Part shown: one piece after another, positions 1-64,000 of the stretch
How positions within the stretch are numbered: the stretch's first letter is position 1
Layout: the number at the start of each line of letters is the position of its first letter
From: Planctomycetaceae bacterium
GTDB taxonomy: Bacteria; Planctomycetota; Planctomycetia; Pirellulales; Pirellulaceae
DNA length: 64,000 bases
Assembly: GCA_024638965.1 (NCBI GenBank)
Contig: JAHEJI010000003.1
Coordinates: 1-64,000 of the forward strand
Reading direction: 5' to 3'
The notes under the pieces: model-generated
Seen by the model: only the letters and a program-made list of their open reading frames with translations
Databases searched by the model: none
What the model was told of the DNA's origin: nothing
Position numbers and translations under genes: made by a program

Positions 1-66
1 GAAAACGAGACACGCGTGGAAGATCTTGACGATGGGTTGATGTTGGGAATTTCGACGAAGTTTTGA
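1..66 (+). CDS. 3' end of an upstream gene (partial, tentative)
   Basis: Frame 1 is open from the first base of the window and closes with TGA at 64-66, ending in the residues 'LMLGISTKF'. It reads like the acidic C-terminus of a protein whose body lies before the window. Only 21 codons are visible, so neither the family nor even its reality can be established. The alternative is chance open sequence. Confidence 0.35.
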   Translation, partial: ENETRVEDLDDGLMLGISTKF

Positions 67-357
67 GATTGGATTCCGAAACTAAATTCTCAAACCCTCG
101 CTCAATTTGGTCGTATCTCAACATCAAAAAATCTCTGACTTTAGCCTCGCAAACCTTAAATTTCGCCAGTTGCCGCGTCCTCGCCAGCTGATTTCATGCC
201 CTCGAGCCAAAGGAAGATTTTTTCTTCTAATTGTTTTAATAAATTCTGCTTTTCCTGCTCATACTAAATACCGTATAAGTTAAAAGTAGGATTACCGTTT
301 GGAAAGACGTTTGCCGCAAACTGGGTTTCTTCAAATTTGAATTATCGGGGGCTGGTG
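67..357. other. Intergenic region upstream of the stress-protein gene
   Basis: AT-rich spacer without a supportable ORF. It presumably holds the promoter of the universal stress protein gene, but no -35/-10 pair stands out enough to call. Confidence 0.5.
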
Positions 358-894
358 ATGATTGCTAAGTCAGATCAAGGCATTATTGTTGTGCCATGGG
401 ATTTTTCCGCGCTCTCTCGTGCGGGATTGGATCATGCATTGAACATGACGGACAACTCGAAACTAATTCATGTCGTACATGTTGCCCCCCCATTGTCCGG
501 ACCCGATAACGGAGTCCTGTATACGGCCGCTGAAAAGCAAAAAAGCCGGGAATTGGAACGTCGTTTTCGAGATCAAATCTCGGAAAATTCCGATCTGAAC
601 GACGTCTGCTTTCATGTCGTCTATGGATATGTCGGATTCGAAATCGCGCGGTTCGCTGATCTCTACCAAGCCGAGTTGATTGTCGTTCCGTCCCGGAAAA
701 AACGGACAATTTTGGATATTTTGTTCGGTGGATTGGCGAAACCAGTTATCAGACAAGCTCGGCGACCGGTTCTTGAAGTCCAAGTGGATGAATCGTCCGC
801 GAATTTAAAACCTCAGCCGCACATTTTTTCGGCAACATTGAATCGAGTCTTTGCTCGTCGACCCGACGTGGCAAAGGCCGGAAAGCTTAAATAA
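358..894 (+). CDS. Universal stress protein, UspA family
   Basis: A 178-residue cytoplasmic protein of the UspA (adenine nucleotide alpha-hydrolase-like) fold, a family linked to survival under stress. The family opening 'IIVVPWDFSALSRAGLDHAL' is present, as is the strand 'IHVVHVAPPL'. A later stretch, 'AELIVVPSRKKR...LFGGLAKPVIRQARRPVLEV', corresponds to the usual ATP-binding G-x2-G-x9-G-(S/T) region. The final G-S/T is not canonical here (RQARRPVLEV), so ATP binding is uncertain. The ORF track starts at a TTG (337). I prefer the ATG at 358, preceded by a GGGGG-rich ribosome site. It is about 30 residues longer than a minimal Usp domain, with a basic C-terminal tail. It appears monocistronic and is followed by a strong hairpin. 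Confidence 0.9.
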   Translation: MIAKSDQGIIVVPWDFSALSRAGLDHALNMTDNSKLIHVVHVAPPLSGPDNGVLYTAAEKQKSRELERRFRDQISENSDLNDVCFHVVYGYVGFEIARFADLYQAELIVVPSRKKRTILDILFGGLAKPVIRQARRPVLEVQVDESSANLKPQPHIFSATLNRVFARRPDVAKAGKLK

Positions 895-905
895 AAACAG
901 GTTTA

Positions 906-936
906 GGGACTAGGTCGGTTCCGGCCCGAAAGTCCC
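906..936 (+). terminator. Two-tier hairpin after the stress-protein gene
   Basis: An outer stem GGGACT/AGTCCC (906-911 with 931-936) encloses an inner stem GGTCGG/CCGGCC (913-918 with 921-926, one G-U pair). It begins 11 bases after the uspA stop. There is no T-run, so it may be an RNA-stabilising hairpin or Rho-dependent site rather than a classical intrinsic terminator. Confidence 0.45.
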
Positions 937-963
937 AACACTCAACCAACGTTATCGGCGAAA

Positions 964-1278
964 ATGAAACACTTGACTGAGAAATTTTGGTTCCTAACCG
1001 CAGCATTATGCGTGCTGGCGACGGCGTCGACATTTGTCGTTGTCACGGGGAATCACCAAATCTCGGAAGAATCATCGACTGAGTTGGTGGACGTCGTCGA
1101 AGAGACGGAGGCGATCGCTCATCGAAACCGGCGACGAGTGGAACGGACATATGCTTCGGCGAAGGGTTTGAAATCCTCGTCAGTTATCAACACCAAGCTC
1201 CGTGCTTGTTGCAGGTTTTTCAAACCAGCAAAAGAGCGCGAAAATCTCAATGGTTTGGGCGGCTATCTGCTGACTTAG
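964..1278 (+). CDS. Small membrane-anchored protein of unknown function
   Basis: A 104-residue ORF starting 'MKHLTEKFWFLTAALCVLATAS'. The N-terminus is a hydrophobic signal/anchor helix (about residues 9-28). It is followed by an acidic stretch and then a basic, Arg-rich tail ending in two adjacent cysteines (CC) and 'NGLGGYLLT'. I recognise no family. The ribosome site before ATG 964 is weak and there is no operonic partner, so it may be a lineage-specific small protein or a chance ORF. The signal-like N-terminus is the main reason to keep it. Confidence 0.45.
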   Translation: MKHLTEKFWFLTAALCVLATASTFVVVTGNHQISEESSTELVDVVEETEAIAHRNRRRVERTYASAKGLKSSSVINTKLRACCRFFKPAKERENLNGLGGYLLT

Positions 1279-1750
1279 CAAGTTCTCTGGCGAACGCTTC
1301 GCGTTAGCGACGCGAACTGCCTGTCACCCCACTTTGCCGCCCGCATTAACTTGCTCAGGCATCTTTCGAAGCCTGTGGAAGGCTGAAGCTAAATCGTTTT
1401 ACGAAATGTTGTTTGTGGAACCGGCTTTAGACGGCAACATTCGGACCAATTCCGCCTGAAGGCGGGACCACAAACGGCGAACTCCAACACAACAAGGGCT
1501 TCCGAGTTCAAGATCCGTTTGTTGAAACCTTAATTCCAGCGCGACTCTGGCATGTTTTGCACTGAACGATTCCAAATACAGAACCAACCTAAAGGAAATA
1601 CCAAGAAACTTGTTCACGGGCTCCTCCAGAATCACATTGGCCCGAGTGAAAAAATTTGAACGGTATTCGGTTTTACAGCAGAGGTTCATTTCAAATTCTC
1701 GATTTTTTCCAAATCAAATTCCAACTCAAAAATAAACGGATGCATTAATC
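1279..1750. other. Intergenic region, no gene seen
   Basis: About 470 bases without a convincing coding frame. The 96-residue minus-strand ORF here (1399-1689) has no family features. A short self-complementary patch (cgcttcgcgttagcg) lies near 1297-1312. The region presumably carries the promoter of the SulP gene. Confidence 0.5.
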
Positions 1751-3478
1751 ATGATTCGAGCAGCAAATACTAAAGTCAATAAAGGTTTTTCAGTTGGCGA
1801 ACGGACGACCGGAATGTTCTCGCATTTTCGCGAAGACTTTTTGGCGTCCATCGTCGTGTTCCTGGTTGCCTTGCCACTTTGCATCGGGATCGCGGTGGCG
1901 GTTGGCGTCAGCCCCGCGCGGGCTTTGTTAACCGGCATCATCGGCGGGCTCGTGGTTGGCTTCTTTGCCGGTTCACCCCTGCAAGTTAGCGGACCGGCAG
2001 CGGGTCTTTTTGTAATCGTTGCCGACTTGTTGGCGAAAGGACGGGAGAGTTTTTTGGCCAAAGCAAGTGTTGGCGAGAGTGTGACCGAGGGAGAAGCCGT
2101 CGCTTATTCGTTGATGGTTTTGGGAACCGCGGTCTTCTTGGCCGGTTTGCTGCAAATCATTGCCGGCAAATTACGGCTTGGTCAGTGGTTTCGCGCCGTA
2201 TCTCCAGCGGTCATCAAAGGCATGTTAGCCGGAATTGGCGTGCTGATCCTCCTTAGCCAATTTCACGTAATGCTGGACCACGTCGCACTTTGGCACGGCG
2301 AAAAAGCGCACGGTGGTTTGCAGTATCTGGCAACGATTCCCGAAGCGATCATGAAATGTTTTTCGTCGGACACGACCAAGAATCACCATTTGGCAGCCTT
2401 AACCGGTTTGATTACGATCGCGTGCATTGTTATCTGGCCAACGATTGCACCGAAAAAGTTGAAGTTGATGCCTGCGGCCCTCGTCGGAATTTCTGCCGCG
2501 ACGATTTTTGCGGCTGTCACCGGGTTGGATATCCAGATGCTCAACGTCTCGGCCAATATGTTCGAGGAAACCACGCTGCCGACATCGGCAACCTGGTTTC
2601 AGTTGCTGTTTGACCCGATCGTGATCACCGGAGCGATCGTGATCGCGCTGGTTGCGAGCGCGGAAACACTGCTGTGTGCAACAGCGGTTGACCAACTCCA
2701 CACAGGCGAGCGTACCAACTATGACAAAGAACTGACGGCTCAGGGAATCGGAAACGTGTTGTGTGGGTTGATTGGTGCCCTGCCAATGACGGGCGTCATT
2801 GTTCGAAGTTCTGCCAATGTTAATTCAGGAGCCAAAACGCGATTGTCAACGATCCTGCATGGTGGCTGGTTGCTATTGTTTGTGGCGGCACTTCCGTTTG
2901 TACTAGCCTACATTCCCCGCGCAGCACTGGGCGCTTTGCTTGTGCACATCGGGATCAAACTGGTGAATCTAAAACAGATTAAAGCGTTGTGGGCAACCAG
3001 TAAAAGCGAAGTCGCCATTTATGCAGTGACTTTGACGGTCATCGTTTGTCAAGACCTGTTGGTCGGTGTCGTTGTGGGTATCATGCTTTCGTCAGCCAAA
3101 CTTCTCTACCGGTTCTCGCACCTGGAAATGGACTTGCAAACCGAAAACGGCTTAACTCACTTGCAGATGCACGGAGCCGCGACGTTTCTCCGTTTGCCAT
3201 CATTGGCTCAAAAGCTCGATGAAGTTCCCGATTCGGCTGAACTTCATGTGGACTTTGAGCACCTGAGTTACATCGACCACGCCTGCCTCGATTTGTTAAT
3301 GAACTGGGCGAAGCAACATGAACGAACCGGAGGCAAATTGGTGCTTGACTGGGAAAGTCTGCACGGGCGATTTTCGGCCGACCCTGCCGTCGAGGCAAAA
3401 GTCGCAATGGCAAGGACGGCTCCCATTCGTTTGCCGGTTTCCGAACTGCCAACCGATGTGCCCAAGATATCGGCTTAG
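1751..3478 (+). CDS. SulP-family inorganic anion transporter with STAS domain
   Basis: A 575-residue inner-membrane transporter. After a short cytoplasmic N-terminus, residues about 30-440 form the polytopic SulP (SLC26) membrane domain, starting 'FLASIVVFLVALPLCIGIAVAVGV' and including 'AGSPLQVSGPAAGLFVIV', the conserved anion-site region. The C-terminal ~100 residues are a STAS domain ('SAELHVDFEHLSYIDHACLDLLMNW'), typical of the family. Substrates in bacteria are sulfate, bicarbonate or dicarboxylates. Bicarbonate is plausible because an NhaR-like sodium/pH regulator sits nearby, but the sequence does not decide. A strong intrinsic terminator follows, so it is probably transcribed separately from the next gene. 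Confidence 0.92.
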   Translation: MIRAANTKVNKGFSVGERTTGMFSHFREDFLASIVVFLVALPLCIGIAVAVGVSPARALLTGIIGGLVVGFFAGSPLQVSGPAAGLFVIVADLLAKGRESFLAKASVGESVTEGEAVAYSLMVLGTAVFLAGLLQIIAGKLRLGQWFRAVSPAVIKGMLAGIGVLILLSQFHVMLDHVALWHGEKAHGGLQYLATIPEAIMKCFSSDTTKNHHLAALTGLITIACIVIWPTIAPKKLKLMPAALVGISAATIFAAVTGLDIQMLNVSANMFEETTLPTSATWFQLLFDPIVITGAIVIALVASAETLLCATAVDQLHTGERTNYDKELTAQGIGNVLCGLIGALPMTGVIVRSSANVNSGAKTRLSTILHGGWLLLFVAALPFVLAYIPRAALGALLVHIGIKLVNLKQIKALWATSKSEVAIYAVTLTVIVCQDLLVGVVVGIMLSSAKLLYRFSHLEMDLQTENGLTHLQMHGAATFLRLPSLAQKLDEVPDSAELHVDFEHLSYIDHACLDLLMNWAKQHERTGGKLVLDWESLHGRFSADPAVEAKVAMARTAPIRLPVSELPTDVPKISA

Positions 3479-3518
3479 CGAAAACAAAACCTGCTTGGAG
3501 TTGGTTTTGATTTGGATG

Positions 3519-3552
3519 CGGCGGCAAGTCGGTTTCGGCTTGTCGCCGTTTT
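3519..3552 (+). terminator. Intrinsic terminator after the SulP gene
   Basis: A ten-base stem (CGGCGGCAAG pairing with CTTGTCGCCG, one G-U pair) with a ten-base loop is followed directly by TTTT. It lies 40 bases after the SulP stop and 33 bases before the next start codon. This is the clearest intrinsic terminator in the window. Confidence 0.8.
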
Positions 3553-3584
3553 ATCAACGAATTGGCCCTGAACAGGGAGATTGA

Positions 3585-4907
3585 ATGCCGACAGTGGAAG
3601 CGAGAGCTGCGAACCGATTGCTGTGCTACGCCATGTTGCTTGCCGCGTCATACACGATGATGCGGACCGTCGGAGACAGTCTGTTCCTCTCGCGCGTCGG
3701 CAGCGATTCTCTGGCACTTGTTTTTGTGTTTTCGGGGATCGCAACGGCGGTTATTGCCTCGATCTGGTACGCCGCGACCCGCAGGCTGAGCCTGACCGTT
3801 TCGATCAAAGCCTCGTCCGTAGTCTTCTTTAGTTTGACACTAACTGCTTGGTTGTTGTTGCCGCATCTACATCATTCATGGTGGTTGTTGGCGGCGATCT
3901 ACTTGTTGACGGAGATCAAAGGCTGTGTCAACACGATCAATGTCGTCAGTGCAATGAATGAGTTGCTCGGCGGACATTCGAGCCGACGAGCTTGGGCAAG
4001 AATCGGTCTTGGGGCACCGTTGGCCGGGATTATTGTTGGAGCCTCGATTGGAATTGAAGCAAGTTTTCTTGATCTGCGCAGCTGGCTGTTGTTGTCCGCT
4101 ATCCTCGATGCAATTGCCATTTTCCCAATAGTAAACGCGTCGAAAGTTAAAATTCAACAAGGAAAATCATGGGCGAAGTCCGAAACTTCGCTGAGGTCGT
4201 CGATGGAGAATTTGGCGAAGCGTTTCAAAGTCTACGCATGCTCCCGCCAGTTTCGGTTCTGGATTGGTCTATTGATTATGGCCAAAGTCATTGTGTTGAC
4301 CTTGATAACTTTCTTCTGGAAAGTTTCGGTCAATGATTACTTTGCCGGAAACGAAGCCTCACTGACCCGCTACTTCGCGGTCTACTACGCCTGCATCGGG
4401 ATGCTGACTCTATTGATTCAGTTATTCGTTACGGGTCGGCTAATCTCCCGCAAAAGTCTGTATGTGCCGATCCTGTTCATGCCGGTGGCACTCTCCATCT
4501 TGTGTATGATTGCAGTCTTCAGTTTGGGCGCGTTTTTAATGTTGGTCGTCCTTACGCTTGCCAAGTCACTTGAAGTCTGGAGGCGAAGCGTTCACGACAC
4601 GACCTTGAACCTGCTGTATACCAACATTGATCGAAGGAAGCGACGAACCGCGATTGCCATCAATACCGCCGCGTTAAAGCCTCTTGCCGAAGTTGGAGCA
4701 TCGTTGGCATTGCTGTTGGGAACCACGGCCTGGCAAAGGTCACTGGTTGTGATCGCCCTCGTGCTGTGGATTATCGCTACGCTCGCCCTGCTGCGTTTGA
4801 TCGCCAAAAAGACGACCTCAACTACAGCGTCCGATCGCGAATCGCCCAAGGAACTGGGCTTCACCTCAAACTTCAAACAACTTGTTCCGGGCTTGTTTCA
4901 CCACTAA
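3585..4907 (+). CDS. Polytopic membrane transporter, MFS or nucleotide-exchanger-like
   Basis: A 440-residue protein with about twelve hydrophobic helices and a short cytoplasmic tail. The opening 'ANRLLCYAMLLAASYTMMRTVGDSLFLSRVG' resembles the start of NTP/NDP-exchanger-like (Npt/Tlc) proteins of the major facilitator superfamily, many of which are uncharacterised in free-living bacteria. Substrate cannot be read from the sequence. It starts with ATG 33 bases after the SulP terminator. It ends inside the convergent NhaR-like gene: the two coding regions overlap by 42 bases tail to tail. Confidence 0.75.
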   Translation: MPTVEARAANRLLCYAMLLAASYTMMRTVGDSLFLSRVGSDSLALVFVFSGIATAVIASIWYAATRRLSLTVSIKASSVVFFSLTLTAWLLLPHLHHSWWLLAAIYLLTEIKGCVNTINVVSAMNELLGGHSSRRAWARIGLGAPLAGIIVGASIGIEASFLDLRSWLLLSAILDAIAIFPIVNASKVKIQQGKSWAKSETSLRSSMENLAKRFKVYACSRQFRFWIGLLIMAKVIVLTLITFFWKVSVNDYFAGNEASLTRYFAVYYACIGMLTLLIQLFVTGRLISRKSLYVPILFMPVALSILCMIAVFSLGAFLMLVVLTLAKSLEVWRRSVHDTTLNLLYTNIDRRKRRTAIAINTAALKPLAEVGASLALLLGTTAWQRSLVVIALVLWIIATLALLRLIAKKTTSTTASDRESPKELGFTSNFKQLVPGLFHH

Positions 4908-5768
4908 CAATGTCGCTTCATGATGAACTCGTTTCTCGGCGGAAATCGCATAGAACTTGTCGAGCACCTCCGGGATTCGCCCAACCAGATGCACCCCGTA
5001 TTGCTTCTTGATTAACCCTTCGATTGCCGTTGGAATCGGGAAAAGCCCCTCGCCAGCCTGGCCAAAGACTTTCAATAGAGCACTATCCTCAAACTCGGCA
5101 ACAATGTCGGGGTAAATATCATTGTCGTCCATCCAGATGTCGAGAGACCTGCGCACCGCAGTATGATCGGTTGGCAGCAAACAAGGAGCATCGGTCAGGG
5201 ATTGAGGAAACCCCTTTTTGTACTGCTTGGCTAAGCCGGGTGTCGCCAACATCGACATCCCACATTCGCCTAATTTGTGGTTGTAAACTTTGAACTCCAG
5301 CGTCGGTGGCGCTGGAGCATCGGAAATAACGAGGTCTAGTTTATGAAGCGCCAAATCGGACAGCAGTTGATCCAGCTTGCCCTCGTAACAAACGGCGCGC
5401 GGGCGATCTTTCATATGCAGCGCCGGTTTGAGCAACTCGAACGCGACATGCTTGGGAACGACATCGGGAAGACCTACCACGAAACGTTTCCGGTTCCCCT
5501 GATGGCCAGTTTTGATGAACTCGCGAAGTTCATGGCCGAGTGCAAATATTTCTTCGGCGTAGCCGTGCACTTGTTTTCCGAATTCGGTCAGCACCAATCC
5601 GCGACCTTGTTTTTCGAACAGCGGTTTGCCAACCGATTTTTCCAAGTCTTTGATTTGAGCTGCCACGGTCGGGCGGGCTAAATGCAGTGATTCGGCGGCT
5701 GCAGATACAGTTCCTGTTTTGACGGTTAGCCAGAAATAAAATAAATGGTGGTAGTTCAGCCATTCCAT
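4866..5768 (-). CDS. nhaR: LysR-type regulator of the NhaR group
   Basis: A 300-residue LysR-type transcription factor. The N-terminus is the winged HTH ('LNYHHLFYFWLTVKTGTVSAAAESLHLARPTVAAQIKDLE'), closely matching E. coli NhaR, including 'KQGRGL' and 'GKQVHGYAEEIF'. The effector domain keeps NhaR-like blocks ('LHKLDLVISDAP', 'LGECGMS', 'FEDSALLKVFG'). In E. coli NhaR senses sodium and activates nhaA. No nhaA is present here, so the target may be the SulP or MFS-like gene, or lie elsewhere. The 157 bases upstream separate it divergently from the zinc-ribbon gene. The gene name follows resemblance only. Confidence 0.88.
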   Translation of the reverse strand: MEWLNYHHLFYFWLTVKTGTVSAAAESLHLARPTVAAQIKDLEKSVGKPLFEKQGRGLVLTEFGKQVHGYAEEIFALGHELREFIKTGHQGNRKRFVVGLPDVVPKHVAFELLKPALHMKDRPRAVCYEGKLDQLLSDLALHKLDLVISDAPAPPTLEFKVYNHKLGECGMSMLATPGLAKQYKKGFPQSLTDAPCLLPTDHTAVRRSLDIWMDDNDIYPDIVAEFEDSALLKVFGQAGEGLFPIPTAIEGLIKKQYGVHLVGRIPEVLDKFYAISAEKRVHHEATLLVVKQARNKLFEV

Positions 5769-5925
5769 GATTGTGCTTTCACACGAGCAAACGCTATAAA
5801 TGCATCACGAAGGAAAAACCTACTAGCTGATTTCATTATTGCTTGTTTTTCTTCTTATGCAGAGTGACGTAAAATGAATTAGTAAAAGGCAAAGGGCTTA
5901 GTTGGCCACCATCGGGAGCGAAAAA

Positions 5926-6114
5926 ATGTTATTGATGAAGAAAAAAACGACGAAGAACACCATTCGCTGCCCCAAGTGCGGCATGGCAACCGATGTTATA
6001 TATCGTAGCAAAATACCGGTCAATGAATGCAAAATCGGTTGTAGGATCTGGATCAACCAGGCCGATTTGGACTCGCGACAAAACTCAAATCAACGCGCCT
6101 TAGTCAGACGCTGA
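5926..6114 (+). CDS. Small zinc-ribbon-like protein
   Basis: A 62-residue basic protein carrying CPKC and, 17 residues later, CKIGC. These four cysteines could bind one zinc. The ORF track begins at a TTG (5902). ATG 5926 is better, with GGGAGCG just upstream. Many planctomycetes have such short ribbon proteins with no known role. It precedes the ABC exporter gene by about 200 bases but need not be cotranscribed. Function unknown. Confidence 0.55.
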   Translation: MLLMKKKTTKNTIRCPKCGMATDVIYRSKIPVNECKIGCRIWINQADLDSRQNSNQRALVRR

Positions 6115-6312
6115 TCGGCCGCTCGGATGATGGTTTTCGAGGATTTTTGGACGATGTTAATCCGGGACGTCAACTAAAATGTTTCAAATTCATATTATCA
6201 TCATAAGAGCATCGATCTATTCAATCGTGAATAGGGCTTTCTGAAGTAACACGCCAAATGGTGCGGGATTCGGAAATCGTATTTAGTAATTCAGCATCAT
6301 TTCGTTCCTTTC

Positions 6313-8427
6313 ATGACCACCAATCTCCGCAAACGCGTACGCAATTCCGAAATCCTCGAGCTTGCTCGCAAAGTATGTGAAGCAAACTCAATCGCGTTTT
6401 CGGTTAACGATGCTAATCAATCGCTGGCTGACATTGGCCATGCAGACTTGGAACTCGAGGACAGTCAATTATTGGACGCCGTCGGCCAACGGCTTGGAGT
6501 TCGGTTTCGCGAAGTGGAAGGCACAGCGCGAGACTTAATTCTGGCTGCGATCGAAGTCAGCCCACTTATCGTCGCGCGGAAAGAAACTACAGAATCAGGT
6601 GACGAGGAGGATTCGTACTTCGTCATTGTCCGTAAGAAATCCCGGATGCGTTTCGTCGTATACCTCCACGGGCAAGAAAAAGCGGTTTCGCAGCGCTGGT
6701 TACGCAAGAATTCGGCGCGAAATGAAAATGGAAATTGTCGCTGGTTCCTGGCTCAACCAATGTTCGCGGCGGAAGCTGCGTCTTCATACAACTACCAATC
6801 AGGAACACAATCCAAATCCATTTCGCCGATGAAACGATTGTTCGCGATCCTTCGTCCAGAAGCACGTGATATGAGAACCGTTTTCATCTTCGCGGTGGTC
6901 GTCGGGATTCTGAGCCTCACAATTCCATTGTCAGTGGAAGCCCTGGTCAACACGATCGCGTTTGGCCGGTACCTTCAACCGCTGATTGTGTTGTCATTAA
7001 TCGTATTTGTTTTCCTTTCGTTCCGCGCGGGTCTGGGCGTTCTGATGACGGTCGTTGTCGAAATTATGCAGCGCCGCCTGTTCGTCCGCGTCGTCGATGA
7101 CCTGGCATTGCGTCTGACGCGAGTGCCGGTGTCTTACCTGAAGAACCATCATGGGCCCGAATTGGTCAACCGATTCTTTGATATCGTCAACGTTCAAAAG
7201 ATTACGACTAAATTGCTGCTCGAATCGCTGATGCTGATCTTGCAGACCGCCATCGGTCTGACGGTCCTGGCGTTCTACCACCCATTCCTACTCGGCTACG
7301 ACGTGGGTTTGATTGCTTTGATGACCGTTGTCTTGTTAATCATTGGACGGGGCGCAGTGAAAACAGCCAAGCAGGAATCGACATTCAAATACGAATCAGC
7401 CGCCTGGCTGCAGGAAATCGTCCGACATCCAACGACTTTCAAATTTAACGGGGGACTTGGATTTGCCATCAATCGCGCCGATGAACTCGCGGCACAGTAC
7501 ATTCAAAGTCGTCGAGATCATTTTCGAATCCTAATTCGGCAAGTCACGTTCTCGATGCTGATGCAGGCAGTCGCGGCAACCGTTTTGTTAGGTTTGGGAG
7601 GCTACTTGGTGATTGACCGCCAAATGTCGCTCGGTCAATTGGTAGCGGCCGAACTGATCGTGACCGTTATTCTGGGGTCGTTTGCAAAAATCGGCAAAGA
7701 CCTTGAAAGTTTCTATGACCTACTCGCATCCGTGGACAAACTGGGCAAGCTGTTTGATCTGCCCGCCGAACCGGCCGATAAGCTAATGCTGGCACATCAC
7801 ACCGGCCCGTCAGAAATCAGCTTGAACAATCTTCAGTTCTTGAAGGGTTCAGGAACCTCGGTGAACGCCGACATCCCAGCAGGTTCAACCGTTGCCATCG
7901 TCGGTAAATCGGGTTCGGGAAAAACGAAAGTCATCGAAACGATCGCGGGACTGCACTCGCCCGTCGCCGGTTACGTTTTGGTAAATAGGGCACGAGTCGA
8001 CCTGATTGGCGCTGAATCGCTTCAGTCGAGAATCGGATTCATTAACGATATCGAAATTTTCAATGGAACAATCGACGATAATCTCAGGTTGGGACGGTCG
8101 GAAATTGACTCCAATTCGATTAACCAAATGATCGAAAGGATGGGGCTTCATGACGTCATCACAAATCTGGAAGACGGATTCAAAACTCGCCTGAGTGTTT
8201 CCGGATTCCCTTTGTCATCAGGACAGGCAATTCGATTGGTGCTAGCGAGAGCTTTGATCGCTACGCCTGGTGCATTGCTAATTGATGGCTTACTGGATCG
8301 ACTAACTGATGCCGACCTCGATGACATTTTGGGCCGTCTTACGGATTGCCGGATCACGACCACCATTGTGATAGCAACGGGTCGGAAAGCGATCTCCGAT
8401 TGGGCCGAAATGAAACTGAAGCTATAG
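6313..8427 (+). CDS. ABC exporter (type I secretion-like) with degenerate ATPase motifs
   Basis: A 704-residue fused permease/ATPase. Residues 1-170 form a soluble N-terminal region, perhaps a decayed peptidase-like or docking domain. About 185-470 is the six-helix exporter domain, and about 500-704 the nucleotide-binding domain. The Walker A is intact (GKSGSGKT, ~531-538). The signature is LSSGQ instead of LSGGQ. Walker B reads ALLIDG, with Gly where the catalytic Glu belongs, and the switch His is missing (IATGRK instead of IAHRL). Hydrolysis is therefore doubtful at its own sites. The next two genes supply adaptor and outer-membrane channel, so the set resembles type I secretion or RTX-style export. 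The substrate is not encoded nearby. Confidence 0.85.
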   Translation: MTTNLRKRVRNSEILELARKVCEANSIAFSVNDANQSLADIGHADLELEDSQLLDAVGQRLGVRFREVEGTARDLILAAIEVSPLIVARKETTESGDEEDSYFVIVRKKSRMRFVVYLHGQEKAVSQRWLRKNSARNENGNCRWFLAQPMFAAEAASSYNYQSGTQSKSISPMKRLFAILRPEARDMRTVFIFAVVVGILSLTIPLSVEALVNTIAFGRYLQPLIVLSLIVFVFLSFRAGLGVLMTVVVEIMQRRLFVRVVDDLALRLTRVPVSYLKNHHGPELVNRFFDIVNVQKITTKLLLESLMLILQTAIGLTVLAFYHPFLLGYDVGLIALMTVVLLIIGRGAVKTAKQESTFKYESAAWLQEIVRHPTTFKFNGGLGFAINRADELAAQYIQSRRDHFRILIRQVTFSMLMQAVAATVLLGLGGYLVIDRQMSLGQLVAAELIVTVILGSFAKIGKDLESFYDLLASVDKLGKLFDLPAEPADKLMLAHHTGPSEISLNNLQFLKGSGTSVNADIPAGSTVAIVGKSGSGKTKVIETIAGLHSPVAGYVLVNRARVDLIGAESLQSRIGFINDIEIFNGTIDDNLRLGRSEIDSNSINQMIERMGLHDVITNLEDGFKTRLSVSGFPLSSGQAIRLVLARALIATPGALLIDGLLDRLTDADLDDILGRLTDCRITTTIVIATGRKAISDWAEMKLKL

Positions 8428-8526
8428 CGATGTCAAACAAGAAACATTGACGCTGTTAAACAATGGCGATTAGGCAACTTGCAACTGACTTACTTCATTC
8501 TCTGATCGAGTCTGACGAAAAAAACG

Positions 8527-9885
8527 ATGATAAGAAATAAGAGTATTCGAACGACCAGGGCTTTTGTGCCAACCAAGAGCAATACGGCCATCCATTTGGT
8601 CCAATCGTCTCGAATTGCGCAGCGCCTGGCGCGACTGCTGTTGATCGGATTGGTGCTATCGGTGCTGGCCATGGCGTTCCTGCCTTGGCAACAGTCGTCA
8701 CGCGGATCCGGGGAAGTCATTGCCTACGTTCCACAAGAGCGGCAGCAGACGATCCAGGCGCAAGTTAAAGGTGTTGTCGCCCGGATTGCTGACGGACTCG
8801 TGGAAGGTTCGGAGGTAAAAAAGGGGGACTTCATTCTCGAAATTCAACCGTTTGCCGCAAACCTTAAGGAACAACTTCAATCGCAGATTCGCGATTTGAA
8901 CACGAAACTAGAATCGGCCTATGTGAAAACAGAGGCGTACAAACAAAATGTGAAAGGCTTCACGGAGGCAGGTGAGTTCGCCGTCAAAGCAGCGATCGAG
9001 TTAGTTGAATCGGCGGAGGCGAAACTCGATGGCAAACGACGTTTGGTAACGGGCTATGAAGCCAAAGAGCTGCAAGCCCGTTTGAACTACGAGCGACAAA
9101 AATCGCTTTTCGACTCAGGCATCAAACCGGCGAAAGAAATTGAGAAACTGAAAAAAGAATGGGACGTTGCGAAATCGGATCTTGAGTCCGTGCATCAGGA
9201 TGTGGAGTCATTGGAAAACGAACTTTCGGCCAAAGAAAACGAACTGGAGGAGAAACGACGAATCGCACAAACGAAAATCGACTACGCACGGGCGATGCAA
9301 CAAGACGCCATCGGCAGTGCCGCGACGATTCGAAAAGAAAAACGAGAAATCGAAGTCAAACTTGCTGAGCTCAGTCGACTGACCATTACTGCGCCACGCG
9401 ACGGAACGATATTCCGAATGCCCGCCTACGAACGAGGACAGGCGGTCAAAGAAGGCGACGCCATCGTAACCATCGTGCCGGAAATTTCACAAAAAGCGGT
9501 GGAGCTGATGGTGCCCGGTAATGACATGCCGCTAGTTCAGATTGGACAGGAAGTGCGACTTCAATTTGAGGGTTGGCCAGCGGTGCAGTTTCCCGGCTGG
9601 CCGTCGGTTGCAATCGGTACTTTCAGCGGCATCGTTGCCAATGTCGATGCCACGGACAACGGCAAAGGCCAATTTCGAATCCTGATTCTCCCCAACGAAA
9701 AAGACGAAACACAATGGCCATCCGACCGTTACCTGAGACAAGGCGTCCGTGCAAACGGCTGGGTGATGCTGCGCAACGTTGCACTGGGTTACGAGATCTG
9801 GAGGCAACTCAACGGGTTCCCGGTAATCCTCTCGGAAGAGAAACCGTCCGACTCGTCAAGCAAGCCTCCCAAACTTCCAAAATGA
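8527..9885 (+). CDS. HlyD-family periplasmic adaptor subunit
   Basis: A 452-residue membrane-fusion protein. A cytoplasmic N-terminus (~40 residues) and one membrane helix (about 38-56) lead into a lipoyl/barrel-sandwich half ('GSGEVIAYVPQERQQTIQAQ', 'GLVEGSEVKKGDFILEI'). A long coiled coil (about 115-290, rich in E, K, Q) follows, then the second lipoyl half and beta barrel ('LTITAPRDGTIFRM', 'GQAVKEGDAIVTIVPE'). It would bridge the upstream ABC exporter and the downstream TolC-type channel. Its TGA stop overlaps the ATG of the next gene (ATGA), indicating translational coupling. Confidence 0.92.
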   Translation: MIRNKSIRTTRAFVPTKSNTAIHLVQSSRIAQRLARLLLIGLVLSVLAMAFLPWQQSSRGSGEVIAYVPQERQQTIQAQVKGVVARIADGLVEGSEVKKGDFILEIQPFAANLKEQLQSQIRDLNTKLESAYVKTEAYKQNVKGFTEAGEFAVKAAIELVESAEAKLDGKRRLVTGYEAKELQARLNYERQKSLFDSGIKPAKEIEKLKKEWDVAKSDLESVHQDVESLENELSAKENELEEKRRIAQTKIDYARAMQQDAIGSAATIRKEKREIEVKLAELSRLTITAPRDGTIFRMPAYERGQAVKEGDAIVTIVPEISQKAVELMVPGNDMPLVQIGQEVRLQFEGWPAVQFPGWPSVAIGTFSGIVANVDATDNGKGQFRILILPNEKDETQWPSDRYLRQGVRANGWVMLRNVALGYEIWRQLNGFPVILSEEKPSDSSSKPPKLPK

Positions 9886-11537
9886 TTCTTTTTCTGCTGA
9901 CTTTTAGTTTATTGGGGGGGTGTCAATCGACCAAAGCCACCAAATTCAGCAAACCATCAATTGAGCCCTCGGTCCAAACTACAGAGTGGAAAGTTTTGAC
10001 TTCCCAGGTATCGCGCTCAACCTCGAGTTCAACAGGAAGTCTGAGGGAAGTGAGCACCGACGGCCAACACACGCAGCCAGAAACGGAATCGGATATTGAC
10101 CTTGAGTTGTCCCAATCGGCGGACGCTAAACCTTCCAATTCTACAACTCTTCAAGTCAGCCTGATAACGCTTGCCGAACCGACTCGCGAAACAGCCAGCA
10201 CGACGCCGCTTACTCTCGAACAGGTTCTGACCTCGGTGACAAATTATTATCCAGACATCGAAGTCGCGATCGCGGAGATTGAAGCTGCCGAGGGTAAGCT
10301 GCTCGCCAGCTGGGGCGAATTTGACACCACGTTCGCCGGCTACAGTATCTCAGAGCCCCTTGGGTTCTACCAAACCTATCGCAATGAGGCGGGCGCTGCA
10401 CGTCCGTTGTGGAACGGCGGCAAAATATACGGCTCGTATAAAATTGGACGCGGAAATTTTGAACCCTGGTACGGCGAACGCGAGACAAATGACGGAGGCG
10501 AATTCAAGGCCGGTTTCGCCTTGCCGTTGCTGAAAGACCGCGCAATCGACGACCGACGTGCAGCAGTTAAATCAGCGGAAGCGGGCGTCGCGCAGACCGA
10601 GGCTGGCGTGAATTCCCGTTTGCTGCAATTGCAGCGCGTGGCAACCCAGGCTTATTGGGATTGGGTTGCTACCGGACGGGCGGTCCAAGTTCAGCAACAA
10701 CTGCTAGAATTAGCTGCGCAACGGGTCAGGCAAATCAACGAGCGCGTCGAAAAGGGTGATTTGGCGACGCTCGCTAAACTTGACAATCAGCGATTTATTG
10801 CCAAGCGGCAAAACAGTTTAATCAAGGCACGTAGAGCGCTTCAAAAGGCCGCGATAAAACTTTCACTGTTTTATCGTAACGAAGATTGCTTTCCCATAAT
10901 TGTCGCGAGCAAACAACTGCCACTCGAATTTCCGGACTCACAACGAATTAGCGACGAAGAGCGGGAATCAGATATTGCGACCGCCATCGCCGTTCGTCCC
11001 GAATTACAAGAATTACAAGCGGCTCGACGGCAGGCCAATATTGATTTGCAATATGCGCGCAACTTGATGATGCCCAAATTGAACATGGTCGGATATGCGG
11101 CAAAGGATGTCGGGGCTCCAACCGAAAAGAATGACAAGACTCCATTCCAGCTGCAACTGGGAGTTCTCACCGAAGTGCCAATTCAACGAAGGAAGGCCTT
11201 CGGGAAGATCCAGGCCGCCCAAAGTAAGCTCGTTCAGATTGACGCCAAGTCTCGATTTGTAACGGACAAGATTCGCGCCGAAATTCAGGATGCCGCTTCT
11301 GCGGTGAACGCGGCACTGGAACAAATTGAACAATCGCAACTGAATGTGAATCTGACCCAACAATCCCTTGAACTTGGTCGCAAGTCGTTCGAAGTCGGCG
11401 ACATCGACTTGATCGCACTCAACATTTATGAAACTGCCGTCGCAGACGCAGAACTACAACTGCTCGACGCCCAGTTCAAATACTTGAGCTATCGCACGAT
11501 CTACGAGACCGCAAAATCCGCCGAAGCATTTAGATAA
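9882..11537 (+). CDS. TolC-family outer-membrane lipoprotein channel
   Basis: 551 residues. The ORF track starts too early inside the hlyD-like gene. The ATG at 9882 overlaps that gene's stop and begins a lipoprotein signal peptide ending in LLGGC. A low-complexity linker of about 90 residues follows, then the OEP/TolC fold: 'TLEQVLTSVTNYYPDIEVAIAEIEAAEG' marks the first repeat, and long alternating helices fill the rest. 'SFEVGDIDLIALNIYETAVADAELQLLDAQ' is the usual C-terminal repeat signature. It completes the three-part exporter with the two preceding genes. Confidence 0.9.
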   Translation: MILFLLTFSLLGGCQSTKATKFSKPSIEPSVQTTEWKVLTSQVSRSTSSSTGSLREVSTDGQHTQPETESDIDLELSQSADAKPSNSTTLQVSLITLAEPTRETASTTPLTLEQVLTSVTNYYPDIEVAIAEIEAAEGKLLASWGEFDTTFAGYSISEPLGFYQTYRNEAGAARPLWNGGKIYGSYKIGRGNFEPWYGERETNDGGEFKAGFALPLLKDRAIDDRRAAVKSAEAGVAQTEAGVNSRLLQLQRVATQAYWDWVATGRAVQVQQQLLELAAQRVRQINERVEKGDLATLAKLDNQRFIAKRQNSLIKARRALQKAAIKLSLFYRNEDCFPIIVASKQLPLEFPDSQRISDEERESDIATAIAVRPELQELQAARRQANIDLQYARNLMMPKLNMVGYAAKDVGAPTEKNDKTPFQLQLGVLTEVPIQRRKAFGKIQAAQSKLVQIDAKSRFVTDKIRAEIQDAASAVNAALEQIEQSQLNVNLTQQSLELGRKSFEVGDIDLIALNIYETAVADAELQLLDAQFKYLSYRTIYETAKSAEAFR

Positions 11538-11603
11538 TAGCTCGCGATGCAATGCGCGAACTAAAGAAAGCAGTTGCGTGCCGGGCTCGGTCGAATAAAA
11601 CAA

Positions 11604-11960
11604 TCAAGCATTTCGGCTTGATCGAGACGAGGCATCGGTTCGGTTGCCCCACATGCCGCCATGCTTTTTTAATTTCAGATCACCCAAGACTTTGCATTGG
11701 CAGGCCAATCGCAAACCGGAATCGGATTTGTGTGGCGGAAAACTGAGTCGCCATTTTTCGACACTTGTGATTTCAGAAACCGAGCCTTCGACATCAATCG
11801 CACACGTTCCACACGTCCCCATGCCGCGGCAATGAATGGCTGCGGCGATTCCGTTGTAAAGCGGCAATTTGGCTTTCAGCAAAACGTGGCGAAGGTTCTC
11901 ACCCTGCTCGCACTCGATGACTTGCTCGCCAAAAATGATGGTTGGCATGGTTATCTTCAT
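11604..11960 (-). CDS. 2Fe-2S ferredoxin, adrenodoxin-like
   Basis: A 118-residue electron carrier. Cluster ligands are visible as 'IHCRGMGTCGTC' (C-x5-C-x2-C) and a distal cysteine in 'LRLACQC', the spacing of adrenodoxin/isc-type ferredoxins rather than the plant type (C-x4-C-x2-C). The last ~20 residues are basic and serine-rich. No redox partner is adjacent; the gene is tail to tail with the TolC-type gene and followed upstream by the FAS1 gene on the same strand. Confidence 0.85.
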   Translation of the reverse strand: MKITMPTIIFGEQVIECEQGENLRHVLLKAKLPLYNGIAAAIHCRGMGTCGTCAIDVEGSVSEITSVEKWRLSFPPHKSDSGLRLACQCKVLGDLKLKKHGGMWGNRTDASSRSSRNA

Positions 11961-12077
11961 GGCATGGAAAAGGCTCCTGCACGCCCATGAATCAATTGTG
12001 ACGGCAGGAGTCAGATTCGCTGTTGGTAAAACGCAGATGTGAGCGTCGAACCAAAACCTACTTCGGATTTCTAAAGG

Positions 12078-13445
12078 CTAGCGGATCTTCGAGAAATCCG
12101 CGTATTTGTTAATGTTCTTGGTGATTTCGGCACCTGTGTCGACGTAACGGAGTTTAGCCCCTCCGTTCGCAGAGGCTTTCAGAGTCTCTGTTGCGTTGAC
12201 CTCGGCGGAACCGCCGCCGTTAACGTGGACCGTCGTACTTTTGCTAACCAGATCTTTGGCTCGCAAAACCGCGCCGCCGCCGACGCTGGCATTGTGCTCA
12301 ACTACTGTTCCCTCAATTGAAACTGAACCGCCGCCACCAATGCTGGTCACGATCTCTGTGGCCATCACATTGGTTAGCTTGACCCTGCCTGCTCCGCCGA
12401 CCCGGATGGTGATTTTGTCAGCAGCGATTCCGTCCCGTGTCACCGGGCTGTCCCAATCCGAAGTGATCGTAACTTCCTTTTGAAAGATCGGAGTAGAGCT
12501 CGCGGCGTGACTGTCTTTTTTCTGTTTCGCACTTGTTTTTGTTTGATGATTTTCAGACGCTGGCAAAAGAACTTTGTCGATCACATGAATGATACCGTTA
12601 CTCGTCTCCAAATCGTTGGCGATGACTTGCGCATCGTCGATCAAGAGTTGACCGTCCTTGATCGAGACCTGAACCGCTTGACCCGCAACGGTTTTTGCCT
12701 TTCCAGCTTTGACCGCATCTTGAGCGGTGATTTTTCCAGCAACGACGTGGTACTTCAAAATCGTGGCAAGCTGGTCTTTGTTTTCGGATTTTAAAAGTGA
12801 TGCCAACGTGCCTTTGGGAAGTGCTTTGAAGGCCTTGTCGGTCGGTGCAAAAACGGTGAGTGGTCCTTTACTCGAAAGCGTTTCAACCAGCCCTGCAGCT
12901 TTGGCGGCGGCGAGCAGCGTTTTGAAATTGCCTGCTTTTTTAGCTGTACCGACGATTGTGTTATCGTCTTCGGAAGGAAGCAGCACGGTGTCGATAACGT
13001 GGATCAGCCCGTTGGAGCATTTGATGTTACGAGTGATTATCTTGGCGCCGTTAATCCTGACTTCACTACCCTTGCGGTCAAAGTTGACTTTCTTGCCAAG
13101 CAAAGTTTTAGCTGATTTGAGCGGATGGGAGTTTCTTTTCGGGACAGAGATTTCGGTGGGCAGGACGTGGTATTTGAGAATGTTGGCCAGCGTTTCGCGG
13201 TTCTCCGATTTCAAAAGATTCTCCAATGTTCCCTTGGGGAGTTTGGCGAACGCTTCATCGGTTGGAGCAAACACAGTCAACTCGTCTTTGCTTTGCAAAG
13301 CTTCGTCGAGATTGGCGGCAACAACCAGGCTGGTCAGCGTCTTAAAGGATCCGTTGGCAGCCGCCGTGGTGAGAATGTTATCTTCGGCAGAAACCAAAGT
13401 GGGCAACAAAAGTAGCAGGGCAAGTGTCGTTGTAATGCGTTTCAT
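12078..13445 (-). CDS. Secreted protein with two FAS1 (fasciclin) domains and a GIN-like domain
   Basis: 455 residues, exported. ATG 13445 is chosen over the track start because AGGAG lies 6 bases before it and a signal peptide begins there ('[20 protein letters not shown]'). Two FAS1 adhesion domains follow (about 20-160 and 165-300), each with 'TVFAPTDxAFxxLPKGTL' and an 'IHVIDxVLLP' end. After a Lys/Ser linker, the last ~130 residues show regular Gly/Ala/Ser-rich beta turns ('[14 protein letters not shown]', '[11 protein letters not shown]'), like the DUF2807/GIN putative auto-transporter-adhesin repeat. A surface or matrix adhesion role is likely. Confidence 0.88.
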
Positions 13446-13817
13446 TTCAGCTCCTTTGGGAAGTTCGGTAGGGTGATAAACCGTATGGCACTTGCCGATG
13501 CCGATTATACGAGGCATTTGCCAGATTGGATTCAGCTAAATTGGCGTTCAGCGTGCACTCATAAACGGTGAAATTCGCTTCACTTTGCCCTAAAGTCCCC
13601 AGATCCGTAGCACAAAAAGGTTCTCGCACAAACCGTGCCCACGTAATCTCTGTCCGTACCTCTCAGATTTTTTGAGATCATATGGCAACGACTGAATCTG
13701 ATTTAGACCGGGTTTCGTAGCCATATCTGGTCGAATCAAAGATTGATTTCGCAAGCGAAAAAACTGACGCTCTACGTGCAAACTCTTAGCCAAACTCTCA
13801 CCCCAGTTTCGCTGGTC
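13446..13817. other. Divergent intergenic region between FAS1 and PQQ-like genes
   Basis: About 370 bases holding the leaders of both divergent genes. The ORF track runs through part of it only because start codons were chosen too early. No operator-like palindrome stood out. Confidence 0.5.
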
Positions 13818-15152
13818 ATGTTGAACCGACGTCAATTCCAGCTGAGCAGCCTGGCGACGATCGTTGCTGGCGGTTTCATCGATGCCGCTTCAAACGGGGC
13901 ATTCGTGAGCGGCGTTCAGCCTTCAGAAGAATGGGCTCAATGGGGTGGCCCTAACCGAGACTTCAAGGCGTCGCAGATTGATGGCGACAGACTCTTACCG
14001 AAACCCGTCCTCAGCTGGAAACGGGACCTTGGGAAGGGCCATGCGGCGGTCGTTGCAAGTGGCGAATTTGGATACAGCCTGCACCTGGATGGCGACGAAG
14101 AAGTATTGGAAAAATGGCGACTCGATAACGGCCAGCAAAGTTGGAGCTGTCGATACAAGGTTGGGTATCACGCCTCGTATCCAAAATACGATGGTCCGCA
14201 CGCGACACCCGTGATTCAGAAGGACCGAATTATCGTGGCCAGCATCGACGCCCAGATCCGTGCAATCGACCTTTCCAACGGTAGGGTTATTTGGAATCGA
14301 GACCTGCGAGCGGACTACGGCACCAAGTTGCCCCAATCAGGCTATGCGTGTAGTCCGATCGTTTGGCAAGATCGCGTTATCCTTCCGACGTTGGGAGAAT
14401 CCCAACCTGTAGAAACCGAAAGTTTCAATCCTCGGCCGAAAATACCCGGTGGGCGAATAGCAATCCCCGGCGCGGTTGCCATGGACGGGCAAACCGGTGA
14501 CGAAGTTTGGCGAACGGAAACGTTTCGCTCAAGTCACAGCTCACCAGTCAAGATTGAAATCGACGACCAGCCGCAATTAGTGTTTCACGGCATGTTTGAA
14601 CTCATTGGAGTTGATCCGAAAAATGGCAAGGTATTGTGGAAGCAACTTTTGCGGAGAGAAGCAGCCGATAACGTATCGTTCACACCGATCTGGGACGCAG
14701 ACCGTAGTCAGTTCCTGATTTCACACGGCTACTGCAACTTCGGCACGCAGGCGATCAAGCTGAAAAACGCTGCCGGCCGATGGCGAACCAGCATCAACTG
14801 GACGAATTCGCGTCTGCAAATCGTGCACACCAATGCGGTGCTTTTGGGCAATATCTTAGTGGGAACGAAACGACCTGCGGCGACATTGATCGTGGCCATC
14901 GACGTCCGGGATGGTCGCACGATTTTTCGAAAACGTGGATTTGGAAAATCCAATTTATTAGCGGTTGGTTTGCAGCTTGTCATATTGGATGAAAGTGGCG
15001 ATCTAGTTGGCGGCCAGCTTAACGAAGAGGGTGTTTCGGAACTCTGGAGAATTCCTGCATTGTCCAAGACTGCCTGGACCGTGCCCGCGCTGGCTGGCAG
15101 GCGATTGCTGTTGCGTAACGGTAGTGAACTCAAGGTTTATCGATTCCCGTGA
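13818..15152 (+). CDS. PQQ-like beta-propeller protein with a Tat-type signal
   Basis: 444 residues. The start at ATG 13818 gives an N-terminus 'MLNRRQFQLSSLATIVAGGF', a twin-arginine signal (RRxFxL) suggesting export in folded form. The mature part carries several PQQ-like blades: 'WAQWGGPNRDFKAS' at the start, then 'IRAIDLSNGRVIWNRDL', 'VAMDGQTGDEVWRTE' and 'LIGVDPKNGKVLWKQL'. Such planctomycete proteins rarely bind PQQ, and no dehydrogenase active site is evident. It is a distant paralogue of the product of 15872-17545. Function unknown. Confidence 0.82.
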   Translation: MLNRRQFQLSSLATIVAGGFIDAASNGAFVSGVQPSEEWAQWGGPNRDFKASQIDGDRLLPKPVLSWKRDLGKGHAAVVASGEFGYSLHLDGDEEVLEKWRLDNGQQSWSCRYKVGYHASYPKYDGPHATPVIQKDRIIVASIDAQIRAIDLSNGRVIWNRDLRADYGTKLPQSGYACSPIVWQDRVILPTLGESQPVETESFNPRPKIPGGRIAIPGAVAMDGQTGDEVWRTETFRSSHSSPVKIEIDDQPQLVFHGMFELIGVDPKNGKVLWKQLLRREAADNVSFTPIWDADRSQFLISHGYCNFGTQAIKLKNAAGRWRTSINWTNSRLQIVHTNAVLLGNILVGTKRPAATLIVAIDVRDGRTIFRKRGFGKSNLLAVGLQLVILDESGDLVGGQLNEEGVSELWRIPALSKTAWTVPALAGRRLLLRNGSELKVYRFP

Positions 15153-15188
15153 CTTGGCATGCATCGTTTCGTTTTACGACGCAAATAT

Positions 15189-15689
15189 TCAATTCAACGA
15201 CCAGATCGCGAAATTCAGAAACGTGGCGAAACTTACCCACAGAATGTAAGGAACTAGCAAACCGGCGGCCAGTTGGGAATGCCGGTAGAACAGCGCAATT
15301 GAAACCGCAATCGAAAGCCATAAAGCTACGATTTCAACGGCTGCCCAACCAAGTTGCTGCAATCCAAAAAAGAGAACGGACCACAGGATGTTTAAAAGCA
15401 AATGAAACGCAAACCACCCCAAGGCGAGTCTGGACTTCGCAAATCCTGATTGCTTCCAAACCAGCCACGCAGCCACCGCCATCATCAGATACAAAACCGA
15501 CCACACCGGTCCAAAAATCCAGTTGGGCGGGTTCCATGACGGCTTGTTCAACTCGACAAACCAATCACTGCCGACGCTCGATGAGGTCGCAAATCCGCCG
15601 ATTGACGCAGCCAGAAAACAAATGGCAATTGAAACGACGAGCCCCATTGCAAGAATGGTCTTTGATGGGGGTTCCCGTTTTTCATTCAT
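15189..15689 (-). CDS. tspO: TspO/MBR family membrane protein
   Basis: A 166-residue five-helix membrane protein. It has the TspO hallmarks 'LNKPSWNPPNWIFGPVWSVLYLMMAVAAWLVW' and 'NILWSVLFFGLQQLGWA', with the usual Trp-rich helices. ATG 15689 is chosen; the track's 47-residue extension is not family-like. TspO binds porphyrins and related ligands and is often linked to stress or light responses. The gene stands alone, tail to tail with the propeller gene. Confidence 0.9.
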   Translation of the reverse strand: MNEKREPPSKTILAMGLVVSIAICFLAASIGGFATSSSVGSDWFVELNKPSWNPPNWIFGPVWSVLYLMMAVAAWLVWKQSGFAKSRLALGWFAFHLLLNILWSVLFFGLQQLGWAAVEIVALWLSIAVSIALFYRHSQLAAGLLVPYILWVSFATFLNFAIWSLN

Positions 15690-15871
15690 CAAGGAAGGTC
15701 TCTGGGGGCAGTTGGCTGCTGTTCGAACGATCCGTTCCGAGGTGAAAGTGTTGAAGTTGCGCTTCGGGTTGCCAATTCCAAGCGAAAACGACGCTAGGGC
15801 AACTTCAAAAGTTGAAAGCCTGGTTCGCAATCAGGAGAGCTTGTTGAGCCAGACACCGTGAACTTTGAACT

Positions 15872-17545
15872 CTAACTTCCTGCCGATTCGGGGCGCTGCG
15901 GGCGGTCGGGACGGGTATCCTTGGCTCGGTTGCCGTAGTTGCCGCCACCTCCTCCACCTCGGCTGAAAAGAGACCCGATGCCGCTGCTGAATTCATCTTT
16001 GGAAATCGCTTTGTCGCCATCTTTGTCCAAGGTCTTCAGGCGGTCGGCCATCCGGTTGCCTTCGAGTTCGTCTTCCGTCACCTTGCCGTCTTTGTTTGCG
16101 TCCATCCCGTTGAACATGTTCATTGGGTCGAACCGTCGGTTGCCTCCCCCTCGTTCACCGCCCGCTCGACCACCGGTTTGCGGTTCCGCTTCGTCCGTTT
16201 TGGCAAGGAGGCTTGCATCCGGCTCTACCGTTTCGCCGTTGTCGGCAACACAATACAGATGGTTGGAGCTCCGGAGGATCATCCGGCCGTTGCTCACGGC
16301 GGGTGTGCCCCAGAAGATTTCCTTGTCAGCCGTAACCCGGTTAATGGCGACCTGCTTCAGTTCTTCACCCAAGTCGAATACAAACATTTGTCCGCTGCCA
16401 TTGAGGTAAAACATTCGGTCGCCAACAACGATCGGCGAAGGGTAATCTAGCGAACCCATACGACCGCCAGTTTGTTGCGCACCCTTCAAGCGAACCTGCT
16501 GGACTCGTTCCCCGCTCTCAGCATCAACGACCGTCACAACCCCGCGCGATACGAGGTAAAGTTTCGACTTGTGACGAACCGGCGAGGCGAAGCTGGCGTT
16601 GTCCCGACCGGTCCAGACCGTATTGGTTTCGCTGACGTCACCGCTGCCACCGGCCTCGAGGGCGATACTCCCGCCACCGCGACCAGTGAACGCGTAAACG
16701 CGGTTGCCATCCAGAACCACACTGGAATAGGCATGCTCGGCACCTGTCGCGTCGGCAAACCATCGCAGCTTGCCGTTATTCGGATCGAGTCCCCAAAGTT
16801 CTTTGGCAACACACATCACGAGGTCAGTTCGAGTGTCGTCGATTTTGACCAGAGCCGGCGTACCCCACATTCCATCTAGGCCTTCGGCTTCTTGCCGCCA
16901 AAGTTCCTCACCGGTTTCTTTGTCGAAACCGATGATCGCCTGGCTTTCCGCAGAGGCAGTAACGATGACTGTGTTGTTGTAAACGATAGGGCTGGATGAC
17001 GATCCCCATTTAGTCGGATCGGATTCTTTACCGACTTCTGCTTGCCACAGTTCATTCCCATCCATGTCGAAAGCATGCACTCCGCTCTTGCCGAAAAACG
17101 CATACACATTCTTGCCGTCCGAAACTGGAGTGTGCGAAGCGTAACCGTGAGCCGGAATTCCTGCGCCCGCATATGGGTCTTCCGGCAACGATGCCTTTAC
17201 GTCTTTCTGCCACAACTTATCGCCGGTTTTCATGTCGACGCAAACAAGATGACGAACGAGGTTCTCGATGTCGCCCACGTTGTCTCGGCTCACGCCATAT
17301 CCGGAGTAGCACGTGACGAACGCTTTACCATCGACGATGATCGGGCTTGACGCTCCCGGTCCCGGCAGCGGAGTCTTCCAAGCGAGGTTGGCGTTGGGCG
17401 ACCAGGCGGTCGGCAACGAGTCCGATTCACTTGCAACCCCGGAGCCGGCTGGTCCACGAAACCGAGGCCAGTCATCGGCGTATCCGGTCAAGTTACTACA
17501 AGCCAAAAAAGCTAACGCCAACGAAAATGCTAAGTATCGAACCAT
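15872..17545 (-). CDS. Secreted PQQ-like propeller with C-terminal EF-hands
   Basis: 557 residues. ATG 17545 starts a Sec signal peptide ('MVRYLAFSLALAFLACSNLTGYA'); the track's longer N-terminus is not signal-like. 'DDWPRFRGPAGSGVA' is the standard opening of planctomycete PQB-type propellers. Blades recur ('GFDKETGEELWRQEAEG', 'LDPNNGKLRWFAD', 'VVDAESGERVQQV'). After a Gly/Arg-rich linker come two EF-hand loops, 'DANKDGKVTEDE' and 'DKDGDKAISKDE', predicted to bind calcium. A Gly-rich and basic tail ends the protein. It is probably periplasmic; catalytic role unknown. Confidence 0.88.
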   Translation of the reverse strand: MVRYLAFSLALAFLACSNLTGYADDWPRFRGPAGSGVASESDSLPTAWSPNANLAWKTPLPGPGASSPIIVDGKAFVTCYSGYGVSRDNVGDIENLVRHLVCVDMKTGDKLWQKDVKASLPEDPYAGAGIPAHGYASHTPVSDGKNVYAFFGKSGVHAFDMDGNELWQAEVGKESDPTKWGSSSSPIVYNNTVIVTASAESQAIIGFDKETGEELWRQEAEGLDGMWGTPALVKIDDTRTDLVMCVAKELWGLDPNNGKLRWFADATGAEHAYSSVVLDGNRVYAFTGRGGGSIALEAGGSGDVSETNTVWTGRDNASFASPVRHKSKLYLVSRGVVTVVDAESGERVQQVRLKGAQQTGGRMGSLDYPSPIVVGDRMFYLNGSGQMFVFDLGEELKQVAINRVTADKEIFWGTPAVSNGRMILRSSNHLYCVADNGETVEPDASLLAKTDEAEPQTGGRAGGERGGGNRRFDPMNMFNGMDANKDGKVTEDELEGNRMADRLKTLDKDGDKAISKDEFSSGIGSLFSRGGGGGGNYGNRAKDTRPDRPQRPESAGS

Positions 17546-17857
17546 TGTCTTTATCTCGATTTGAATGGAGTTCAAAGAATGGACAGAGTGTACCACATGC
17601 GGCACGACGCTGCCGAGTCCGGTTGGACAACGCCGCGGTAAAAAGTAGGCGAATAACCGAACTGGGTCTTCCATCGCACTACGCCGAGCTGTCGCGATTT
17701 TCGAAGGGCACGCACTCGCATGCGGGATTTTTTGCCGATTCGTCCGCTCGCATCCGCTTTCCATTTATTGCATCGGGTTTTACCTTGCTTTTCTTGTTTG
17801 GTAACAAGTAAGCGGAATCAAGAAAATAACGGAAGTAAAACAAGCGAGCCGTTACAA

Positions 17858-18046
17858 ATGGCATGGCGACCAGGCGCTTGGGTATTGGACGGCGAATTGG
17901 ATAATACGACGCTCAGGTGGACGACCGGCTGGATCAGGCTTCAGGGTCGGGACGAGCCGTTGCGATTGAAACTTGCCGGAAACTGCCATCCAGATTTGGC
18001 GGGCTGGAAAATCAAAGTTATTCGAACTCGCCGTTGTCACGCATGA
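17858..18046 (+). pseudogene. Remnant of a planctomycete hypothetical protein gene
   Basis: From ATG 17858 the frame reads 'GELDNTTLRWTTGWIRLQGR' and 'LRLKLAGNCHPDLAGWKIKV', which to my recollection resembles the start of a conserved planctomycete hypothetical family (GELDNRT...GWI.L.GR...L.L.GNC.PDLAGW). It stops after 62 codons. The family, as I recall it, is considerably longer, and the bases after the stop do not continue it cleanly. I read this as a truncated copy. It could also be a short functional protein. Confidence 0.4.
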
Positions 18047-18138
18047 GCGCAAGGCGTGGATCGAACACGTGTTGTCACGGCCTTTGACTCCCGAGTACGA
18101 CACGTATTTGTTAGATACGATCAGAATTGACCCGGATT

Positions 18139-18169
18139 GAATGTCAGAGCATTTCAAAAATTGACATTC
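18139..18169. terminator. Hairpin downstream of the RND pump gene
   Basis: Eight-base inverted repeat GAATGTCA/TGACATTC around a 15-base AT-rich loop, about 60 bases beyond the minus-strand RND stop. It could end the efflux operon transcript. A further TGTCATTC nearby gives a second pairing option. Confidence 0.35.
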
Positions 18170-18226
18170 AGCCTCTGTCATTCTGAAGGAGCTTGCGACT
18201 GAAGAATCCCTCGCTAGTTCACGAAG

Positions 18227-21200
18227 TTAAAGACGATCTTCCGTTTCCAGTTGGCGGATCAGACCGAAGTCAGCCAGGACGGTGTACAGGCAAGGTATCA
18301 CCAGCAGCACGAGGACGGTTGACGCCATCATCCCAAATGCAATGCTGACCGCCAGCGGGATGATAATCTGTGCTTGCAGGCTCCGTTCAAACAACAACGG
18401 CAGCAGGCCGGCAATCGTTGTCAATGAAGTCAGGAGAATGGCACGGAATCGTTTTCGACTGGCCTGTGCCGCAGCGACTTCGATCCCCGCACCTTGCTGC
18501 AGCTGCATTTTTAAAAACAAAACCAACAAAATCGAATCGTTAACGACCACGCCTGATAATGAAATGAACCCCAGAATGCTGGGCATGCTGACATCGACAC
18601 CAACAATCACATGCCCCCAAATCACACCGATCAGCGCCAGTGGGATCGCGAGCATCACAATCAGTGGTTCAACATAGCTGCGAAATTGAAAACTGAGCAA
18701 AATGAAAACACCCACCAAACCTACAACCATGGCGGTCATCATCGACGCAGAAGTCGTGTTGCCTTCTTTGACTTCTCCTTCGAACGAGACCGAAATCTCC
18801 GGATATTTCTGATTCAATTGCGGCAAGAATTCTTTTTGCAAAACGGACGCCAATGGATTCGCCTTTAAGACTCGCGAATTCAAATCGCCGCGTACTGTAA
18901 CCGTTCGCCTTCCATCGACATGGGCGATTCGGGACCAGCCACGGTCCGATTCGATGGTCGTGACCGCACCGATCGGAATGAATTGTCCGCTTGGCAACTT
19001 GAACTGAAAATAGTCCAGATCGGCCAGTGAGTCTTGTTCACCCGGACTCAAGCGAACATCGATTTCATAGGATTCCGGACCGACCTGAATCTCGTCGGCA
19101 GTGAAACCGCTATAGGCTGTCCGGAGTTGATTGGCGAGATTCGCCGCGTCTAAACCGAGTCCCAGCGAACCCTCTTTCAGCCGCAAACGCATTTCGGGTT
19201 TTCCAGGCCGCAGATCGTCCGTGAGGTTGCGCACACCCTGGAAACGGCTTAACCAGGAAGTAAGTTCTGTGCTGGCGGACTTCAATTGGTCGAGATCATT
19301 GCCTTGCAAACGGACTTCGATCGGCCGGCCCGCCGGCCCAAATCCTGGTTCGGTGATTGACAGGTTGATCACTTCAGGAAGATCGCCGACTTCCTCGGTC
19401 CAAGCTGTAATGATATCGTCAATTCGTGTGTTTCGAATTTCTGCACTTAACAAATCGACATTTACCATTGCCACGTGTGGGCCCGATTCGAACGCATCGG
19501 GATTTTTGTTGAACTGAACCGTAACGGTTTTGACCAAATCCTGGCCATCGGGCTGTTGTAACGCATAGGTTTGATTGACCCGGTCCAAACCTCGAGTGAC
19601 CCGTTCAATCAATTCCTCGGTGCGGTTCAACGGTGTGCCAGCCGGCAGCAACATGCGCGCGGACAAGACATCGCCATCGAGATCCGGAAAAGCCTGAAAC
19701 TTGATCACGCCACCGGCCAACATTCCGACGGAAACCATGAATACCGCGAGGACACAGCCCAGCCACAAGTATCGCCAACGCAACAGGAAATCGAGCGGTC
19801 TCCCAAATAGCACCTCGCGCGTCCAAGCGATCACTGAATCAAAAAAACGCCGAAAGCGACCTGACTTTTCTGGATCTTCCCCGTGGATCGCATGACCGAG
19901 GTGGGCTGGCAGGATGGCAAACGCCTCGATCAGGCTGACGCTCATGACCAGGATCAGAATCATCGGTACGACTTTCAAGACCTTGCCGATGTCACCGCTA
20001 ATCAAAGTCAGCGGACCGAGTACACAAATCGTGGTAATGAACGAAGAAAAAACACCGGCGCGAACTTCGATCGTGCCGTCAATCGCGGCTTGCATTGCCG
20101 ATTTTCCAGCAGCCCGATGAGTTGCAATGTTTTCCGCAATCACGATCCCGTCGTCCATCAACAATCCAAGCGCCAACAACATCCCCACCATCGTCAACAT
20201 GTTGACCGTCAAACCGATCATGGGCATGAAGTAAAAGGCCCCGAAAAAAGAGACTGGCAGGCTCATTGCGACCCAGAACGAGAGTCGGGCGTTGAAAAAC
20301 AACCACAAAGTCAAAAAGACCAGCAGCATCCCCTGGGTGCCGTTTTTGATTAACATTTGCAATCGATCGACGACCAAAGTCGAACCGTCCTGGGTCACGA
20401 CCAAATTGACTTGCGGGTGCCTTTCCCGTTCGCGCTGCACAAAATCTTTGATCGTATCGGCGACACGGATGATATCCTGATTTTTTGTTTTATTGATTTG
20501 CAACAACCCAGCCCGTTCGGTGCCGAGCAGGACTTTGTTCTCTTCATACTCGAACAAATCGACGACGCGAGCCACGTCGCGCAACTGCACCTCGGCGCCG
20601 CCGGCCCCTCCTTTGATGATCAGGTTTTCCAGCTCCAGCGGCGAGCGCCGTTCCTCGACAAAGCGGATCAAGATATCCATTTCGCGAGTCTCAATTCCGC
20701 CAGCGGGTGTGCTGACACTTTGACGCGCGACGACGTTGGCAACATCGCTGGCGGTCAGTCCATACCTGGTCAGTGCTTCGGAGGAAAGTTCAATTCGCAG
20801 TTGGTGGTCGGAAAAGCCGATGACGTCGACCAGTGACACCTCGGGAAGTTGTTGAATTCGATCTTTGAGGTCCTCGCACCAGGCCTTCAGGTCCGTCGGC
20901 GTCATTGGCCCGGAGACCAGTAACGCAATGACATTGTCGGTCGTTCCCAACTGCCTGATCACAGGATCTTCGGCATCCTCAGGAAACCCATCGATCGCTT
21001 CGACTTCCGTGCTGATATCGTCTTTGAAGGTAATAAAGTCACCGCCTTCTTCCATTTCGATCGTGATCGTCCCCAGTCCTTCGCGGGCATCAGAGCGAAC
21101 TTCTTTGACGAATTTTACGCCATCGACGGCATCTTCGACTCGTTGACAAACCGCCTCTTCCACTTCTTCTGCGGTGCCACCCGGATAAACGACCCTGACT

Positions 21201-21331
21201 TCGACTTCCCATGGCGTGATGTCGGGGAATGTTTCCCGGCGCATCTGGGGAAGACTCATGACTCCCATCACCAGGAAAATGATCATCAAAAGATTGGCCG
21301 CGGTTGGATGACGCACGAAATAGGCGATCAT
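18227..21331 (-). CDS. RND efflux permease, AcrB/HAE1-like
   Basis: A 1,034-residue inner-membrane proton antiporter. Twelve membrane helices are arranged in the RND pattern (one near the N-terminus, then six, then five), separated by two large periplasmic regions. 'FPDITPWEVEVRVVYPGGTAEEVEEAV' is the porter-domain opening, and 'GLLMDDGIVIAENI' carries the helix-4 Asp pair used in proton relay. The ATG overlaps the stop of the upstream adaptor gene (ATGA), so the two are coupled. No outer-membrane channel gene lies here; one would be borrowed from elsewhere. Likely substrates are drugs or other small toxic compounds, not decidable. Confidence 0.93.
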   Translation of the reverse strand: MIAYFVRHPTAANLLMIIFLVMGVMSLPQMRRETFPDITPWEVEVRVVYPGGTAEEVEEAVCQRVEDAVDGVKFVKEVRSDAREGLGTITIEMEEGGDFITFKDDISTEVEAIDGFPEDAEDPVIRQLGTTDNVIALLVSGPMTPTDLKAWCEDLKDRIQQLPEVSLVDVIGFSDHQLRIELSSEALTRYGLTASDVANVVARQSVSTPAGGIETREMDILIRFVEERRSPLELENLIIKGGAGGAEVQLRDVARVVDLFEYEENKVLLGTERAGLLQINKTKNQDIIRVADTIKDFVQRERERHPQVNLVVTQDGSTLVVDRLQMLIKNGTQGMLLVFLTLWLFFNARLSFWVAMSLPVSFFGAFYFMPMIGLTVNMLTMVGMLLALGLLMDDGIVIAENIATHRAAGKSAMQAAIDGTIEVRAGVFSSFITTICVLGPLTLISGDIGKVLKVVPMILILVMSVSLIEAFAILPAHLGHAIHGEDPEKSGRFRRFFDSVIAWTREVLFGRPLDFLLRWRYLWLGCVLAVFMVSVGMLAGGVIKFQAFPDLDGDVLSARMLLPAGTPLNRTEELIERVTRGLDRVNQTYALQQPDGQDLVKTVTVQFNKNPDAFESGPHVAMVNVDLLSAEIRNTRIDDIITAWTEEVGDLPEVINLSITEPGFGPAGRPIEVRLQGNDLDQLKSASTELTSWLSRFQGVRNLTDDLRPGKPEMRLRLKEGSLGLGLDAANLANQLRTAYSGFTADEIQVGPESYEIDVRLSPGEQDSLADLDYFQFKLPSGQFIPIGAVTTIESDRGWSRIAHVDGRRTVTVRGDLNSRVLKANPLASVLQKEFLPQLNQKYPEISVSFEGEVKEGNTTSASMMTAMVVGLVGVFILLSFQFRSYVEPLIVMLAIPLALIGVIWGHVIVGVDVSMPSILGFISLSGVVVNDSILLVLFLKMQLQQGAGIEVAAAQASRKRFRAILLTSLTTIAGLLPLLFERSLQAQIIIPLAVSIAFGMMASTVLVLLVIPCLYTVLADFGLIRQLETEDRL

Positions 21332-22710
21332 TTCACCGTCCCTTTTCCAGCGGCTGCGTCGATCAAGCGTTGCCTGAGGTCATCGTCGTGGACGCCTTTG
21401 ACGAGCATCCCTTCGACGGCTGGTGTTGGATCGGAAACAACAACGATGTCGTTTTCGTTCAAGCCCGCTTTGATGGCCACAAAACCCGATTGGGCGAATG
21501 AAACTTCCACGGCCCGCCGCAACAATCGCTGGTCGCCATCGACCAGATAAACGTGACCGTCCCTCAATGCCGTGCGCGGAATAATGACTTGTTCAATCTG
21601 TTTCTGCGATCGTAACTCAACCTCGCAAAACGTGCCGCGAACCGGCGGCGGTCGCTGACCCGGGATCGCTCGGGTGTACGGATCGTCGATGGCAAACACG
21701 ATACCCAACGTTCGCGTCTCGGGATCGATGTTTTCGCGAACACGTTCAAAACGGGCCGGCCATTCGATTTCCCGATCACCGTATTTGTATCGGACAATCG
21801 CGTCGATCTTGAACACTTCGCGCATGGTTCGCATGTTCAGATCGAGCGGTTGACCGTTGTTCGGGTTTTGCAAAAGTTTACGAACGTATTGGGGGGCGAC
21901 GTGCGCTTCGACTTCAATTGAATCGACATTGTGCGCTTCAAAGAGGGTCTGTCCGGTAGCCAGGAACTGATCGACTTCGATAAATACCGGCCCGATGCGG
22001 CAATCGAAAGGAGCCCGGAGTACCGTTTTTTGCTGATCCAATTTGGCCTGCTGAAGCTTGGCCTGCTGGACCGCAAGGTTGGCTTCGATGGATTTCGTTG
22101 TCGACGGAAACAGGTTTAGCGAGTTCGTCAACGACTGGACTTTCTGACGCTGCAAAAGAACATTACGCTGCTGTTGTTCGATTTCGGAAGTCGAGATGGC
22201 GTTCCTTTCAAATAATCCGCGCAAGCGCTCCAGTTCGCTTTCGGCAAGGCTCAGAGAGTCGCGTTCGATTGTCAAAGATGCCTGATCATTGGTCTTTTTG
22301 ACTGCCAACTCGTCCAGTTGCGCAACTGTCTGGCTGATGGTTGCGTTCAATTGGGCTACGGCCAATTCATATTCAGCGGGGTCAATTTTCAGGACAACCG
22401 AATCCTTCTTGATAATTGATCCAGCACTTAAGTCTGGATGGACTTCGATGACCCTGCCTTTTACTTCCGCGACGGCTTGCCAGATATTGCCCGGTTCGGC
22501 TGTGCCATAACCGATCGCGCGGGGAACAATCGCTTGCAACGGAGCCTTAATAACACGTAACACGCGGGCAACTTCCTGTTCGGGTTCGCGCTGAGGCGGT
22601 AATCGATTCTGGATTAATATCGCCAGAATCACAGCACCCACAACAACCGGGGGAATAAAAAGTAACTTAGGGAGATGTTTTCGGATGACTGGCGGAATGT
22701 TTTTTTTCAT
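21328..22710 (-). CDS. RND periplasmic adaptor (membrane fusion protein)
   Basis: 460 residues. One N-terminal membrane anchor (about 12-30), then 'GYGTAEPGNIWQAVAEVKGRVIEVHPDLSAGSIIKKDSVVLKI' (lipoyl half), a coiled-coil hairpin (about 125-215), the second lipoyl half ('VLRAPFDCRIGPVFIEVDQFLATGQTLF') and beta barrel. It is first gene of the pump operon and connects the permease to an outer-membrane channel. 'VYLVDGDQRLLRRAVEV' matches the C-terminal domain of RND adaptors. Confidence 0.92.
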   Translation of the reverse strand: MKKNIPPVIRKHLPKLLFIPPVVVGAVILAILIQNRLPPQREPEQEVARVLRVIKAPLQAIVPRAIGYGTAEPGNIWQAVAEVKGRVIEVHPDLSAGSIIKKDSVVLKIDPAEYELAVAQLNATISQTVAQLDELAVKKTNDQASLTIERDSLSLAESELERLRGLFERNAISTSEIEQQQRNVLLQRQKVQSLTNSLNLFPSTTKSIEANLAVQQAKLQQAKLDQQKTVLRAPFDCRIGPVFIEVDQFLATGQTLFEAHNVDSIEVEAHVAPQYVRKLLQNPNNGQPLDLNMRTMREVFKIDAIVRYKYGDREIEWPARFERVRENIDPETRTLGIVFAIDDPYTRAIPGQRPPPVRGTFCEVELRSQKQIEQVIIPRTALRDGHVYLVDGDQRLLRRAVEVSFAQSGFVAIKAGLNENDIVVVSDPTPAVEGMLVKGVHDDDLRQRLIDAAAGKGTVK

Positions 22711-22849
22711 GCACTCGAATTTTGGTTGGCATCAAATTGAATCTGAACCTGATATCTTAGTCAAAAACTATCGATGTCGGCTGCACGACGGCGTGCGATT
22801 CTGCGGAAGCTGGCCGCAGTTGTACTGTTCCTGCGAACTTTATGGATAA

Positions 22850-23005
22850 ACGAAGCGCGGGGGCGGGAAAAGAGGGGCGGGAAAAAGGTACGGGAAAAAG
22901 GGACACCCAAACTCTGCTATGGAGCCGGGAAAAAGGGAGGAGCTGAAGGAAAGGGGAAAAGGGAAAGGGGAAATCGGACACCCAAACACAGCTGTCAAGG
23001 GCTTG
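22850..23005 (+). repeat. Polypurine tract with duplicated ACACCCAAAC motif
   Basis: The plus strand is almost all G and A for about 120 bases (runs such as gggcgggaaaagagg). Inside are two copies of GGACACCCAAAC (22901 and 22976), each followed by CTCTGCTAT or ACAGCTGT. Sequences of this kind occur as dispersed intergenic repeats in some planctomycetes and cyanobacteria. Possible origin: a REP-type element, tandem-expanded. Confidence 0.5.
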
Positions 23006-23185
23006 AACAATCAGTGTAATCATGTACACGTGCATGCGATTTGGGAGGATTGTTTGCCGAAGGAGTGAGCTTTTTTGGGCGAACGAAGCGAGCGCGGACG
23101 ATCTAAAAGGAGAACGCGACGACGGAACTCGAACCTGTTTGAGCGGTAATCATCGACTAGGACGATTGTCGGCTGGGCTCGTTGA

Positions 23186-23423
23186 ATGAAGACATCGCCA
23201 CGACCCTGATTGCCGTGGCATCAGAAGTTCCGGCAGATTCCGAACTTGCGAATCACATGATCTGGCTCGTGCGGGACAGAGGTTAGCGGAGACTCTTGAG
23301 TTGGCTGCCCGCCAATTTCCAGAGCTAACTTCGCGCGTCGCCGACTTCCAAAGCCGAATCGCAGAACGGCTCCGCGCTCCCGTTTTCAGCAGCGACGATG
23401 ACCCGGATGATTTCCCATTTTGA
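23186..23423 (+). pseudogene. Gene remnant, family unknown
   Basis: Two coding-like blocks lie in different frames: 'DIATTLIAVASEVPADSELA...MIWLVRDR', then after a TAG/frameshift near 23285 'LAETLELAARQFPELTSRV...DDDPDDFPF' and TGA at 23421-23423. The junction 'VRDR|LAETLELA' reads smoothly if one or two bases are restored. This suggests the frameshifted C-terminus of a lost gene. I do not recognise the family and no start is identifiable. Confidence 0.4.
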
Positions 23424-23499
23424 GTGATGGGCCGGTGCGCGGAAGGAGGGTGTCTACCGGCCGCAGATTGCTTGTGGATGTAGGCAGTGGCTGCAGTTT

Positions 23500-25740
23500 T
23501 TATTGTCGCGATTTCTCATTTTTTTTCAAAACTGCCCGCTCAGCGTAAGTCTCGACCTTGGTGAAGAGTTCGTCAGCACGAATGGGCTTGGAAAGATAAT
23601 CGTCCATCCCGGCTTCGAGGCAGAGTTCGCGATCCCCTTTGATGGCGCTGGCAGTCATGGCCACGATCGGAAAGTGTCCACCACTGACTTCTTCACGCGC
23701 GCGGATTTCGCGTGTCGCCTCCAGTCCGTCCATGACCGGCATCTGCACGTCCATCAACACCACATCGAACTTCGCGGGATCGGGGGTAAACAGGGCTTCG
23801 ACTGCTTCACGTCCGTTGTGAGCCACATGGACCGAATGACCACGTCGATTAAGCAGCGCGACGGCGACTTTTTGATTCACGACTCCATCCTCGGCAAGCA
23901 GGATGTGGAGGGGAGTCTTGGCCGGGACGATCATCGATTCTTTTGAACGAACAGGCTCGCCTGAACCGGGCTCTGCCAGTGCTTGAGTGATCGCCTCAAG
24001 TAGCACAGACTGTTTTACCGGCTTGGGTAAGCAACGGGCCACGTTTAACTGCTTTGCAAGCTGGCCGTCATCTGCACCGATCACCGAGGTCAGGAGCATC
24101 ACTTTCATCGCGGCTAGATCCTGATCCGAGTGTTGGCGGAGTTGTTCGGTAATCTCCAAACCGTCCGTGCCCGGCATCACCGAGTCAACGAGGAGCAATT
24201 GATACGGATTGCCAGCTTTTTTGCCGCGCTCGAGTTCCGCAATCGCTTCGGCACCGTCAGAATGTATCGTCGTTGCCAGCCCCCACTGATCCAGTATTTC
24301 CTTGAGGATCCGCAGGCTGGTGGTGTTGTCATCGATCACCAGGACTCGTTGATTCTTGAGTTCCGGTGCGATGGCGAGCGGTTGTTGTGCAGCGGTATTG
24401 CCCAACTGAATGATGAACTGGAAAGCGCTGCCTTGCCCTTCGTCGCTTTCGACCCAGATCTTTCCGTTCATCATCTCGACCAAGCGCCGTGAAATCGCCA
24501 GTCCTAATCCTGTTCCACCGAACTTCCGGCTGGTCGCACTGTCTGCCTGGCTGAACATTTCGAAAACCCGTGCTTGCTTTTCCAAGGGAATACCGATGCC
24601 TGTGTCACGCACCACGACGTGTAGCATCACGTGATCGTCGCTTTGGGAGTGGACCTTGACTTCCACAACGACTTCCCCTTGGTCGGTAAACTTGATCGCG
24701 TTGCCCGTCAGGTTCAAAACGATTTGACGCAATCGTATTGGGTCACCGACAAGCAAGTCGGGAATCGCGGGGGAAATATCGCAGGCCAGTTCAAGGCCCT
24801 GTTGTGCAGAACGGTTGGCGATTGTCAGCAAGGTGTCGCCAAGTGTTTCTCGCAGACTGAATTCGATCGATTCCAATTCCAGCTTGCCTGCTTCGATCTT
24901 GGAGAAATCCAGGATATCGTTCAGCAGTTGCATGAGGGCGTCGGCGGACTGTTTGACAATATGCTGGTAGTCGCGCTGTTCGTTCGAAAGCTCGGTGTCC
25001 AATAGCACCTCGGTCATCCCGATGATGCCATTCATCGGCGTGCGGATCTCGTGACTTATGGAGGCGAGGAATTCGCTTTTGGCTTGGTTGGCCGCTTCGG
25101 CCCGCTCTTCCTCTCGGAGGGCAATGTTTCTAAGCTGTCGCAATGGCCGATAAACGAATAGCCGTGTGACCACAATGGACGTAGCGGACACCGCCAGGCA
25201 CATCACAAGTCCGAGCAGGGCGGTCAACCGCATGTCATTCGAGATCTGCTCGATAATCGCCCGGCGAGACATCACTAAATTCACCTCGCCGATCAATTCG
25301 CCATTGTCCGCGAAAACATTAGCATTGGCCATGGCATAATTCGAAGACTGTGAGTAAAAGGCGAGTTCGCGCTCGGGCTCGTCTTCCCGGCGGACTTCGA
25401 CCAAGATCAATTTTTCGCCGCGTACATCCAGATCGTCTGTGACCCGAACGTAGACGATTTCTGAATTCGCGAGGCTCGCTTCCAACAGTTGTTTTACCGT
25501 TCTATCATCGATGTTCCACATGGCGCTCGCGGCACTCGTGGCGATGGAGGACGCGCTCTGATCAGCCTCGGTCCGAATTCTATTCTGGAACTGGATATAA
25601 GCGATCAGCGCGACCACAACACCGAAAACCGCGAGGGTGATGAGGATCGTTGTCACCAATGCGACGATATAGCGTACCGTGATTCCGCGCTCGTCCGTGC
25701 TGAATCCTGGCCCCGGTTCAACTTGTGATTCTGCAGTCAT
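23500..25740 (-). CDS. Hybrid sensor histidine kinase with two receiver domains
   Basis: 746 residues. A first membrane helix (about 24-48), a periplasmic sensing region of about 125 residues and a second helix (about 172-195) precede HisKA with phospho-acceptor H223 in '[15 protein letters not shown]'. HATPase_c follows (N box '[15 protein letters not shown]', G boxes 'DTGIGIP', 'GGTGLGLAI'). Then come receiver 1 (Asp near 517, 'LLLVDSVMP') and receiver 2 (Asp near 663, '[10 protein letters not shown]'). No HPt domain is present, so phosphate must pass to a separate partner. The start codon overlaps the stop of the binding-protein gene by four bases. It probably reads that protein's ligand state. 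Confidence 0.93.
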
Positions 25741-26954
25741 TGGTTACGTCCATCGTCTTCCTTGGAAGCATCACCGACGTTGGATGGAGTGAACGGCACA
25801 TCCCTTGGAATGTTTTCGGTCGACAGGGCCTGCGCGCCAAAACCATAGTCCTTCAGCTCCGGCGAGTAGACGCGAGAGAGCTGACGAAAGTCCATGCGTT
25901 CCCACATGGACTCGTCGAGTTCAGCTTGGTAGATCGCCAGATTGTCTTTGGTGACCAGTGTCATCGGCGATTCGAAGCGAGTCGGTATCTGAGCCAGGTC
26001 GACACCCTGGAAAAAATCGTGCAACAGCACAGCGACCCATCCTCCTTCCTTAAAATGTCCGCCCACCGTTGCGCACATCGTTCCCTGCTCGATTAATCTC
26101 ATCGCTTCGGGAGTGGCGTCCACGCCACCGACGATCACATCTTTACCTGCGGTTTGTTGCACGCCCTCCTTGATGCGATCCTGCATGGCCGCGATCGCGC
26201 CGACGGCCATATGATCACTGGCCGACCAAATCACCGAAACGTGATCGTACCGCCGAAGAAGGAAACGGCACCGCTTACGAGCAAATTTCTGGTCCCAATC
26301 GGCTGCCACGACCTGATCCAACACGGCCTCGTCGGAGCGTTCGTCGATGGCTTTCCTCAATCCTTTTTCGCGCGCGAGCGCGGCCTCATGTGAGACGACT
26401 CCATTCAAACCGATCACGTGGACTCGGCCGTCGGGTCCTAGTCGTCGCGGATCTTTTTTGGCCTCGTCAATTAGCGCGTTGGCCAGCTGATAACCGGCGC
26501 CGTAATCATCGGGCAGCATTTCTCCGATCCAGAATCGCAGTGGCGTCCGCGGCTCGCCGACCTGCTCCTTTTCTTCGACGTTGAGTCCCGAGTTGACCAG
26601 AAATACCGGAACTTGATATTGCTCGGCGAGTCTCAAGATGTTCGTTCCCGTTCGCTTGAAACTTTGAACGACAATACCGTCGGGCTTGTCAGCGCGTTCG
26701 CAGACCTCGCGAACCTGCGAAACCATTCGGTTGCGGCTATTGTCAGCGTAAAAAACTTCGAGTTTGATTTCCAGGTCCTGCGCCGCCTCGCGCATGAAAT
26801 CAATGAACAGATCCCAGAAGGGGTTTTGTTCGCCGCTGCCGGTGAACAAGACCACACAGCGCTGTTCGTCGGTGTGGGCCGGTTCCTCACCGTTAAGTGT
26901 TCCGCAAAGAAGTCCGAACACCATCAGGCAGACGGGTACCATCCGCCGTAACAT
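25737..26954 (-). CDS. Periplasmic sugar-binding-like protein, partner of the hybrid kinase
   Basis: 405 residues. ATG 26954 starts a Sec signal peptide ('[22 protein letters not shown]'). The mature part is a type I periplasmic binding fold (ribose/galactose/LuxP group): '[26 protein letters not shown]', 'PDGIVVQSF', '[10 protein letters not shown]', '[21 protein letters not shown]', '[16 protein letters not shown]'. No ABC permease or ATPase gene is adjacent. Instead it overlaps a hybrid kinase gene, an arrangement like LuxP-LuxQ, so a sensory rather than transport role is likely. The ligand is unknown; a sugar or autoinducer-like furanosyl compound is possible. Confidence 0.87.
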
Positions 26955-27352
26955 GCAAGGCGCGGCAAACGGGAGCGTGCAGATCAACGTGAATTTTAAC
27001 CTGAACGTCCTAACGGAGAACAACAATCAGAGCCCCCTTCCTTACTGGAATGTGCCCAGTCCGTTGCGTTATGTACGATGATTATCATCGCGAAACAATA
27101 ACACGCGGTCAAGCGAGTGGGATGGCCGGTCCAAATCATTCGAGGATATCGGTTCGCTTGGAACTGCACTTATTTGGGCGTAAACTTGCTCAGATTACGG
27201 CTTGTTGTCGCACGCGTGTTTCGTCGAATTGTTGATCTCATCTTCGGAACGACCAGCTTGGCAGCGAAACATCCGAGCGTCAGGGGATGATGTTTCAAGG
27301 TTGATCGGGTTGCTCGGTGAGGCGGCTGATTTCGGCTACTTGAAACTCAGTG
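26955..27352. other. Intergenic region upstream of the binding-protein/kinase operon
   Basis: About 400 bases with no supportable gene. It should contain the promoter for the minus-strand sensory operon. The 105-residue plus-strand ORF at its left edge is a shadow of the signal peptide region. Confidence 0.5.
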
Positions 27353-27632
27353 GGCGTTAGGCCAATGGCACTTGCTTCAGAAAGGAATAGAGCCGTACTT
27401 GTAGGCCCGAAGGGTCGGCCATATGTCAGCCCAGGGCAGCGTCCTGGGGAAATGTTAGAGTTACGACATCAGCCCTGAAAGGGGCGGCCCTAAGCAGCGT
27501 TTAGGAACGACGCGTTGGGCCTTGAAGTGGTGATGGTAATTTGGTTTCTCAGGCCGCTGGCCTGGGCTGACATAGGATCGCTCGGTTGGAGCTGAAGTAA
27601 AACATGCTAAAGTAAGTGCCATTCGGCGTTAG
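27353..27632. mobile_element. MITE-like element with inverted ends and 8-bp direct repeats
   Basis: A 264-base non-coding block has imperfect terminal inverted repeats: left GCCAATGGCACTTGCTTCAG, right end reading inward GAATGGCACTTACTTTAG. It is bracketed by identical 8-mers GGCGTTAG (27353-27360 and 27625-27632), as expected of a target-site duplication. Inside are several G/C-rich short palindromes and 'CAGCCC' words. It encodes nothing. This fits a non-autonomous transposon or a dispersed planctomycete intergenic repeat. Confidence 0.6.
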
Positions 27633-27838
27633 CGATCTGCTGGGGCGTTTGCTAAAGCAGGCTTCCGAATAGAATTCACAGTATTCAAAATATCTTTCAA
27701 CCAGCAAGGCGTCAAAAGTCGTCGTCACGATAGCATTTTCAAAAAATGTGTAAGCAATTCTGTTTTATTTCGTCGCTAATTGATTAATTGCTCGACAAAC
27801 TAGCAACCGCTAACCAAAAACATACTCGTTCACCCAGA

Positions 27839-28963
27839 ATGGATTGCAATATGAATACGCGGCCTTCAACAAAAAATTTGCTCACACCGCTTGATCTTCA
27901 CGGACTGAAACTCGCAAACCGCGTGGTGATGGCGCCGTTGACTCGATCCAGAGCGGGTGAGAACCGTATCCCGAACGACTTGATGGCGGAGTATTACGCG
28001 CAGCGCTCATCGGCGGGCTTGATCATCACCGAAGCAACATCCATCTCGCTCCAAGCAATCGGATGGAGACAGTCTCCCGGTATCTATACGGATGAAATGG
28101 TTGAAGGCTGGAGACGGGTTGTCGATGCGGTCCATGAAAACGGTGGCCGCGTGTTCCTGCAGCTATGGCACACCGGCAGAGCATCGCATAGCGACTTTCA
28201 CAACGGCCAACGCCCGGTCGCGCCGTCTGCAATTCCCATTAGCGAGGACCACATTCACACGCCTCTCGGCAAGAAACCGTATGAAACCCCGCGAGCGCTG
28301 GAAACCGACGAAATTCCAAACATCGTCACGGATTATCGGCGGGCGGCTGAGCGTGCCAAGGCGGCAGGATTCGATGGTGTTGAAATCCACTCTGCCAACG
28401 GCTACTTGTTGGACCAATTTTTGCAATCGAAAACGAATCACCGCACTGATGTCTACGGAGGAAGCATTGAAAACCGATACCGCTTGCTTGGTGAGGTAGT
28501 TGATGCTGTCACCAACGTTTTCCCGGCCAATCGAGTTGGCGTGCGTATTTCTCCCAATGGTTCTTTTAACGATATGGGTTCGCCAGACTATCGCGAGCAA
28601 TTCAGTTTTGTCGCGAAGCAACTGGACAATTATGGTTTGGCCTATCTGCATGTTCTGGATGGCCTCGGGTTCGGATTCCACGAACTGGGCGAGCCGATGA
28701 CGTTGCGTGAATTCCGCAATTTCTTTCACGGGCCCTTGATGGGCAACGTTGGATACACTGCAGAATCAGCGGAGGCTGCGATCGCAAGTGGAGACGCTGA
28801 GTTGATTGCTTTTGGCCGCCCATTTATCAGCAATCCCGATCTCGTTGAGCGGTTTGCGAACGATTGGCCGCTTGCCGAACCCGCTGATATGTCGACTTGG
28901 TATTCGTTTGACGAAAAGGGTTACGCCGACTACCCCAAATACCGGGACGAACAACTTGCTTGA
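27839..28963 (+). CDS. Old yellow enzyme family alkene reductase
   Basis: 374 residues, cytoplasmic FMN-dependent NAD(P)H:ene reductase (NemA/OYE type). Diagnostic blocks are 'LANRVVMAPLTRSRAG', 'QLWHTGRASH', 'AGFDGVEIHSANGYLLDQFLQ', 'RTDVYGGSIENRYRL' and 'IAFGRPFISNPDLVERF'. The H-S-A-N substrate-site motif is the His/Asn pair of OYEs. It would reduce activated C=C bonds or nitro compounds. ATG 27839 is used; ATG 27851 is an alternative. The gene appears single, followed by a palindromic repeat. Confidence 0.93.
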   Translation: MDCNMNTRPSTKNLLTPLDLHGLKLANRVVMAPLTRSRAGENRIPNDLMAEYYAQRSSAGLIITEATSISLQAIGWRQSPGIYTDEMVEGWRRVVDAVHENGGRVFLQLWHTGRASHSDFHNGQRPVAPSAIPISEDHIHTPLGKKPYETPRALETDEIPNIVTDYRRAAERAKAAGFDGVEIHSANGYLLDQFLQSKTNHRTDVYGGSIENRYRLLGEVVDAVTNVFPANRVGVRISPNGSFNDMGSPDYREQFSFVAKQLDNYGLAYLHVLDGLGFGFHELGEPMTLREFRNFFHGPLMGNVGYTAESAEAAIASGDAELIAFGRPFISNPDLVERFANDWPLAEPADMSTWYSFDEKGYADYPKYRDEQLA

Positions 28964-29037
28964 CCTTAGTCGCGGGTGCCGCGTCAATATTTGACTTTTG
29001 GACCAGCCGCTTCCGCGCCAGGTAGCGTTTGTCAAAT

Positions 29038-29112
29038 CAGTAGGCGAGTCTGTCCCAGACTCGCACCGGCCGAAACGGCGGTCTCTGTCCGTTTGGACAA
29101 ACGAACCTACTG
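29038..29112. repeat. Palindromic intergenic repeat (75 bases)
   Basis: Ends CAGTAGG/CCTACTG pair. Inside are a nine-base hairpin GCGAGTCTG-TCC-CAGACTCGC, a weaker ACCGGCCG/CGGCGGT stem and GTCC-GTTT-GGAC. The multi-hairpin layout is that of dispersed bacterial palindromic elements, and 'GAGTCTGTCCCAGACTC'-type words are common between planctomycete genes. It lies in the leader region of the peroxiredoxin-like gene. Confidence 0.6.
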
Positions 29113-29192
29113 TTTTTGCGGCGAATGTTGCTAACCCCTTTTTTCTATATTCGACAAGGTACAAAAAGAAATTCAGTCCCGGAAAGGATTTC

Positions 29193-29831
29193 ATGACACT
29201 CAAAGACAAATTGCAGAACATCGCCGCAGCCTCGGCCAAACAGATTCCTGCGGAAGCGCGGGCGATTATGAAACGGTCGACTCAGGCCGTCGCCGACTCA
29301 ATTCCAAATCGCATGATTCCAGGTGTGGGCGATCCGCTTCCTGCGTTTGAGTTGCCCGATACCAACGGCAAGCGGGTCAACTCGGTGGCACTTGCTCAGC
29401 AAGGTCCGTTTGTCTTGACATTTTTTCGCGGTAAGTGGTGACCGTATTGCAATGCAGAGCTGGCAGCTCTGAATGGAATTGTCGACAAATTGAGCGAAAA
29501 TGGAGTTAAGCTTTTTGCGGTTTCACCGCAAACATCAGATAACAACCGTGAGTTGGTGGAAAAGCACCGCTTGAAATTTGAGATTCTTCACGACTCGAAA
29601 AACGAATACGCCGCCAAGCTCGATTTAGTGCATGGTTTCGAACCGGACCTTAAGGAAGTTTATCTGCAACTGGGCGCTAATCTCGAAGAAGTGAATGGTG
29701 AATCTTCCTGGACTTTACCGATCCCGACGCGTGTGGTCGCCGGAAGCGAACATAAGATTCTTGCCATTCAATATGACGCCGACTACAAGCTGCGTCCTGA
29801 ACCAGAAGATGTTCTGTCCGTTTTGCCTTAA
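29193..29831 (+). CDS. Peroxiredoxin-like protein, probable selenoprotein (TGA = Sec83)
   Basis: The ORF track splits this into 28998-29441 and 29490-29831, but one frame runs from ATG 29193 (AAAGGA upstream) to the TAA ending at 29831 with a single TGA at 29439-29441. The 212-residue product is a thioredoxin-fold AhpC/TSA-like protein: 'IPGVGDPLPAFELPDTNGK', 'FVLTFFRGKW-U-PYCNAELAAL', 'LFAVSPQTSDNNRELVEKHRLKF', 'LPIPTRVVAG'. The TGA stands where the family has the first Cys of a CPYC redox motif (U83, C86), the classic position for selenocysteine. A SECIS-like hairpin follows 13 bases later. It would reduce peroxides or thiols. A nonsense mutation or sequencing error is the alternative, but homology continues perfectly after the TGA. 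Confidence 0.85.
29455..29471 (+). promoter_or_regulatory. SECIS-like hairpin in the peroxiredoxin gene
   Basis: CAGAGC-TGGCA-GCTCTG forms a perfect six-base stem with a five-base loop carrying GG. The loop begins 19 bases after the UGA, within the 16-37 base window usual for bacterial SECIS elements, and G lies in the first two loop positions. Folding was judged by eye. Confidence 0.7.
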
Positions 29832-29897
29832 CTCCCACGCAGGCGACTTTAGTTCAAAAGCGGATCGAGATACAGAAAAGTTTGCTCCGGCAATTGA

Positions 29898-31259
29898 CTA
29901 ACCCAGCGCCACCAGTTGCTGGCGAACGTTCTCCAATGCCTCTAGCGCGATCTCCAAATACTCGGGGCCGTCTTCCTGGAGTAATTGTTCGAAGTGAGTT
30001 TCAGGATCGTCCAGCCAACGGTTGTATGCCGCCGTAAACAAACCCACAAATTCATAGTCGCAAGCTTGCAGAGCGCGAACAAATCCGCGATTGGCGAGCG
30101 GCATGACTTGTTCGGGGACTGAGTCGAGTGACCCAAGCGCAAACACTCCGGCAAAGATGACAAACCTGGCATTACTATCCAGCATCTTCACGGCCACGTT
30201 GACCGTCGACTCATCCAGTTTTCCTGATCTTGTCAGCGAACACATCGCCTTCGCTCGGATTTCGTCATCGCGATCCTGGACCAACAAACGAAGTTCCTCA
30301 GCCATCGGTTCGTCGACGATTTTCATCCGCTCAGTTGCGGCAATCGAATGAAGGACGATTGCGCGATTGCCAGACTGTAGTTTCTCTAATAACAGTGCTT
30401 CTCGCTGATGATCCCGTTGATCTTCGAAATCCAACTGGCGAATTGCAACCACTTGTTGCGACGCTGATTTGCTCGACGCCAACTGTAGCCAATCGTCCTG
30501 TGATTGACCCAGCTTTAATGGATTGGGGGCCATCGGTTGAATGAACGAGTCGTTGGTCTTGATTAAATATTTAAGCGATTTACGCATCGGATTTTTGACT
30601 TCGCTTGGCAGTTCATTGGCCCACTCGGGATCTTTCTCGCCGCGGGCCCAAGCTGCGATCGAACTCGCATAGGCCAGTGAGTGGCTGTCGAGAAACGGTC
30701 GAGGAAAAATCCCCCACTGCGTTGAATCCCAAAACGAACCGCTATTGTTGACAAAACCAATATTGCTTTGGAGCATTCCCAGTCCCGTACTGACGACCGC
30801 TAGATCGACGATTTCAGGAAAGTGTGCATAGCCGAACTTATGTTGATACAACAAATCACAAACGACCTGATTAATCAAGGTTGCCGTTGTGAGCAGTGGC
30901 TCTTGTTTCATCTCTGTATTGAGAGTAATCAATCGCTCATCAACATCGTAACTGCCTGGCAGACCGCCAAGACCCTCACATGATCCGCCGCCTCAGCCGC
31001 CTCCGCCGCATTTCTCGAGCTGTTCAGGGACGACGGTCAATCGGAGACCGTTGACGTCATGATCAAGGTGCTCGCCGACGAAACCGATCATCTGGTCCAG
31101 GGTTAGTTTGGATTCATATAAGCCGAACAACGATTTCATGCTCAGCACGGGGAGCTTGAACCGATCGAAACCGATGCATTCGGCGATCTGTTGCAAATGA
31201 AACTCGACTCTCGCTTTGTCGTTGTCGGGCAAGTTGGGTTCTGATCTAAAAAATGCCAT
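29898..31259 (-). CDS. Probable novel selenoprotein: C-GGGG-U-GGGS-C linker with HEAT-like C-terminus
   Basis: The track lists 30993-31259 (88 residues) and 29898-30932 (344 residues, TTG start). They are in the same frame, separated only by TGA 30993-30995, and the bases between are open. Read through, the protein has 453 residues. An N-terminal part ('LPDNDKARVEFHLQQIAECIGFDRF...') is followed by the linker 'EKCGGGG-U-GGGSCEGLGG', with C84, U89 and C94. Next is a helical region ('PEIVDLAVVSTGLGMLQSN', 'DSHSLAYASSIAAWARGE') and HEAT-like helical repeats (about 270-430). There is no signal peptide. The downstream ORF alone lacks a good start, which argues for read-through. The enzyme activity is unknown; a redox or metal site in the Gly/Cys linker is likely. 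Alternative: a recently broken gene. Confidence 0.75.
30955..30971 (-). promoter_or_regulatory. SECIS-like hairpin with fdhF-type GGUCU loop
   Basis: On the minus strand CTTGGC-GGTCT-GCCAGG forms a six-base stem (one G-U pair) with loop GGUCU. The loop starts 27 bases after the UGA. E. coli fdhF SECIS has the same GGUCU in its apical loop, where G and U contact SelB. Position and loop make this the stronger of the two SECIS candidates. Confidence 0.75.
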
Positions 31260-31470
31260 GGACCATCAATGGATGTACGGAGTGACTGAATGGGTGCAGC
31301 ATACAAGAATTGGCTGTGCAAAACAGCGCCGAGTTTGCCGAATCCTCGAATACAGGATCTGCCGGAGGGATAGGGAAGGCTGATCGTGCAATTTCTGGAT
31401 CAGGCGACCGCTGGATTTACCGAAATAATCAACTAACATTTTGAGTGGATTACGAAGCTGGAGCTCCATC

Positions 31471-32262
31471 ATGACGAAAACGACATCGATTCTGAGCCTG
31501 ATCATCTTGTCTTTCGTTTCATTGGCGCCTGCGGGTTTGGTCCTTCAGGACAGCAAATCCAAGAAAGCCAAAAACCAGGTCGCCGAGCAGACAGATGGCG
31601 ACAAAATGACTCAGGCAAAACCCGATCCCCCAGCCTGGGGCGGATTGACCGTTTACCGCTTGGGGACGGAAGTTTCCAAGGCGTCTCATGTCGTAATTCT
31701 GATGCATGGGTTGGGAGGGACCGGGAAAGATCTGGTGCCATTAGGCCAAGTCCTCACCGTCAGCGACAGCACCTGTATCATTTTTCCAGAAGCACCAATG
31801 GGTTTGGCACGCGGGGGACGAGCGTGGGTGAGACAGCCAGCAGACATTCAAACATCGCGAGACAAAGTCGTCGCGCTGCTTACCTACATCAAACAAAAAA
31901 ACCCTAAGGCTGAAATCATTTTAGGTGGATTCTCCCAAGGCGCAACTTTGGCCAGTATGTTTTTGGAACAGGATTCGCAACTGGTAAACGCCCTAATCCT
32001 TTTGTCACCGTCCGGACATTTACCCGCCGAATTAACCGGTGCAGCGAAGGACAAACCGTTGGTTTTTCTTGCCCATGGCCGTAACGATGCGGTGTTGCCA
32101 TTTAAGGGGAGTGACACACTTCAAAAAAAGCTCGTCGAGCATGAATTTGAAGTCGATTGGTTGCCGTTTGAAGGAGGGCACACGATTCCACAAAATGTCG
32201 CGATTGGAATCAATCAGTTCTTGGTGCGTCTCCAAGGCAATGAAGTTGCCAACGACAAGTAA
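31471..32262 (+). CDS. Exported carboxylesterase/phospholipase, alpha/beta hydrolase
   Basis: 263 residues. ATG 31471 follows GGAG by seven bases and starts a signal peptide ('MTKTTSILSLIILSFVSLAPAGLVL'). The hydrolase is of the YpfH/carboxylesterase 2 group. The oxyanion-hole region is 'ILMHGLGGTGKD', the nucleophile lies in 'LGGFSQGATLA' (GFSQG), the catalytic Asp in 'HGRNDAVLP' and the His in 'EGGHTIP'. It probably cleaves short-chain esters in the periplasm. A Lys/Gln-rich linker (about 27-50) precedes the domain. The gene is divergent from the selenoprotein gene. Confidence 0.9.
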   Translation: MTKTTSILSLIILSFVSLAPAGLVLQDSKSKKAKNQVAEQTDGDKMTQAKPDPPAWGGLTVYRLGTEVSKASHVVILMHGLGGTGKDLVPLGQVLTVSDSTCIIFPEAPMGLARGGRAWVRQPADIQTSRDKVVALLTYIKQKNPKAEIILGGFSQGATLASMFLEQDSQLVNALILLSPSGHLPAELTGAAKDKPLVFLAHGRNDAVLPFKGSDTLQKKLVEHEFEVDWLPFEGGHTIPQNVAIGINQFLVRLQGNEVANDK

Positions 32263-32540
32263 TCACCGAGATCTGCAGCCAGCAAAGGAACGAATACCGC
32301 CGGGGCAGGTCTCCCGATCCAAACCACTTTGACAACCGCTTGCAGAATGCAGAACAAGGATTTGAGAATGCGGTTTGGACTTTGACAACGTTAAATACCA
32401 AAAACGATTACCTCAATTTCGAACCCGTTGACGCTTTCATGTTTCCGTCCTCTTCATTCTTCATTCAAAACCTTACTCACGCATCTCTGCGGACGGCATG
32501 ACGGAGCCCGCGTTGGGCGCATCTTCGAACTGCAACGGCT

Positions 32541-33341
32541 TTATTTCCGTTTGCCTTTTCCTCTGGCGGACTTGTCATCCTTCGACTTGCTGAAATCAAA
32601 CGCGTCACCCAACATCTCTTTGACTTCGGCTTTCTGATTTGGCTTCAACTTTGAGAGCAAACGATCTCGCGCCTTCTCGCGAAGTTTGGCAATTTCTCTG
32701 GCCAAGTCTTCTTCGATTTCCTGTTCTTCTTGTCGAAGCTCAGCTGTCTGACGATCTGTGATGTCCAGTTCCGTTTTGAGCGGGTCACTGGTAAGAATGT
32801 CGACGAGACTGCGACGGCGTAATTGTGATTGCATGCGAATCTGTCTTAGTCGAGTCACCTGATGAGGTAGCAATACCGAATTCAGGTCGTTTTGCGATTG
32901 TTCACTCATTGCCCGAATTCGACTTGTCAGGTTTCCGGTGTCCCTAAAATCCAAACCTCGTATTTGGTCCGCCATGCGGTTTTGAATCTCTGAGTTCAGA
33001 CGTTTTAGTTCTTCGTATTGGTCATCCACCATTTCAAGATCGGCGCGAATGTTCTTGTCAGACAGCAATCCAAGCGTACTTGTTTCGGTGTTGTATTGAT
33101 TAGCGGTTGATCCGATTGGCTGATTAAGCGCGATGTCGTTGAGCATCGGGATCATGGCCCTTAATTCTGCACTGCCATTAGGCCCGTAAGCGGTTCTTTT
33201 CGCGCCCCGCATGAACTGATCGTATTCCGCTCGCGATTGGAAAATCCCAACCGGCCCGGCATCCTCTTCTTTTTGCCCTAAGGCCAAGGTTGCAGGTACA
33301 AGGACTAACATTGCCCATGATGATATTTGTTTTAGCCTCAT
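32541..33341 (-). CDS. Secreted helical protein, Spy/CpxP-like (tentative)
   Basis: 266 residues. ATG 33341 has GGGAGAGGAC upstream and begins a signal peptide ('MRLKQISSWAMLVLVPATLALG'). The rest is mostly charged helix. Repeated 'L(L)LPHQVTRLRQIRMQ' and 'LKPNQKAEVKEMLGD' units resemble the LTPEQ-type repeats of periplasmic Spy/CpxP-like proteins that planctomycetes carry in many versions. It ends in a Lys-rich tail. A chaperone-like role is a guess from this resemblance. Confidence 0.6.
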   Translation of the reverse strand: MRLKQISSWAMLVLVPATLALGQKEEDAGPVGIFQSRAEYDQFMRGAKRTAYGPNGSAELRAMIPMLNDIALNQPIGSTANQYNTETSTLGLLSDKNIRADLEMVDDQYEELKRLNSEIQNRMADQIRGLDFRDTGNLTSRIRAMSEQSQNDLNSVLLPHQVTRLRQIRMQSQLRRRSLVDILTSDPLKTELDITDRQTAELRQEEQEIEEDLAREIAKLREKARDRLLSKLKPNQKAEVKEMLGDAFDFSKSKDDKSARGKGKRK

Positions 33342-33792
33342 GTCCTCTCCCAAAGTAGACGGACTGCTTATGATCTCTCGTGGCGTTTGACGTTCGCAAT
33401 TTTCAGGGCGCGAGAATCCAAACCTCGATGCGTTGTTGACGACGGTGTCCTGCCAAATTATCGCCAGAATTGAATACGAGATCTACCAATACAGCGTTGA
33501 TTATTGTAATCGAAGGTCACTTTTCAGGGCCATGATGTATTTCGGAACTGAAGGAAACGAGAATTTTCGTCAGCTCTGCTCTTCAAATGCGTCTTTGACG
33601 ATAAGTGAATTATTTGAAAGACACCGCAGTAGGCTGTGGTGGATGCAACTCGAGGGTGCTGTTCAAATATCCAGCAGCAACTCCGCTTGTAATTTGTGAC
33701 GATTGTTGTTGGAACTTCTTTTGTATCCTGTTACAATTTGGTGGACTCGTCGCCGTTTGTTTCGGCGACGACAATAAGGAGGTCAGGAATCG
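33342..33792. other. Divergent intergenic region
   Basis: About 450 bases between the Spy-like gene (minus) and the small plus-strand gene. The right half carries the promoter and hairpin listed separately; the left half shows nothing recognisable. Confidence 0.5.
33709..33770 (+). promoter_or_regulatory. Promoter-like pair and leader hairpin before 33793
   Basis: TTGGAA (33709) and TACAAT (33732) are separated by 17 bases, a good sigma70-type pair. Eleven bases further on, a perfect eight-base hairpin CGTCGCCG-TTTGTTT-CGGCGACG (33748-33770) would sit near the start of the transcript. GGAGG then precedes ATG 33793. The hairpin could stabilise or regulate the leader. Confidence 0.5.
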
Positions 33793-34116
33793 ATGATCGA
33801 AGTCGGATCTCGAGTCATTTATCGAAAAACGAAACACAGCCGCAAACCGGGTCCGCGGGCGGGTGCGATCTCTCCATCAAAACATGGAGACTCTTACGGC
33901 TATTTCGTGGACAAGTATTGGGTGGTCGTCGAGCGGAAAGCACCGAATAAATTTGTCGTGCTGACTCGGCGCGGTAAGCGGTTAACGCTAGATGCCGACG
34001 ATCCTAATCTCAGACCTGCCAATCTCTTGGACCGATTGTTGCACGGCAAGCGTTTTCCGAGAATCAAAGCGGGCTGCAACGATTCTAGCCCGGAAAAAGA
34101 AGCTCTTCTTCAATGA
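33793..34116 (+). CDS. Small basic protein, conserved-looking, unknown function
   Basis: 107 residues with a strong ribosome site (GGAGG). It is rich in Lys/Arg and beta-forming segments: 'IEVGSRVIYRKTKHSRKPGPRA', 'YFVDKYWVVVERKAPNKFVVLTRRGKRLTLD'. The pattern suggests a small SH3-like or KOW-like nucleic-acid-binding barrel, but I cannot name a family. No signal peptide; likely cytoplasmic. The well-formed promoter and leader hairpin argue that it is a real, well-expressed gene. Confidence 0.65.
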   Translation: MIEVGSRVIYRKTKHSRKPGPRAGAISPSKHGDSYGYFVDKYWVVVERKAPNKFVVLTRRGKRLTLDADDPNLRPANLLDRLLHGKRFPRIKAGCNDSSPEKEALLQ

Positions 34117-34676
34117 GAAATCGCAGCTCCAAATCCGGATCATAGATACCGCGAATGCGCGCGACCGAAATATCACATCGAATCAACTCCCGAGAGCTCA
34201 CAAGCATATTGCAGTACTCGGATCGATCAATAAAGCGGACGTTTTTATCAGTTCGCAACCCGGCTCGATAGCTCGATGTACTGACAAGTTCGCGACTCGA
34301 AGAAACTGACATAGTCACTTTCAATTGGCGATGGTTGGTAAATTGCCAGAAATCCATAAGGCCGGCAAACGGGTGTTCACGGGCAATGGATCTTGTGCCG
34401 TAACATAGATGTTGGACCAGCGATCGTCAACAATTTTGGGCGATATTAATTCTGCAATTCGATTCACCGAAGCTAACCATAAGTTATCCCCCAAATTCGC
34501 GACAACCCCTTGGAACTTCGCTATCTTCGCCAGTCTTATTTTGCGGAAAACCGGTCCAAGACATGGATTTGCCAAATCGACATGTGGATCGTTTTTGGAA
34601 CCCGTCAACATTCTATCTGCCTCAATTCCAAACTGCTCTCGGACGCTGTGCGAGGCGGCATGCTCTGGCTTTCGCC
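34085..34676 (-). pseudogene. Possible frameshifted gene of unknown family
   Basis: Two minus-strand frames appear to join. 34321-34611 (open further upstream to about 34676, 'LVYHRRKPEHAASHSVREQF') ends at 'LPALWISGNLP', while 34085-34357 reads 'MDFWQFTNHRQLKVTMSVSSSRE...DPDLELRFLIEEELLF'. They overlap where a one-base slip would give a continuous protein of about 190 residues. No family is recognised and codon evidence was judged by eye only. The alternative is two chance ORFs. Confidence 0.3.
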
Positions 34677-34772
34677 GATGATAAACCAGGCTTCACAAGA
34701 TGTTATCGTTTTGTGATATTTCGTTTAACAATTGGTTAAGCCCCGCACCTGGTTTTCAGCACTAACTCGAAC

Positions 34773-35768
34773 TCATTTTTCAATAGAAAACCTTAATCTA
34801 CGCATCTGTCCGTCTGCGCCGCCAGCCACCAGGCTTCCATCGGACGGGTGAACGGCAATCGCGTAGGCCCAACCTTTGATACCCGGTTGCTCTTGCATCA
34901 CTTTCACCTTATTGGCATCGACCACACGAACGTGCCCATCCACACAAGCCGCCGCGATCAGTGTCTCGTTGAGCCAGGCGATGTTTAAGGGTTCGGATTG
35001 CAGTCGGACGTAACGCACCATCCGGCCAATGGTCGGTTGCCAGAATCGAATGGTACGGTCACCCGCCGCCGATGCGACCATCCGCAAACCGCCCTCGGAG
35101 GGACGCAAGGCGAGGGCATGAACGGGCTTAGTGTGTTGATTCAGGCTGCGAACAAGCTCGCCCGACTCAATGTTCCAAACGCGCACTGATTGATCATTTC
35201 CGGCACTGACCAACGTCTTTCCATCCTTCAAAAGACGTAGGGTTGTGACACCGCGCGAATGCCCGCTGTAGGTGCGCAAGACCTTTTTTTTGTGCACGTC
35301 CCAAAGCTTGATTTCACAATCCAGACTTGATGAAAGCAATTTGGAATTATCGCGCCAGACGAGCGACAATACCGAATCTTCGTGTTCGCTTAACGTGATT
35401 AATGATTTTGCCTCTGGCCAGGAAAAGATTTCGACGATTCCTTCTTCCGACGGGTTCCCGCCGCCAATTGCCAATTGCTTTCCGTCGGGTGAAACGGCCA
35501 GGCAGTGCAGATTGGCGGCCGCGGCCTTGATTGTTTTTTGCTTTGTGAGTTCTGGGTAGCTGAGGATATGAAGTCCGGCCTGGCTGGTAGCAACAACGTA
35601 TTTTCCGTCAGGGCTAAACGCCACCGCAGTAATCGGCGGGTCGCTGGCAAACGCACCCGAGGCCAACAAACTGCAGGCCAGCAAGGTCCGAGCGAAGACG
35701 ACACGGTCACATCGTTTTGCAAATTTCAAATTGTGTTCTTTCGATTTACTAGAAATACCAATGCACAC
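34773..35768 (-). CDS. Exported WD40-repeat protein
   Basis: 331 residues, seven-bladed beta-propeller predicted. A hydrophobic segment 'VVFARTLLACSLLASGAFA' near residues 23-41 looks like a signal peptide. WD-type repeats follow, for example 'ITAVAFSPDGKYVVATS', 'LLSSSLDCEIKLWDV', 'TLVSAGNDQSVRVWNI' and 'MVASAAGDRTIRFWQ'. The GTG at 35768 is the track start; a TTG about 13 codons later would give a more normal signal peptide. Such proteins act as protein-interaction platforms; the partner is unknown. Confidence 0.8.
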   Translation of the reverse strand: MCIGISSKSKEHNLKFAKRCDRVVFARTLLACSLLASGAFASDPPITAVAFSPDGKYVVATSQAGLHILSYPELTKQKTIKAAAANLHCLAVSPDGKQLAIGGGNPSEEGIVEIFSWPEAKSLITLSEHEDSVLSLVWRDNSKLLSSSLDCEIKLWDVHKKKVLRTYSGHSRGVTTLRLLKDGKTLVSAGNDQSVRVWNIESGELVRSLNQHTKPVHALALRPSEGGLRMVASAAGDRTIRFWQPTIGRMVRYVRLQSEPLNIAWLNETLIAAACVDGHVRVVDANKVKVMQEQPGIKGWAYAIAVHPSDGSLVAGGADGQMRRLRFSIEK

Positions 35769-35996
35769 CTAAAGACACGAATTCCATGCTTGTTATCAGA
35801 GTTTCATTAGTCTACCGAGGATCCGTGTAATTGTCTGGTACGTTGAGAAAATCCGTGACATCCGTGGTTTCAAACTGGCGCTTTAGTATTAGACTGTCAA
35901 AAGCAACCTACCGCTCTTGCTGCAAATGAGTTACATGCATCTGCACGTCAGGTTTGGGAAGTTGATATCCGCAAAAAAAATTCAGGCAGGTCGATA

Positions 35997-37049
35997 ATGA
36001 TGAATAAAGGTAATTCAATAGCGGCAGAATTACTTGCGGTGAGCGCTTCTGCCTACGCCGCATGTGCAAGCGATTGTTTTCTTGAAAAGCATCCGGACGT
36101 AAAAATTCAATTTGGCGAGTCCGCGTTTGTTCACTGGAAAGATCATTTTTGCCAACGCATTCGTGAACTATCTGCCGCAATGAACGAAAAACAACCTGCG
36201 TTGTTCTTGTCTCGAGTCCGTTGGTCTCGAGCTGCATTTCTCGCTCGGGAGGTTCCCGAGAATCTGCTTCGCGAAAGCCTGGTTTGTCTGGCCGAAGTGC
36301 TGGAGGAAGAATTACCAGAGGTCTGTTGCAAGGCTCCAACCGAGTACATCACAGCAGCTGTGAAATCATTCGAATTGTTAGAAGACAAGGCCGCCGAACT
36401 CGACACAAATGATCCCATTTCCAAACTGGCGATGCAATATTTGCTGCAAATCCTTGAGGGGAACAGCGCAGGTGCGATCGAGCTGATTATCGATGCGCAT
36501 GACAAGGGAATGTCATTCGAAAACACATATCAGGTGTTGATAACAGCGCAACGTGAGATCGGCAGGATGTGGCACGAGGCCGAGGTCAATATTGCCGAGG
36601 AACATATTGTTACCTCGACAACTGAACGCACCATGGCCGTATTAAGCTACAAGGGCCAAAGGCAAACTTCAAACGGCTTAACGGTGGTTGCCGCGGCCGT
36701 TGCAGGTAACGCACATGATATCGGAGTCCGTGTCGTGTCCGACTTTTTCGAACTCGCAGGTTGGCGAGTTGTTTGCCTTGGTGCCGATTTACCGGCAATC
36801 GACATTGCTCAGGCCGTCAATTACTTCGACGCCTCGCTCCTCCTGTTGTCGGCCGCCCTCAGCACGCAACTAAAGGCGGTTCGCCAAACCGTGCAAGCCG
36901 TGCGTCAATCGGACACAAAATGCAAAATCATGGTTGGTGGTTCTGCGCTACAAGACGCTCCGGATATTTGGCGACAATTGGGAGCTGATGCTTTTGCGTC
37001 CACTCCCTCCGACGCCGTGCTGACCGGTTTAGGTTTGATCGAGAATTGA
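35997..37049 (+). CDS. B12-binding protein with CarH-type photoreceptor signature, no HTH
   Basis: 350 residues, cytoplasmic. The N-terminal ~135 residues are helical and unfamiliar. Residues about 140-220 form the four-helix cobalamin cap with W192 and E202-H203, exactly the W-x9-EH motif of CarH/LitR light sensors ('MWHEAEVNIAEEH'). Residues about 228-345 are the Rossmann B12 domain, with 'GNAHDIGVRVVSDFFELAGW'; H240 is the likely lower cobalt ligand, while the usual first acid of D/E-x-H-x-x-G is Asn. CarH normally has an N-terminal MerR HTH, absent here. It could sense light or B12 through another partner. It is the gene before the megasynthase, 480 bases upstream and on the same strand. 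Alternative: a corrinoid protein for methyl transfer. Confidence 0.8.
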   Translation: MMNKGNSIAAELLAVSASAYAACASDCFLEKHPDVKIQFGESAFVHWKDHFCQRIRELSAAMNEKQPALFLSRVRWSRAAFLAREVPENLLRESLVCLAEVLEEELPEVCCKAPTEYITAAVKSFELLEDKAAELDTNDPISKLAMQYLLQILEGNSAGAIELIIDAHDKGMSFENTYQVLITAQREIGRMWHEAEVNIAEEHIVTSTTERTMAVLSYKGQRQTSNGLTVVAAAVAGNAHDIGVRVVSDFFELAGWRVVCLGADLPAIDIAQAVNYFDASLLLLSAALSTQLKAVRQTVQAVRQSDTKCKIMVGGSALQDAPDIWRQLGADAFASTPSDAVLTGLGLIEN

Positions 37050-37056
37050 GCCTCAA

Positions 37057-37097
37057 GTAGTCGCCCATTCGTAGTCGCCCATTCGTAGTCGCCCTTC
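37057..37097 (+). repeat. Three tandem 14-base repeats
   Basis: GTAGTCGCCCATTC occurs twice in full and a third time as GTAGTCGCCC-TTC, just after the stop of the B12-binding gene. It is short and non-coding; probably replication slippage, though spaced direct repeats can also be binding sites. Confidence 0.6.
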
Positions 37098-37532
37098 TGG
37101 ATTGAGTTTGTTTGAGCGTTGTGGCGTTTTTGAGTTCTCGGGGAGGAAGCACCAGAGTATGTCGCTCCTCTTACAGGGAAAACTGGTGAATTGTCAAAGA
37201 TGCCTTCGCGGCCGATGCCCGCGCTCCCCGAATTGTCAACGTGATTGATACAGCCCGTATGACGACTGGTTTGCTCCCCCAAAATCAAGGGATTGGTCAT
37301 TGTGAATTCGGGATCGCGTTGGTAGGCTATTGGCTTCCCGCACGGTCATGCTGTGTTTATTCCCGACGGAGCGCTAAACTATTTTTCACGCGCGTTGAGA
37401 CGGCTAAATCTTTGCAAATCAAGATACGACGCCTGTGCAGTTCTCATTCGCAATTGTGGTTGAACTCAATTGGACGTTTTGACTCCGAGAAAACGAAGAT
37501 TTTAGACGTTCGCCAAACGGGAACCGAATCAG
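37098..37532. other. Leader region of the megasynthase gene
   Basis: About 435 bases with no supportable gene and no recognised cobalamin riboswitch. It presumably holds the promoter or leader of the megasynthase. I see no clear operator. Confidence 0.45.
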
Positions 37533-40500
37533 GTGAATCTCAATCATAGCCATAAACCCTATGCGCCTCCCGATACTAACCTGGTTGATCGTCTGCGCTA
37601 TTGGAGCAAACAACAGCCGTCTCAGCCCGCGTTCTATTACTTGGGTCAACAAGAGCAGGTAACGCAGCTAACCTACTCAGAACTCTACCGGGAAGCGCGA
37701 GCGATCGCTGTTCAGTTGACCGAGATGGGGCTTAACGGCGAACGTGCTTTGTTGTTGTATCCGCCAGGGCTGGATTTCGTTGCGGCGTTTTTCGGATGCC
37801 TTTTCGCGGGAACGACTGCCGTTCCAGCTTTGCCACCGCGGCGGAATCGAAACATGGCGCGTGTCGAAGCAATCAGCGAAAACGCGCAGGCAGCTGTCGT
37901 ACTATCTGTTCAGGAGATCGTCGAACGGTCAGCGATTGTGTTGGATAATGCGCCCCACCTGAAGCAAGTTGACTGGCTGGCGACGGACCAGATTTCTGGT
38001 GAGCTGGCCAACGAGTGGTTTGGTGCGGATTTGTATGACGACACGCTTGCGGTTCTGCAATACACGTCAGGCTCGACGGGTCAGCCCAAAGGCGTGATGC
38101 TGACGCACGCGAATCTGATGCACAACTGTTCGTTGATCACGTACGGATTCGCAGCCGATCGAACGAGTTTGGGACTTTCCTGGTTGCCCACTTATCACGA
38201 CATGGGGTTGATTGGCGGAGTCCTCAATCCGCTCTACGTCGGCCGGCCAAATGTTCTCATGTCGCCCATGTCGTTTTTACAAAAACCGATCCGTTGGTTG
38301 CGCGGGATCAGCAAATTCAACGTGACGATCAGCGGCGGTCCAAATTTCGCCTACGCCCTGTGTAACGAAAAAATAACGGACGAAGATTGCGAAGGCCTGG
38401 ATCTAAGTAGTTGGAAAGTGGCCTATAACGGCGCTGAACCGATCCGCGCCGAAACACTTGCAAAGTTCAGCGAAAAATTCGAGCCATACGGTTTCCGAGC
38501 CGAATCACATTATCCCTGTTACGGAATGGCGGAAACGACCCTGATCGTTAGCGGTGCGGATTGTCGGAAACGACCTGTTGTCAGATCGGTTGACGCGAAA
38601 GAACTTGAAGGGAACCGCGTCGTCCTGGTTTCCGATGGAGCCAGTTTTGCGCGGCAACTGGTTGCCTCTGGACAAATCTTGTCAGACCAACAAGTCTTGA
38701 TCGTTGATCCTGTGACTTGCGAACCATTGTCGACTGACCAAGTCGGGGAGATTTGGGTTAGGAGCGATAGTGTTGCCCAAGGTTACTGGAACAACGAAGA
38801 GGAAACAAAACGGGCGTTTCAGGGACGGCTCGCAAACCGTGATAACGGTCAGTTCCTGCGAACCGGCGACCTGGGGTTCTTTCATGGCGACCAGTTGTTT
38901 GTAACGGGTCGCACCAAAGACTTGATCATTATTAACGGTCGAAATCTGTATCCGCATGATATCGAGTCGATTGCGGAACAGGCTCACGAGGCGATTCGAA
39001 TCGGTAGTGGTGTCGCGTTTTCGACTGAAATTGATAATTCCGAACAACTTGTCATCGCTCAGGAATTGGACCGCGGGCACCGAAAACACGACACCCGAGA
39101 AATTACGGCGGCGGTCCGTAAAGCTGTTTTTGAAATTCTGGAAGTCACGCCTCACACGATCGTGCTTCTAAAAACCGGAAGTCTGCCCAAGACGTCCAGC
39201 GGCAAAGTCCAACGCCAAGTCTGTCGAGAAAAATACCTGGCTGGACAACTTGATACGCTGGCCCAATGGCGGCGGGGCGAGGAATCTGAGGCACACACCT
39301 TTTCCGACGTTGCGGCGATCTCTCGAACAACTCCAGCTACGACAATTCCTTCCGCCAGCTCCATTGAATCGTGGTTGGTGCACCGCATTGCGAATCGCCT
39401 GAAGACTCCGCCTGCTCAATTGGATGTCAATGAATCTTTCGCTCATTTTGGTTTGGATTCCGTCGCACTTTTGGGTATCTCGGGCGAGCTTGAAGACTGG
39501 ATGGGTTGTTCCGTTTCTCCGAAACTGTTGTTCAACTATCCGACGATCGCGGAGTTATCCAGCCACCTCGCGACGTCGCTGAAGATCGAGCCAGAAAGCG
39601 CCGGCCCCAAAAACAAACAAGCGCAAAACGCTCTGATCGCAAACGGAATCGATGACCCAGAGAAATTATTCGAGACGGACGCCGAACCTTCGGCAAGCAG
39701 AATATTAGCCAACCTCGACAAAATGTCGGAATCCGACATTGACGAGATGTTGAAGAAAATGCTGAACCTGAATTTCAGCAAAAAACGCGAGTTGCTGAAA
39801 AAACTGCTGCAGGAAGAATCGGGCCGCGAGATTACCAATCATCCATTGTCTTACGGACAGCGAGCGTTGTGGTTCATCTATCAAATGGACCGAAACAGTT
39901 CGGCATACAACATCATGTACGCGACGCGAGTGAACGCGGGTTTCGACCGCGCAGCGTTTTGCAGAGCTTTTCAAACGATCTTGGACCGTCACGAGATCTT
40001 GCGAACGACGTACTCGATGCTCGATGGAATGCCAACTCAAAAAGTGCATCCGCGCCAAGCGTTTCAAATGCAAACTCTCGATGCACGAGACTGGCAACAG
40101 GAAAAACTCGACGCGACGATTGAGTCCGTTGCCGACGAGCCCTTCGATCTCGAAAACGGGCCTATTATTCGTGTGCAGCTGTTTGAAAGGAAAGGCAACC
40201 ACCACGTTTTGCTGTTCACCGTTCATCACATTGCACTCGATTTTTGGTCATTCGATTTGTTGTTCGATGAACTCGAGTTGTTGCACCGTGAGGAAACAAC
40301 CGGAAGGAAGTCGGACTTCTCGCAAACCGGGATTCCGTACGCTGACTTTGTTCGTCGACAGCAGCAAATAATGGACGGCAAGGAAGGCCAGCGGCAATGG
40401 GAATATTGGCACAAACAGCTTGAAGGCAAGTTGCCTGTCCTCGACCTTCCCACCGATTATCCGCGACCGCCATTGCAGTCGTACCGGGGAAAATCCTTTG

Positions 40501-43500
40501 ATTTCGATTTGGGGGACGACCTCTCAAGAAAACTGATGGACCTTTCCAAGTCTCAAGATGCAACGTTGTTTGCCACGTTTCTAGCGGCTTTTCAAGTGCT
40601 GTTGTATCGATACAGCGGTCAGGATGACATCCTCGTTGGCTCACCGACCGCCGGACGAAATCTGCCGGAATTTGAGAATGTTCTCGGCTATTTCCTCAAT
40701 CCAATCGTGTTGCGAGCCAAGTTATCGGCTGAAGAGACCTTCACGAGCTTTCTGGGACACGTCCGTAAAACACTAGTCGGTGGAATCACAAACCAGGACT
40801 ATCCGTTTCCGATGTTGGTCGAGCGATTACAAGCGCCCCGCGACGCAAGTCGTTCTCCGATTTTCCAGGTTGCAATTGGATGGGATAAACCTCGTAAACT
40901 GCACCTGGATCAAGCGCCCGATGCAAGTTCCAACGGCAAACCTGTTAATCTCGCCTCGCTCGGTTTGGAGCCGTTCGCATTGAGGCAGCAAGGTTCGGCG
41001 TTCGACTTGATGTTGATGGTTCTTCACGCCGACGATTCTGTATCGGCTGCGTTCCAATACAACTTGGACCTGTTTGACGAGTCGACCATTGTCAGGATGG
41101 TCGGACATTTTCAGAATTTGCTGGAAAGTATAGTCGACAATCCTGAACGTCCGCTTGCTGATTTAAAGTTGTTAAACAAAGCCGAAGAGAATCTGCTGCT
41201 TGAGGACTGGAACGACACGGCTGTCGAGTTTCCGCGCCCCTGTTGCTTGCATGAAATGTTTGAAGCGCAGGTTAGGCAAAAGCCGGATGCAATTGCGGTG
41301 CAGTGCAATGGCCAACAGCTGACCTACCGCGAACTCAACAAACTAGCCAATCAAGTTGCCCATTATCTGGCAAGTCTCGAAGTTGGACCAGATGTTCTGG
41401 TTGGAGTTTATCTCGACCGTTCCATTGAAATGATAGTTGGCCTACTGGGAGTCTTGAAAGCGGGCGGAGCTTATGTACCGCTTTCTCCGGGCACGCCCGC
41501 CGAACGTCTGGCTTTTCAGCTCGAAGAAAGTCAAGCGACCGTTGTCTTAACGCGACAGAAGCTGGCGGATGATCTTCCGAAACCGGGGCGCCAAATTGTC
41601 TGTCTTGACAGCGACTGGACCAAAATCGCCAAACAAGACAACACAGACAGACCACGACAAGCCGAGCCATCGAATCTGGCTTATGTGATTTTCACGTCGG
41701 GATCCACTGGTAAGCCAAAAGGTGTCCAAATCGAACATCGCGCGGTGGTGAATTTCCTGAGTTCGATGCAGCAGAAACCGGGAATCAACAGCGACGATGT
41801 ATTGTTGGCGGTAACAACGTTTACATTTGACATTTCGGTCCTGGAACTGTTTCTGCCGCTGACCGTGGGAGCCAAGGTGGTTATGGTTTGCCCGGGGGTC
41901 GCGGCTGATGGAGTTCAGTTGGCCGATGCGATTGCCGACTCCAAAGCAACCATCATGCAAGCCACACCGACAACTTGGCGACTGTTAGTCGAAGCGGGTT
42001 GGATGGGCGATCAACAACTAAAAATTCTCTGTGGCGGCGAGGCATTTCCTCCTGATCTTGCTGAGCAATTACTGGGCCGCTGTTCCAGCCTATGGAATAT
42101 GTACGGACCAACCGAAACAACAATTTGGTCGGCCATCGACCGTGTCCGAGAAAGATCGGATCCGATGCCGATCGGTCGTCCGATCGCCAACACCCAGATT
42201 TTTATACTCGATCGCCGCAGGCAACCTGTTCCATGTGGCGTCACGGGCGATCTTTACATCGGCGGCGAAGGACTTGCCCGTGGTTATCTGAATCAACCCG
42301 AATTGACTGCCGAGAAGTTTGTTGACGATCCGTTTCGCCGTAACCATCAGGCGAAGTTGTACAAGACTGGAGATCTGGCTCGCTTCCGCGCCGACGGCAA
42401 GATTGAATTTCTCGGTCGCGAAGATTTTCAGGTCAAAGTCCGCGGATTCCGGATTGAACTCGGCGAAATTGAATCGCGGCTGAGCGATCATCCCGCGATT
42501 CGCCAAACGGTTGTAATGGCCCGCGAATGCAGTTCTAGAATTGACGATAAACAATTGATTGCGTATTTCACCCATCACGACGTTCCAAACACAAGCGACT
42601 TGCGGGATTACCTGAAGCAAGAGTTGCCCGATTACATGTTGCCGTCCATGTTTGTTCCGTTGGACGAACTTCCGCTTAATCCTGTCGGCAAGGTTGATCG
42701 CCAGGCGTTGCCCGCCCCAGACACCGCAAGACCGGATCTGCGTGCTTCCTTCGTCAGACCGCGGAATGATGTGGAAGAAAAACTGGCTGAGATTTGGGCC
42801 AGAGTGCTCGGACTGGATGAGGTCGGCATTGAGGATAATTTTTTTGATCTCGGCGGAGCATCGATGCAGAGTCTTGAAATCACCACGCTTGCACACAAAG
42901 TCGGAATTGAGATTCTGCCTGCCTCGCTGTTCAAACATCCAACCATTGCAGAACTCTCCGCGAGTGGATTGTCCTGTACAAACGAAGTTAGCAGCGACGA
43001 ATCAGATATCGCCGTGGCGAATTCTGCATTCGACCCGATCGAGCCACAGATCGAAACAACAGCTCCCCTGGTCGAACCGCAAGATACGGCTTCATCGGAA
43101 ACCCGTAAAACCAACATCATCATCGAGAGTATCGGAGTTTATCTTCCGCCCAAGTCGGCCTCGACCGATGAAGTTGTTGCTGGCTGTAAGAACAAAATAG
43201 GGTTTCCGCTGGAAGAAATGACAGGGATCAATTCCCGTCGAGTGGCCGACGAAGACGAGTTTACCTCTGATCTTGCCAGCCATGCCGTCGCCGAATGTCT
43301 CGACAACTCAAAGTACACACCCGATCAGATCGACCTGGTCATTTGCTGCCATATTGGTCGTTATGAATCGGCGCGAGCCGCGGCACTCGAGCCCGGCACC
43401 GCGATGTATCTCAAGCAGCGGTTTCGATTTCCGAATGCGATCGCATTTGATGTTTCGAACGCGTGCGCCGGAATGTTCACCGGAATCAGCATCGCCGAAT

Positions 43501-45128
43501 CTTATATTAATTCCGGTGCTGCACGTCGAGTGATGTTGGTCAGTGCCGAACAACTTTCACCTGTGACGACAACGGCGCAGCAGGAAATCTCGGATTTCAT
43601 GGACCCGCGCATTGCTTGTCTAACGCTGGGCGACGCAGCCGCAGCAATTCTTCTGGAGGCCTCGTTGAAAAAGGATGTCGGCTTTCATGAATTGGAAATG
43701 TATTCGCTGTCAAAATACAGCTGGATGTGCGTGGGGCAGCCCACTGAACAGGAACACGGAGGCCCGATCCTCGTCGTTCCCGATCCAATCAAGCATACAA
43801 CAGTCGCAATCGAAAACTCGATCGCCCACTCCAAACACGTGCTGGACCGAAGTTCGTGGAAACCGGAAATGATGCAGCATGTAATTATGCACCAAACATC
43901 CGAACGATCTCTGCTCGACGGGGCACGCGCCATTAATGAAACGTTTCAACGCAAAATCTGCACGCCAGAAAACACGATCAACAATTTGAGCCAGCGAGGT
44001 AACACCGCATCCACCAGCCATTTCGTTGCCGTTTGGGACAACATTCTCAACGGCCACATTAAAAGTGGAGATAACGTCTTCTTCGCAATCACCGGCTCCG
44101 GACAAACCATCGGTACGGGAATATACACCTTTGATGATCTGCCCGATCGAATTCGGAAACGGACGGAATTGGGACACACAGCCGAAAAAGCGAAACAAAT
44201 TGATAAGTCTCAAAGCCCAGTTTCGATCAGCCCAGTACCTCGAATACGAGCGGCCAGTGTGGGGGTACTTTCGCCTGAAACCAAAGTGCCTACCGAAACG
44301 ATGCCGATGGTCAAAGAAGCGGTGGAAAACTGTCTGGCGAAATCTATCTACGACGGATCGGAGATTGACCTGGTTTTGTTCGCGGGCGTTTATCGAACGA
44401 AATTCATCTCCGAACCGGCACTGGCGACAATGATCGCTGGCGAATTGAAAATCAACGACAATATCAAACCCACAGATCAGCAGCGGACCTTCGCTTTTGA
44501 CGTGATCAATGGCGGCGTGGGATTCCTGAGCGCTTGCGATATCGCTGCCCAAATGATTCGCAGTAAAAAAATTCGCACTGCGTTAATCATCGCTTCGGAA
44601 ATTGAAAACAACCGTGAGCATTATCCGGACGAAGTATTTGGTTTGCAGGAAACGGCATCCGCGATCATCCTGGACCAGGCCGATCAAGCGAGGATTGGCT
44701 TTGGAGAATTTGTCTTCAAATACCTTCCCGAACATCTGGAGGCTCGTGTCGTCACCGGCAAATATATGAACGGCAAGCCATGTGTTTATCTCGAGCAAGA
44801 TCCATCGATCGCAGATCTATTTTTGAAGATCATCCCGGAGGCGGTCGACGAACTTCTCAAGCGTGAAGGGCTGTCGATGTCAGAGATCAGCATCGTTTTG
44901 CCGCCACAATTTTCAACCGGGTTCTTGACCGAATTGGGGCGCGTGCTGAATATTCCTCGGGAACGGTTCGTGGATCTCGTTGGCGACGGTAAAGACTGGT
45001 TCACCTCGGCACTTCCTTATACGCTGCACCGGATCGAAACTGAGGGTCTTGCCAAGCCAGGTGAGATCGGGCTGGTAATCAACGTTGGCTCCGGCCTTCA
45101 AGTCGGCTGTGCAATCTATAACTTTTAG
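37533..45128 (+). CDS. Acyl-AMP ligase/NRPS/ketosynthase III megasynthase
   Basis: 2,531 residues, GTG start. Order: FAAL (1-585; 'YTSGSTGQPKG', 'LPTYHDMGLIGG'); ACP with S643 in 'GLDSV'; condensation domain (765-1200; H898-H899-x3-D903 in 'HHIALD'); adenylation domain (1230-1720; 'YVIFTSGSTGKPKG', 'NMYGPTETTIW', 'NPVGKVDR'); carrier with S1777 in 'GGAS'; ketoacyl synthase III (1855-2215; C1978 in 'NACAG', H2120, N2157); and a second KASIII-like domain (2245-2531) whose Cys position is Gly ('NGGVG'). The ten-residue specificity code reads DILQLGMIWK, matching glycine. The likely path is fatty acid activation, acylation of glycine on the second carrier, then ketosynthase-driven extension or release. 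There is no thioesterase. An Sfp-type transferase lies close by. Product unknown. Confidence 0.92.
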   Translation: MNLNHSHKPYAPPDTNLVDRLRYWSKQQPSQPAFYYLGQQEQVTQLTYSELYREARAIAVQLTEMGLNGERALLLYPPGLDFVAAFFGCLFAGTTAVPALPPRRNRNMARVEAISENAQAAVVLSVQEIVERSAIVLDNAPHLKQVDWLATDQISGELANEWFGADLYDDTLAVLQYTSGSTGQPKGVMLTHANLMHNCSLITYGFAADRTSLGLSWLPTYHDMGLIGGVLNPLYVGRPNVLMSPMSFLQKPIRWLRGISKFNVTISGGPNFAYALCNEKITDEDCEGLDLSSWKVAYNGAEPIRAETLAKFSEKFEPYGFRAESHYPCYGMAETTLIVSGADCRKRPVVRSVDAKELEGNRVVLVSDGASFARQLVASGQILSDQQVLIVDPVTCEPLSTDQVGEIWVRSDSVAQGYWNNEEETKRAFQGRLANRDNGQFLRTGDLGFFHGDQLFVTGRTKDLIIINGRNLYPHDIESIAEQAHEAIRIGSGVAFSTEIDNSEQLVIAQELDRGHRKHDTREITAAVRKAVFEILEVTPHTIVLLKTGSLPKTSSGKVQRQVCREKYLAGQLDTLAQWRRGEESEAHTFSDVAAISRTTPATTIPSASSIESWLVHRIANRLKTPPAQLDVNESFAHFGLDSVALLGISGELEDWMGCSVSPKLLFNYPTIAELSSHLATSLKIEPESAGPKNKQAQNALIANGIDDPEKLFETDAEPSASRILANLDKMSESDIDEMLKKMLNLNFSKKRELLKKLLQEESGREITNHPLSYGQRALWFIYQMDRNSSAYNIMYATRVNAGFDRAAFCRAFQTILDRHEILRTTYSMLDGMPTQKVHPRQAFQMQTLDARDWQQEKLDATIESVADEPFDLENGPIIRVQLFERKGNHHVLLFTVHHIALDFWSFDLLFDELELLHREETTGRKSDFSQTGIPYADFVRRQQQIMDGKEGQRQWEYWHKQLEGKLPVLDLPTDYPRPPLQSYRGKSFDFDLGDDLSRKLMDLSKSQDATLFATFLAAFQVLLYRYSGQDDILVGSPTAGRNLPEFENVLGYFLNPIVLRAKLSAEETFTSFLGHVRKTLVGGITNQDYPFPMLVERLQAPRDASRSPIFQVAIGWDKPRKLHLDQAPDASSNGKPVNLASLGLEPFALRQQGSAFDLMLMVLHADDSVSAAFQYNLDLFDESTIVRMVGHFQNLLESIVDNPERPLADLKLLNKAEENLLLEDWNDTAVEFPRPCCLHEMFEAQVRQKPDAIAVQCNGQQLTYRELNKLANQVAHYLASLEVGPDVLVGVYLDRSIEMIVGLLGVLKAGGAYVPLSPGTPAERLAFQLEESQATVVLTRQKLADDLPKPGRQIVCLDSDWTKIAKQDNTDRPRQAEPSNLAYVIFTSGSTGKPKGVQIEHRAVVNFLSSMQQKPGINSDDVLLAVTTFTFDISVLELFLPLTVGAKVVMVCPGVAADGVQLADAIADSKATIMQATPTTWRLLVEAGWMGDQQLKILCGGEAFPPDLAEQLLGRCSSLWNMYGPTETTIWSAIDRVRERSDPMPIGRPIANTQIFILDRRRQPVPCGVTGDLYIGGEGLARGYLNQPELTAEKFVDDPFRRNHQAKLYKTGDLARFRADGKIEFLGREDFQVKVRGFRIELGEIESRLSDHPAIRQTVVMARECSSRIDDKQLIAYFTHHDVPNTSDLRDYLKQELPDYMLPSMFVPLDELPLNPVGKVDRQALPAPDTARPDLRASFVRPRNDVEEKLAEIWARVLGLDEVGIEDNFFDLGGASMQSLEITTLAHKVGIEILPASLFKHPTIAELSASGLSCTNEVSSDESDIAVANSAFDPIEPQIETTAPLVEPQDTASSETRKTNIIIESIGVYLPPKSASTDEVVAGCKNKIGFPLEEMTGINSRRVADEDEFTSDLASHAVAECLDNSKYTPDQIDLVICCHIGRYESARAAALEPGTAMYLKQRFRFPNAIAFDVSNACAGMFTGISIAESYINSGAARRVMLVSAEQLSPVTTTAQQEISDFMDPRIACLTLGDAAAAILLEASLKKDVGFHELEMYSLSKYSWMCVGQPTEQEHGGPILVVPDPIKHTTVAIENSIAHSKHVLDRSSWKPEMMQHVIMHQTSERSLLDGARAINETFQRKICTPENTINNLSQRGNTASTSHFVAVWDNILNGHIKSGDNVFFAITGSGQTIGTGIYTFDDLPDRIRKRTELGHTAEKAKQIDKSQSPVSISPVPRIRAASVGVLSPETKVPTETMPMVKEAVENCLAKSIYDGSEIDLVLFAGVYRTKFISEPALATMIAGELKINDNIKPTDQQRTFAFDVINGGVGFLSACDIAAQMIRSKKIRTALIIASEIENNREHYPDEVFGLQETASAIILDQADQARIGFGEFVFKYLPEHLEARVVTGKYMNGKPCVYLEQDPSIADLFLKIIPEAVDELLKREGLSMSEISIVLPPQFSTGFLTELGRVLNIPRERFVDLVGDGKDWFTSALPYTLHRIETEGLAKPGEIGLVINVGSGLQVGCAIYNF

Positions 45129-45132
45129 GCCC

Positions 45133-45549
45133 ATGATTCGCGTATTTTTCAAAGCCTTTGTTAAATACCACCGCGGTCTGGCAAAAATGCCGCTGGCCTG
45201 GAAGCCCTGGTTAATCTCGTTGTTAGCCGCCAACATGATCGCGCCGCTGTTCTGGTTTGACCGACTCGAGGCTCAAGTTGTATTCGGCGTTGCTTTGTTG
45301 AACGCGACGACCTTTGTCATTCTGACCGCGACCAGTGGTTTTTCACGACTTCTTGGTTTGGCACACATCTACTGGATTCCGTTAATCTATTTTCTTTGGA
45401 TGCGCCTTGATTTGTTTCCCTCCGATACGGCTTACGGATTTTGGATACGAGCGGTCATCGTTTTGGATGCGGGATCAGTGGTACTCGATGCCGCGAACGT
45501 GTTTCGTTATTTCCGAGGCGAGCGCGAAGAAATGGTCAAAGGTCTCTAG
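45133..45549 (+). CDS. Small four-helix membrane protein in the megasynthase operon
   Basis: 138 residues starting at ATG 45133, four bases after the megasynthase stop, so very likely cotranscribed and coupled. It has four predicted membrane helices ('PWLISLLAANMIAPLFWF', 'VVFGVALLNATTFVILTA', 'LLGLAHIYWIPLIYFLWM', 'GFWIRAVIVLDAGSVVLDA'). The basic N-terminus and 'FRYFRGEREEMVKGL' tail face the cytoplasm. I do not recognise the family. Its position suggests a role in handling, modifying or exporting a lipid product. Confidence 0.8.
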   Translation: MIRVFFKAFVKYHRGLAKMPLAWKPWLISLLAANMIAPLFWFDRLEAQVVFGVALLNATTFVILTATSGFSRLLGLAHIYWIPLIYFLWMRLDLFPSDTAYGFWIRAVIVLDAGSVVLDAANVFRYFRGEREEMVKGL

Positions 45550-45659
45550 CAAGTGGTGTGTCAATGCATTTTTTAAAAGGCGCGGGCGTAACGAAGCCAT
45601 AGAAAAAATGATGTTGAGGAGTAACTAGTTCTTTTTTTGGTTGCCGATAGAGCGCCTGT

Positions 45660-46388
45660 TTATGCTTCCCAAAGTTCAATATTCAACTTTTCCCCATGCG
45701 GAAGGTTTACCGCCAACGCGATCACAAATGGGCCGTGAACTGACGGTTGCACGAATTGCCAATTCTGCGGGTGATCTTCAATCCTGGGACTGAAAGACAC
45801 ATTGATAAGTTGAGTCGCGGAGATATCGAATGAAAACTCCCGCAACGACAGTGACATTCCGATTCCACGGGCTTTGAGGTAGGCCTCTTTGAGTGTCCAA
45901 AATCGAAAGAAGGTCTCCGTCCGAAGAGACTCGGGAACCGAGTCAAGATATTCTCGTTCCTTCGCGGCAAAGACGCAGGGCGCGAGTCGTTCGATTTCGA
46001 CGTTCCGATCGATGTTCTCGCAATCGACGCCAATCTGACATCCGACCGTAACACCGCACAAAACGAGCCCATCGCAGTGAGACACGTTAAACCGTAGCTG
46101 CGACGGATTTTGCGTAGCGTCGATTTCTGGCTTTCCAAATTCACTGGTCTGGAAACGCCAATCGCCCGACTTTTCAGCCGAATATCGCGACAGCGTTTTA
46201 CGCAGTAAAGCCCGTGCGATAAGGAATTGATCGCGATCTTTCTGGAAAACAAATCGTTGGTGCCGCTCGCGTTCGTCGCCGGACATCAGGTCATGGTAAA
46301 GAGTGAGCCATTCCCTTCGCTTGACATCTTCCGTCCGAACGTACCAAAGATGAATATCTCCCCGGATTAGCTCAATCAAATCCGACAA
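45660..46388 (-). CDS. Sfp-type 4'-phosphopantetheinyl transferase
   Basis: 242 residues. It moves phosphopantetheine from CoA onto carrier-domain serines. Family motifs: 'GKPEIDATQNPSQLRFNVSHCDGLVLCGV', 'IGVDCENIDR' (Mg-binding D and E) and 'FFRFWTLKEAYLKARGIGMS' (W-x2-KEA-x2-K). It lies tail to tail with the megasynthase operon, 110 bases away, and is the obvious activator of S643 and S1777 there. The size and motifs fit the Sfp/EntD class rather than AcpS. Confidence 0.92.
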   Translation of the reverse strand: MSDLIELIRGDIHLWYVRTEDVKRREWLTLYHDLMSGDERERHQRFVFQKDRDQFLIARALLRKTLSRYSAEKSGDWRFQTSEFGKPEIDATQNPSQLRFNVSHCDGLVLCGVTVGCQIGVDCENIDRNVEIERLAPCVFAAKEREYLDSVPESLRTETFFRFWTLKEAYLKARGIGMSLSLREFSFDISATQLINVSFSPRIEDHPQNWQFVQPSVHGPFVIALAVNLPHGEKLNIELWEA

Positions 46389-46882
46389 TCTGTCCCCATT
46401 TTTTGCTCACTACACTGGGATAAGTTACGGGGCTGGCTAAGTCGCCGTAAAAAATCTTTAAATGACGTCCGTAGGCCGTCGTTAACCATGCTACTTTTTT
46501 TCAAGGCAGCTTGCAAACACACAGACGCCTCGACAAATTTGGCAGAGGTCCTCAAAAATGGGAAAGCCGGCAAGGGAATCCGATTGCTTGATCATTCAAG
46601 ACTCGGTTCGCACTTCGTGGTGCTGAAGCCAGCCTAATCTCGTGAAACGGGTAAGGATTGGCAAAGCGGTGTGGCTTCCGGTCACACCGATTCTCGATGT
46701 TAATTGGGAATTACGAACAACGAGCTTTGCTACGAGCTTTGCTGGCCGAAGAACTCGGGCTGAGAGATCAGTGGAGTTTTCGCCTTTTTTTTGGAATAAC
46801 TACAATACAATGCTGTGAATCGCGAATAAGCCAGATTGTCGCTTTTGTTGATCATCTTCCACACCAGCAATCGGATTAAGTC
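46389..46882. other. Intergenic region, no gene seen
   Basis: About 490 bases between the divergent PPTase and the secreted-protein gene. Short ORFs are present on both strands but none has a family feature or ribosome site. Confidence 0.5.
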
Positions 46883-47629
46883 ATGAACACAATTCTCAAA
46901 TCGCTGACCGCAGTAGCATTTCCTATCGCAGTCCTGATCTTGTCAACGACAAGCATGCCAGCTCAACAAACCAAGCCCGCGGAAATGGTGAAAGATCATT
47001 CACCGGTCGGGACCTGGATCTGGGAACGAAAGTCCGGCGATAAAATGATCGAATCCAAAGTCACTATCGCGGAAAAGGACGGTAAGTTTTCGGGAAAAGT
47101 CAAAGACGAAGAACACGATTTAGAAATCAAAAACAGCGCACTGAAAGACGGCACGTTCTCGTTTGAAGTTTTTCCACATCCTGAAGCACCAACGGCCGCG
47201 ATCAAATTCGAAGGCAAGGTTTCAGCCGACAAAATCGCTGGGACCATGAGCTACACGGTCAACGACGAAGACAAGTCGATTCCGTGGACGGCCAAGAAAT
47301 ACGATCCCATGACTCCCGTCATCGGGAAGTGGTTATTGGAATTTGAGACGCCCGACGGAAATGCCCTTTCATTCAAGATTCAGGCAAAGAAAAAGGGTAA
47401 ACGTCTGGGAGTTACTTTTGTTGACGACAAAACGGCCAAAGTCCGCAGCGTCAAGTTCAAGGATGGTGTCTTGACCTTTTCAACAAAGCAGGATTATCAG
47501 GACCAACCTATATCCGTCGACTGGGACCTAACCATTGAAGGAAATCAGGTTAACGGAGTGCTTTATTATTATTTCGACGAAACGCAAGATGAAGGCGAAA
47601 TTGAAGTCACCGGCGAACGAGTCAAATAG
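46883..47629 (+). CDS. Secreted protein with two beta-rich repeats, unknown function
   Basis: 248 residues with a signal peptide ('MNTILKSLTAVAFPIAVLILSTTSMPA'). The mature protein has two similar halves: 'GTWIWERKSGDKMIESKVTIAEKDGKFSG...' and 'GKWLLEFETPDGNALSFKIQAKKKGKRLGV...'. Each starts G-x-W and alternates strands, reminiscent of lipocalin-like barrels. It is lysine-rich. Periplasmic or outer-surface; ligand unknown. Short GGAGGTCG repeats follow the stop. Confidence 0.7.
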   Translation: MNTILKSLTAVAFPIAVLILSTTSMPAQQTKPAEMVKDHSPVGTWIWERKSGDKMIESKVTIAEKDGKFSGKVKDEEHDLEIKNSALKDGTFSFEVFPHPEAPTAAIKFEGKVSADKIAGTMSYTVNDEDKSIPWTAKKYDPMTPVIGKWLLEFETPDGNALSFKIQAKKKGKRLGVTFVDDKTAKVRSVKFKDGVLTFSTKQDYQDQPISVDWDLTIEGNQVNGVLYYYFDETQDEGEIEVTGERVK

Positions 47630-47644
47630 AATTCGAATTCGGAA

Positions 47645-47695
47645 TGGGAGGTCGAAGTCAAGGTCGGAATTGGAGGTCGGAGGTCGGAGGTCGGA
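47645..47695 (+). repeat. Short GGAGGTCG tandem repeat
   Basis: GGAGGTCG or close variants recur about five times (gggaggtcg, caaggtcgg, ggaggtcggaggtcggaggtcgg) between two convergent genes. Probably slippage; no hairpin is formed. Confidence 0.5.
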
Positions 47696-47717
47696 AAAAA
47701 ATCGCTGATCGACGCAG

Positions 47718-48446
47718 TCAATCTGAAGTCGAAGAATGAAGATGCGAATCAGCGTTTTTTTCTCTCAGTCCCTGTAAAAACATCACTTGCTTGGGCGATG
47801 CGAACCGATGTTCGGGTCCGCCCAGGCGCTCAAATGCTTCTTTCACTTCGGGCTGGCGAATGTCCGCTTCGGTGAAAAGCGTGTTGAAAGAGCGGCCCGC
47901 AAAATGTTTGGCAAAGCCATCCCACGAATCATATTGGGCAAAGTTGTGATAGGTGACGACTTCAGCCGAAATAAAGGCAGGAATTGCCAGTTCCTCTAAC
48001 GCTTGCCAGGCAGCTGCACGCTCCTGGTCCTCGTTGTGAAACAGCTTCATCACTTCGTTGAACGGACAATCGATCGGCTCGATTACGTAGAGAAAACCAT
48101 CCGGTTTGAGGACACGCACAACTTCATCAAATACGGGCTGGTAAATGTCGGCTGGAATGTGATGTAACGAGTAAGCAAAAAAAACGCCGTCGACTGTCTT
48201 CGACTGGACTGGAAGTCGATCTGCTCCGGTTTCAACGAATTCGACGTTGGCAATCGGTTCTGCGGCACGATTGAGTTCAGCCTGAACTGGATCGGGATCA
48301 ATCGCCAACACACGCGCGCCATGATCGACCAGGGGACGTGTGAATGCCATGCCACCGCAGCCCGCATCAATCACGAACTTCCCTTCGAGTGAAACGAATC
48401 GCTTGATTACTTCAATGTTGGTCGTGCAGCCAAGGTCTCTGGTCAA
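47718..48446 (-). CDS. Class I SAM-dependent methyltransferase
   Basis: 242 residues, cytoplasmic. The SAM-binding motif I is 'FVIDAGCGGMAFTRPLVDHGARVLAIDPDP', followed by 'VEFVETGADRLPVQSKTVDGVFFAYSLHHIP' (motifs II-III of the Methyltransf_11 type) and 'VLKPDGFLYVIEP'. The substrate cannot be inferred; small-molecule or quinone-type methylation is typical of the group. It stands alone, convergent with the secreted-protein gene and divergent from the alcohol dehydrogenase. Confidence 0.88.
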   Translation of the reverse strand: MTRDLGCTTNIEVIKRFVSLEGKFVIDAGCGGMAFTRPLVDHGARVLAIDPDPVQAELNRAAEPIANVEFVETGADRLPVQSKTVDGVFFAYSLHHIPADIYQPVFDEVVRVLKPDGFLYVIEPIDCPFNEVMKLFHNEDQERAAAWQALEELAIPAFISAEVVTYHNFAQYDSWDGFAKHFAGRSFNTLFTEADIRQPEVKEAFERLGGPEHRFASPKQVMFLQGLREKNADSHLHSSTSD

Positions 48447-48653
48447 GGTCGGATTCCTAATTGCCGGTTAAGTTCATATTCGTTTCAGAATAGCTGATGA
48501 ATATTGCGATTGGGAGTACGAGATGGTCACCGCCGATCGAAGATATTTCCTGTAGCGCGATTGGCTTTCACGCCCCGTGGCGAAAATTGAATTCATGTTG
48601 TCAAATGAAAACCAAAGCAGTGACCAGGATACTCGTTTTTTGAAGGGATAGAG

Positions 48654-49655
48654 ATGGCAACCGTAAAAGCGTATGCGGCGATGAAAGCCGAGGGCGAATT
48701 TCAGCCGTTTGAATATGATTTGCCCACGATCGGGCCGGAACAAGTCGATATCGATGTCGAATCGTGCGGAATTTGTCACAGTGATCTTTCAATGCGCGAT
48801 AACGAATGGCAAATGACAGAGTATCCGTTTGTCGGCGGGCACGAAGTGATCGGCAAGGTCGCGGCCACGGGTGAACTTGTAACAAGCGTGCAAGTCGGTG
48901 ACCGAGTTGGGTTGGGCTGGTTCTCGCGATCGTGTATGCATTGTGATCAATGTTTGGGTGGTGACCAGAATCTCTGCCTCGCGGCCGAAGGAACCGTCAC
49001 TCATCAAATGGGTGGCTTTGCAGACAAAGTTCGCTGCCACTGGGCATGGGCGGTGCCGATTCCGGACGGCCTCCCAGCCGAAAAGTCCGGACCGCTGCTA
49101 TGTGGCGGCATCACGGTCTTCAATCCGATCGTACAACATGGGTTGTCACCGACCGCCCGCGTCGGCGTCGTTGGAATCGGCGGATTGGGCCATATGGCGG
49201 TTAAGTTTTTGCGGGCTTGGGGTTGCGAAGTGACTGCATTTTCACGCAGTCGGGCCAAAGAAGAATCGGCTCGCGAATTGGGAGCTCACGAATACGTTGC
49301 CACCAGCGAAGACGGAGCTTTGGAATCTGTCGCGGGAAAATTCGACTTAATTCTCAACACAACGAACGTCGACTTGCCCTGGGATGCATATGTCGCAGCG
49401 CTTGCGACTAAAGGCGTCTTGCATACTGTCGGTGCGGCACCAAAAGTCGAAGCTGCAATCTTTCCGATGATCGTTGGGCAGAAATCTTTGGCCTCATCGC
49501 CGCTCGGTGGTATCGCAACGACTCGCAAAATGATTGAGTTTTGCGCCCGCCACGACATCACGCCGAATGTCGAGACGTTTGCGATGAGCGACATCAACGA
49601 TGCTTTTGAACGGCTCAAACAAGCGCCACCTCTTCGAGTCGTGTTGACTCGTTAA
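48654..49655 (+). CDS. Zinc-dependent NAD(P) alcohol dehydrogenase, YahK/CAD group
   Basis: 333 residues. The catalytic zinc site is 'CGICHSDLSMRDNEW...YPFVGGHEVIG' and the structural zinc site 'CMHCDQCLGGDQNLC'. The Rossmann domain carries 'GVVGIGGLGHMAVKFLRAWG'. It resembles the cinnamyl-alcohol-dehydrogenase-like aldehyde reductases (E. coli YahK). It would reduce aldehydes to alcohols, probably with NADPH. The ATG has 'AGGGATAG' upstream. It is a single gene. Confidence 0.93.
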   Translation: MATVKAYAAMKAEGEFQPFEYDLPTIGPEQVDIDVESCGICHSDLSMRDNEWQMTEYPFVGGHEVIGKVAATGELVTSVQVGDRVGLGWFSRSCMHCDQCLGGDQNLCLAAEGTVTHQMGGFADKVRCHWAWAVPIPDGLPAEKSGPLLCGGITVFNPIVQHGLSPTARVGVVGIGGLGHMAVKFLRAWGCEVTAFSRSRAKEESARELGAHEYVATSEDGALESVAGKFDLILNTTNVDLPWDAYVAALATKGVLHTVGAAPKVEAAIFPMIVGQKSLASSPLGGIATTRKMIEFCARHDITPNVETFAMSDINDAFERLKQAPPLRVVLTR

Positions 49656-49994
49656 TTTGAAACTTCTCCGGCTGACAGGGTCCGTGGGATTTTCGGCGGC
49701 CCGACAGCTTGGCAATTGGTCGGAGGATAGGTTCAAAAACACGAGAAGCAAGAAAAATTATTGTGGATTCTTGTGATTTTTAACGGCCATCTTTCATCCC
49801 TTGGTTGCGGCTGCGCCGCGGCGCGTAATTTGTGTCTTTCGTGGTTGGTCCTTTTTTCGTTCCGATGCAAGTGTGTTGAGGCAGCCAGATAAAAGGGTCT
49901 GGCTGCGATTGTGAGCAGGACCCACATCTCCGCGCGAAGGCTGATATCTTGTTTCGCTTCCTTTAAGTTGAAGCTCGTCGCCGTCCACTACTCA
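49656..49994. other. Convergent intergenic region
   Basis: About 340 bases between the ADH gene and the convergent SHD1/protease gene. No gene or repeat is seen; terminators for both sides should lie here but none is distinctive. Confidence 0.5.
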
Positions 49995-51233
49995 TTACTG
50001 GTCAGCAATCTTGACCATTGATAACGAACTCTCCGCCGCATTAAGTTCGACCTTGAAATTCCCTAGGAAAGTCATTCCCAACAGAGCTTCGGCGTTGGGC
50101 GCGTCAGTACCCAAAACGACGCAAGTGACATCTTCGACGGTGAACTTGCCCACACGAATCGATTTGGCACTGATGAGTTGCCCTTGAATTTTCCGACCGT
50201 CTGCGAGTGTTAATTCGATCTTGGGATCGTCGGGCCTGGGCTGCAATCCAAACTGACTGGCAGTTCGCCAAGGCAAAGTAACGGCACTGGCACCCGAATC
50301 AACGATCATTTCGGTCGTATGCTTGCCATTCAAGTTCACGGCCACCGAATATGTATTGCCTCTTCTTTGTAACGGAATCGACTCAGACAAAACCGTATCT
50401 TCCAAGTCTTTCAGCCGTTTCATGGAGCGCGAGAAGGACTTGGTTTCTGCAAGCCGGAGATCCAGCCCAGTCTTCTTTTTCGCTTCGTCGATCAGCGCCT
50501 TGAGCTTGTCATCGTTCGCCAATTCCAAGCGGTATTTTGAAATCTCGTCCGCGATGTTTCGCAGATTGAGTGTGTGTTGCAGGTACGTATCGCGCTCTTT
50601 GCTGAGTTCTTTTCGAACTGATTCTAGATTCTCCTGCAGCACTTCGAATTCATCATAGATGAGCAGCATTTTGGCTCGGTTGGCTTCGATCGCTCCTACA
50701 ATCTGATTATTCTTCAACACATCTTTGGGGCCAATTTTGGCCAACTCAGCGTTGAGTTGGCCGTCCAAAATCGTAAGTTGTCTTAATTGGTTCCGATATT
50801 CCAGCTCTAGAGCCATTGCCCGTTTAATCTTATTCTGCAAGTCGTTCAGATTTTTGCGGACCCTCCTCGCATCGGAAAATCCTCGACTTAACTTGGTCTC
50901 TTCGTTCAAAGCGAGTTCGTTGTTGGAAACGCGAACGCCCAACTTAGCGAATTTATTTCTCAACTCCTTGTCAATTTTTTTCGTAACGGATTTGCCAGGA
51001 TCGCTTTTCGATTCGATATATATCCGATCGGCATCCGAAAATACGGACAGGGAGACTTCGATTGTCTCTCCATCTGATTTCTTCAGCTTCACCTGATCAC
51101 CTTTGATCGAAACAAAGGTCGCTTCGACGGTGTAACTTCCGTTTTTACTGGACCAGGTTCGAATTTCTTCCTGGGCAGGCGTTTGAAAACAAATACAAAA
51201 AACGATCAACACCGAAAAGAGGATTCGTTGCAT
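49995..51233 (-). CDS. SHD1 domain, coiled coil and retropepsin-like aspartic protease
   Basis: 412 residues, exported (signal 'MQRILFSVLIVFCICFQTPA'). An N-terminal SHD1 domain (about 22-75) reads 'EIRTWSSKNGSYTVEATFVSIKGDQVKLKKSDGETI', a module frequent in planctomycetes. Residues about 85-270 are charged coiled coil. Residues about 290-410 are a single-domain retroviral-type aspartyl protease with 'MIVDSGASAVTLPW' (catalytic D near 310 in DSG), 'LADGRKIQGQLI' and 'AEALLGMTFLGNFKVEL'. Such proteases act as dimers, and the coiled coil could hold two chains together. Substrate unknown. Confidence 0.85.
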   Translation of the reverse strand: MQRILFSVLIVFCICFQTPAQEEIRTWSSKNGSYTVEATFVSIKGDQVKLKKSDGETIEVSLSVFSDADRIYIESKSDPGKSVTKKIDKELRNKFAKLGVRVSNNELALNEETKLSRGFSDARRVRKNLNDLQNKIKRAMALELEYRNQLRQLTILDGQLNAELAKIGPKDVLKNNQIVGAIEANRAKMLLIYDEFEVLQENLESVRKELSKERDTYLQHTLNLRNIADEISKYRLELANDDKLKALIDEAKKKTGLDLRLAETKSFSRSMKRLKDLEDTVLSESIPLQRRGNTYSVAVNLNGKHTTEMIVDSGASAVTLPWRTASQFGLQPRPDDPKIELTLADGRKIQGQLISAKSIRVGKFTVEDVTCVVLGTDAPNAEALLGMTFLGNFKVELNAAESSLSMVKIADQ

Positions 51234-51607
51234 CTTAGATTGCCTTTTTGGAAATGGAGATACAAGGCATTTTGATTATACCGCTTTTGTTGTCCGATGC
51301 ATCGAATGGCGTATAAGATCAGATTGCTTTTTCCGTGGCTTGTACCTGATGAGTAGGTATCCTGCGACTACAAAAATGCTCCAGTTTGTCACCAGAACAA
51401 TTTCAGTTCTGTTGCGAGTCTTCTATGCTGCACGCAAAAATTTTCCGTCCAAACCAAGATCCCCAACGGACAATTAGCCAAACGATTTTCAACAGTATGC
51501 GTCCGCCTCGAACCAGTTGACAAGGGTTACTGGGAACCGTGAGTCTTGTAAACTAATGGGGTTTTTGCGGCCAGTTGTTTCAGCACGCAAGATCGGGAAC
51601 CAAATCG
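51234..51607. other. Divergent intergenic region
   Basis: About 370 bases between the protease gene (minus) and the DUF1569 gene (plus). AT-rich; no gene or distinctive promoter called. Confidence 0.5.
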
Positions 51608-52090
51608 ATGGCCAAACCTGAACCCAAAAAACGTCAGCTCAAATACCAGAGCTTTGACGAAATGTTGGAGGATGTCGAGTCGCTGCAGCGTGACGGATAT
51701 GTCAGTCACGGAAACTGGACGCTCGGTCAGGCGTGCGGGCACGTCGCCGATTGGATGCGGTTTCCTATGGACGGATTCCCCAAACCGCCGCTTCCCATGC
51801 GGGCTATTTTTTGGCTGATGAAAGTCACTGTGGCCCCGGGTATGAAACGCAAAATTCTGGCCGAGGGCTTCAAAGGTGGGATGCCCACCGCGCCGGAGAC
51901 AGTTCCCGCCGCCGATTCGATCACCGATCAACACGGCGTCGATAAGCTCAAACAAACGGTCGACCGATTGCAGGCTTGGGACAAGGAACTGATTCCTTCA
52001 CCGCTGTTTGGACCGATGGACAAGGACACGCAGGTGAAAGTCAGCTTGCTGCACGCTGAGCACCATTTCGGTTACCTCGAACCCAAATAG
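51608..52090 (+). CDS. DUF1569 protein, DinB-like fold
   Basis: 160 residues, cytoplasmic. ATG 51608 is preferred over the track start. 'YVSHGNWTLGQACGHVADWMRFPMDGFP' and the final 'LLHAEHHFGYLEP' carry His residues positioned as in DinB/YfiT-type four-helix metalloproteins, and the family matches DUF1569. Members are thought to bind a divalent metal; some DinB-like enzymes use small thiols. Exact function unknown. Confidence 0.8.
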   Translation: MAKPEPKKRQLKYQSFDEMLEDVESLQRDGYVSHGNWTLGQACGHVADWMRFPMDGFPKPPLPMRAIFWLMKVTVAPGMKRKILAEGFKGGMPTAPETVPAADSITDQHGVDKLKQTVDRLQAWDKELIPSPLFGPMDKDTQVKVSLLHAEHHFGYLEPK

Positions 52091-52480
52091 GGACGGATAA
52101 TAGTCAAGCAATGTACTCATCGTTGATGATTCATTCCGCTGTCGACTTTGTTGGGAATTCCCAACCGTTAATCCGCCGCGGCGTAGTGGTTCACTTCAAA
52201 AGGTTCGCTTCAAAATCCGACGTCCTGGACGACAAGTGCTGCCGAAACCAGCATCGAATGGCACTCATCGAGCACCGTTCGGATATTGACCAATTCTTTT
52301 CTTATCGCTAAATGATGCGCCAGCTGAGAACCAGTCTTGCAACCATGTCGCAAAGCGGCAAGAAACGGTATCTTACTTCTTGATACGGCCAACTGTCGTT
52401 TGCAGTCGGCGAGCCCCCGTATCGTCATGTCTCTGATCGGTCGGCAAAAACGGTACATTTTTCTTAGGTCGGAGGATAAT
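52091..52480. other. Intergenic region upstream of the ACT protein
   Basis: About 390 bases. The ORF track extends the ACT gene to 52337 and lists a 119-residue antisense ORF, but neither has family support. Nothing else is recognised. Confidence 0.45.
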
Positions 52481-52858
52481 ATGAAAGACTTCTCGATTAA
52501 GTTAGCACATCGAACCGGTGAGTTAGCGCGAGTGACAAATGCGCTTTCGTTGTACGGCGTAAATCTCAAGTCGGTTGCGGCGATGAGGTTAGACGATCAG
52601 GCGATGTTGCATCTCATTCCTGATAATCCCGAATCAACGAGAAGCGCCCTTAATGCGGCCAATATTCCTTTCGACGAAACAGAAGCTGCCATCGTGCTAC
52701 TTGAGAATCGCGCCGGTGAACTGACTGGCGTGGCATCCAAGCTTTCCGAGGCCGGCATTAATTTGGAAGCCGCTTACGTGATCGGAGTATCCGATGATCT
52801 AATCGAACTGGCAATTGTTTCTGATGATGCCAAGAAAGCCAAACGAGTTCTGGAGTGA
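52481..52858 (+). CDS. Small protein of two ACT domains
   Basis: 125 residues. ATG 52481 has GGAGG seven bases upstream, so the track start (52337) is too early. Two ACT-type units of about 60 residues are visible: 'DFSIKLAHRTGELARVTNALSLYGVNLKSVAA' and 'AAIVLLENRAGELTGVASKLSEAGINLEAAYVIG'. Stand-alone ACT proteins bind amino acids or other small ligands and modulate metabolic enzymes or transporters. No partner gene adjoins. Confidence 0.88.
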   Translation: MKDFSIKLAHRTGELARVTNALSLYGVNLKSVAAMRLDDQAMLHLIPDNPESTRSALNAANIPFDETEAAIVLLENRAGELTGVASKLSEAGINLEAAYVIGVSDDLIELAIVSDDAKKAKRVLE

Positions 52859-53011
52859 AAGCCTCGGTTTAACCGCAATCTCGTTCATAGATCGCGTTTG
52901 TGTCATCCTATCCGGGATTTCTCACGTAGGCCGGAACAAAGTCGCGAATGTGCTTGGGTGGTAGAATCCAAGCTCAAACGTGGCTCGTATTTGCCGTGCT
53001 TGACTGACTGA

Positions 53012-54703
53012 TCATGGAGCATCTTTCTGACTCAGCCGCTTTAGGCGAAGCACCTGATAACCAAGCAGGATACCAGTCACGACCAGGCTGGCACCGAAAA
53101 TGACTTGGTAGGACGGCGGTGTGACCTTTGGTTCCCTTTCCGGAAAAAATGTGACCAAAATGACGTAGCCGACCAGCGAAGTAATCGTCGTCATCGCGAC
53201 CAGTTCGACACGTCGGAAAAAACCGGTCGTTATGATCAGCAAGAGGTACAACGAAAGCAACGCTGCCCGGGGCGATTCGTTAGCGCAGAGGGCTGCCGTC
53301 AAAAACAACGGATTCATTGCTGCCCAAATCAGCGGAAGGACGTTTTTAGCTTTTATTGCATTGTGAGTTTTCTGCAACAAGATTGCTACGACCGCCAACG
53401 CACCCAAAATTCCCTGATTAAGCAACAAAACTCGGAAACTATCGTCGTTGCTTTGGCCAAAAACCCAATAATTAATGAGAATCATGGCCATCAATACGAA
53501 GATCGTCACCAGGTGAGCTGCCAACACGGGTTCGCGCAACGTCCATTTTCGCAGCCGGCGCGTTAAGTCGTTCTTTGCCCTAATCGGATCGCCTGCAAGA
53601 AACTGTTGTAAATCGGCGGCCAATTCAGCCGCGGTTGGGTAGCGATCGGGCGGCTCTTTTTCTAAACACTTCAGACAAATGGCTTCCAAGTCTTTGGGAA
53701 CGGTGGCTACGATTTGGCGAGGGCTAATGGGTTCCTCGTGCACAACTTGCATCAAGGTTTCCATCGCGTTGTTCCCGTCAAAAGGAGGTCGCCCGGTAAT
53801 CAGCGCGTAAAGGATCGCCCCAAGTGAATAAACGTCAGCGGAAGCAGTGATTTGTTCGAGCTTGCCTGAGGCCTGCTCGGGTGGCATGTAGCAAGGTGTC
53901 CCCATGACCATGCCCGTTGCCGTCAGTGCGCTGTCTGCTTCAACGCGCTTGGCAAGTCCAAAATCAGAAATTCTTGGCTCGCCGCTTTTATCCAACAATA
54001 CGTTTCCCGGTTTCAGATCGCGATGAACGATGCCATGCTCGTGGGCAAACTGGGCGGCGGCGGCGATTTTTATGACATACTTCGCTGCCACGCGCGGTGG
54101 TAGTGGTCCTTCTTTTTTGAGTTTTGCCGCCAAACTCTCGCCATCGACAAACCCCATTGAAAAATAATGTTGGTTGTCGCAGGAACCGACATCAAAAACG
54201 GGCACGATTCCAGGGTGGTCTAAATTAGCGGCCGCCTGGGCTTCGCCGTAAAAGCGCTGCACTTCATCGTCACTGGCAAATTGACCCGCCAGGATCATCT
54301 TAATCGCCACGATACGGTTCAGGCTTATTTGCCGAGCCTTGTACACCATACCCATGCCGCCGCAAGCAATCCTTTCGATGAGTTCGTAATCGCCGAAACG
54401 ATGAGCCGGTGGGGCAACCGCTTCGATGTTAACATTCGATTGATGGGCTGGCTTTGGTGGTTGGGTCGGGACCAGATCTGCGTTGCCGGTAGAATCCATT
54501 TTTAGTGGGATTCCCAAGTCGTCCGGCGGGTGCTCCAGAAAGTTCGTGGCGCAAGTATAGGCATTCAATAATCCTTCGACTTGCTCGCGCAGATCGGGAG
54601 TCTCCGCGCAAGCATCGTCAAGAAAATCTCGTCGCTGGTCTAATGAAGCGATTTCTCGGGCGGCGTGAAAAATATCTTCGGCGCACTTGTTCTCGTTCGA
54701 CAT
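53012..54703 (-). CDS. Ser/Thr protein kinase with C-terminal membrane domain
   Basis: 563 residues (ATG 54703). After about 110 residues the kinase domain begins: 'YELIERIACGGMGMVYKARQ', 'IVAIKMILAG' (ATP Lys), 'HRDLKPGNVLL' (catalytic loop), 'ISDFGLAKR' and 'MGTPCYMPPEQASG' (activation segment), ending near residue 380. Six or so membrane helices occupy about 400-550, with no sensor domain outside. The pairing with an ECF sigma gene 80 bases upstream on the same strand suggests a signalling unit, as often found in planctomycetes. The N-terminal region resembles the leader of such sigma-linked kinases. Confidence 0.92.
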   Translation of the reverse strand: MSNENKCAEDIFHAAREIASLDQRRDFLDDACAETPDLREQVEGLLNAYTCATNFLEHPPDDLGIPLKMDSTGNADLVPTQPPKPAHQSNVNIEAVAPPAHRFGDYELIERIACGGMGMVYKARQISLNRIVAIKMILAGQFASDDEVQRFYGEAQAAANLDHPGIVPVFDVGSCDNQHYFSMGFVDGESLAAKLKKEGPLPPRVAAKYVIKIAAAAQFAHEHGIVHRDLKPGNVLLDKSGEPRISDFGLAKRVEADSALTATGMVMGTPCYMPPEQASGKLEQITASADVYSLGAILYALITGRPPFDGNNAMETLMQVVHEEPISPRQIVATVPKDLEAICLKCLEKEPPDRYPTAAELAADLQQFLAGDPIRAKNDLTRRLRKWTLREPVLAAHLVTIFVLMAMILINYWVFGQSNDDSFRVLLLNQGILGALAVVAILLQKTHNAIKAKNVLPLIWAAMNPLFLTAALCANESPRAALLSLYLLLIITTGFFRRVELVAMTTITSLVGYVILVTFFPEREPKVTPPSYQVIFGASLVVTGILLGYQVLRLKRLSQKDAP

Positions 54704-54783
54704 GGTCTTCTCACACTGACGTCGGGACAGATTCTGGAACAAAGTGCGGCGCGAAATTTATTTGCAAATTGTGTCTTGAGAAA

Positions 54784-55362
54784 TCAGGATTGTTGAGAAT
54801 CATATTTATCTTCCGAGAGTTGCTGGTAGAGCCACGCCTTGGCAAACGCCCAGTGTCGATTCACGGTGCGAACGGACAGATTCATTGCTTCCGCGGTTTC
54901 GTGAATTGATAGTCCTACGAAAAAGCGAAGGTTGACGATTCGCGCGACGACCCAGTGTTCTTCGGCAAGCAAATCCAGCGACTGGTCAAGGGCCATGAGG
55001 AAATCGGCGTCATTCGGGTCCGACAAATCAATTTTCTCCATGTCCACACGTTTCCGCCCGCCGCCATGGCGATGCCTTTGCTTTCTCCGAGCGTTTTCCA
55101 CCAAGATTCTTCGCATCGCTTTCGCTGCGGCAGCAAAAAAGTGGCCCTGGCTATTCCAAGCTTGCGGATCATCTGAATCAACGAGTCGGAGGTAGGCCTC
55201 ATGTACCAAAGCTGTCGGCTGCAGTGTTTGCGCTGACGATTCGTGAGCCATCCTGATTTGAGCCAGGCGACGTAGCTCGTTGTAAACCAGCGGCAATAGC
55301 TGTTCAGAAGCCGCTAGATCGCCGTTTTCGATTGCGCCAAGGATACGCGTGACTTCGCTCAT
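54784..55362 (-). CDS. ECF-type RNA polymerase sigma factor
   Basis: 192 residues. Region 2 includes 'LLPLVYNELRRLAQIRMAHES...LQPTALVHEAYLRLVDS' and 'GHFFAAAAKAMRRILVENARRKQ', the pattern of planctomycete/acidobacterial ECF factors paired with kinases. Region 4 is 'VNLRFFVGLSIHETAEAMNLSVRTVNRHWAFAKAWLYQQL' (HTH for -35). It starts the sigma-kinase operon. No anti-sigma gene lies nearby, so control probably runs through the kinase, by phosphorylation or binding. Confidence 0.92.
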   Translation of the reverse strand: MSEVTRILGAIENGDLAASEQLLPLVYNELRRLAQIRMAHESSAQTLQPTALVHEAYLRLVDSDDPQAWNSQGHFFAAAAKAMRRILVENARRKQRHRHGGGRKRVDMEKIDLSDPNDADFLMALDQSLDLLAEEHWVVARIVNLRFFVGLSIHETAEAMNLSVRTVNRHWAFAKAWLYQQLSEDKYDSQQS

Positions 55363-55470
55363 TGCCTTATTCTAAAGCGCATCTCCTGTCTAAATTTAGT
55401 AATTTTCTCATTTTCTCTGGCACTTTTTCCGCGTATTCGTCGCACTGAAAACAGCGTAACAAAGGGACTA

Positions 55471-56193
55471 ATGACCCAACATACCCGTTTCACAAACGGA
55501 ATCCGAACGATGGACGAAAAGCTCATCCGATTTGTCGACCATGCGCGGGACAAGGGAATGGACTACGCGACGATCCGCCAGATGTTGTTGTCGGGTGGTT
55601 GGAAGGACAAGGACATTGCCGAAATCTTCTGCACGCGCGAGTTGGAACTGCCGATTCCAGAGCCGACTCGAGTTCTGTCGGCTGGCGCTCCGAGTCCACG
55701 CCAGAAAGGATCGGTTTGGCCACGCAGAGCCAGGGACGCGTTTCTCCACTTGCTGATGTTCGGCGCACTTTACTCCTGCGTGACCAGCCTGATCCTCCTG
55801 TTTTTCACCTACATCAATTTCGCATTTCCCGATCCGGCTTGGCGAACGAGCTATGCACAGCTGGAGGAACTCCTTTCAATCATTCGTGCCCAGCTGGCCA
55901 TCGTCATCGTTACTTTTCCAATCTTCTTGATTTTGTGGCATTTCCTGTTACGCGAAGTGCGCCGGAATCCGGAAAAAGTGGCCATCCGCCGCTGGCTGGG
56001 ATATTTATCGGTTTTCGTCGGTGCGTTAACACTGTCGGGCGACGTCATCGCTCTTATTTATTTCTTGCTCGAGGGACAATTGACGGTTCGGTTTCTGTTG
56101 AAGGCGGCAGTGTTGTTTCTAATCGCCGGAAGCCTGGTTCTTTATCTGGTGTTCACCCTGCGTAGCGAGACGGAGAAGGAGACCGAACAATGA
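55471..56193 (+). CDS. DUF5671-like membrane protein
   Basis: 240 residues; AAGGG precedes ATG 55471. The N-terminal ~65 residues are soluble ('LIRFVDHARDKGMDYATIRQMLLSGGWKDKDIAEIF'), a small helical motif seen in proteins that sense or dock partners. Four membrane helices follow ('FLHLLMFGALYSCVTSLILLFF', 'LAIVIVTFPIFLILWHFLL', 'YLSVFVGALTLSGDVIALIYFLL', 'AAVLFLIAGSLVLYLVF'), like DUF5671. Function unknown. Its stop overlaps the next start (ATGA). Confidence 0.75.
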   Translation: MTQHTRFTNGIRTMDEKLIRFVDHARDKGMDYATIRQMLLSGGWKDKDIAEIFCTRELELPIPEPTRVLSAGAPSPRQKGSVWPRRARDAFLHLLMFGALYSCVTSLILLFFTYINFAFPDPAWRTSYAQLEELLSIIRAQLAIVIVTFPIFLILWHFLLREVRRNPEKVAIRRWLGYLSVFVGALTLSGDVIALIYFLLEGQLTVRFLLKAAVLFLIAGSLVLYLVFTLRSETEKETEQ

Positions 56194-56621
56194 CGACAAA
56201 AATTCATCTGCTATTTTCGGTTGCCGCGACGATCGTGGTCGTTGTGGCCATCGTTTGGGGAGTTGTTCTGGCTGGTTCGCCCGGGAAGGCCCGGACGCAG
56301 CGCCTCGATTACCAAAGACTCAACGATTTGCAGACGATCTTTCGCGAGGTTCAATCGCTCTGCCATGACCCGGACATCAAGAATGAGCTAAAGCGTGCAC
56401 TGCCCAAAACACTTGATGAATTGGCAATGCTGGCCCGAACCGAAAGAATCAACTTAACCGATCCAGAGACGGGGGAGCGTTACGTTTACACTGTCAAAAA
56501 CGAGAACACGTACGAGTTGTGTGCGACATTCTCGACAGAACGGAATTCGGACTTCGAGGTATTTTGGAACCACCCGTCGGGCAGAAATTGCTTCACCATC
56601 GATGCTCTCGACCCGCCGTAA
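56190..56621 (+). CDS. Single-helix membrane protein, unknown function
   Basis: 143 residues with one N-terminal helix ('LLFSVAATIVVVVAIVWGVVLAG') and a soluble domain outside the membrane ('RLNDLQTIFREVQSLCHDPDI', 'LPKTLDELAMLARTERINLTDPETGERYVYTV'). The last stretch resembles a type II secretion pseudopilin-like or prepilin-associated fold, but this is weak. It is translationally coupled to the DUF5671-like gene, so the two probably act together at the membrane. Confidence 0.7.
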   Translation: MTTKIHLLFSVAATIVVVVAIVWGVVLAGSPGKARTQRLDYQRLNDLQTIFREVQSLCHDPDIKNELKRALPKTLDELAMLARTERINLTDPETGERYVYTVKNENTYELCATFSTERNSDFEVFWNHPSGRNCFTIDALDPP

Positions 56622-56633
56622 CGGGCAGGTTCA

Positions 56634-56915
56634 CTACCGGTCGATAAAAATAACGTATTCGCGCCACGGACCGATTTCATCACGATATTGCCAGGCCATG
56701 CACTTGGCTATTTGATGAATGTGATTCAGATCGTGGGTTACCCAGGTCGCCAATAACTGTTGCAAAGTGACTTGGCCAAAGCTTGGATGGGTCCCCGTTC
56801 GCTGCAAATCGGTGTTATTTTCGATCCAGGCATGATCCAAGCCAAGCAACCAATTTCGGAGAAGTGCAGGAGTGCGATCCAGAATTTCAATCGACTGATT
56901 CAAGTTAAATTTCAT
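56634..56915 (-). CDS. DinB-family protein with internal deletion
   Basis: 93 residues. The start 'FNLNQSIEILDRTPALLRNWLLGLDHAWIEN' matches the beginning of DinB proteins, and the end 'TDLQRTGTHPSFGQVTLQQLLATWVTHDLNHIHQIAKCMA' matches the final helix region with its metal His. The middle ~75 residues, including the first His, are missing at 'NN|TDL', with frame kept. It is probably non-functional or a remnant; a metal site could not form. Full-length family members have about 165-175 residues. Confidence 0.65.
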   Translation of the reverse strand: MKFNLNQSIEILDRTPALLRNWLLGLDHAWIENNTDLQRTGTHPSFGQVTLQQLLATWVTHDLNHIHQIAKCMAWQYRDEIGPWREYVIFIDR

Positions 56916-56985
56916 TGTGTCTTCAAAAGATCGTTGATGCGGGTATTTCTGTATGGGGTTGATTGAGTGTCGGCGGCAAAAAAGT

Positions 56986-57043
56986 GTAGCAACAATTGTC
57001 CCAATTGTTCAATGTATTCAACAATTGGGACAATTGTTGCTAC
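56986..57043. repeat. REP palindrome, left of the decayed transposase
   Basis: Perfect 24-base inverted repeat (arm contains CAACAATTGTCCCAATTG) around a 10-base loop. Within each arm CAATTG...CAATTG forms a further small palindrome. It ends about 57 bases before the transposase reading frame. Confidence 0.85.
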
Positions 57044-57099
57044 AATCTCCGTCGTAATTTTCAGTTGTTAGTCCTCAAATCGCAAACAAGGGTTCTACA

Positions 57100-57896
57100 T
57101 TGTCTGCCGCTAAACCGATCGGTACGAATGAAGGAGAACCGGTTGCTTTTCGGTTCCTTGATAAACACGCCGATATCGAAAAAACGTACCGGAATCTCCC
57201 ACATTGGTTTCAAGTTGGTTCGGCGATGTTTATTACGTTTCGAACCAACGACTCGATGCCCAAAGACGTGGTGATGAGATGGCATGCCGAACTTGAACAT
57301 TGGCTGACAACGAACGGGTTGCCACAGGAGCTTGCAGGCGAACCGAATTTCCATGACGCATCTCACCCCGCTCATGCGTCAGACCATCGACCCAAGTCTA
57401 GATTCGGGACTTCGAAACGTTCGCCTGAAGCTACAATCGCAACGTCGATTTCGCTTGATTCGATACCTCCGGCGAAGCGAGCTGAGTTTAAGAAGTTGCG
57501 CGAACGAATTTGGCACCGCTCATTGGATGAATGTCATGGTAGGTGTTTGTTAAAGCAGCCGAAATAAGCTCGAATCGTTGCGAATTCGCTCTTGTTTTAC
57601 GATGGCAGGAAATACGACCTCGATCGGTTTATCGTGATGCCAAATCACGTCCATGCCATTGTACAGTTCCGAACGGGTGAATCATTGATTTGGTGAGCGA
57701 GAGTTGGATGTGATACACGGCTCGTCAGATCAATTTTGAGACGGGAGACTCCGGGGCGTTTTGGCAACGCGAGCCGTTTGACCACATTATTCGGAGCCTA
57801 GAGCAATTCGAGTATCTACAAAAGTATGTCGCGGAGAATCCGCTGAAGGCTAATATACGGGATGGTGAGTTTTTATTTTGGGCACGAGAAGTGTAG
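57100..57896 (+). pseudogene. Decayed REP-associated tyrosine transposase (RAYT)
   Basis: The first part (57100-57567) reads 'RNLPHWFQVGSAMFITFRTNDSMP' and 'RIWHRSLDECHGRCLLKQP' as in IS200-like RAYT proteins. TAA at 57565 interrupts the frame. The same frame then continues through the catalytic HUH-type motif 'DRFIVMPNHVHAIVQFRTGES' to a second stop, TGA 57694. After a one-base shift it resumes as 'RQINFETGDSGAFWQREPFDHIIRSLEQFEYLQKYVAENPLKA' to TAG 57896. The tyrosine-bearing C-terminal part is partly retained. With two stops, a frameshift and missing codons it cannot work. Flanking palindromes are its probable former substrates. Confidence 0.85.
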
Positions 57897-57906
57897 CTCC
57901 AGTTTA

Positions 57907-57969
57907 GTGTAGATCCAATTGTCCCAATTGGATTCTGTTTGGAAACAATTGGGACAATTGTTGCTACAC
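57907..57969. repeat. REP palindrome, right of the decayed transposase
   Basis: Arms GTGTAG...CAATTGTCCCAATTG and its imperfect complement ending GTTGCTACAC. Several mismatches near the outer ends (ATC against CAA) show drift from the left copy. It starts 10 bases after the transposase stop. Confidence 0.8.
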
Positions 57970-58040
57970 TTCATCACCGGCGATGATGCTCAACATTATT
58001 GTTGATGACTCTATTGCCGCTCGTCAAAAAAGCCCATTCT

Positions 58041-60869
58041 CTATCTGCTTTTCAGCCTCGACTTATACTCGGGCCGCGATTTCCAATCATCAAAGTAGGG
58101 TTTGTATTCTGGAACCTCCGTCCATTGTCGCGGTTGTGGGTGACCCGGGTTGACCAGACCGTTCGAATAGTCAGCGCCGTTGATACTTCGCTGCAACGAT
58201 TCGGCAAATTGATCCATCTGTGTTTTCATCCGACCGGCAATTTTTGGATGCGATTGGTAAAGGTTGGATTGCTCAGTGGGGTCAGACTCAAGGTCATACA
58301 ATTCATATTGCTTCTTCTGTTTTTTGTCGCCCGTGTAGAGCAACTTAAAGTCGTTGTCGATGAGGGCCATATTTCCAAAACAGCCGAAAGGAATTGGCTT
58401 GTCCCGCGTTCCGATTTCCTTCTCGAACAGTTTGCAAAGGCTCCCACCATCTTGCGGATGAGTTATCTCTGATTGTGGAACTCCGCCGACGTCAGCAATG
58501 GTTGCAAAAATATCCATCGAAACCGCTGGATACTTCGTCACTCTGGGAGTGATTTTTGCCGGCCATTCGACAATCGTTGGGACGCGAAGTCCTCCCTCGT
58601 ACAAACTTCCTTTGTTGCCGCGCAATCCCCCAACTGTATCTGGTTTGAGTCTGGGCAGTCCGCCGTTGTCGCTGGTAAACCAGACTAACGTCTTGTCTGC
58701 GATTCCCAAGTCGCGAAGTGCGGAACGCAAAGCGCCAATGCTGCGGTCCATCGCGACCAACTCACCCAGTTGGTTTCTCGAGTTGTTGTCGAGTTGCGAA
58801 AACGGTTCTGCATCTGCGTCGCTGGCCATAAAAGGACCGTGTGGCGTTCCGTACCAGATCACGGTAAAGAAGGGCTTGTTGGCATCAGCTTGTTGTTTAA
58901 TAAAATTGACCGCTTCATCGACGATGATCTCCGAAGAGTCACCGACAAACTCTTCGAACTTTCCATTCCGGCTCATAATCGGATTAACGTCAAAAAAGTT
59001 GGTCACCGAAAGCCAAGTTTCAAAACCGAACGCGCCTGGATTGTGCGAGTCGCCACCCAAGATCGGCACTCCTGGCCCACGCAACCCGTTAAGATGCCAT
59101 TTCCCGAAATGCCCGGTCGCGTATCCCAAGTCACGCAGCGCTGTCGCGATTGATTTTTCCTGTAGACGTAACGCATAACCTTGTTCCGCAACTCCAGTCC
59201 GCAGATTGGTGCGACCGGTGAGAATGCTGGCGCGGGTCGGAGAACAAACGGGGGCAGCCGCGTAAAACCGATCGAACCGTAATCCGTTTTCCGCCATCGC
59301 ATCCAGGTTGGGCGTTTTCAGAAGCGGGTGGTTGCAATAACCGGTCTGCCCCCACCCCTGATCGTCCGCCATCAAGAGCACGATATTGGGTTTGGTGTTG
59401 GTTTGCTGATCGAAAGCCCATTCGCTGTTTCGAGAGCGGCCTGAGACCTCAACCTGTTTCAATTCCAGGGCGAGTCGCGATACGAGCTGCGGATGTTGGC
59501 TGTACAGATTTTTGGTTTCCCCAGGATCGGTTTGCAAGTCATAAAGTTGGCCAAGTGGCTGGCCAGCAGCCGGTTTGATCCGGCTGGGTTTTGAGAATCC
59601 GCCCGAACCCAGCCCCTCGATCAGTTTCCAATGTCCGGATCGAATCGACATCGTCTTGTTTCCTGATGCCATGACCAGATTGGGACGAATCGGTGAGTCA
59701 TCGGATTTCGTGCCGTTTAGTACGCTTAAGAAACCAAAACTGTCCGGGCCCGCGTCATCGGGTAACTTAACGTCGACTATTTCTGCAAACGTAGCGAGCA
59801 GGTCGGTAAAACAAATCGTCTGGTCCGAAGTTGAACCTGGTTTCACTATCGTTGGCCAGCGGACGACAAATGGCATGCGGTGTCCGGCTTCCCAAGCGTC
59901 CGCCTTCATGCCTCGCAGGCCTCCAGACGAATCATGCCCAAATCGCTGAACGTCTTTTTCGTACCAAACCGGTCCGTTATCGGACGTGAAAATCACCAAC
60001 GTGTTATCTGACATCTGGGCATCTTCCAGCGCCTTCAAGACTCGACCAATCATCGCGTCGACCATCGTTACGAAGTCGCCGTACATGCTGGCTTTGCTGT
60101 TGCCAACGAATTCTGGTGCAGGCAGCCAAGGCGTGTGCGGGGCGGGGTAGGCTAGATAAAGCATCAACGGTTGATCTGATTGATTTGCCGCGTGGTTGTT
60201 GATGACCTGAATTGCTTCATCCGTAAACCGCGGCAGGACGTCCTTAAGCTTCATGTCGGGAGCAATTCCGCCCGCCCGCCAAAATTCGCCTTGGATCGGA
60301 GACCAGCCTTCGCTCGCACGAGCCTCGATTTGTTGGGTGGGCGGGTCGACGGCTCGATCATTGCGAATGTAGAAGTACGGAGGAATATCGGTAGAAGCCC
60401 GGATACCAAAAAAAGAATCGAATCCCCGATCGACCGGTCCGCCCGGCAACCGATTTTCGTATCCGTTTTCGTCAAATCCTAAATGCCACTTCCCCACCAT
60501 CGCGGTGTGATATCCGCTTTGTTTTAAAAGGGAAGCGATCGTTACTTCGTCGTCCCGGATAACGGCTTTGCGACGCCAGACACCCACATTCGCTCGAAAC
60601 GGGTATCGGCCCGTCATGAGTCCGTATCGAGACAGATGGCACAGCGGACCGGGCGCATGCGCATCCGTGAATCGCATCCCGTGCTCGGCCAGTCGGTCAA
60701 TTTGGGGAGTCGGTATCTTGGATTCTGAATTAAAACAACCGGGATCTCCGTAGCCCATATCGTCGGCCATGATGATGACAATATTGGGATACTCATCAGC
60801 TGAAAGCGCCTGAATCGGCAAGGTAGAAATTCCGAACACCAACAAAATAAGACACAAGACTCGATGCAT
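58041..60869 (-). CDS. Exported double sulfatase (two sulfatase domains fused)
   Basis: 942 residues; ATG 60869 begins a signal peptide ('MHRVLCLILLVFGISTLPIQALS'). Domain 1 (about 25-480) starts 'PNIVIIMADDMGYGDPGCF' and has the formylglycine motif 'CHLSRYGLMTGR' (C77), with Leu in place of the usual Pro. Domain 2 (about 490-930) starts 'PNIVLLMADDQGWG' and has the canonical 'CSPTRASILTGR' (C542). Metal-site residues such as 'FTSDNG' occur in both. Each Cys would be converted by formylglycine-generating enzyme, encoded elsewhere. The pair may remove two sulfates from one algal or host polysaccharide. Two fused sulfatases are uncommon. Confidence 0.93.
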   Translation of the reverse strand: MHRVLCLILLVFGISTLPIQALSADEYPNIVIIMADDMGYGDPGCFNSESKIPTPQIDRLAEHGMRFTDAHAPGPLCHLSRYGLMTGRYPFRANVGVWRRKAVIRDDEVTIASLLKQSGYHTAMVGKWHLGFDENGYENRLPGGPVDRGFDSFFGIRASTDIPPYFYIRNDRAVDPPTQQIEARASEGWSPIQGEFWRAGGIAPDMKLKDVLPRFTDEAIQVINNHAANQSDQPLMLYLAYPAPHTPWLPAPEFVGNSKASMYGDFVTMVDAMIGRVLKALEDAQMSDNTLVIFTSDNGPVWYEKDVQRFGHDSSGGLRGMKADAWEAGHRMPFVVRWPTIVKPGSTSDQTICFTDLLATFAEIVDVKLPDDAGPDSFGFLSVLNGTKSDDSPIRPNLVMASGNKTMSIRSGHWKLIEGLGSGGFSKPSRIKPAAGQPLGQLYDLQTDPGETKNLYSQHPQLVSRLALELKQVEVSGRSRNSEWAFDQQTNTKPNIVLLMADDQGWGQTGYCNHPLLKTPNLDAMAENGLRFDRFYAAAPVCSPTRASILTGRTNLRTGVAEQGYALRLQEKSIATALRDLGYATGHFGKWHLNGLRGPGVPILGGDSHNPGAFGFETWLSVTNFFDVNPIMSRNGKFEEFVGDSSEIIVDEAVNFIKQQADANKPFFTVIWYGTPHGPFMASDADAEPFSQLDNNSRNQLGELVAMDRSIGALRSALRDLGIADKTLVWFTSDNGGLPRLKPDTVGGLRGNKGSLYEGGLRVPTIVEWPAKITPRVTKYPAVSMDIFATIADVGGVPQSEITHPQDGGSLCKLFEKEIGTRDKPIPFGCFGNMALIDNDFKLLYTGDKKQKKQYELYDLESDPTEQSNLYQSHPKIAGRMKTQMDQFAESLQRSINGADYSNGLVNPGHPQPRQWTEVPEYKPYFDDWKSRPEYKSRLKSR

Positions 60870-61047
60870 ACCGGTTCCGCCGAGAAACAAGTAGAAAGTT
60901 TACTTTTATTTACCGTAACAGGCAGATACATCCTATCGAAGGCAAAATAACGGGTGGCGGTATAATAGAACAAGAAGAGTCATGGTGCCGAGCATTATTT
61001 TGCCACGATGAGCTTGGAACACGTCGCAGCCTTTTCAAAATAAAGCT

Positions 61048-62262
61048 TTATCCAGCATACATCTGCAACCGAATTCCAATCTGATCGAGGATTTCGCAAA
61101 TCGAACCGAAGTCAGGATGCCGCACGATAATTATCCCATCGGAACGAAGCGTTTGTTTCCAGTCTCGCCGTTGTGCACCAATCGGAAGCAGGTCAACCAC
61201 GCAAAAGTGTTGTCCGTAATCAGCCATCAATCCCTCCAAGCCCTCAATGCGCTGAATCCGCCCGTCGCCCTGAGCCCGTTTGAAAATATGACCCGCGTTG
61301 TATTTGCGTTCGCTGGGAAGACTGAAAGTCCCTTTCGTAACCGCCTCGGCCCAACCTTGATAAATATCAAAATCATTGGCAAAGTTCATCAGATCAACAG
61401 TATTGGCGCCCGCAGGTCGAGCCCCGATCTCGCCAAACACCGCTTCCCCATCTGGCTTTCGAAACCACTCCATGTGTGTGAACCCCGTTTGAAAGTCCAG
61501 GGCTTTGATCACCTCCGCTCCCATCCTGCGACCGGATTCGAAGGTTGCATCGTGAACGTCGCGGAGTGCGATGGTTTGCTGGCTGATCCATTGGTTGCTC
61601 CGGCCGATCAACGGTCGCGGCCGGTACCTGCAGATATTAAAGAACTTGATCTGGCCATCGACGCAAACCGTGTCAAAAGTGTACTCATCGGCTTCGATAA
61701 ACTCTTCAACACTGACTTCACGGACATGGTCAAGCAGAGGCAAAATCTGTTCAAGGTGTTTCTCGTGGTTGACTCGATAAGTGTCCGCCGAACCGGCTCC
61801 TGCGATCGGTTTCACACAGACGGGGTAACCGATTTGGGATGCCGCCTCTCGGACACCGTCTTTCGTCACGGTGCTGGCGTGTCTCGGCGTGCGAATTCCA
61901 TTTTGATCCAATACCTGTTTCATTTTTTCTTTGTCGCGAAACGGAACGGTTTGGGCAACGGTCATTCCTGGCAAGTTCAACATTTCACGAATCTTGGCGG
62001 CCAAGACCATGTATGGTTCCCAAGTACATTCGACTCGATCGATACGAACCTTGTTTGCCACCTCGGCGACTTTGGCAAGCACAGCAGCGTCATCAGAAAG
62101 CTGTACGTGCAAGTAGGCGCTTAATGCGCTTTTTGCGATTTCCGACAAATCGTGTTCGCCTTGATCACCCAGCCCGATGACATGGTTGCCTTCCCGAGCC
62201 AGTCCACGGGTAAAAAAAGGTTGTTCAACCGGAAAACCGGGTGAGATCATGATGACGTTCAT
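61048..62262 (-). CDS. ATP-grasp ligase-like enzyme A
   Basis: 404 residues, cytoplasmic. Preceded by a Rossmann-like N-terminus ('MNVIMISPGFPVEQPFFTRGLAREG'), the ATP-grasp domain (about 110-310) contains 'FRDKEKMKQVLDQNGIRTPRH', 'IGYPVCVKPIAGAGSADTY' (nucleotide lysine), 'VSVEEFIEADEYTFDTVCVDG' and 'FGEIGARPAG' (metal-binding E-x-x-x-R type). It would join a carboxylate to an amine or thiol via acyl phosphate. The amine and acid are unknown. It is a paralogue of the next gene and probably co-expressed with it. Confidence 0.85.
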   Translation of the reverse strand: MNVIMISPGFPVEQPFFTRGLAREGNHVIGLGDQGEHDLSEIAKSALSAYLHVQLSDDAAVLAKVAEVANKVRIDRVECTWEPYMVLAAKIREMLNLPGMTVAQTVPFRDKEKMKQVLDQNGIRTPRHASTVTKDGVREAASQIGYPVCVKPIAGAGSADTYRVNHEKHLEQILPLLDHVREVSVEEFIEADEYTFDTVCVDGQIKFFNICRYRPRPLIGRSNQWISQQTIALRDVHDATFESGRRMGAEVIKALDFQTGFTHMEWFRKPDGEAVFGEIGARPAGANTVDLMNFANDFDIYQGWAEAVTKGTFSLPSERKYNAGHIFKRAQGDGRIQRIEGLEGLMADYGQHFCVVDLLPIGAQRRDWKQTLRSDGIIIVRHPDFGSICEILDQIGIRLQMYAG

Positions 62263-62281
62263 TTTTTTCCCTACAGTAGTA

Positions 62282-62463
62282 TCTTAATCTTAGTCGTACT
62301 CCTAATCGTTGTCTCAATCTCGTGAACTCGAAAATCGTTGTTTGTCTGTTGAACCGTCTCACCAGCATGACCGACGAAACAAATTTATCACGACTACGAC
62401 TAAGACTAAGACTAAGACTACGAGTACGAGTACGACTATGACTAAGACTGCGAATACGAGTAA
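62282..62463. repeat. Degenerate hexamer array between the ATP-grasp genes
   Basis: On the plus strand 62390-62463 is a string of CGACTA, AGACTA and CGAGTA units (cgactacgactaagactaa...). The left part (62282-62320, ttaatcttagtcgtactcc) is its reverse complement, so the ends could pair across an 70-base middle. Similar ACGAGT/ACGACT strings are typical of some planctomycete genomes. Confidence 0.7.
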
Positions 62464-62475
62464 GAAAATCTTGGT

Positions 62476-63693
62476 TCATGCCAGTTCAACTTGGACGGTT
62501 TGAATTATCTTCTTCAAAGCATTTTCAACGACCTGTGTTTCAGGATGGCGAACAATAATGTAGCCTTCGCCTTCGTAGCTGCCACTTGGCGCTTGCCCTG
62601 GTTCGGGAATCTTTGCTTCGACAACGATCTCGCCCAGCGACCTCGCAATCTCCTCCAAGCCATGAATGCTCGAGACACGACCTTCTCCCATCCCGCGCAA
62701 ATAGGCTGCTCCAGCCGCATATTTTCGTTGAGGAATTTGGAACCGTTCATGGATCACCGACTCGGCCCAAGCCCGATATAAATCGAAATCGTGGGCGTAG
62801 GAAATCAAAGTCGTAATCTGTGCACCGGGTGGGCGGGCGCCCACTTCTGAAATCGCCACGCTGCCGTCAGCGCGCAAAAACCATTCCATGTGGCTCAACC
62901 CGGTCTGCATCCCAAGCGCCGAAAGGGCCGCCTGGGCAATCTGCTTGACCGGTTTGTAATGGGGCGAGTCGAATTCACGTGGAATCGTTACGCACCACTG
63001 TATCCATGGCTCACGAACGACTTCCAAAGGCGCCGGCGAATAATGGGAAATCGAGGACCAGATTAATTGTCCGTTCACGCAAATACTATCGAACGAATGT
63101 TCTTTTCCCACAATAAACTCTTCGATGACGACCGGATTCTGCGGGCCGGGATTCAAGTGAGCCCAGCACTCGGTCAGTTGTTTGTGGTTTTCGCAGCGGA
63201 AGATCCCCATAGCTCCCGCGCCGTCCGGTGGCTTAACAATCATGGGGAAACCAGTCTGCCTGGCAAAATCCAGGGCGGTTTGAAAGGAATCTGCCAAGAC
63301 ATGCTTGGCACAAGGAAGCCCCGCTTCGCGGAGGACAGACTTCATGACGGATTTATCGCGAAAATTATTGGCTGCCTTTGCCCCCATTCCTGGCACGCCA
63401 AGATGGTCTCGAACTTCCCCTAAGGAAACCTGGATCTGCTCAAGCATGCCCATGATTCGGTCGATTCCGTCAAATTGACGACCGATCATTTCAACCCCTC
63501 GCAAAATCTGTGGTGTACTGATGTCCTCGACCGCATAATAGGCCGACAGACGGCTTTGAAGCTCCGCAGGCAACTTGGTCACTGGATCACAACTAACAAG
63601 TCCCACTTGCGCATCGGGGACTTTCGTCGTGGCATCGATAAATCGTTCCGTCGCGTCCATAAAATAAGGGGCGACAAAGATGACTTTTTTCAT
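62476..63693 (-). CDS. ATP-grasp ligase-like enzyme B
   Basis: 405 residues. Layout as for enzyme A: N-terminal 'MKKVIFVAPYFMDATERFIDATTKVPDAQVGLVSCDP', then ATP-grasp blocks 'FRDKSVMKSVLREAGLPCAKH', 'TGFPMIVKPPDGAGAMGIFRC', 'VIEEFIVGKEHSFDSICVNG' and 'ISEVGARPPGAQITTLISYAHDFDLYRAWAE'. The two align throughout (for example 'GLSHMEWFLRADG' against 'GFTHMEWFRKPDG'), pointing to an old duplication with separate substrates. Both lie upstream of, and divergent from, the glycogen synthase gene. Confidence 0.87.
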   Translation of the reverse strand: MKKVIFVAPYFMDATERFIDATTKVPDAQVGLVSCDPVTKLPAELQSRLSAYYAVEDISTPQILRGVEMIGRQFDGIDRIMGMLEQIQVSLGEVRDHLGVPGMGAKAANNFRDKSVMKSVLREAGLPCAKHVLADSFQTALDFARQTGFPMIVKPPDGAGAMGIFRCENHKQLTECWAHLNPGPQNPVVIEEFIVGKEHSFDSICVNGQLIWSSISHYSPAPLEVVREPWIQWCVTIPREFDSPHYKPVKQIAQAALSALGMQTGLSHMEWFLRADGSVAISEVGARPPGAQITTLISYAHDFDLYRAWAESVIHERFQIPQRKYAAGAAYLRGMGEGRVSSIHGLEEIARSLGEIVVEAKIPEPGQAPSGSYEGEGYIIVRHPETQVVENALKKIIQTVQVELA

Positions 63694-63766
63694 TCGTCGA
63701 CTAATCTGACTAGATTATGCTTGTCCATTATACTGTCTTGTTGATCCGTTCAAGAAACGGGAAGCA

Positions 63767-63840
63767 GTGTAGCAACAATTGTCTCAATTGTTTGAGCATT
63801 ACTCGGTGTCGCACTGCAATTGGGAAAATTGCAACTACAC
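63767..63840. repeat. Third REP-type palindrome, upstream of glgA
   Basis: Starts GTGTAGCAACAATTGTCTC and ends as a mutated complement (GCAATTGGGAAAATTGCAACTACAC region). It is related to the two copies around the decayed transposase but more diverged. It lies between divergent ATP-grasp B and glgA, in the glgA leader. Confidence 0.75.
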
Positions 63841-63856
63841 TAAAAACAAACTAATT

Positions 63857-64000
63857 ATGAATATCTGCTTCGTAACTTCCGAATTTGCTCCGTATGCCAA
63901 AGTTGGCGGTTTGGCTGATGTTTCCTCAGCTCTTCCGGCTGCACTTCAACGGGCAGGTCACAAGATTCGGTTAATTGTACCGTACTATCGTGACTTGAAA
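63857..64000 (+). CDS. glgA: Glycogen synthase, 5' part only
   Basis: 48 codons are in the window, cut by the end. 'MNICFVTSEFAPYAKVGGLADVSSALPAALQRAGH' is the unmistakable start of bacterial ADP-glucose-type glycogen synthase (GT5), including the K-x-G-G-L motif that binds ADP-glucose. ATG 63857 follows the REP palindrome closely. Confidence 0.93.
   Translation, partial: MNICFVTSEFAPYAKVGGLADVSSALPAALQRAGHKIRLIVPYYRDLK

Follow-up and report, generated by a model that had tools for sequence, protein, structure and literature searches.

Organization of the RAYT locus

The interval 56983-57970 of the window (the whole 64,000-nt stretch that was analysed) holds a broken gene with one hairpin structure on each side (Table 1). 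The left inverted repeat has 29-nt arms (56985-57013 and 57016-57044) that are 97 % complementary, and the 24-25 nt running inward from the GTAG match perfectly, in agreement with the perfect 24-base palindrome of the preliminary description; as ssDNA it folds into 25 bp at -27.7 kcal/mol (z -12.2 relative to shuffled sequences). The arms on the right are 25 nt long (57906-57930 and 57946-57970) and 88 % complementary, with a fold of -20.9 kcal/mol (z -8.4, likewise against shuffles). Each palindrome is a doublet of two short, GTAG-tagged REP hairpins that face one another across a spacer, the REP unit consisting of GTAG (plus C) followed by the stem AACAATTG/CAATTGTT with the loop TCC. These are the features of REPINs, in which REP doublets form hairpins (PMC3116915); the tag is as in the GTAG REP families (PMC3733652), the consensus for REP tags being GT[AG]G (PMC6006769). 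The right palindrome had been described as related to the left one but drifted. Simple drift does not account for it: in its left REP both sides of the stem have altered together and a 9-bp stem is retained, so that the change is partly compensatory.

Table 1. Positions of the RAYT pseudogene, its lesions and the REPINs within the window
Feature	Position	Strand	Description or basis
Left REPIN, whole	56983..57046	+	Inverted-repeat search, ssDNA fold, covariance model R1 (E 3.8e-16)
Left REPIN, first REP	GTAG 56986-56989; hairpin 56991-57009		AACAATTG-TCC-CAATTGTT
Left REPIN, second REP	57020-57038; CTAC 57040-57043		Inverted, after spacer
RAYT (HUH Y1 transposase) pseudogene	57100..57896	+	~265 codons; first possible start TTG at 57100, terminal TAG 57894-57896
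Stop 1, in-frame TAA	57565..57567	+	Between CLLKQPK and ARIVANS
HUH motif region MPNHVHAIVQF	57637..57669	+	Placed to within a few bases
Frame change, approximate site	57684..57690	+	tblastn pieces switch frame
Stop 2, TGA in shifted frame	57711..57713	+	Between SESWM and YTARQIN
Right REPIN, whole	57906..57970	-	Inverted-repeat search, ssDNA fold, covariance model (E 2.5e-16)
Right REPIN, left REP	GTAG 57909-57912; hairpin 57913-57933		Variant hairpin ATCCAATTG-TCC-CAATTGGAT
Right REPIN, other REP	57944-57962; CTAC 57964-57967		REP-A, inverted, after spacer
Third family copy in window	63766..63841	+	A + B type with TCT loop; at a distance from the RAYT

The gene between the REPINs can be followed from 57100 to the TAA at 57565, on through MPNHVHAIVQFRTGESL to the frame change, and then past the TGA at 57711 along a frame that stays open to the TAG at 57894. 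When intact homologues were aligned by tblastn (wrong-strand homologue frames being disregarded), the match spanned the whole interval and was interrupted by exactly two stops and one frame change, just as the preliminary description had read them, and the segment MPNHVHAIVQF that it had picked out is present in the translation. Since the frame is not intact, the gene is a pseudogene of the RAYT family and not a working member of it. Two pieces of the gene match NF047646 (REP_Tyr_transpos) separately, with E-values of 2.2e-4 and 5.1e-6, and the read-through protein, with X at the lesions, matches it with an E-value of 5.7e-15 and 55.5 bits, which is below the curated cut-off of 80; the scores of intact homologues, in which the model does not cover the first ~110 residues, likewise fall under that cut-off. 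The nearest homologue scores just below the cut-off of Pfam Y1_Tnp, and among solved structures it has E. coli TnpAREP (4er8) as its only significant relative. Six proteins were aligned (A2), and in this alignment the pseudogene keeps the HUH (HVH) and WQ motifs, the D-H..R block and the tyrosine motif Y(V/I)xxNP (as YVAENP); these motifs are class-2 signatures, the W-Q...D-H..R block being the region that reads GTAG (PMC6006769). With a protein family that fits, inverted GTAG hairpins on both sides of the gene and the same repeat dispersed genome-wide, the arrangement is that of a RAYT locus, as originally proposed. The neighbouring interval 58041-60890 (- strand) is occupied by one 949-aa frame with two tandem sulfatase domains (Pfam PF00884 twice), the halves of which match different contigs in several congeners.

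Genome-wide distribution of the REPIN family

The palindrome was expected to recur through the genome, and it does: AACAATTGTCCCAATTGTT at no more than three mismatches gives 63 matches in the own genome, the two strands taken together, and its reversed control gives 0. Within the window itself the core CAATTGTCCCAATTG occurs six times at no more than two mismatches, against 0.26 expected. A near-exact search with the tag-included REP found 34 copies in the own genome, 11 in a sister MAG (G024; CAMYNE01, uncultured Pirellulaceae, isolate FCS_M_Planctomycetota_03) and 0 in 58 other relatives, again with a reversed control of 0, and a scan of 84,980 genomes (own-genome records possibly excluded) with the exact REP matched only the sister MAG. 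A covariance model built from 29 doublets places REPINs at no fewer than 43 sites in the own genome, at least 23 in the sister and at least 14 in a congener (G021), these being counts of places among the matches listed; by these numbers the REPIN is a dispersed, many-copy repeat.

The dispersed copies are mostly asymmetric, one end (A) having AACAATTG with the loop TCT and the other (B) TGCAATTG with the loop TCC, whereas those that flank the RAYT are of A+A and C+A make-up, have TCC loops and are without a B-type end; the stem is common to the whole family. Two of the REPINs (L016 and L019; G000:C279:5619-5698 and C289:22463-22542) have near-identical immediate flanks, gcttgcgattcgATAGTAGC...CATTgggcggctttcgccgcc, and thus both lie inside a larger repeat. 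We note also a ~140-bp MITE-like repeat (GTGTCATCCTGAACCGAGGCACGAGGTGAAGGATCT...) that lies within ~60 bp of several REPINs (L186 672-800, L190, L194, L207 and L026). It was considered as a part of the REPIN element and rejected as a separate repeat; in one case (L204) the sister MAG has it and the corresponding own-genome site lacks it. Another palindromic repeat of the own genome, ~70 bp long and built around CGCTAGCCGCCGGT...ACCGGCTAGCGCC, occurs at ~20 places.

Comparison with a sister MAG

The sister MAG is ~95-96 % identical to the own genome where the two align, and 14 orthologous REPIN sites are filled in both. The site of the third REPIN of the window is filled in the sister. No empty site was seen among the resolvable orthologous REPIN sites of the two genomes; in one round of this comparison seven own-genome sites were tried against the sister, of which only one gave a usable flank beside a REPIN. 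In ten full-length pairs the divergence is 5.2 % for REP arms, 5.8 % for spacers and 6.6 % for flanks, the last figure being inflated by one poorly aligned flank; the difference between REP arms and flanks is not significant (p 0.23), and no extra conservation of the arms is detected. Since the sites are shared, none is empty and the drift equals that of the flanks, no movement is visible since the split, and the REPIN copies, as judged from these alignments, drift like the DNA around them. REPINs are described as transposing very slowly even where the RAYT is active (PMC8049555), and immobility alone is therefore no proof that loss of the gene stopped the movement.

Except for short repeat matches, the window segment 54796-62435, including the RAYT locus, falls in a gap of the sister's assembly, which is 71 % complete, and for this reason the age of the decay is not directly readable. 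In 11 of the 14 orthologous pairs the own-genome REPIN has the lower score (p 0.057 by sign test and 0.011 by Wilcoxon test), a comparison that carries some ascertainment bias and in which the branches are unpolarised. It is conceivable, although we consider it doubtful, that, with the RAYT dead, the REPINs of the own genome are decaying faster than those of the sister; if so, the species pair would be a natural experiment on the maintenance of REPINs by RAYTs. Two other features of the window were seen in the comparison with the sister: a 48-bp stretch (52908-52955) has at least nine near copies (90-96 %) in the sister MAG, and a low-complexity inverted block of ~170 bp within 62265-62470 (cttaatcttagtcgtac... 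/ gactaagactacgag...) is lacking at the sister's orthologous place.

Origin of the REPIN family and relationship to known systems

We think it highly probable that the locus is a REPtron with a dead transposase, that the flanking REPINs are its cognate substrates and that the dispersed REPINs are its products. The gene would have encoded a class-2 TnpAREP/RAYT, an ssDNA HUH nuclease with a catalytic tyrosine, which, by analogy with the work on E. coli TnpAREP, would read the tag (GTAG) and hairpin of a REP in single-stranded form, cut, and re-join; such cutting and re-joining would copy REP doublets into new places. The two flanking REPINs would be substrates of this RAYT, and the ~40 other REPINs of the own genome with the same stem most likely represent the population that it made. 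The two stops and the frameshift would then have inactivated the gene and left behind REPINs that stay put and drift, an immobility of which the loss of the RAYT may be the cause.

That the lesions are assembly or sequencing errors in a gene that is really intact seems very improbable; the source is a MAG and every core catalytic residue is still present, but three independent lesions lie inside ~150 bp of one gene, and the neighbouring frames of 949, 576 and 404 aa are open. We give almost no credence to the idea that the palindromes serve to terminate transcription or are hairpins of some other kind, unconnected with the transposase. They are strong stem-loops outside long reading frames, as terminators would be, but their GTAG/CTAC tags and doublet design, the absence of a T-run from their ends and the dispersal of the same sequence to so many places all speak against this, as does the same arrangement around the RAYTs of relatives.

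The preliminary description called for a search for an intact RAYT copy; no intact copy of this RAYT was found in the own genome (a MAG of 292 contigs, 88.6 % complete). An active RAYT could be absent from this assembly, and the family might then have been made by another RAYT, since lost or left unassembled, with the one in the window merely lying between two members. The incompleteness of the MAG and the mismatch in loop and subtype between flanking and dispersed REPINs favour such an origin. Nevertheless we regard it as unlikely, given that in relatives the RAYTs of this group have, as a rule, their own REPs as flanks: among 25 surveyed RAYT loci with a recognizable frame, from relatives and from the own genome, the majority carry hairpins with a sequence of their own on at least one side, compared with ~0.1 expected from shuffled flanks. 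The sole other own-genome RAYT found with the window protein, on contig C239, is only 31-35 % identical to it and has arrays of another, unlike REP beside it. At that locus (L045 / L168; G000:C239, ~4000-5400) there is an intact RAYT frame of 237 aa, and both flanks are BIME-like tandem arrays of ~51-bp REP units (CAGCCTGTCCCAGGCTG / GAGTCTGGGACAGACTC).

The nearest intact RAYTs are two in the congener G021, 57 % and 56 % identical to the window RAYT in alignment A2. This genome also carries AACAATTG REPINs, mostly tagged GTCG, and its RAYT on C15 is flanked by GGAATTG-TCC-CAATTCC, which has the same inner core. At several loci of congeners (L143, L147, L164 (G021), L058 and L059) the tag GTCG replaces GTAG/GGAG in hairpins that are otherwise alike. 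Co-evolution of RAYTs with the REPs beside them has been reported (PMC2817692). Taken with the flanking rule, the RAYTs and REPINs of the congener and the different REPs on contig C239, this makes it likely that the family belongs to the window RAYT. The earlier claim that the locus shows which palindrome the transposase moved survives as the best-supported reading and not as a demonstration: the flanking copies share the stem of the family, but in their loops and A/B make-up they differ from the dispersed majority. That the window RAYT moved this REPIN family is well supported, though we infer it; the assignment is short of proof because the REPs are of different subtypes and the MAG does not cover the whole genome.

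We found no description of this CAATTG-stem REP family in the literature. GTAG REP families and REPtrons have been reported also for Planctomycetes (PMC3733652). The locus adds a clear RAYT/REPIN pair from an uncultured Pirellulaceae lineage. RAYT loss and gain are named as unaddressed in a modelling study (PMC8049555), and the own genome and its sister could together show the fate of a REPIN population after the loss of its transposase. The element itself is an ordinary, standard REPtron of a well-described kind, and what is new is this dead RAYT. It resembles RAYT/TnpAREP (E. coli PDB 4er8; class 2, PMC6006769) in its HUH (HVH), WQ, D-H..R and Y...NP motifs, in its single copy and in its inverted GTAG REPs as flanks, and differs in being broken and in having a ~100-residue N-terminal region (PHWxQ...DSMP) before the modelled core. 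The repeats share with REPINs (PMC3116915) two inverted REPs, a variable spacer, a unit that folds to a hairpin and compensatory changes, although the dispersed copies here are asymmetric, with unlike A and B ends, and number only ~45. With the GTAG REP families and REPtrons (PMC3733652) the locus has in common the GTAG at the foot of the stem, the REPtron layout and a repeat-specific RAYT, and it departs from them in its A/T-rich CAATTG stem.
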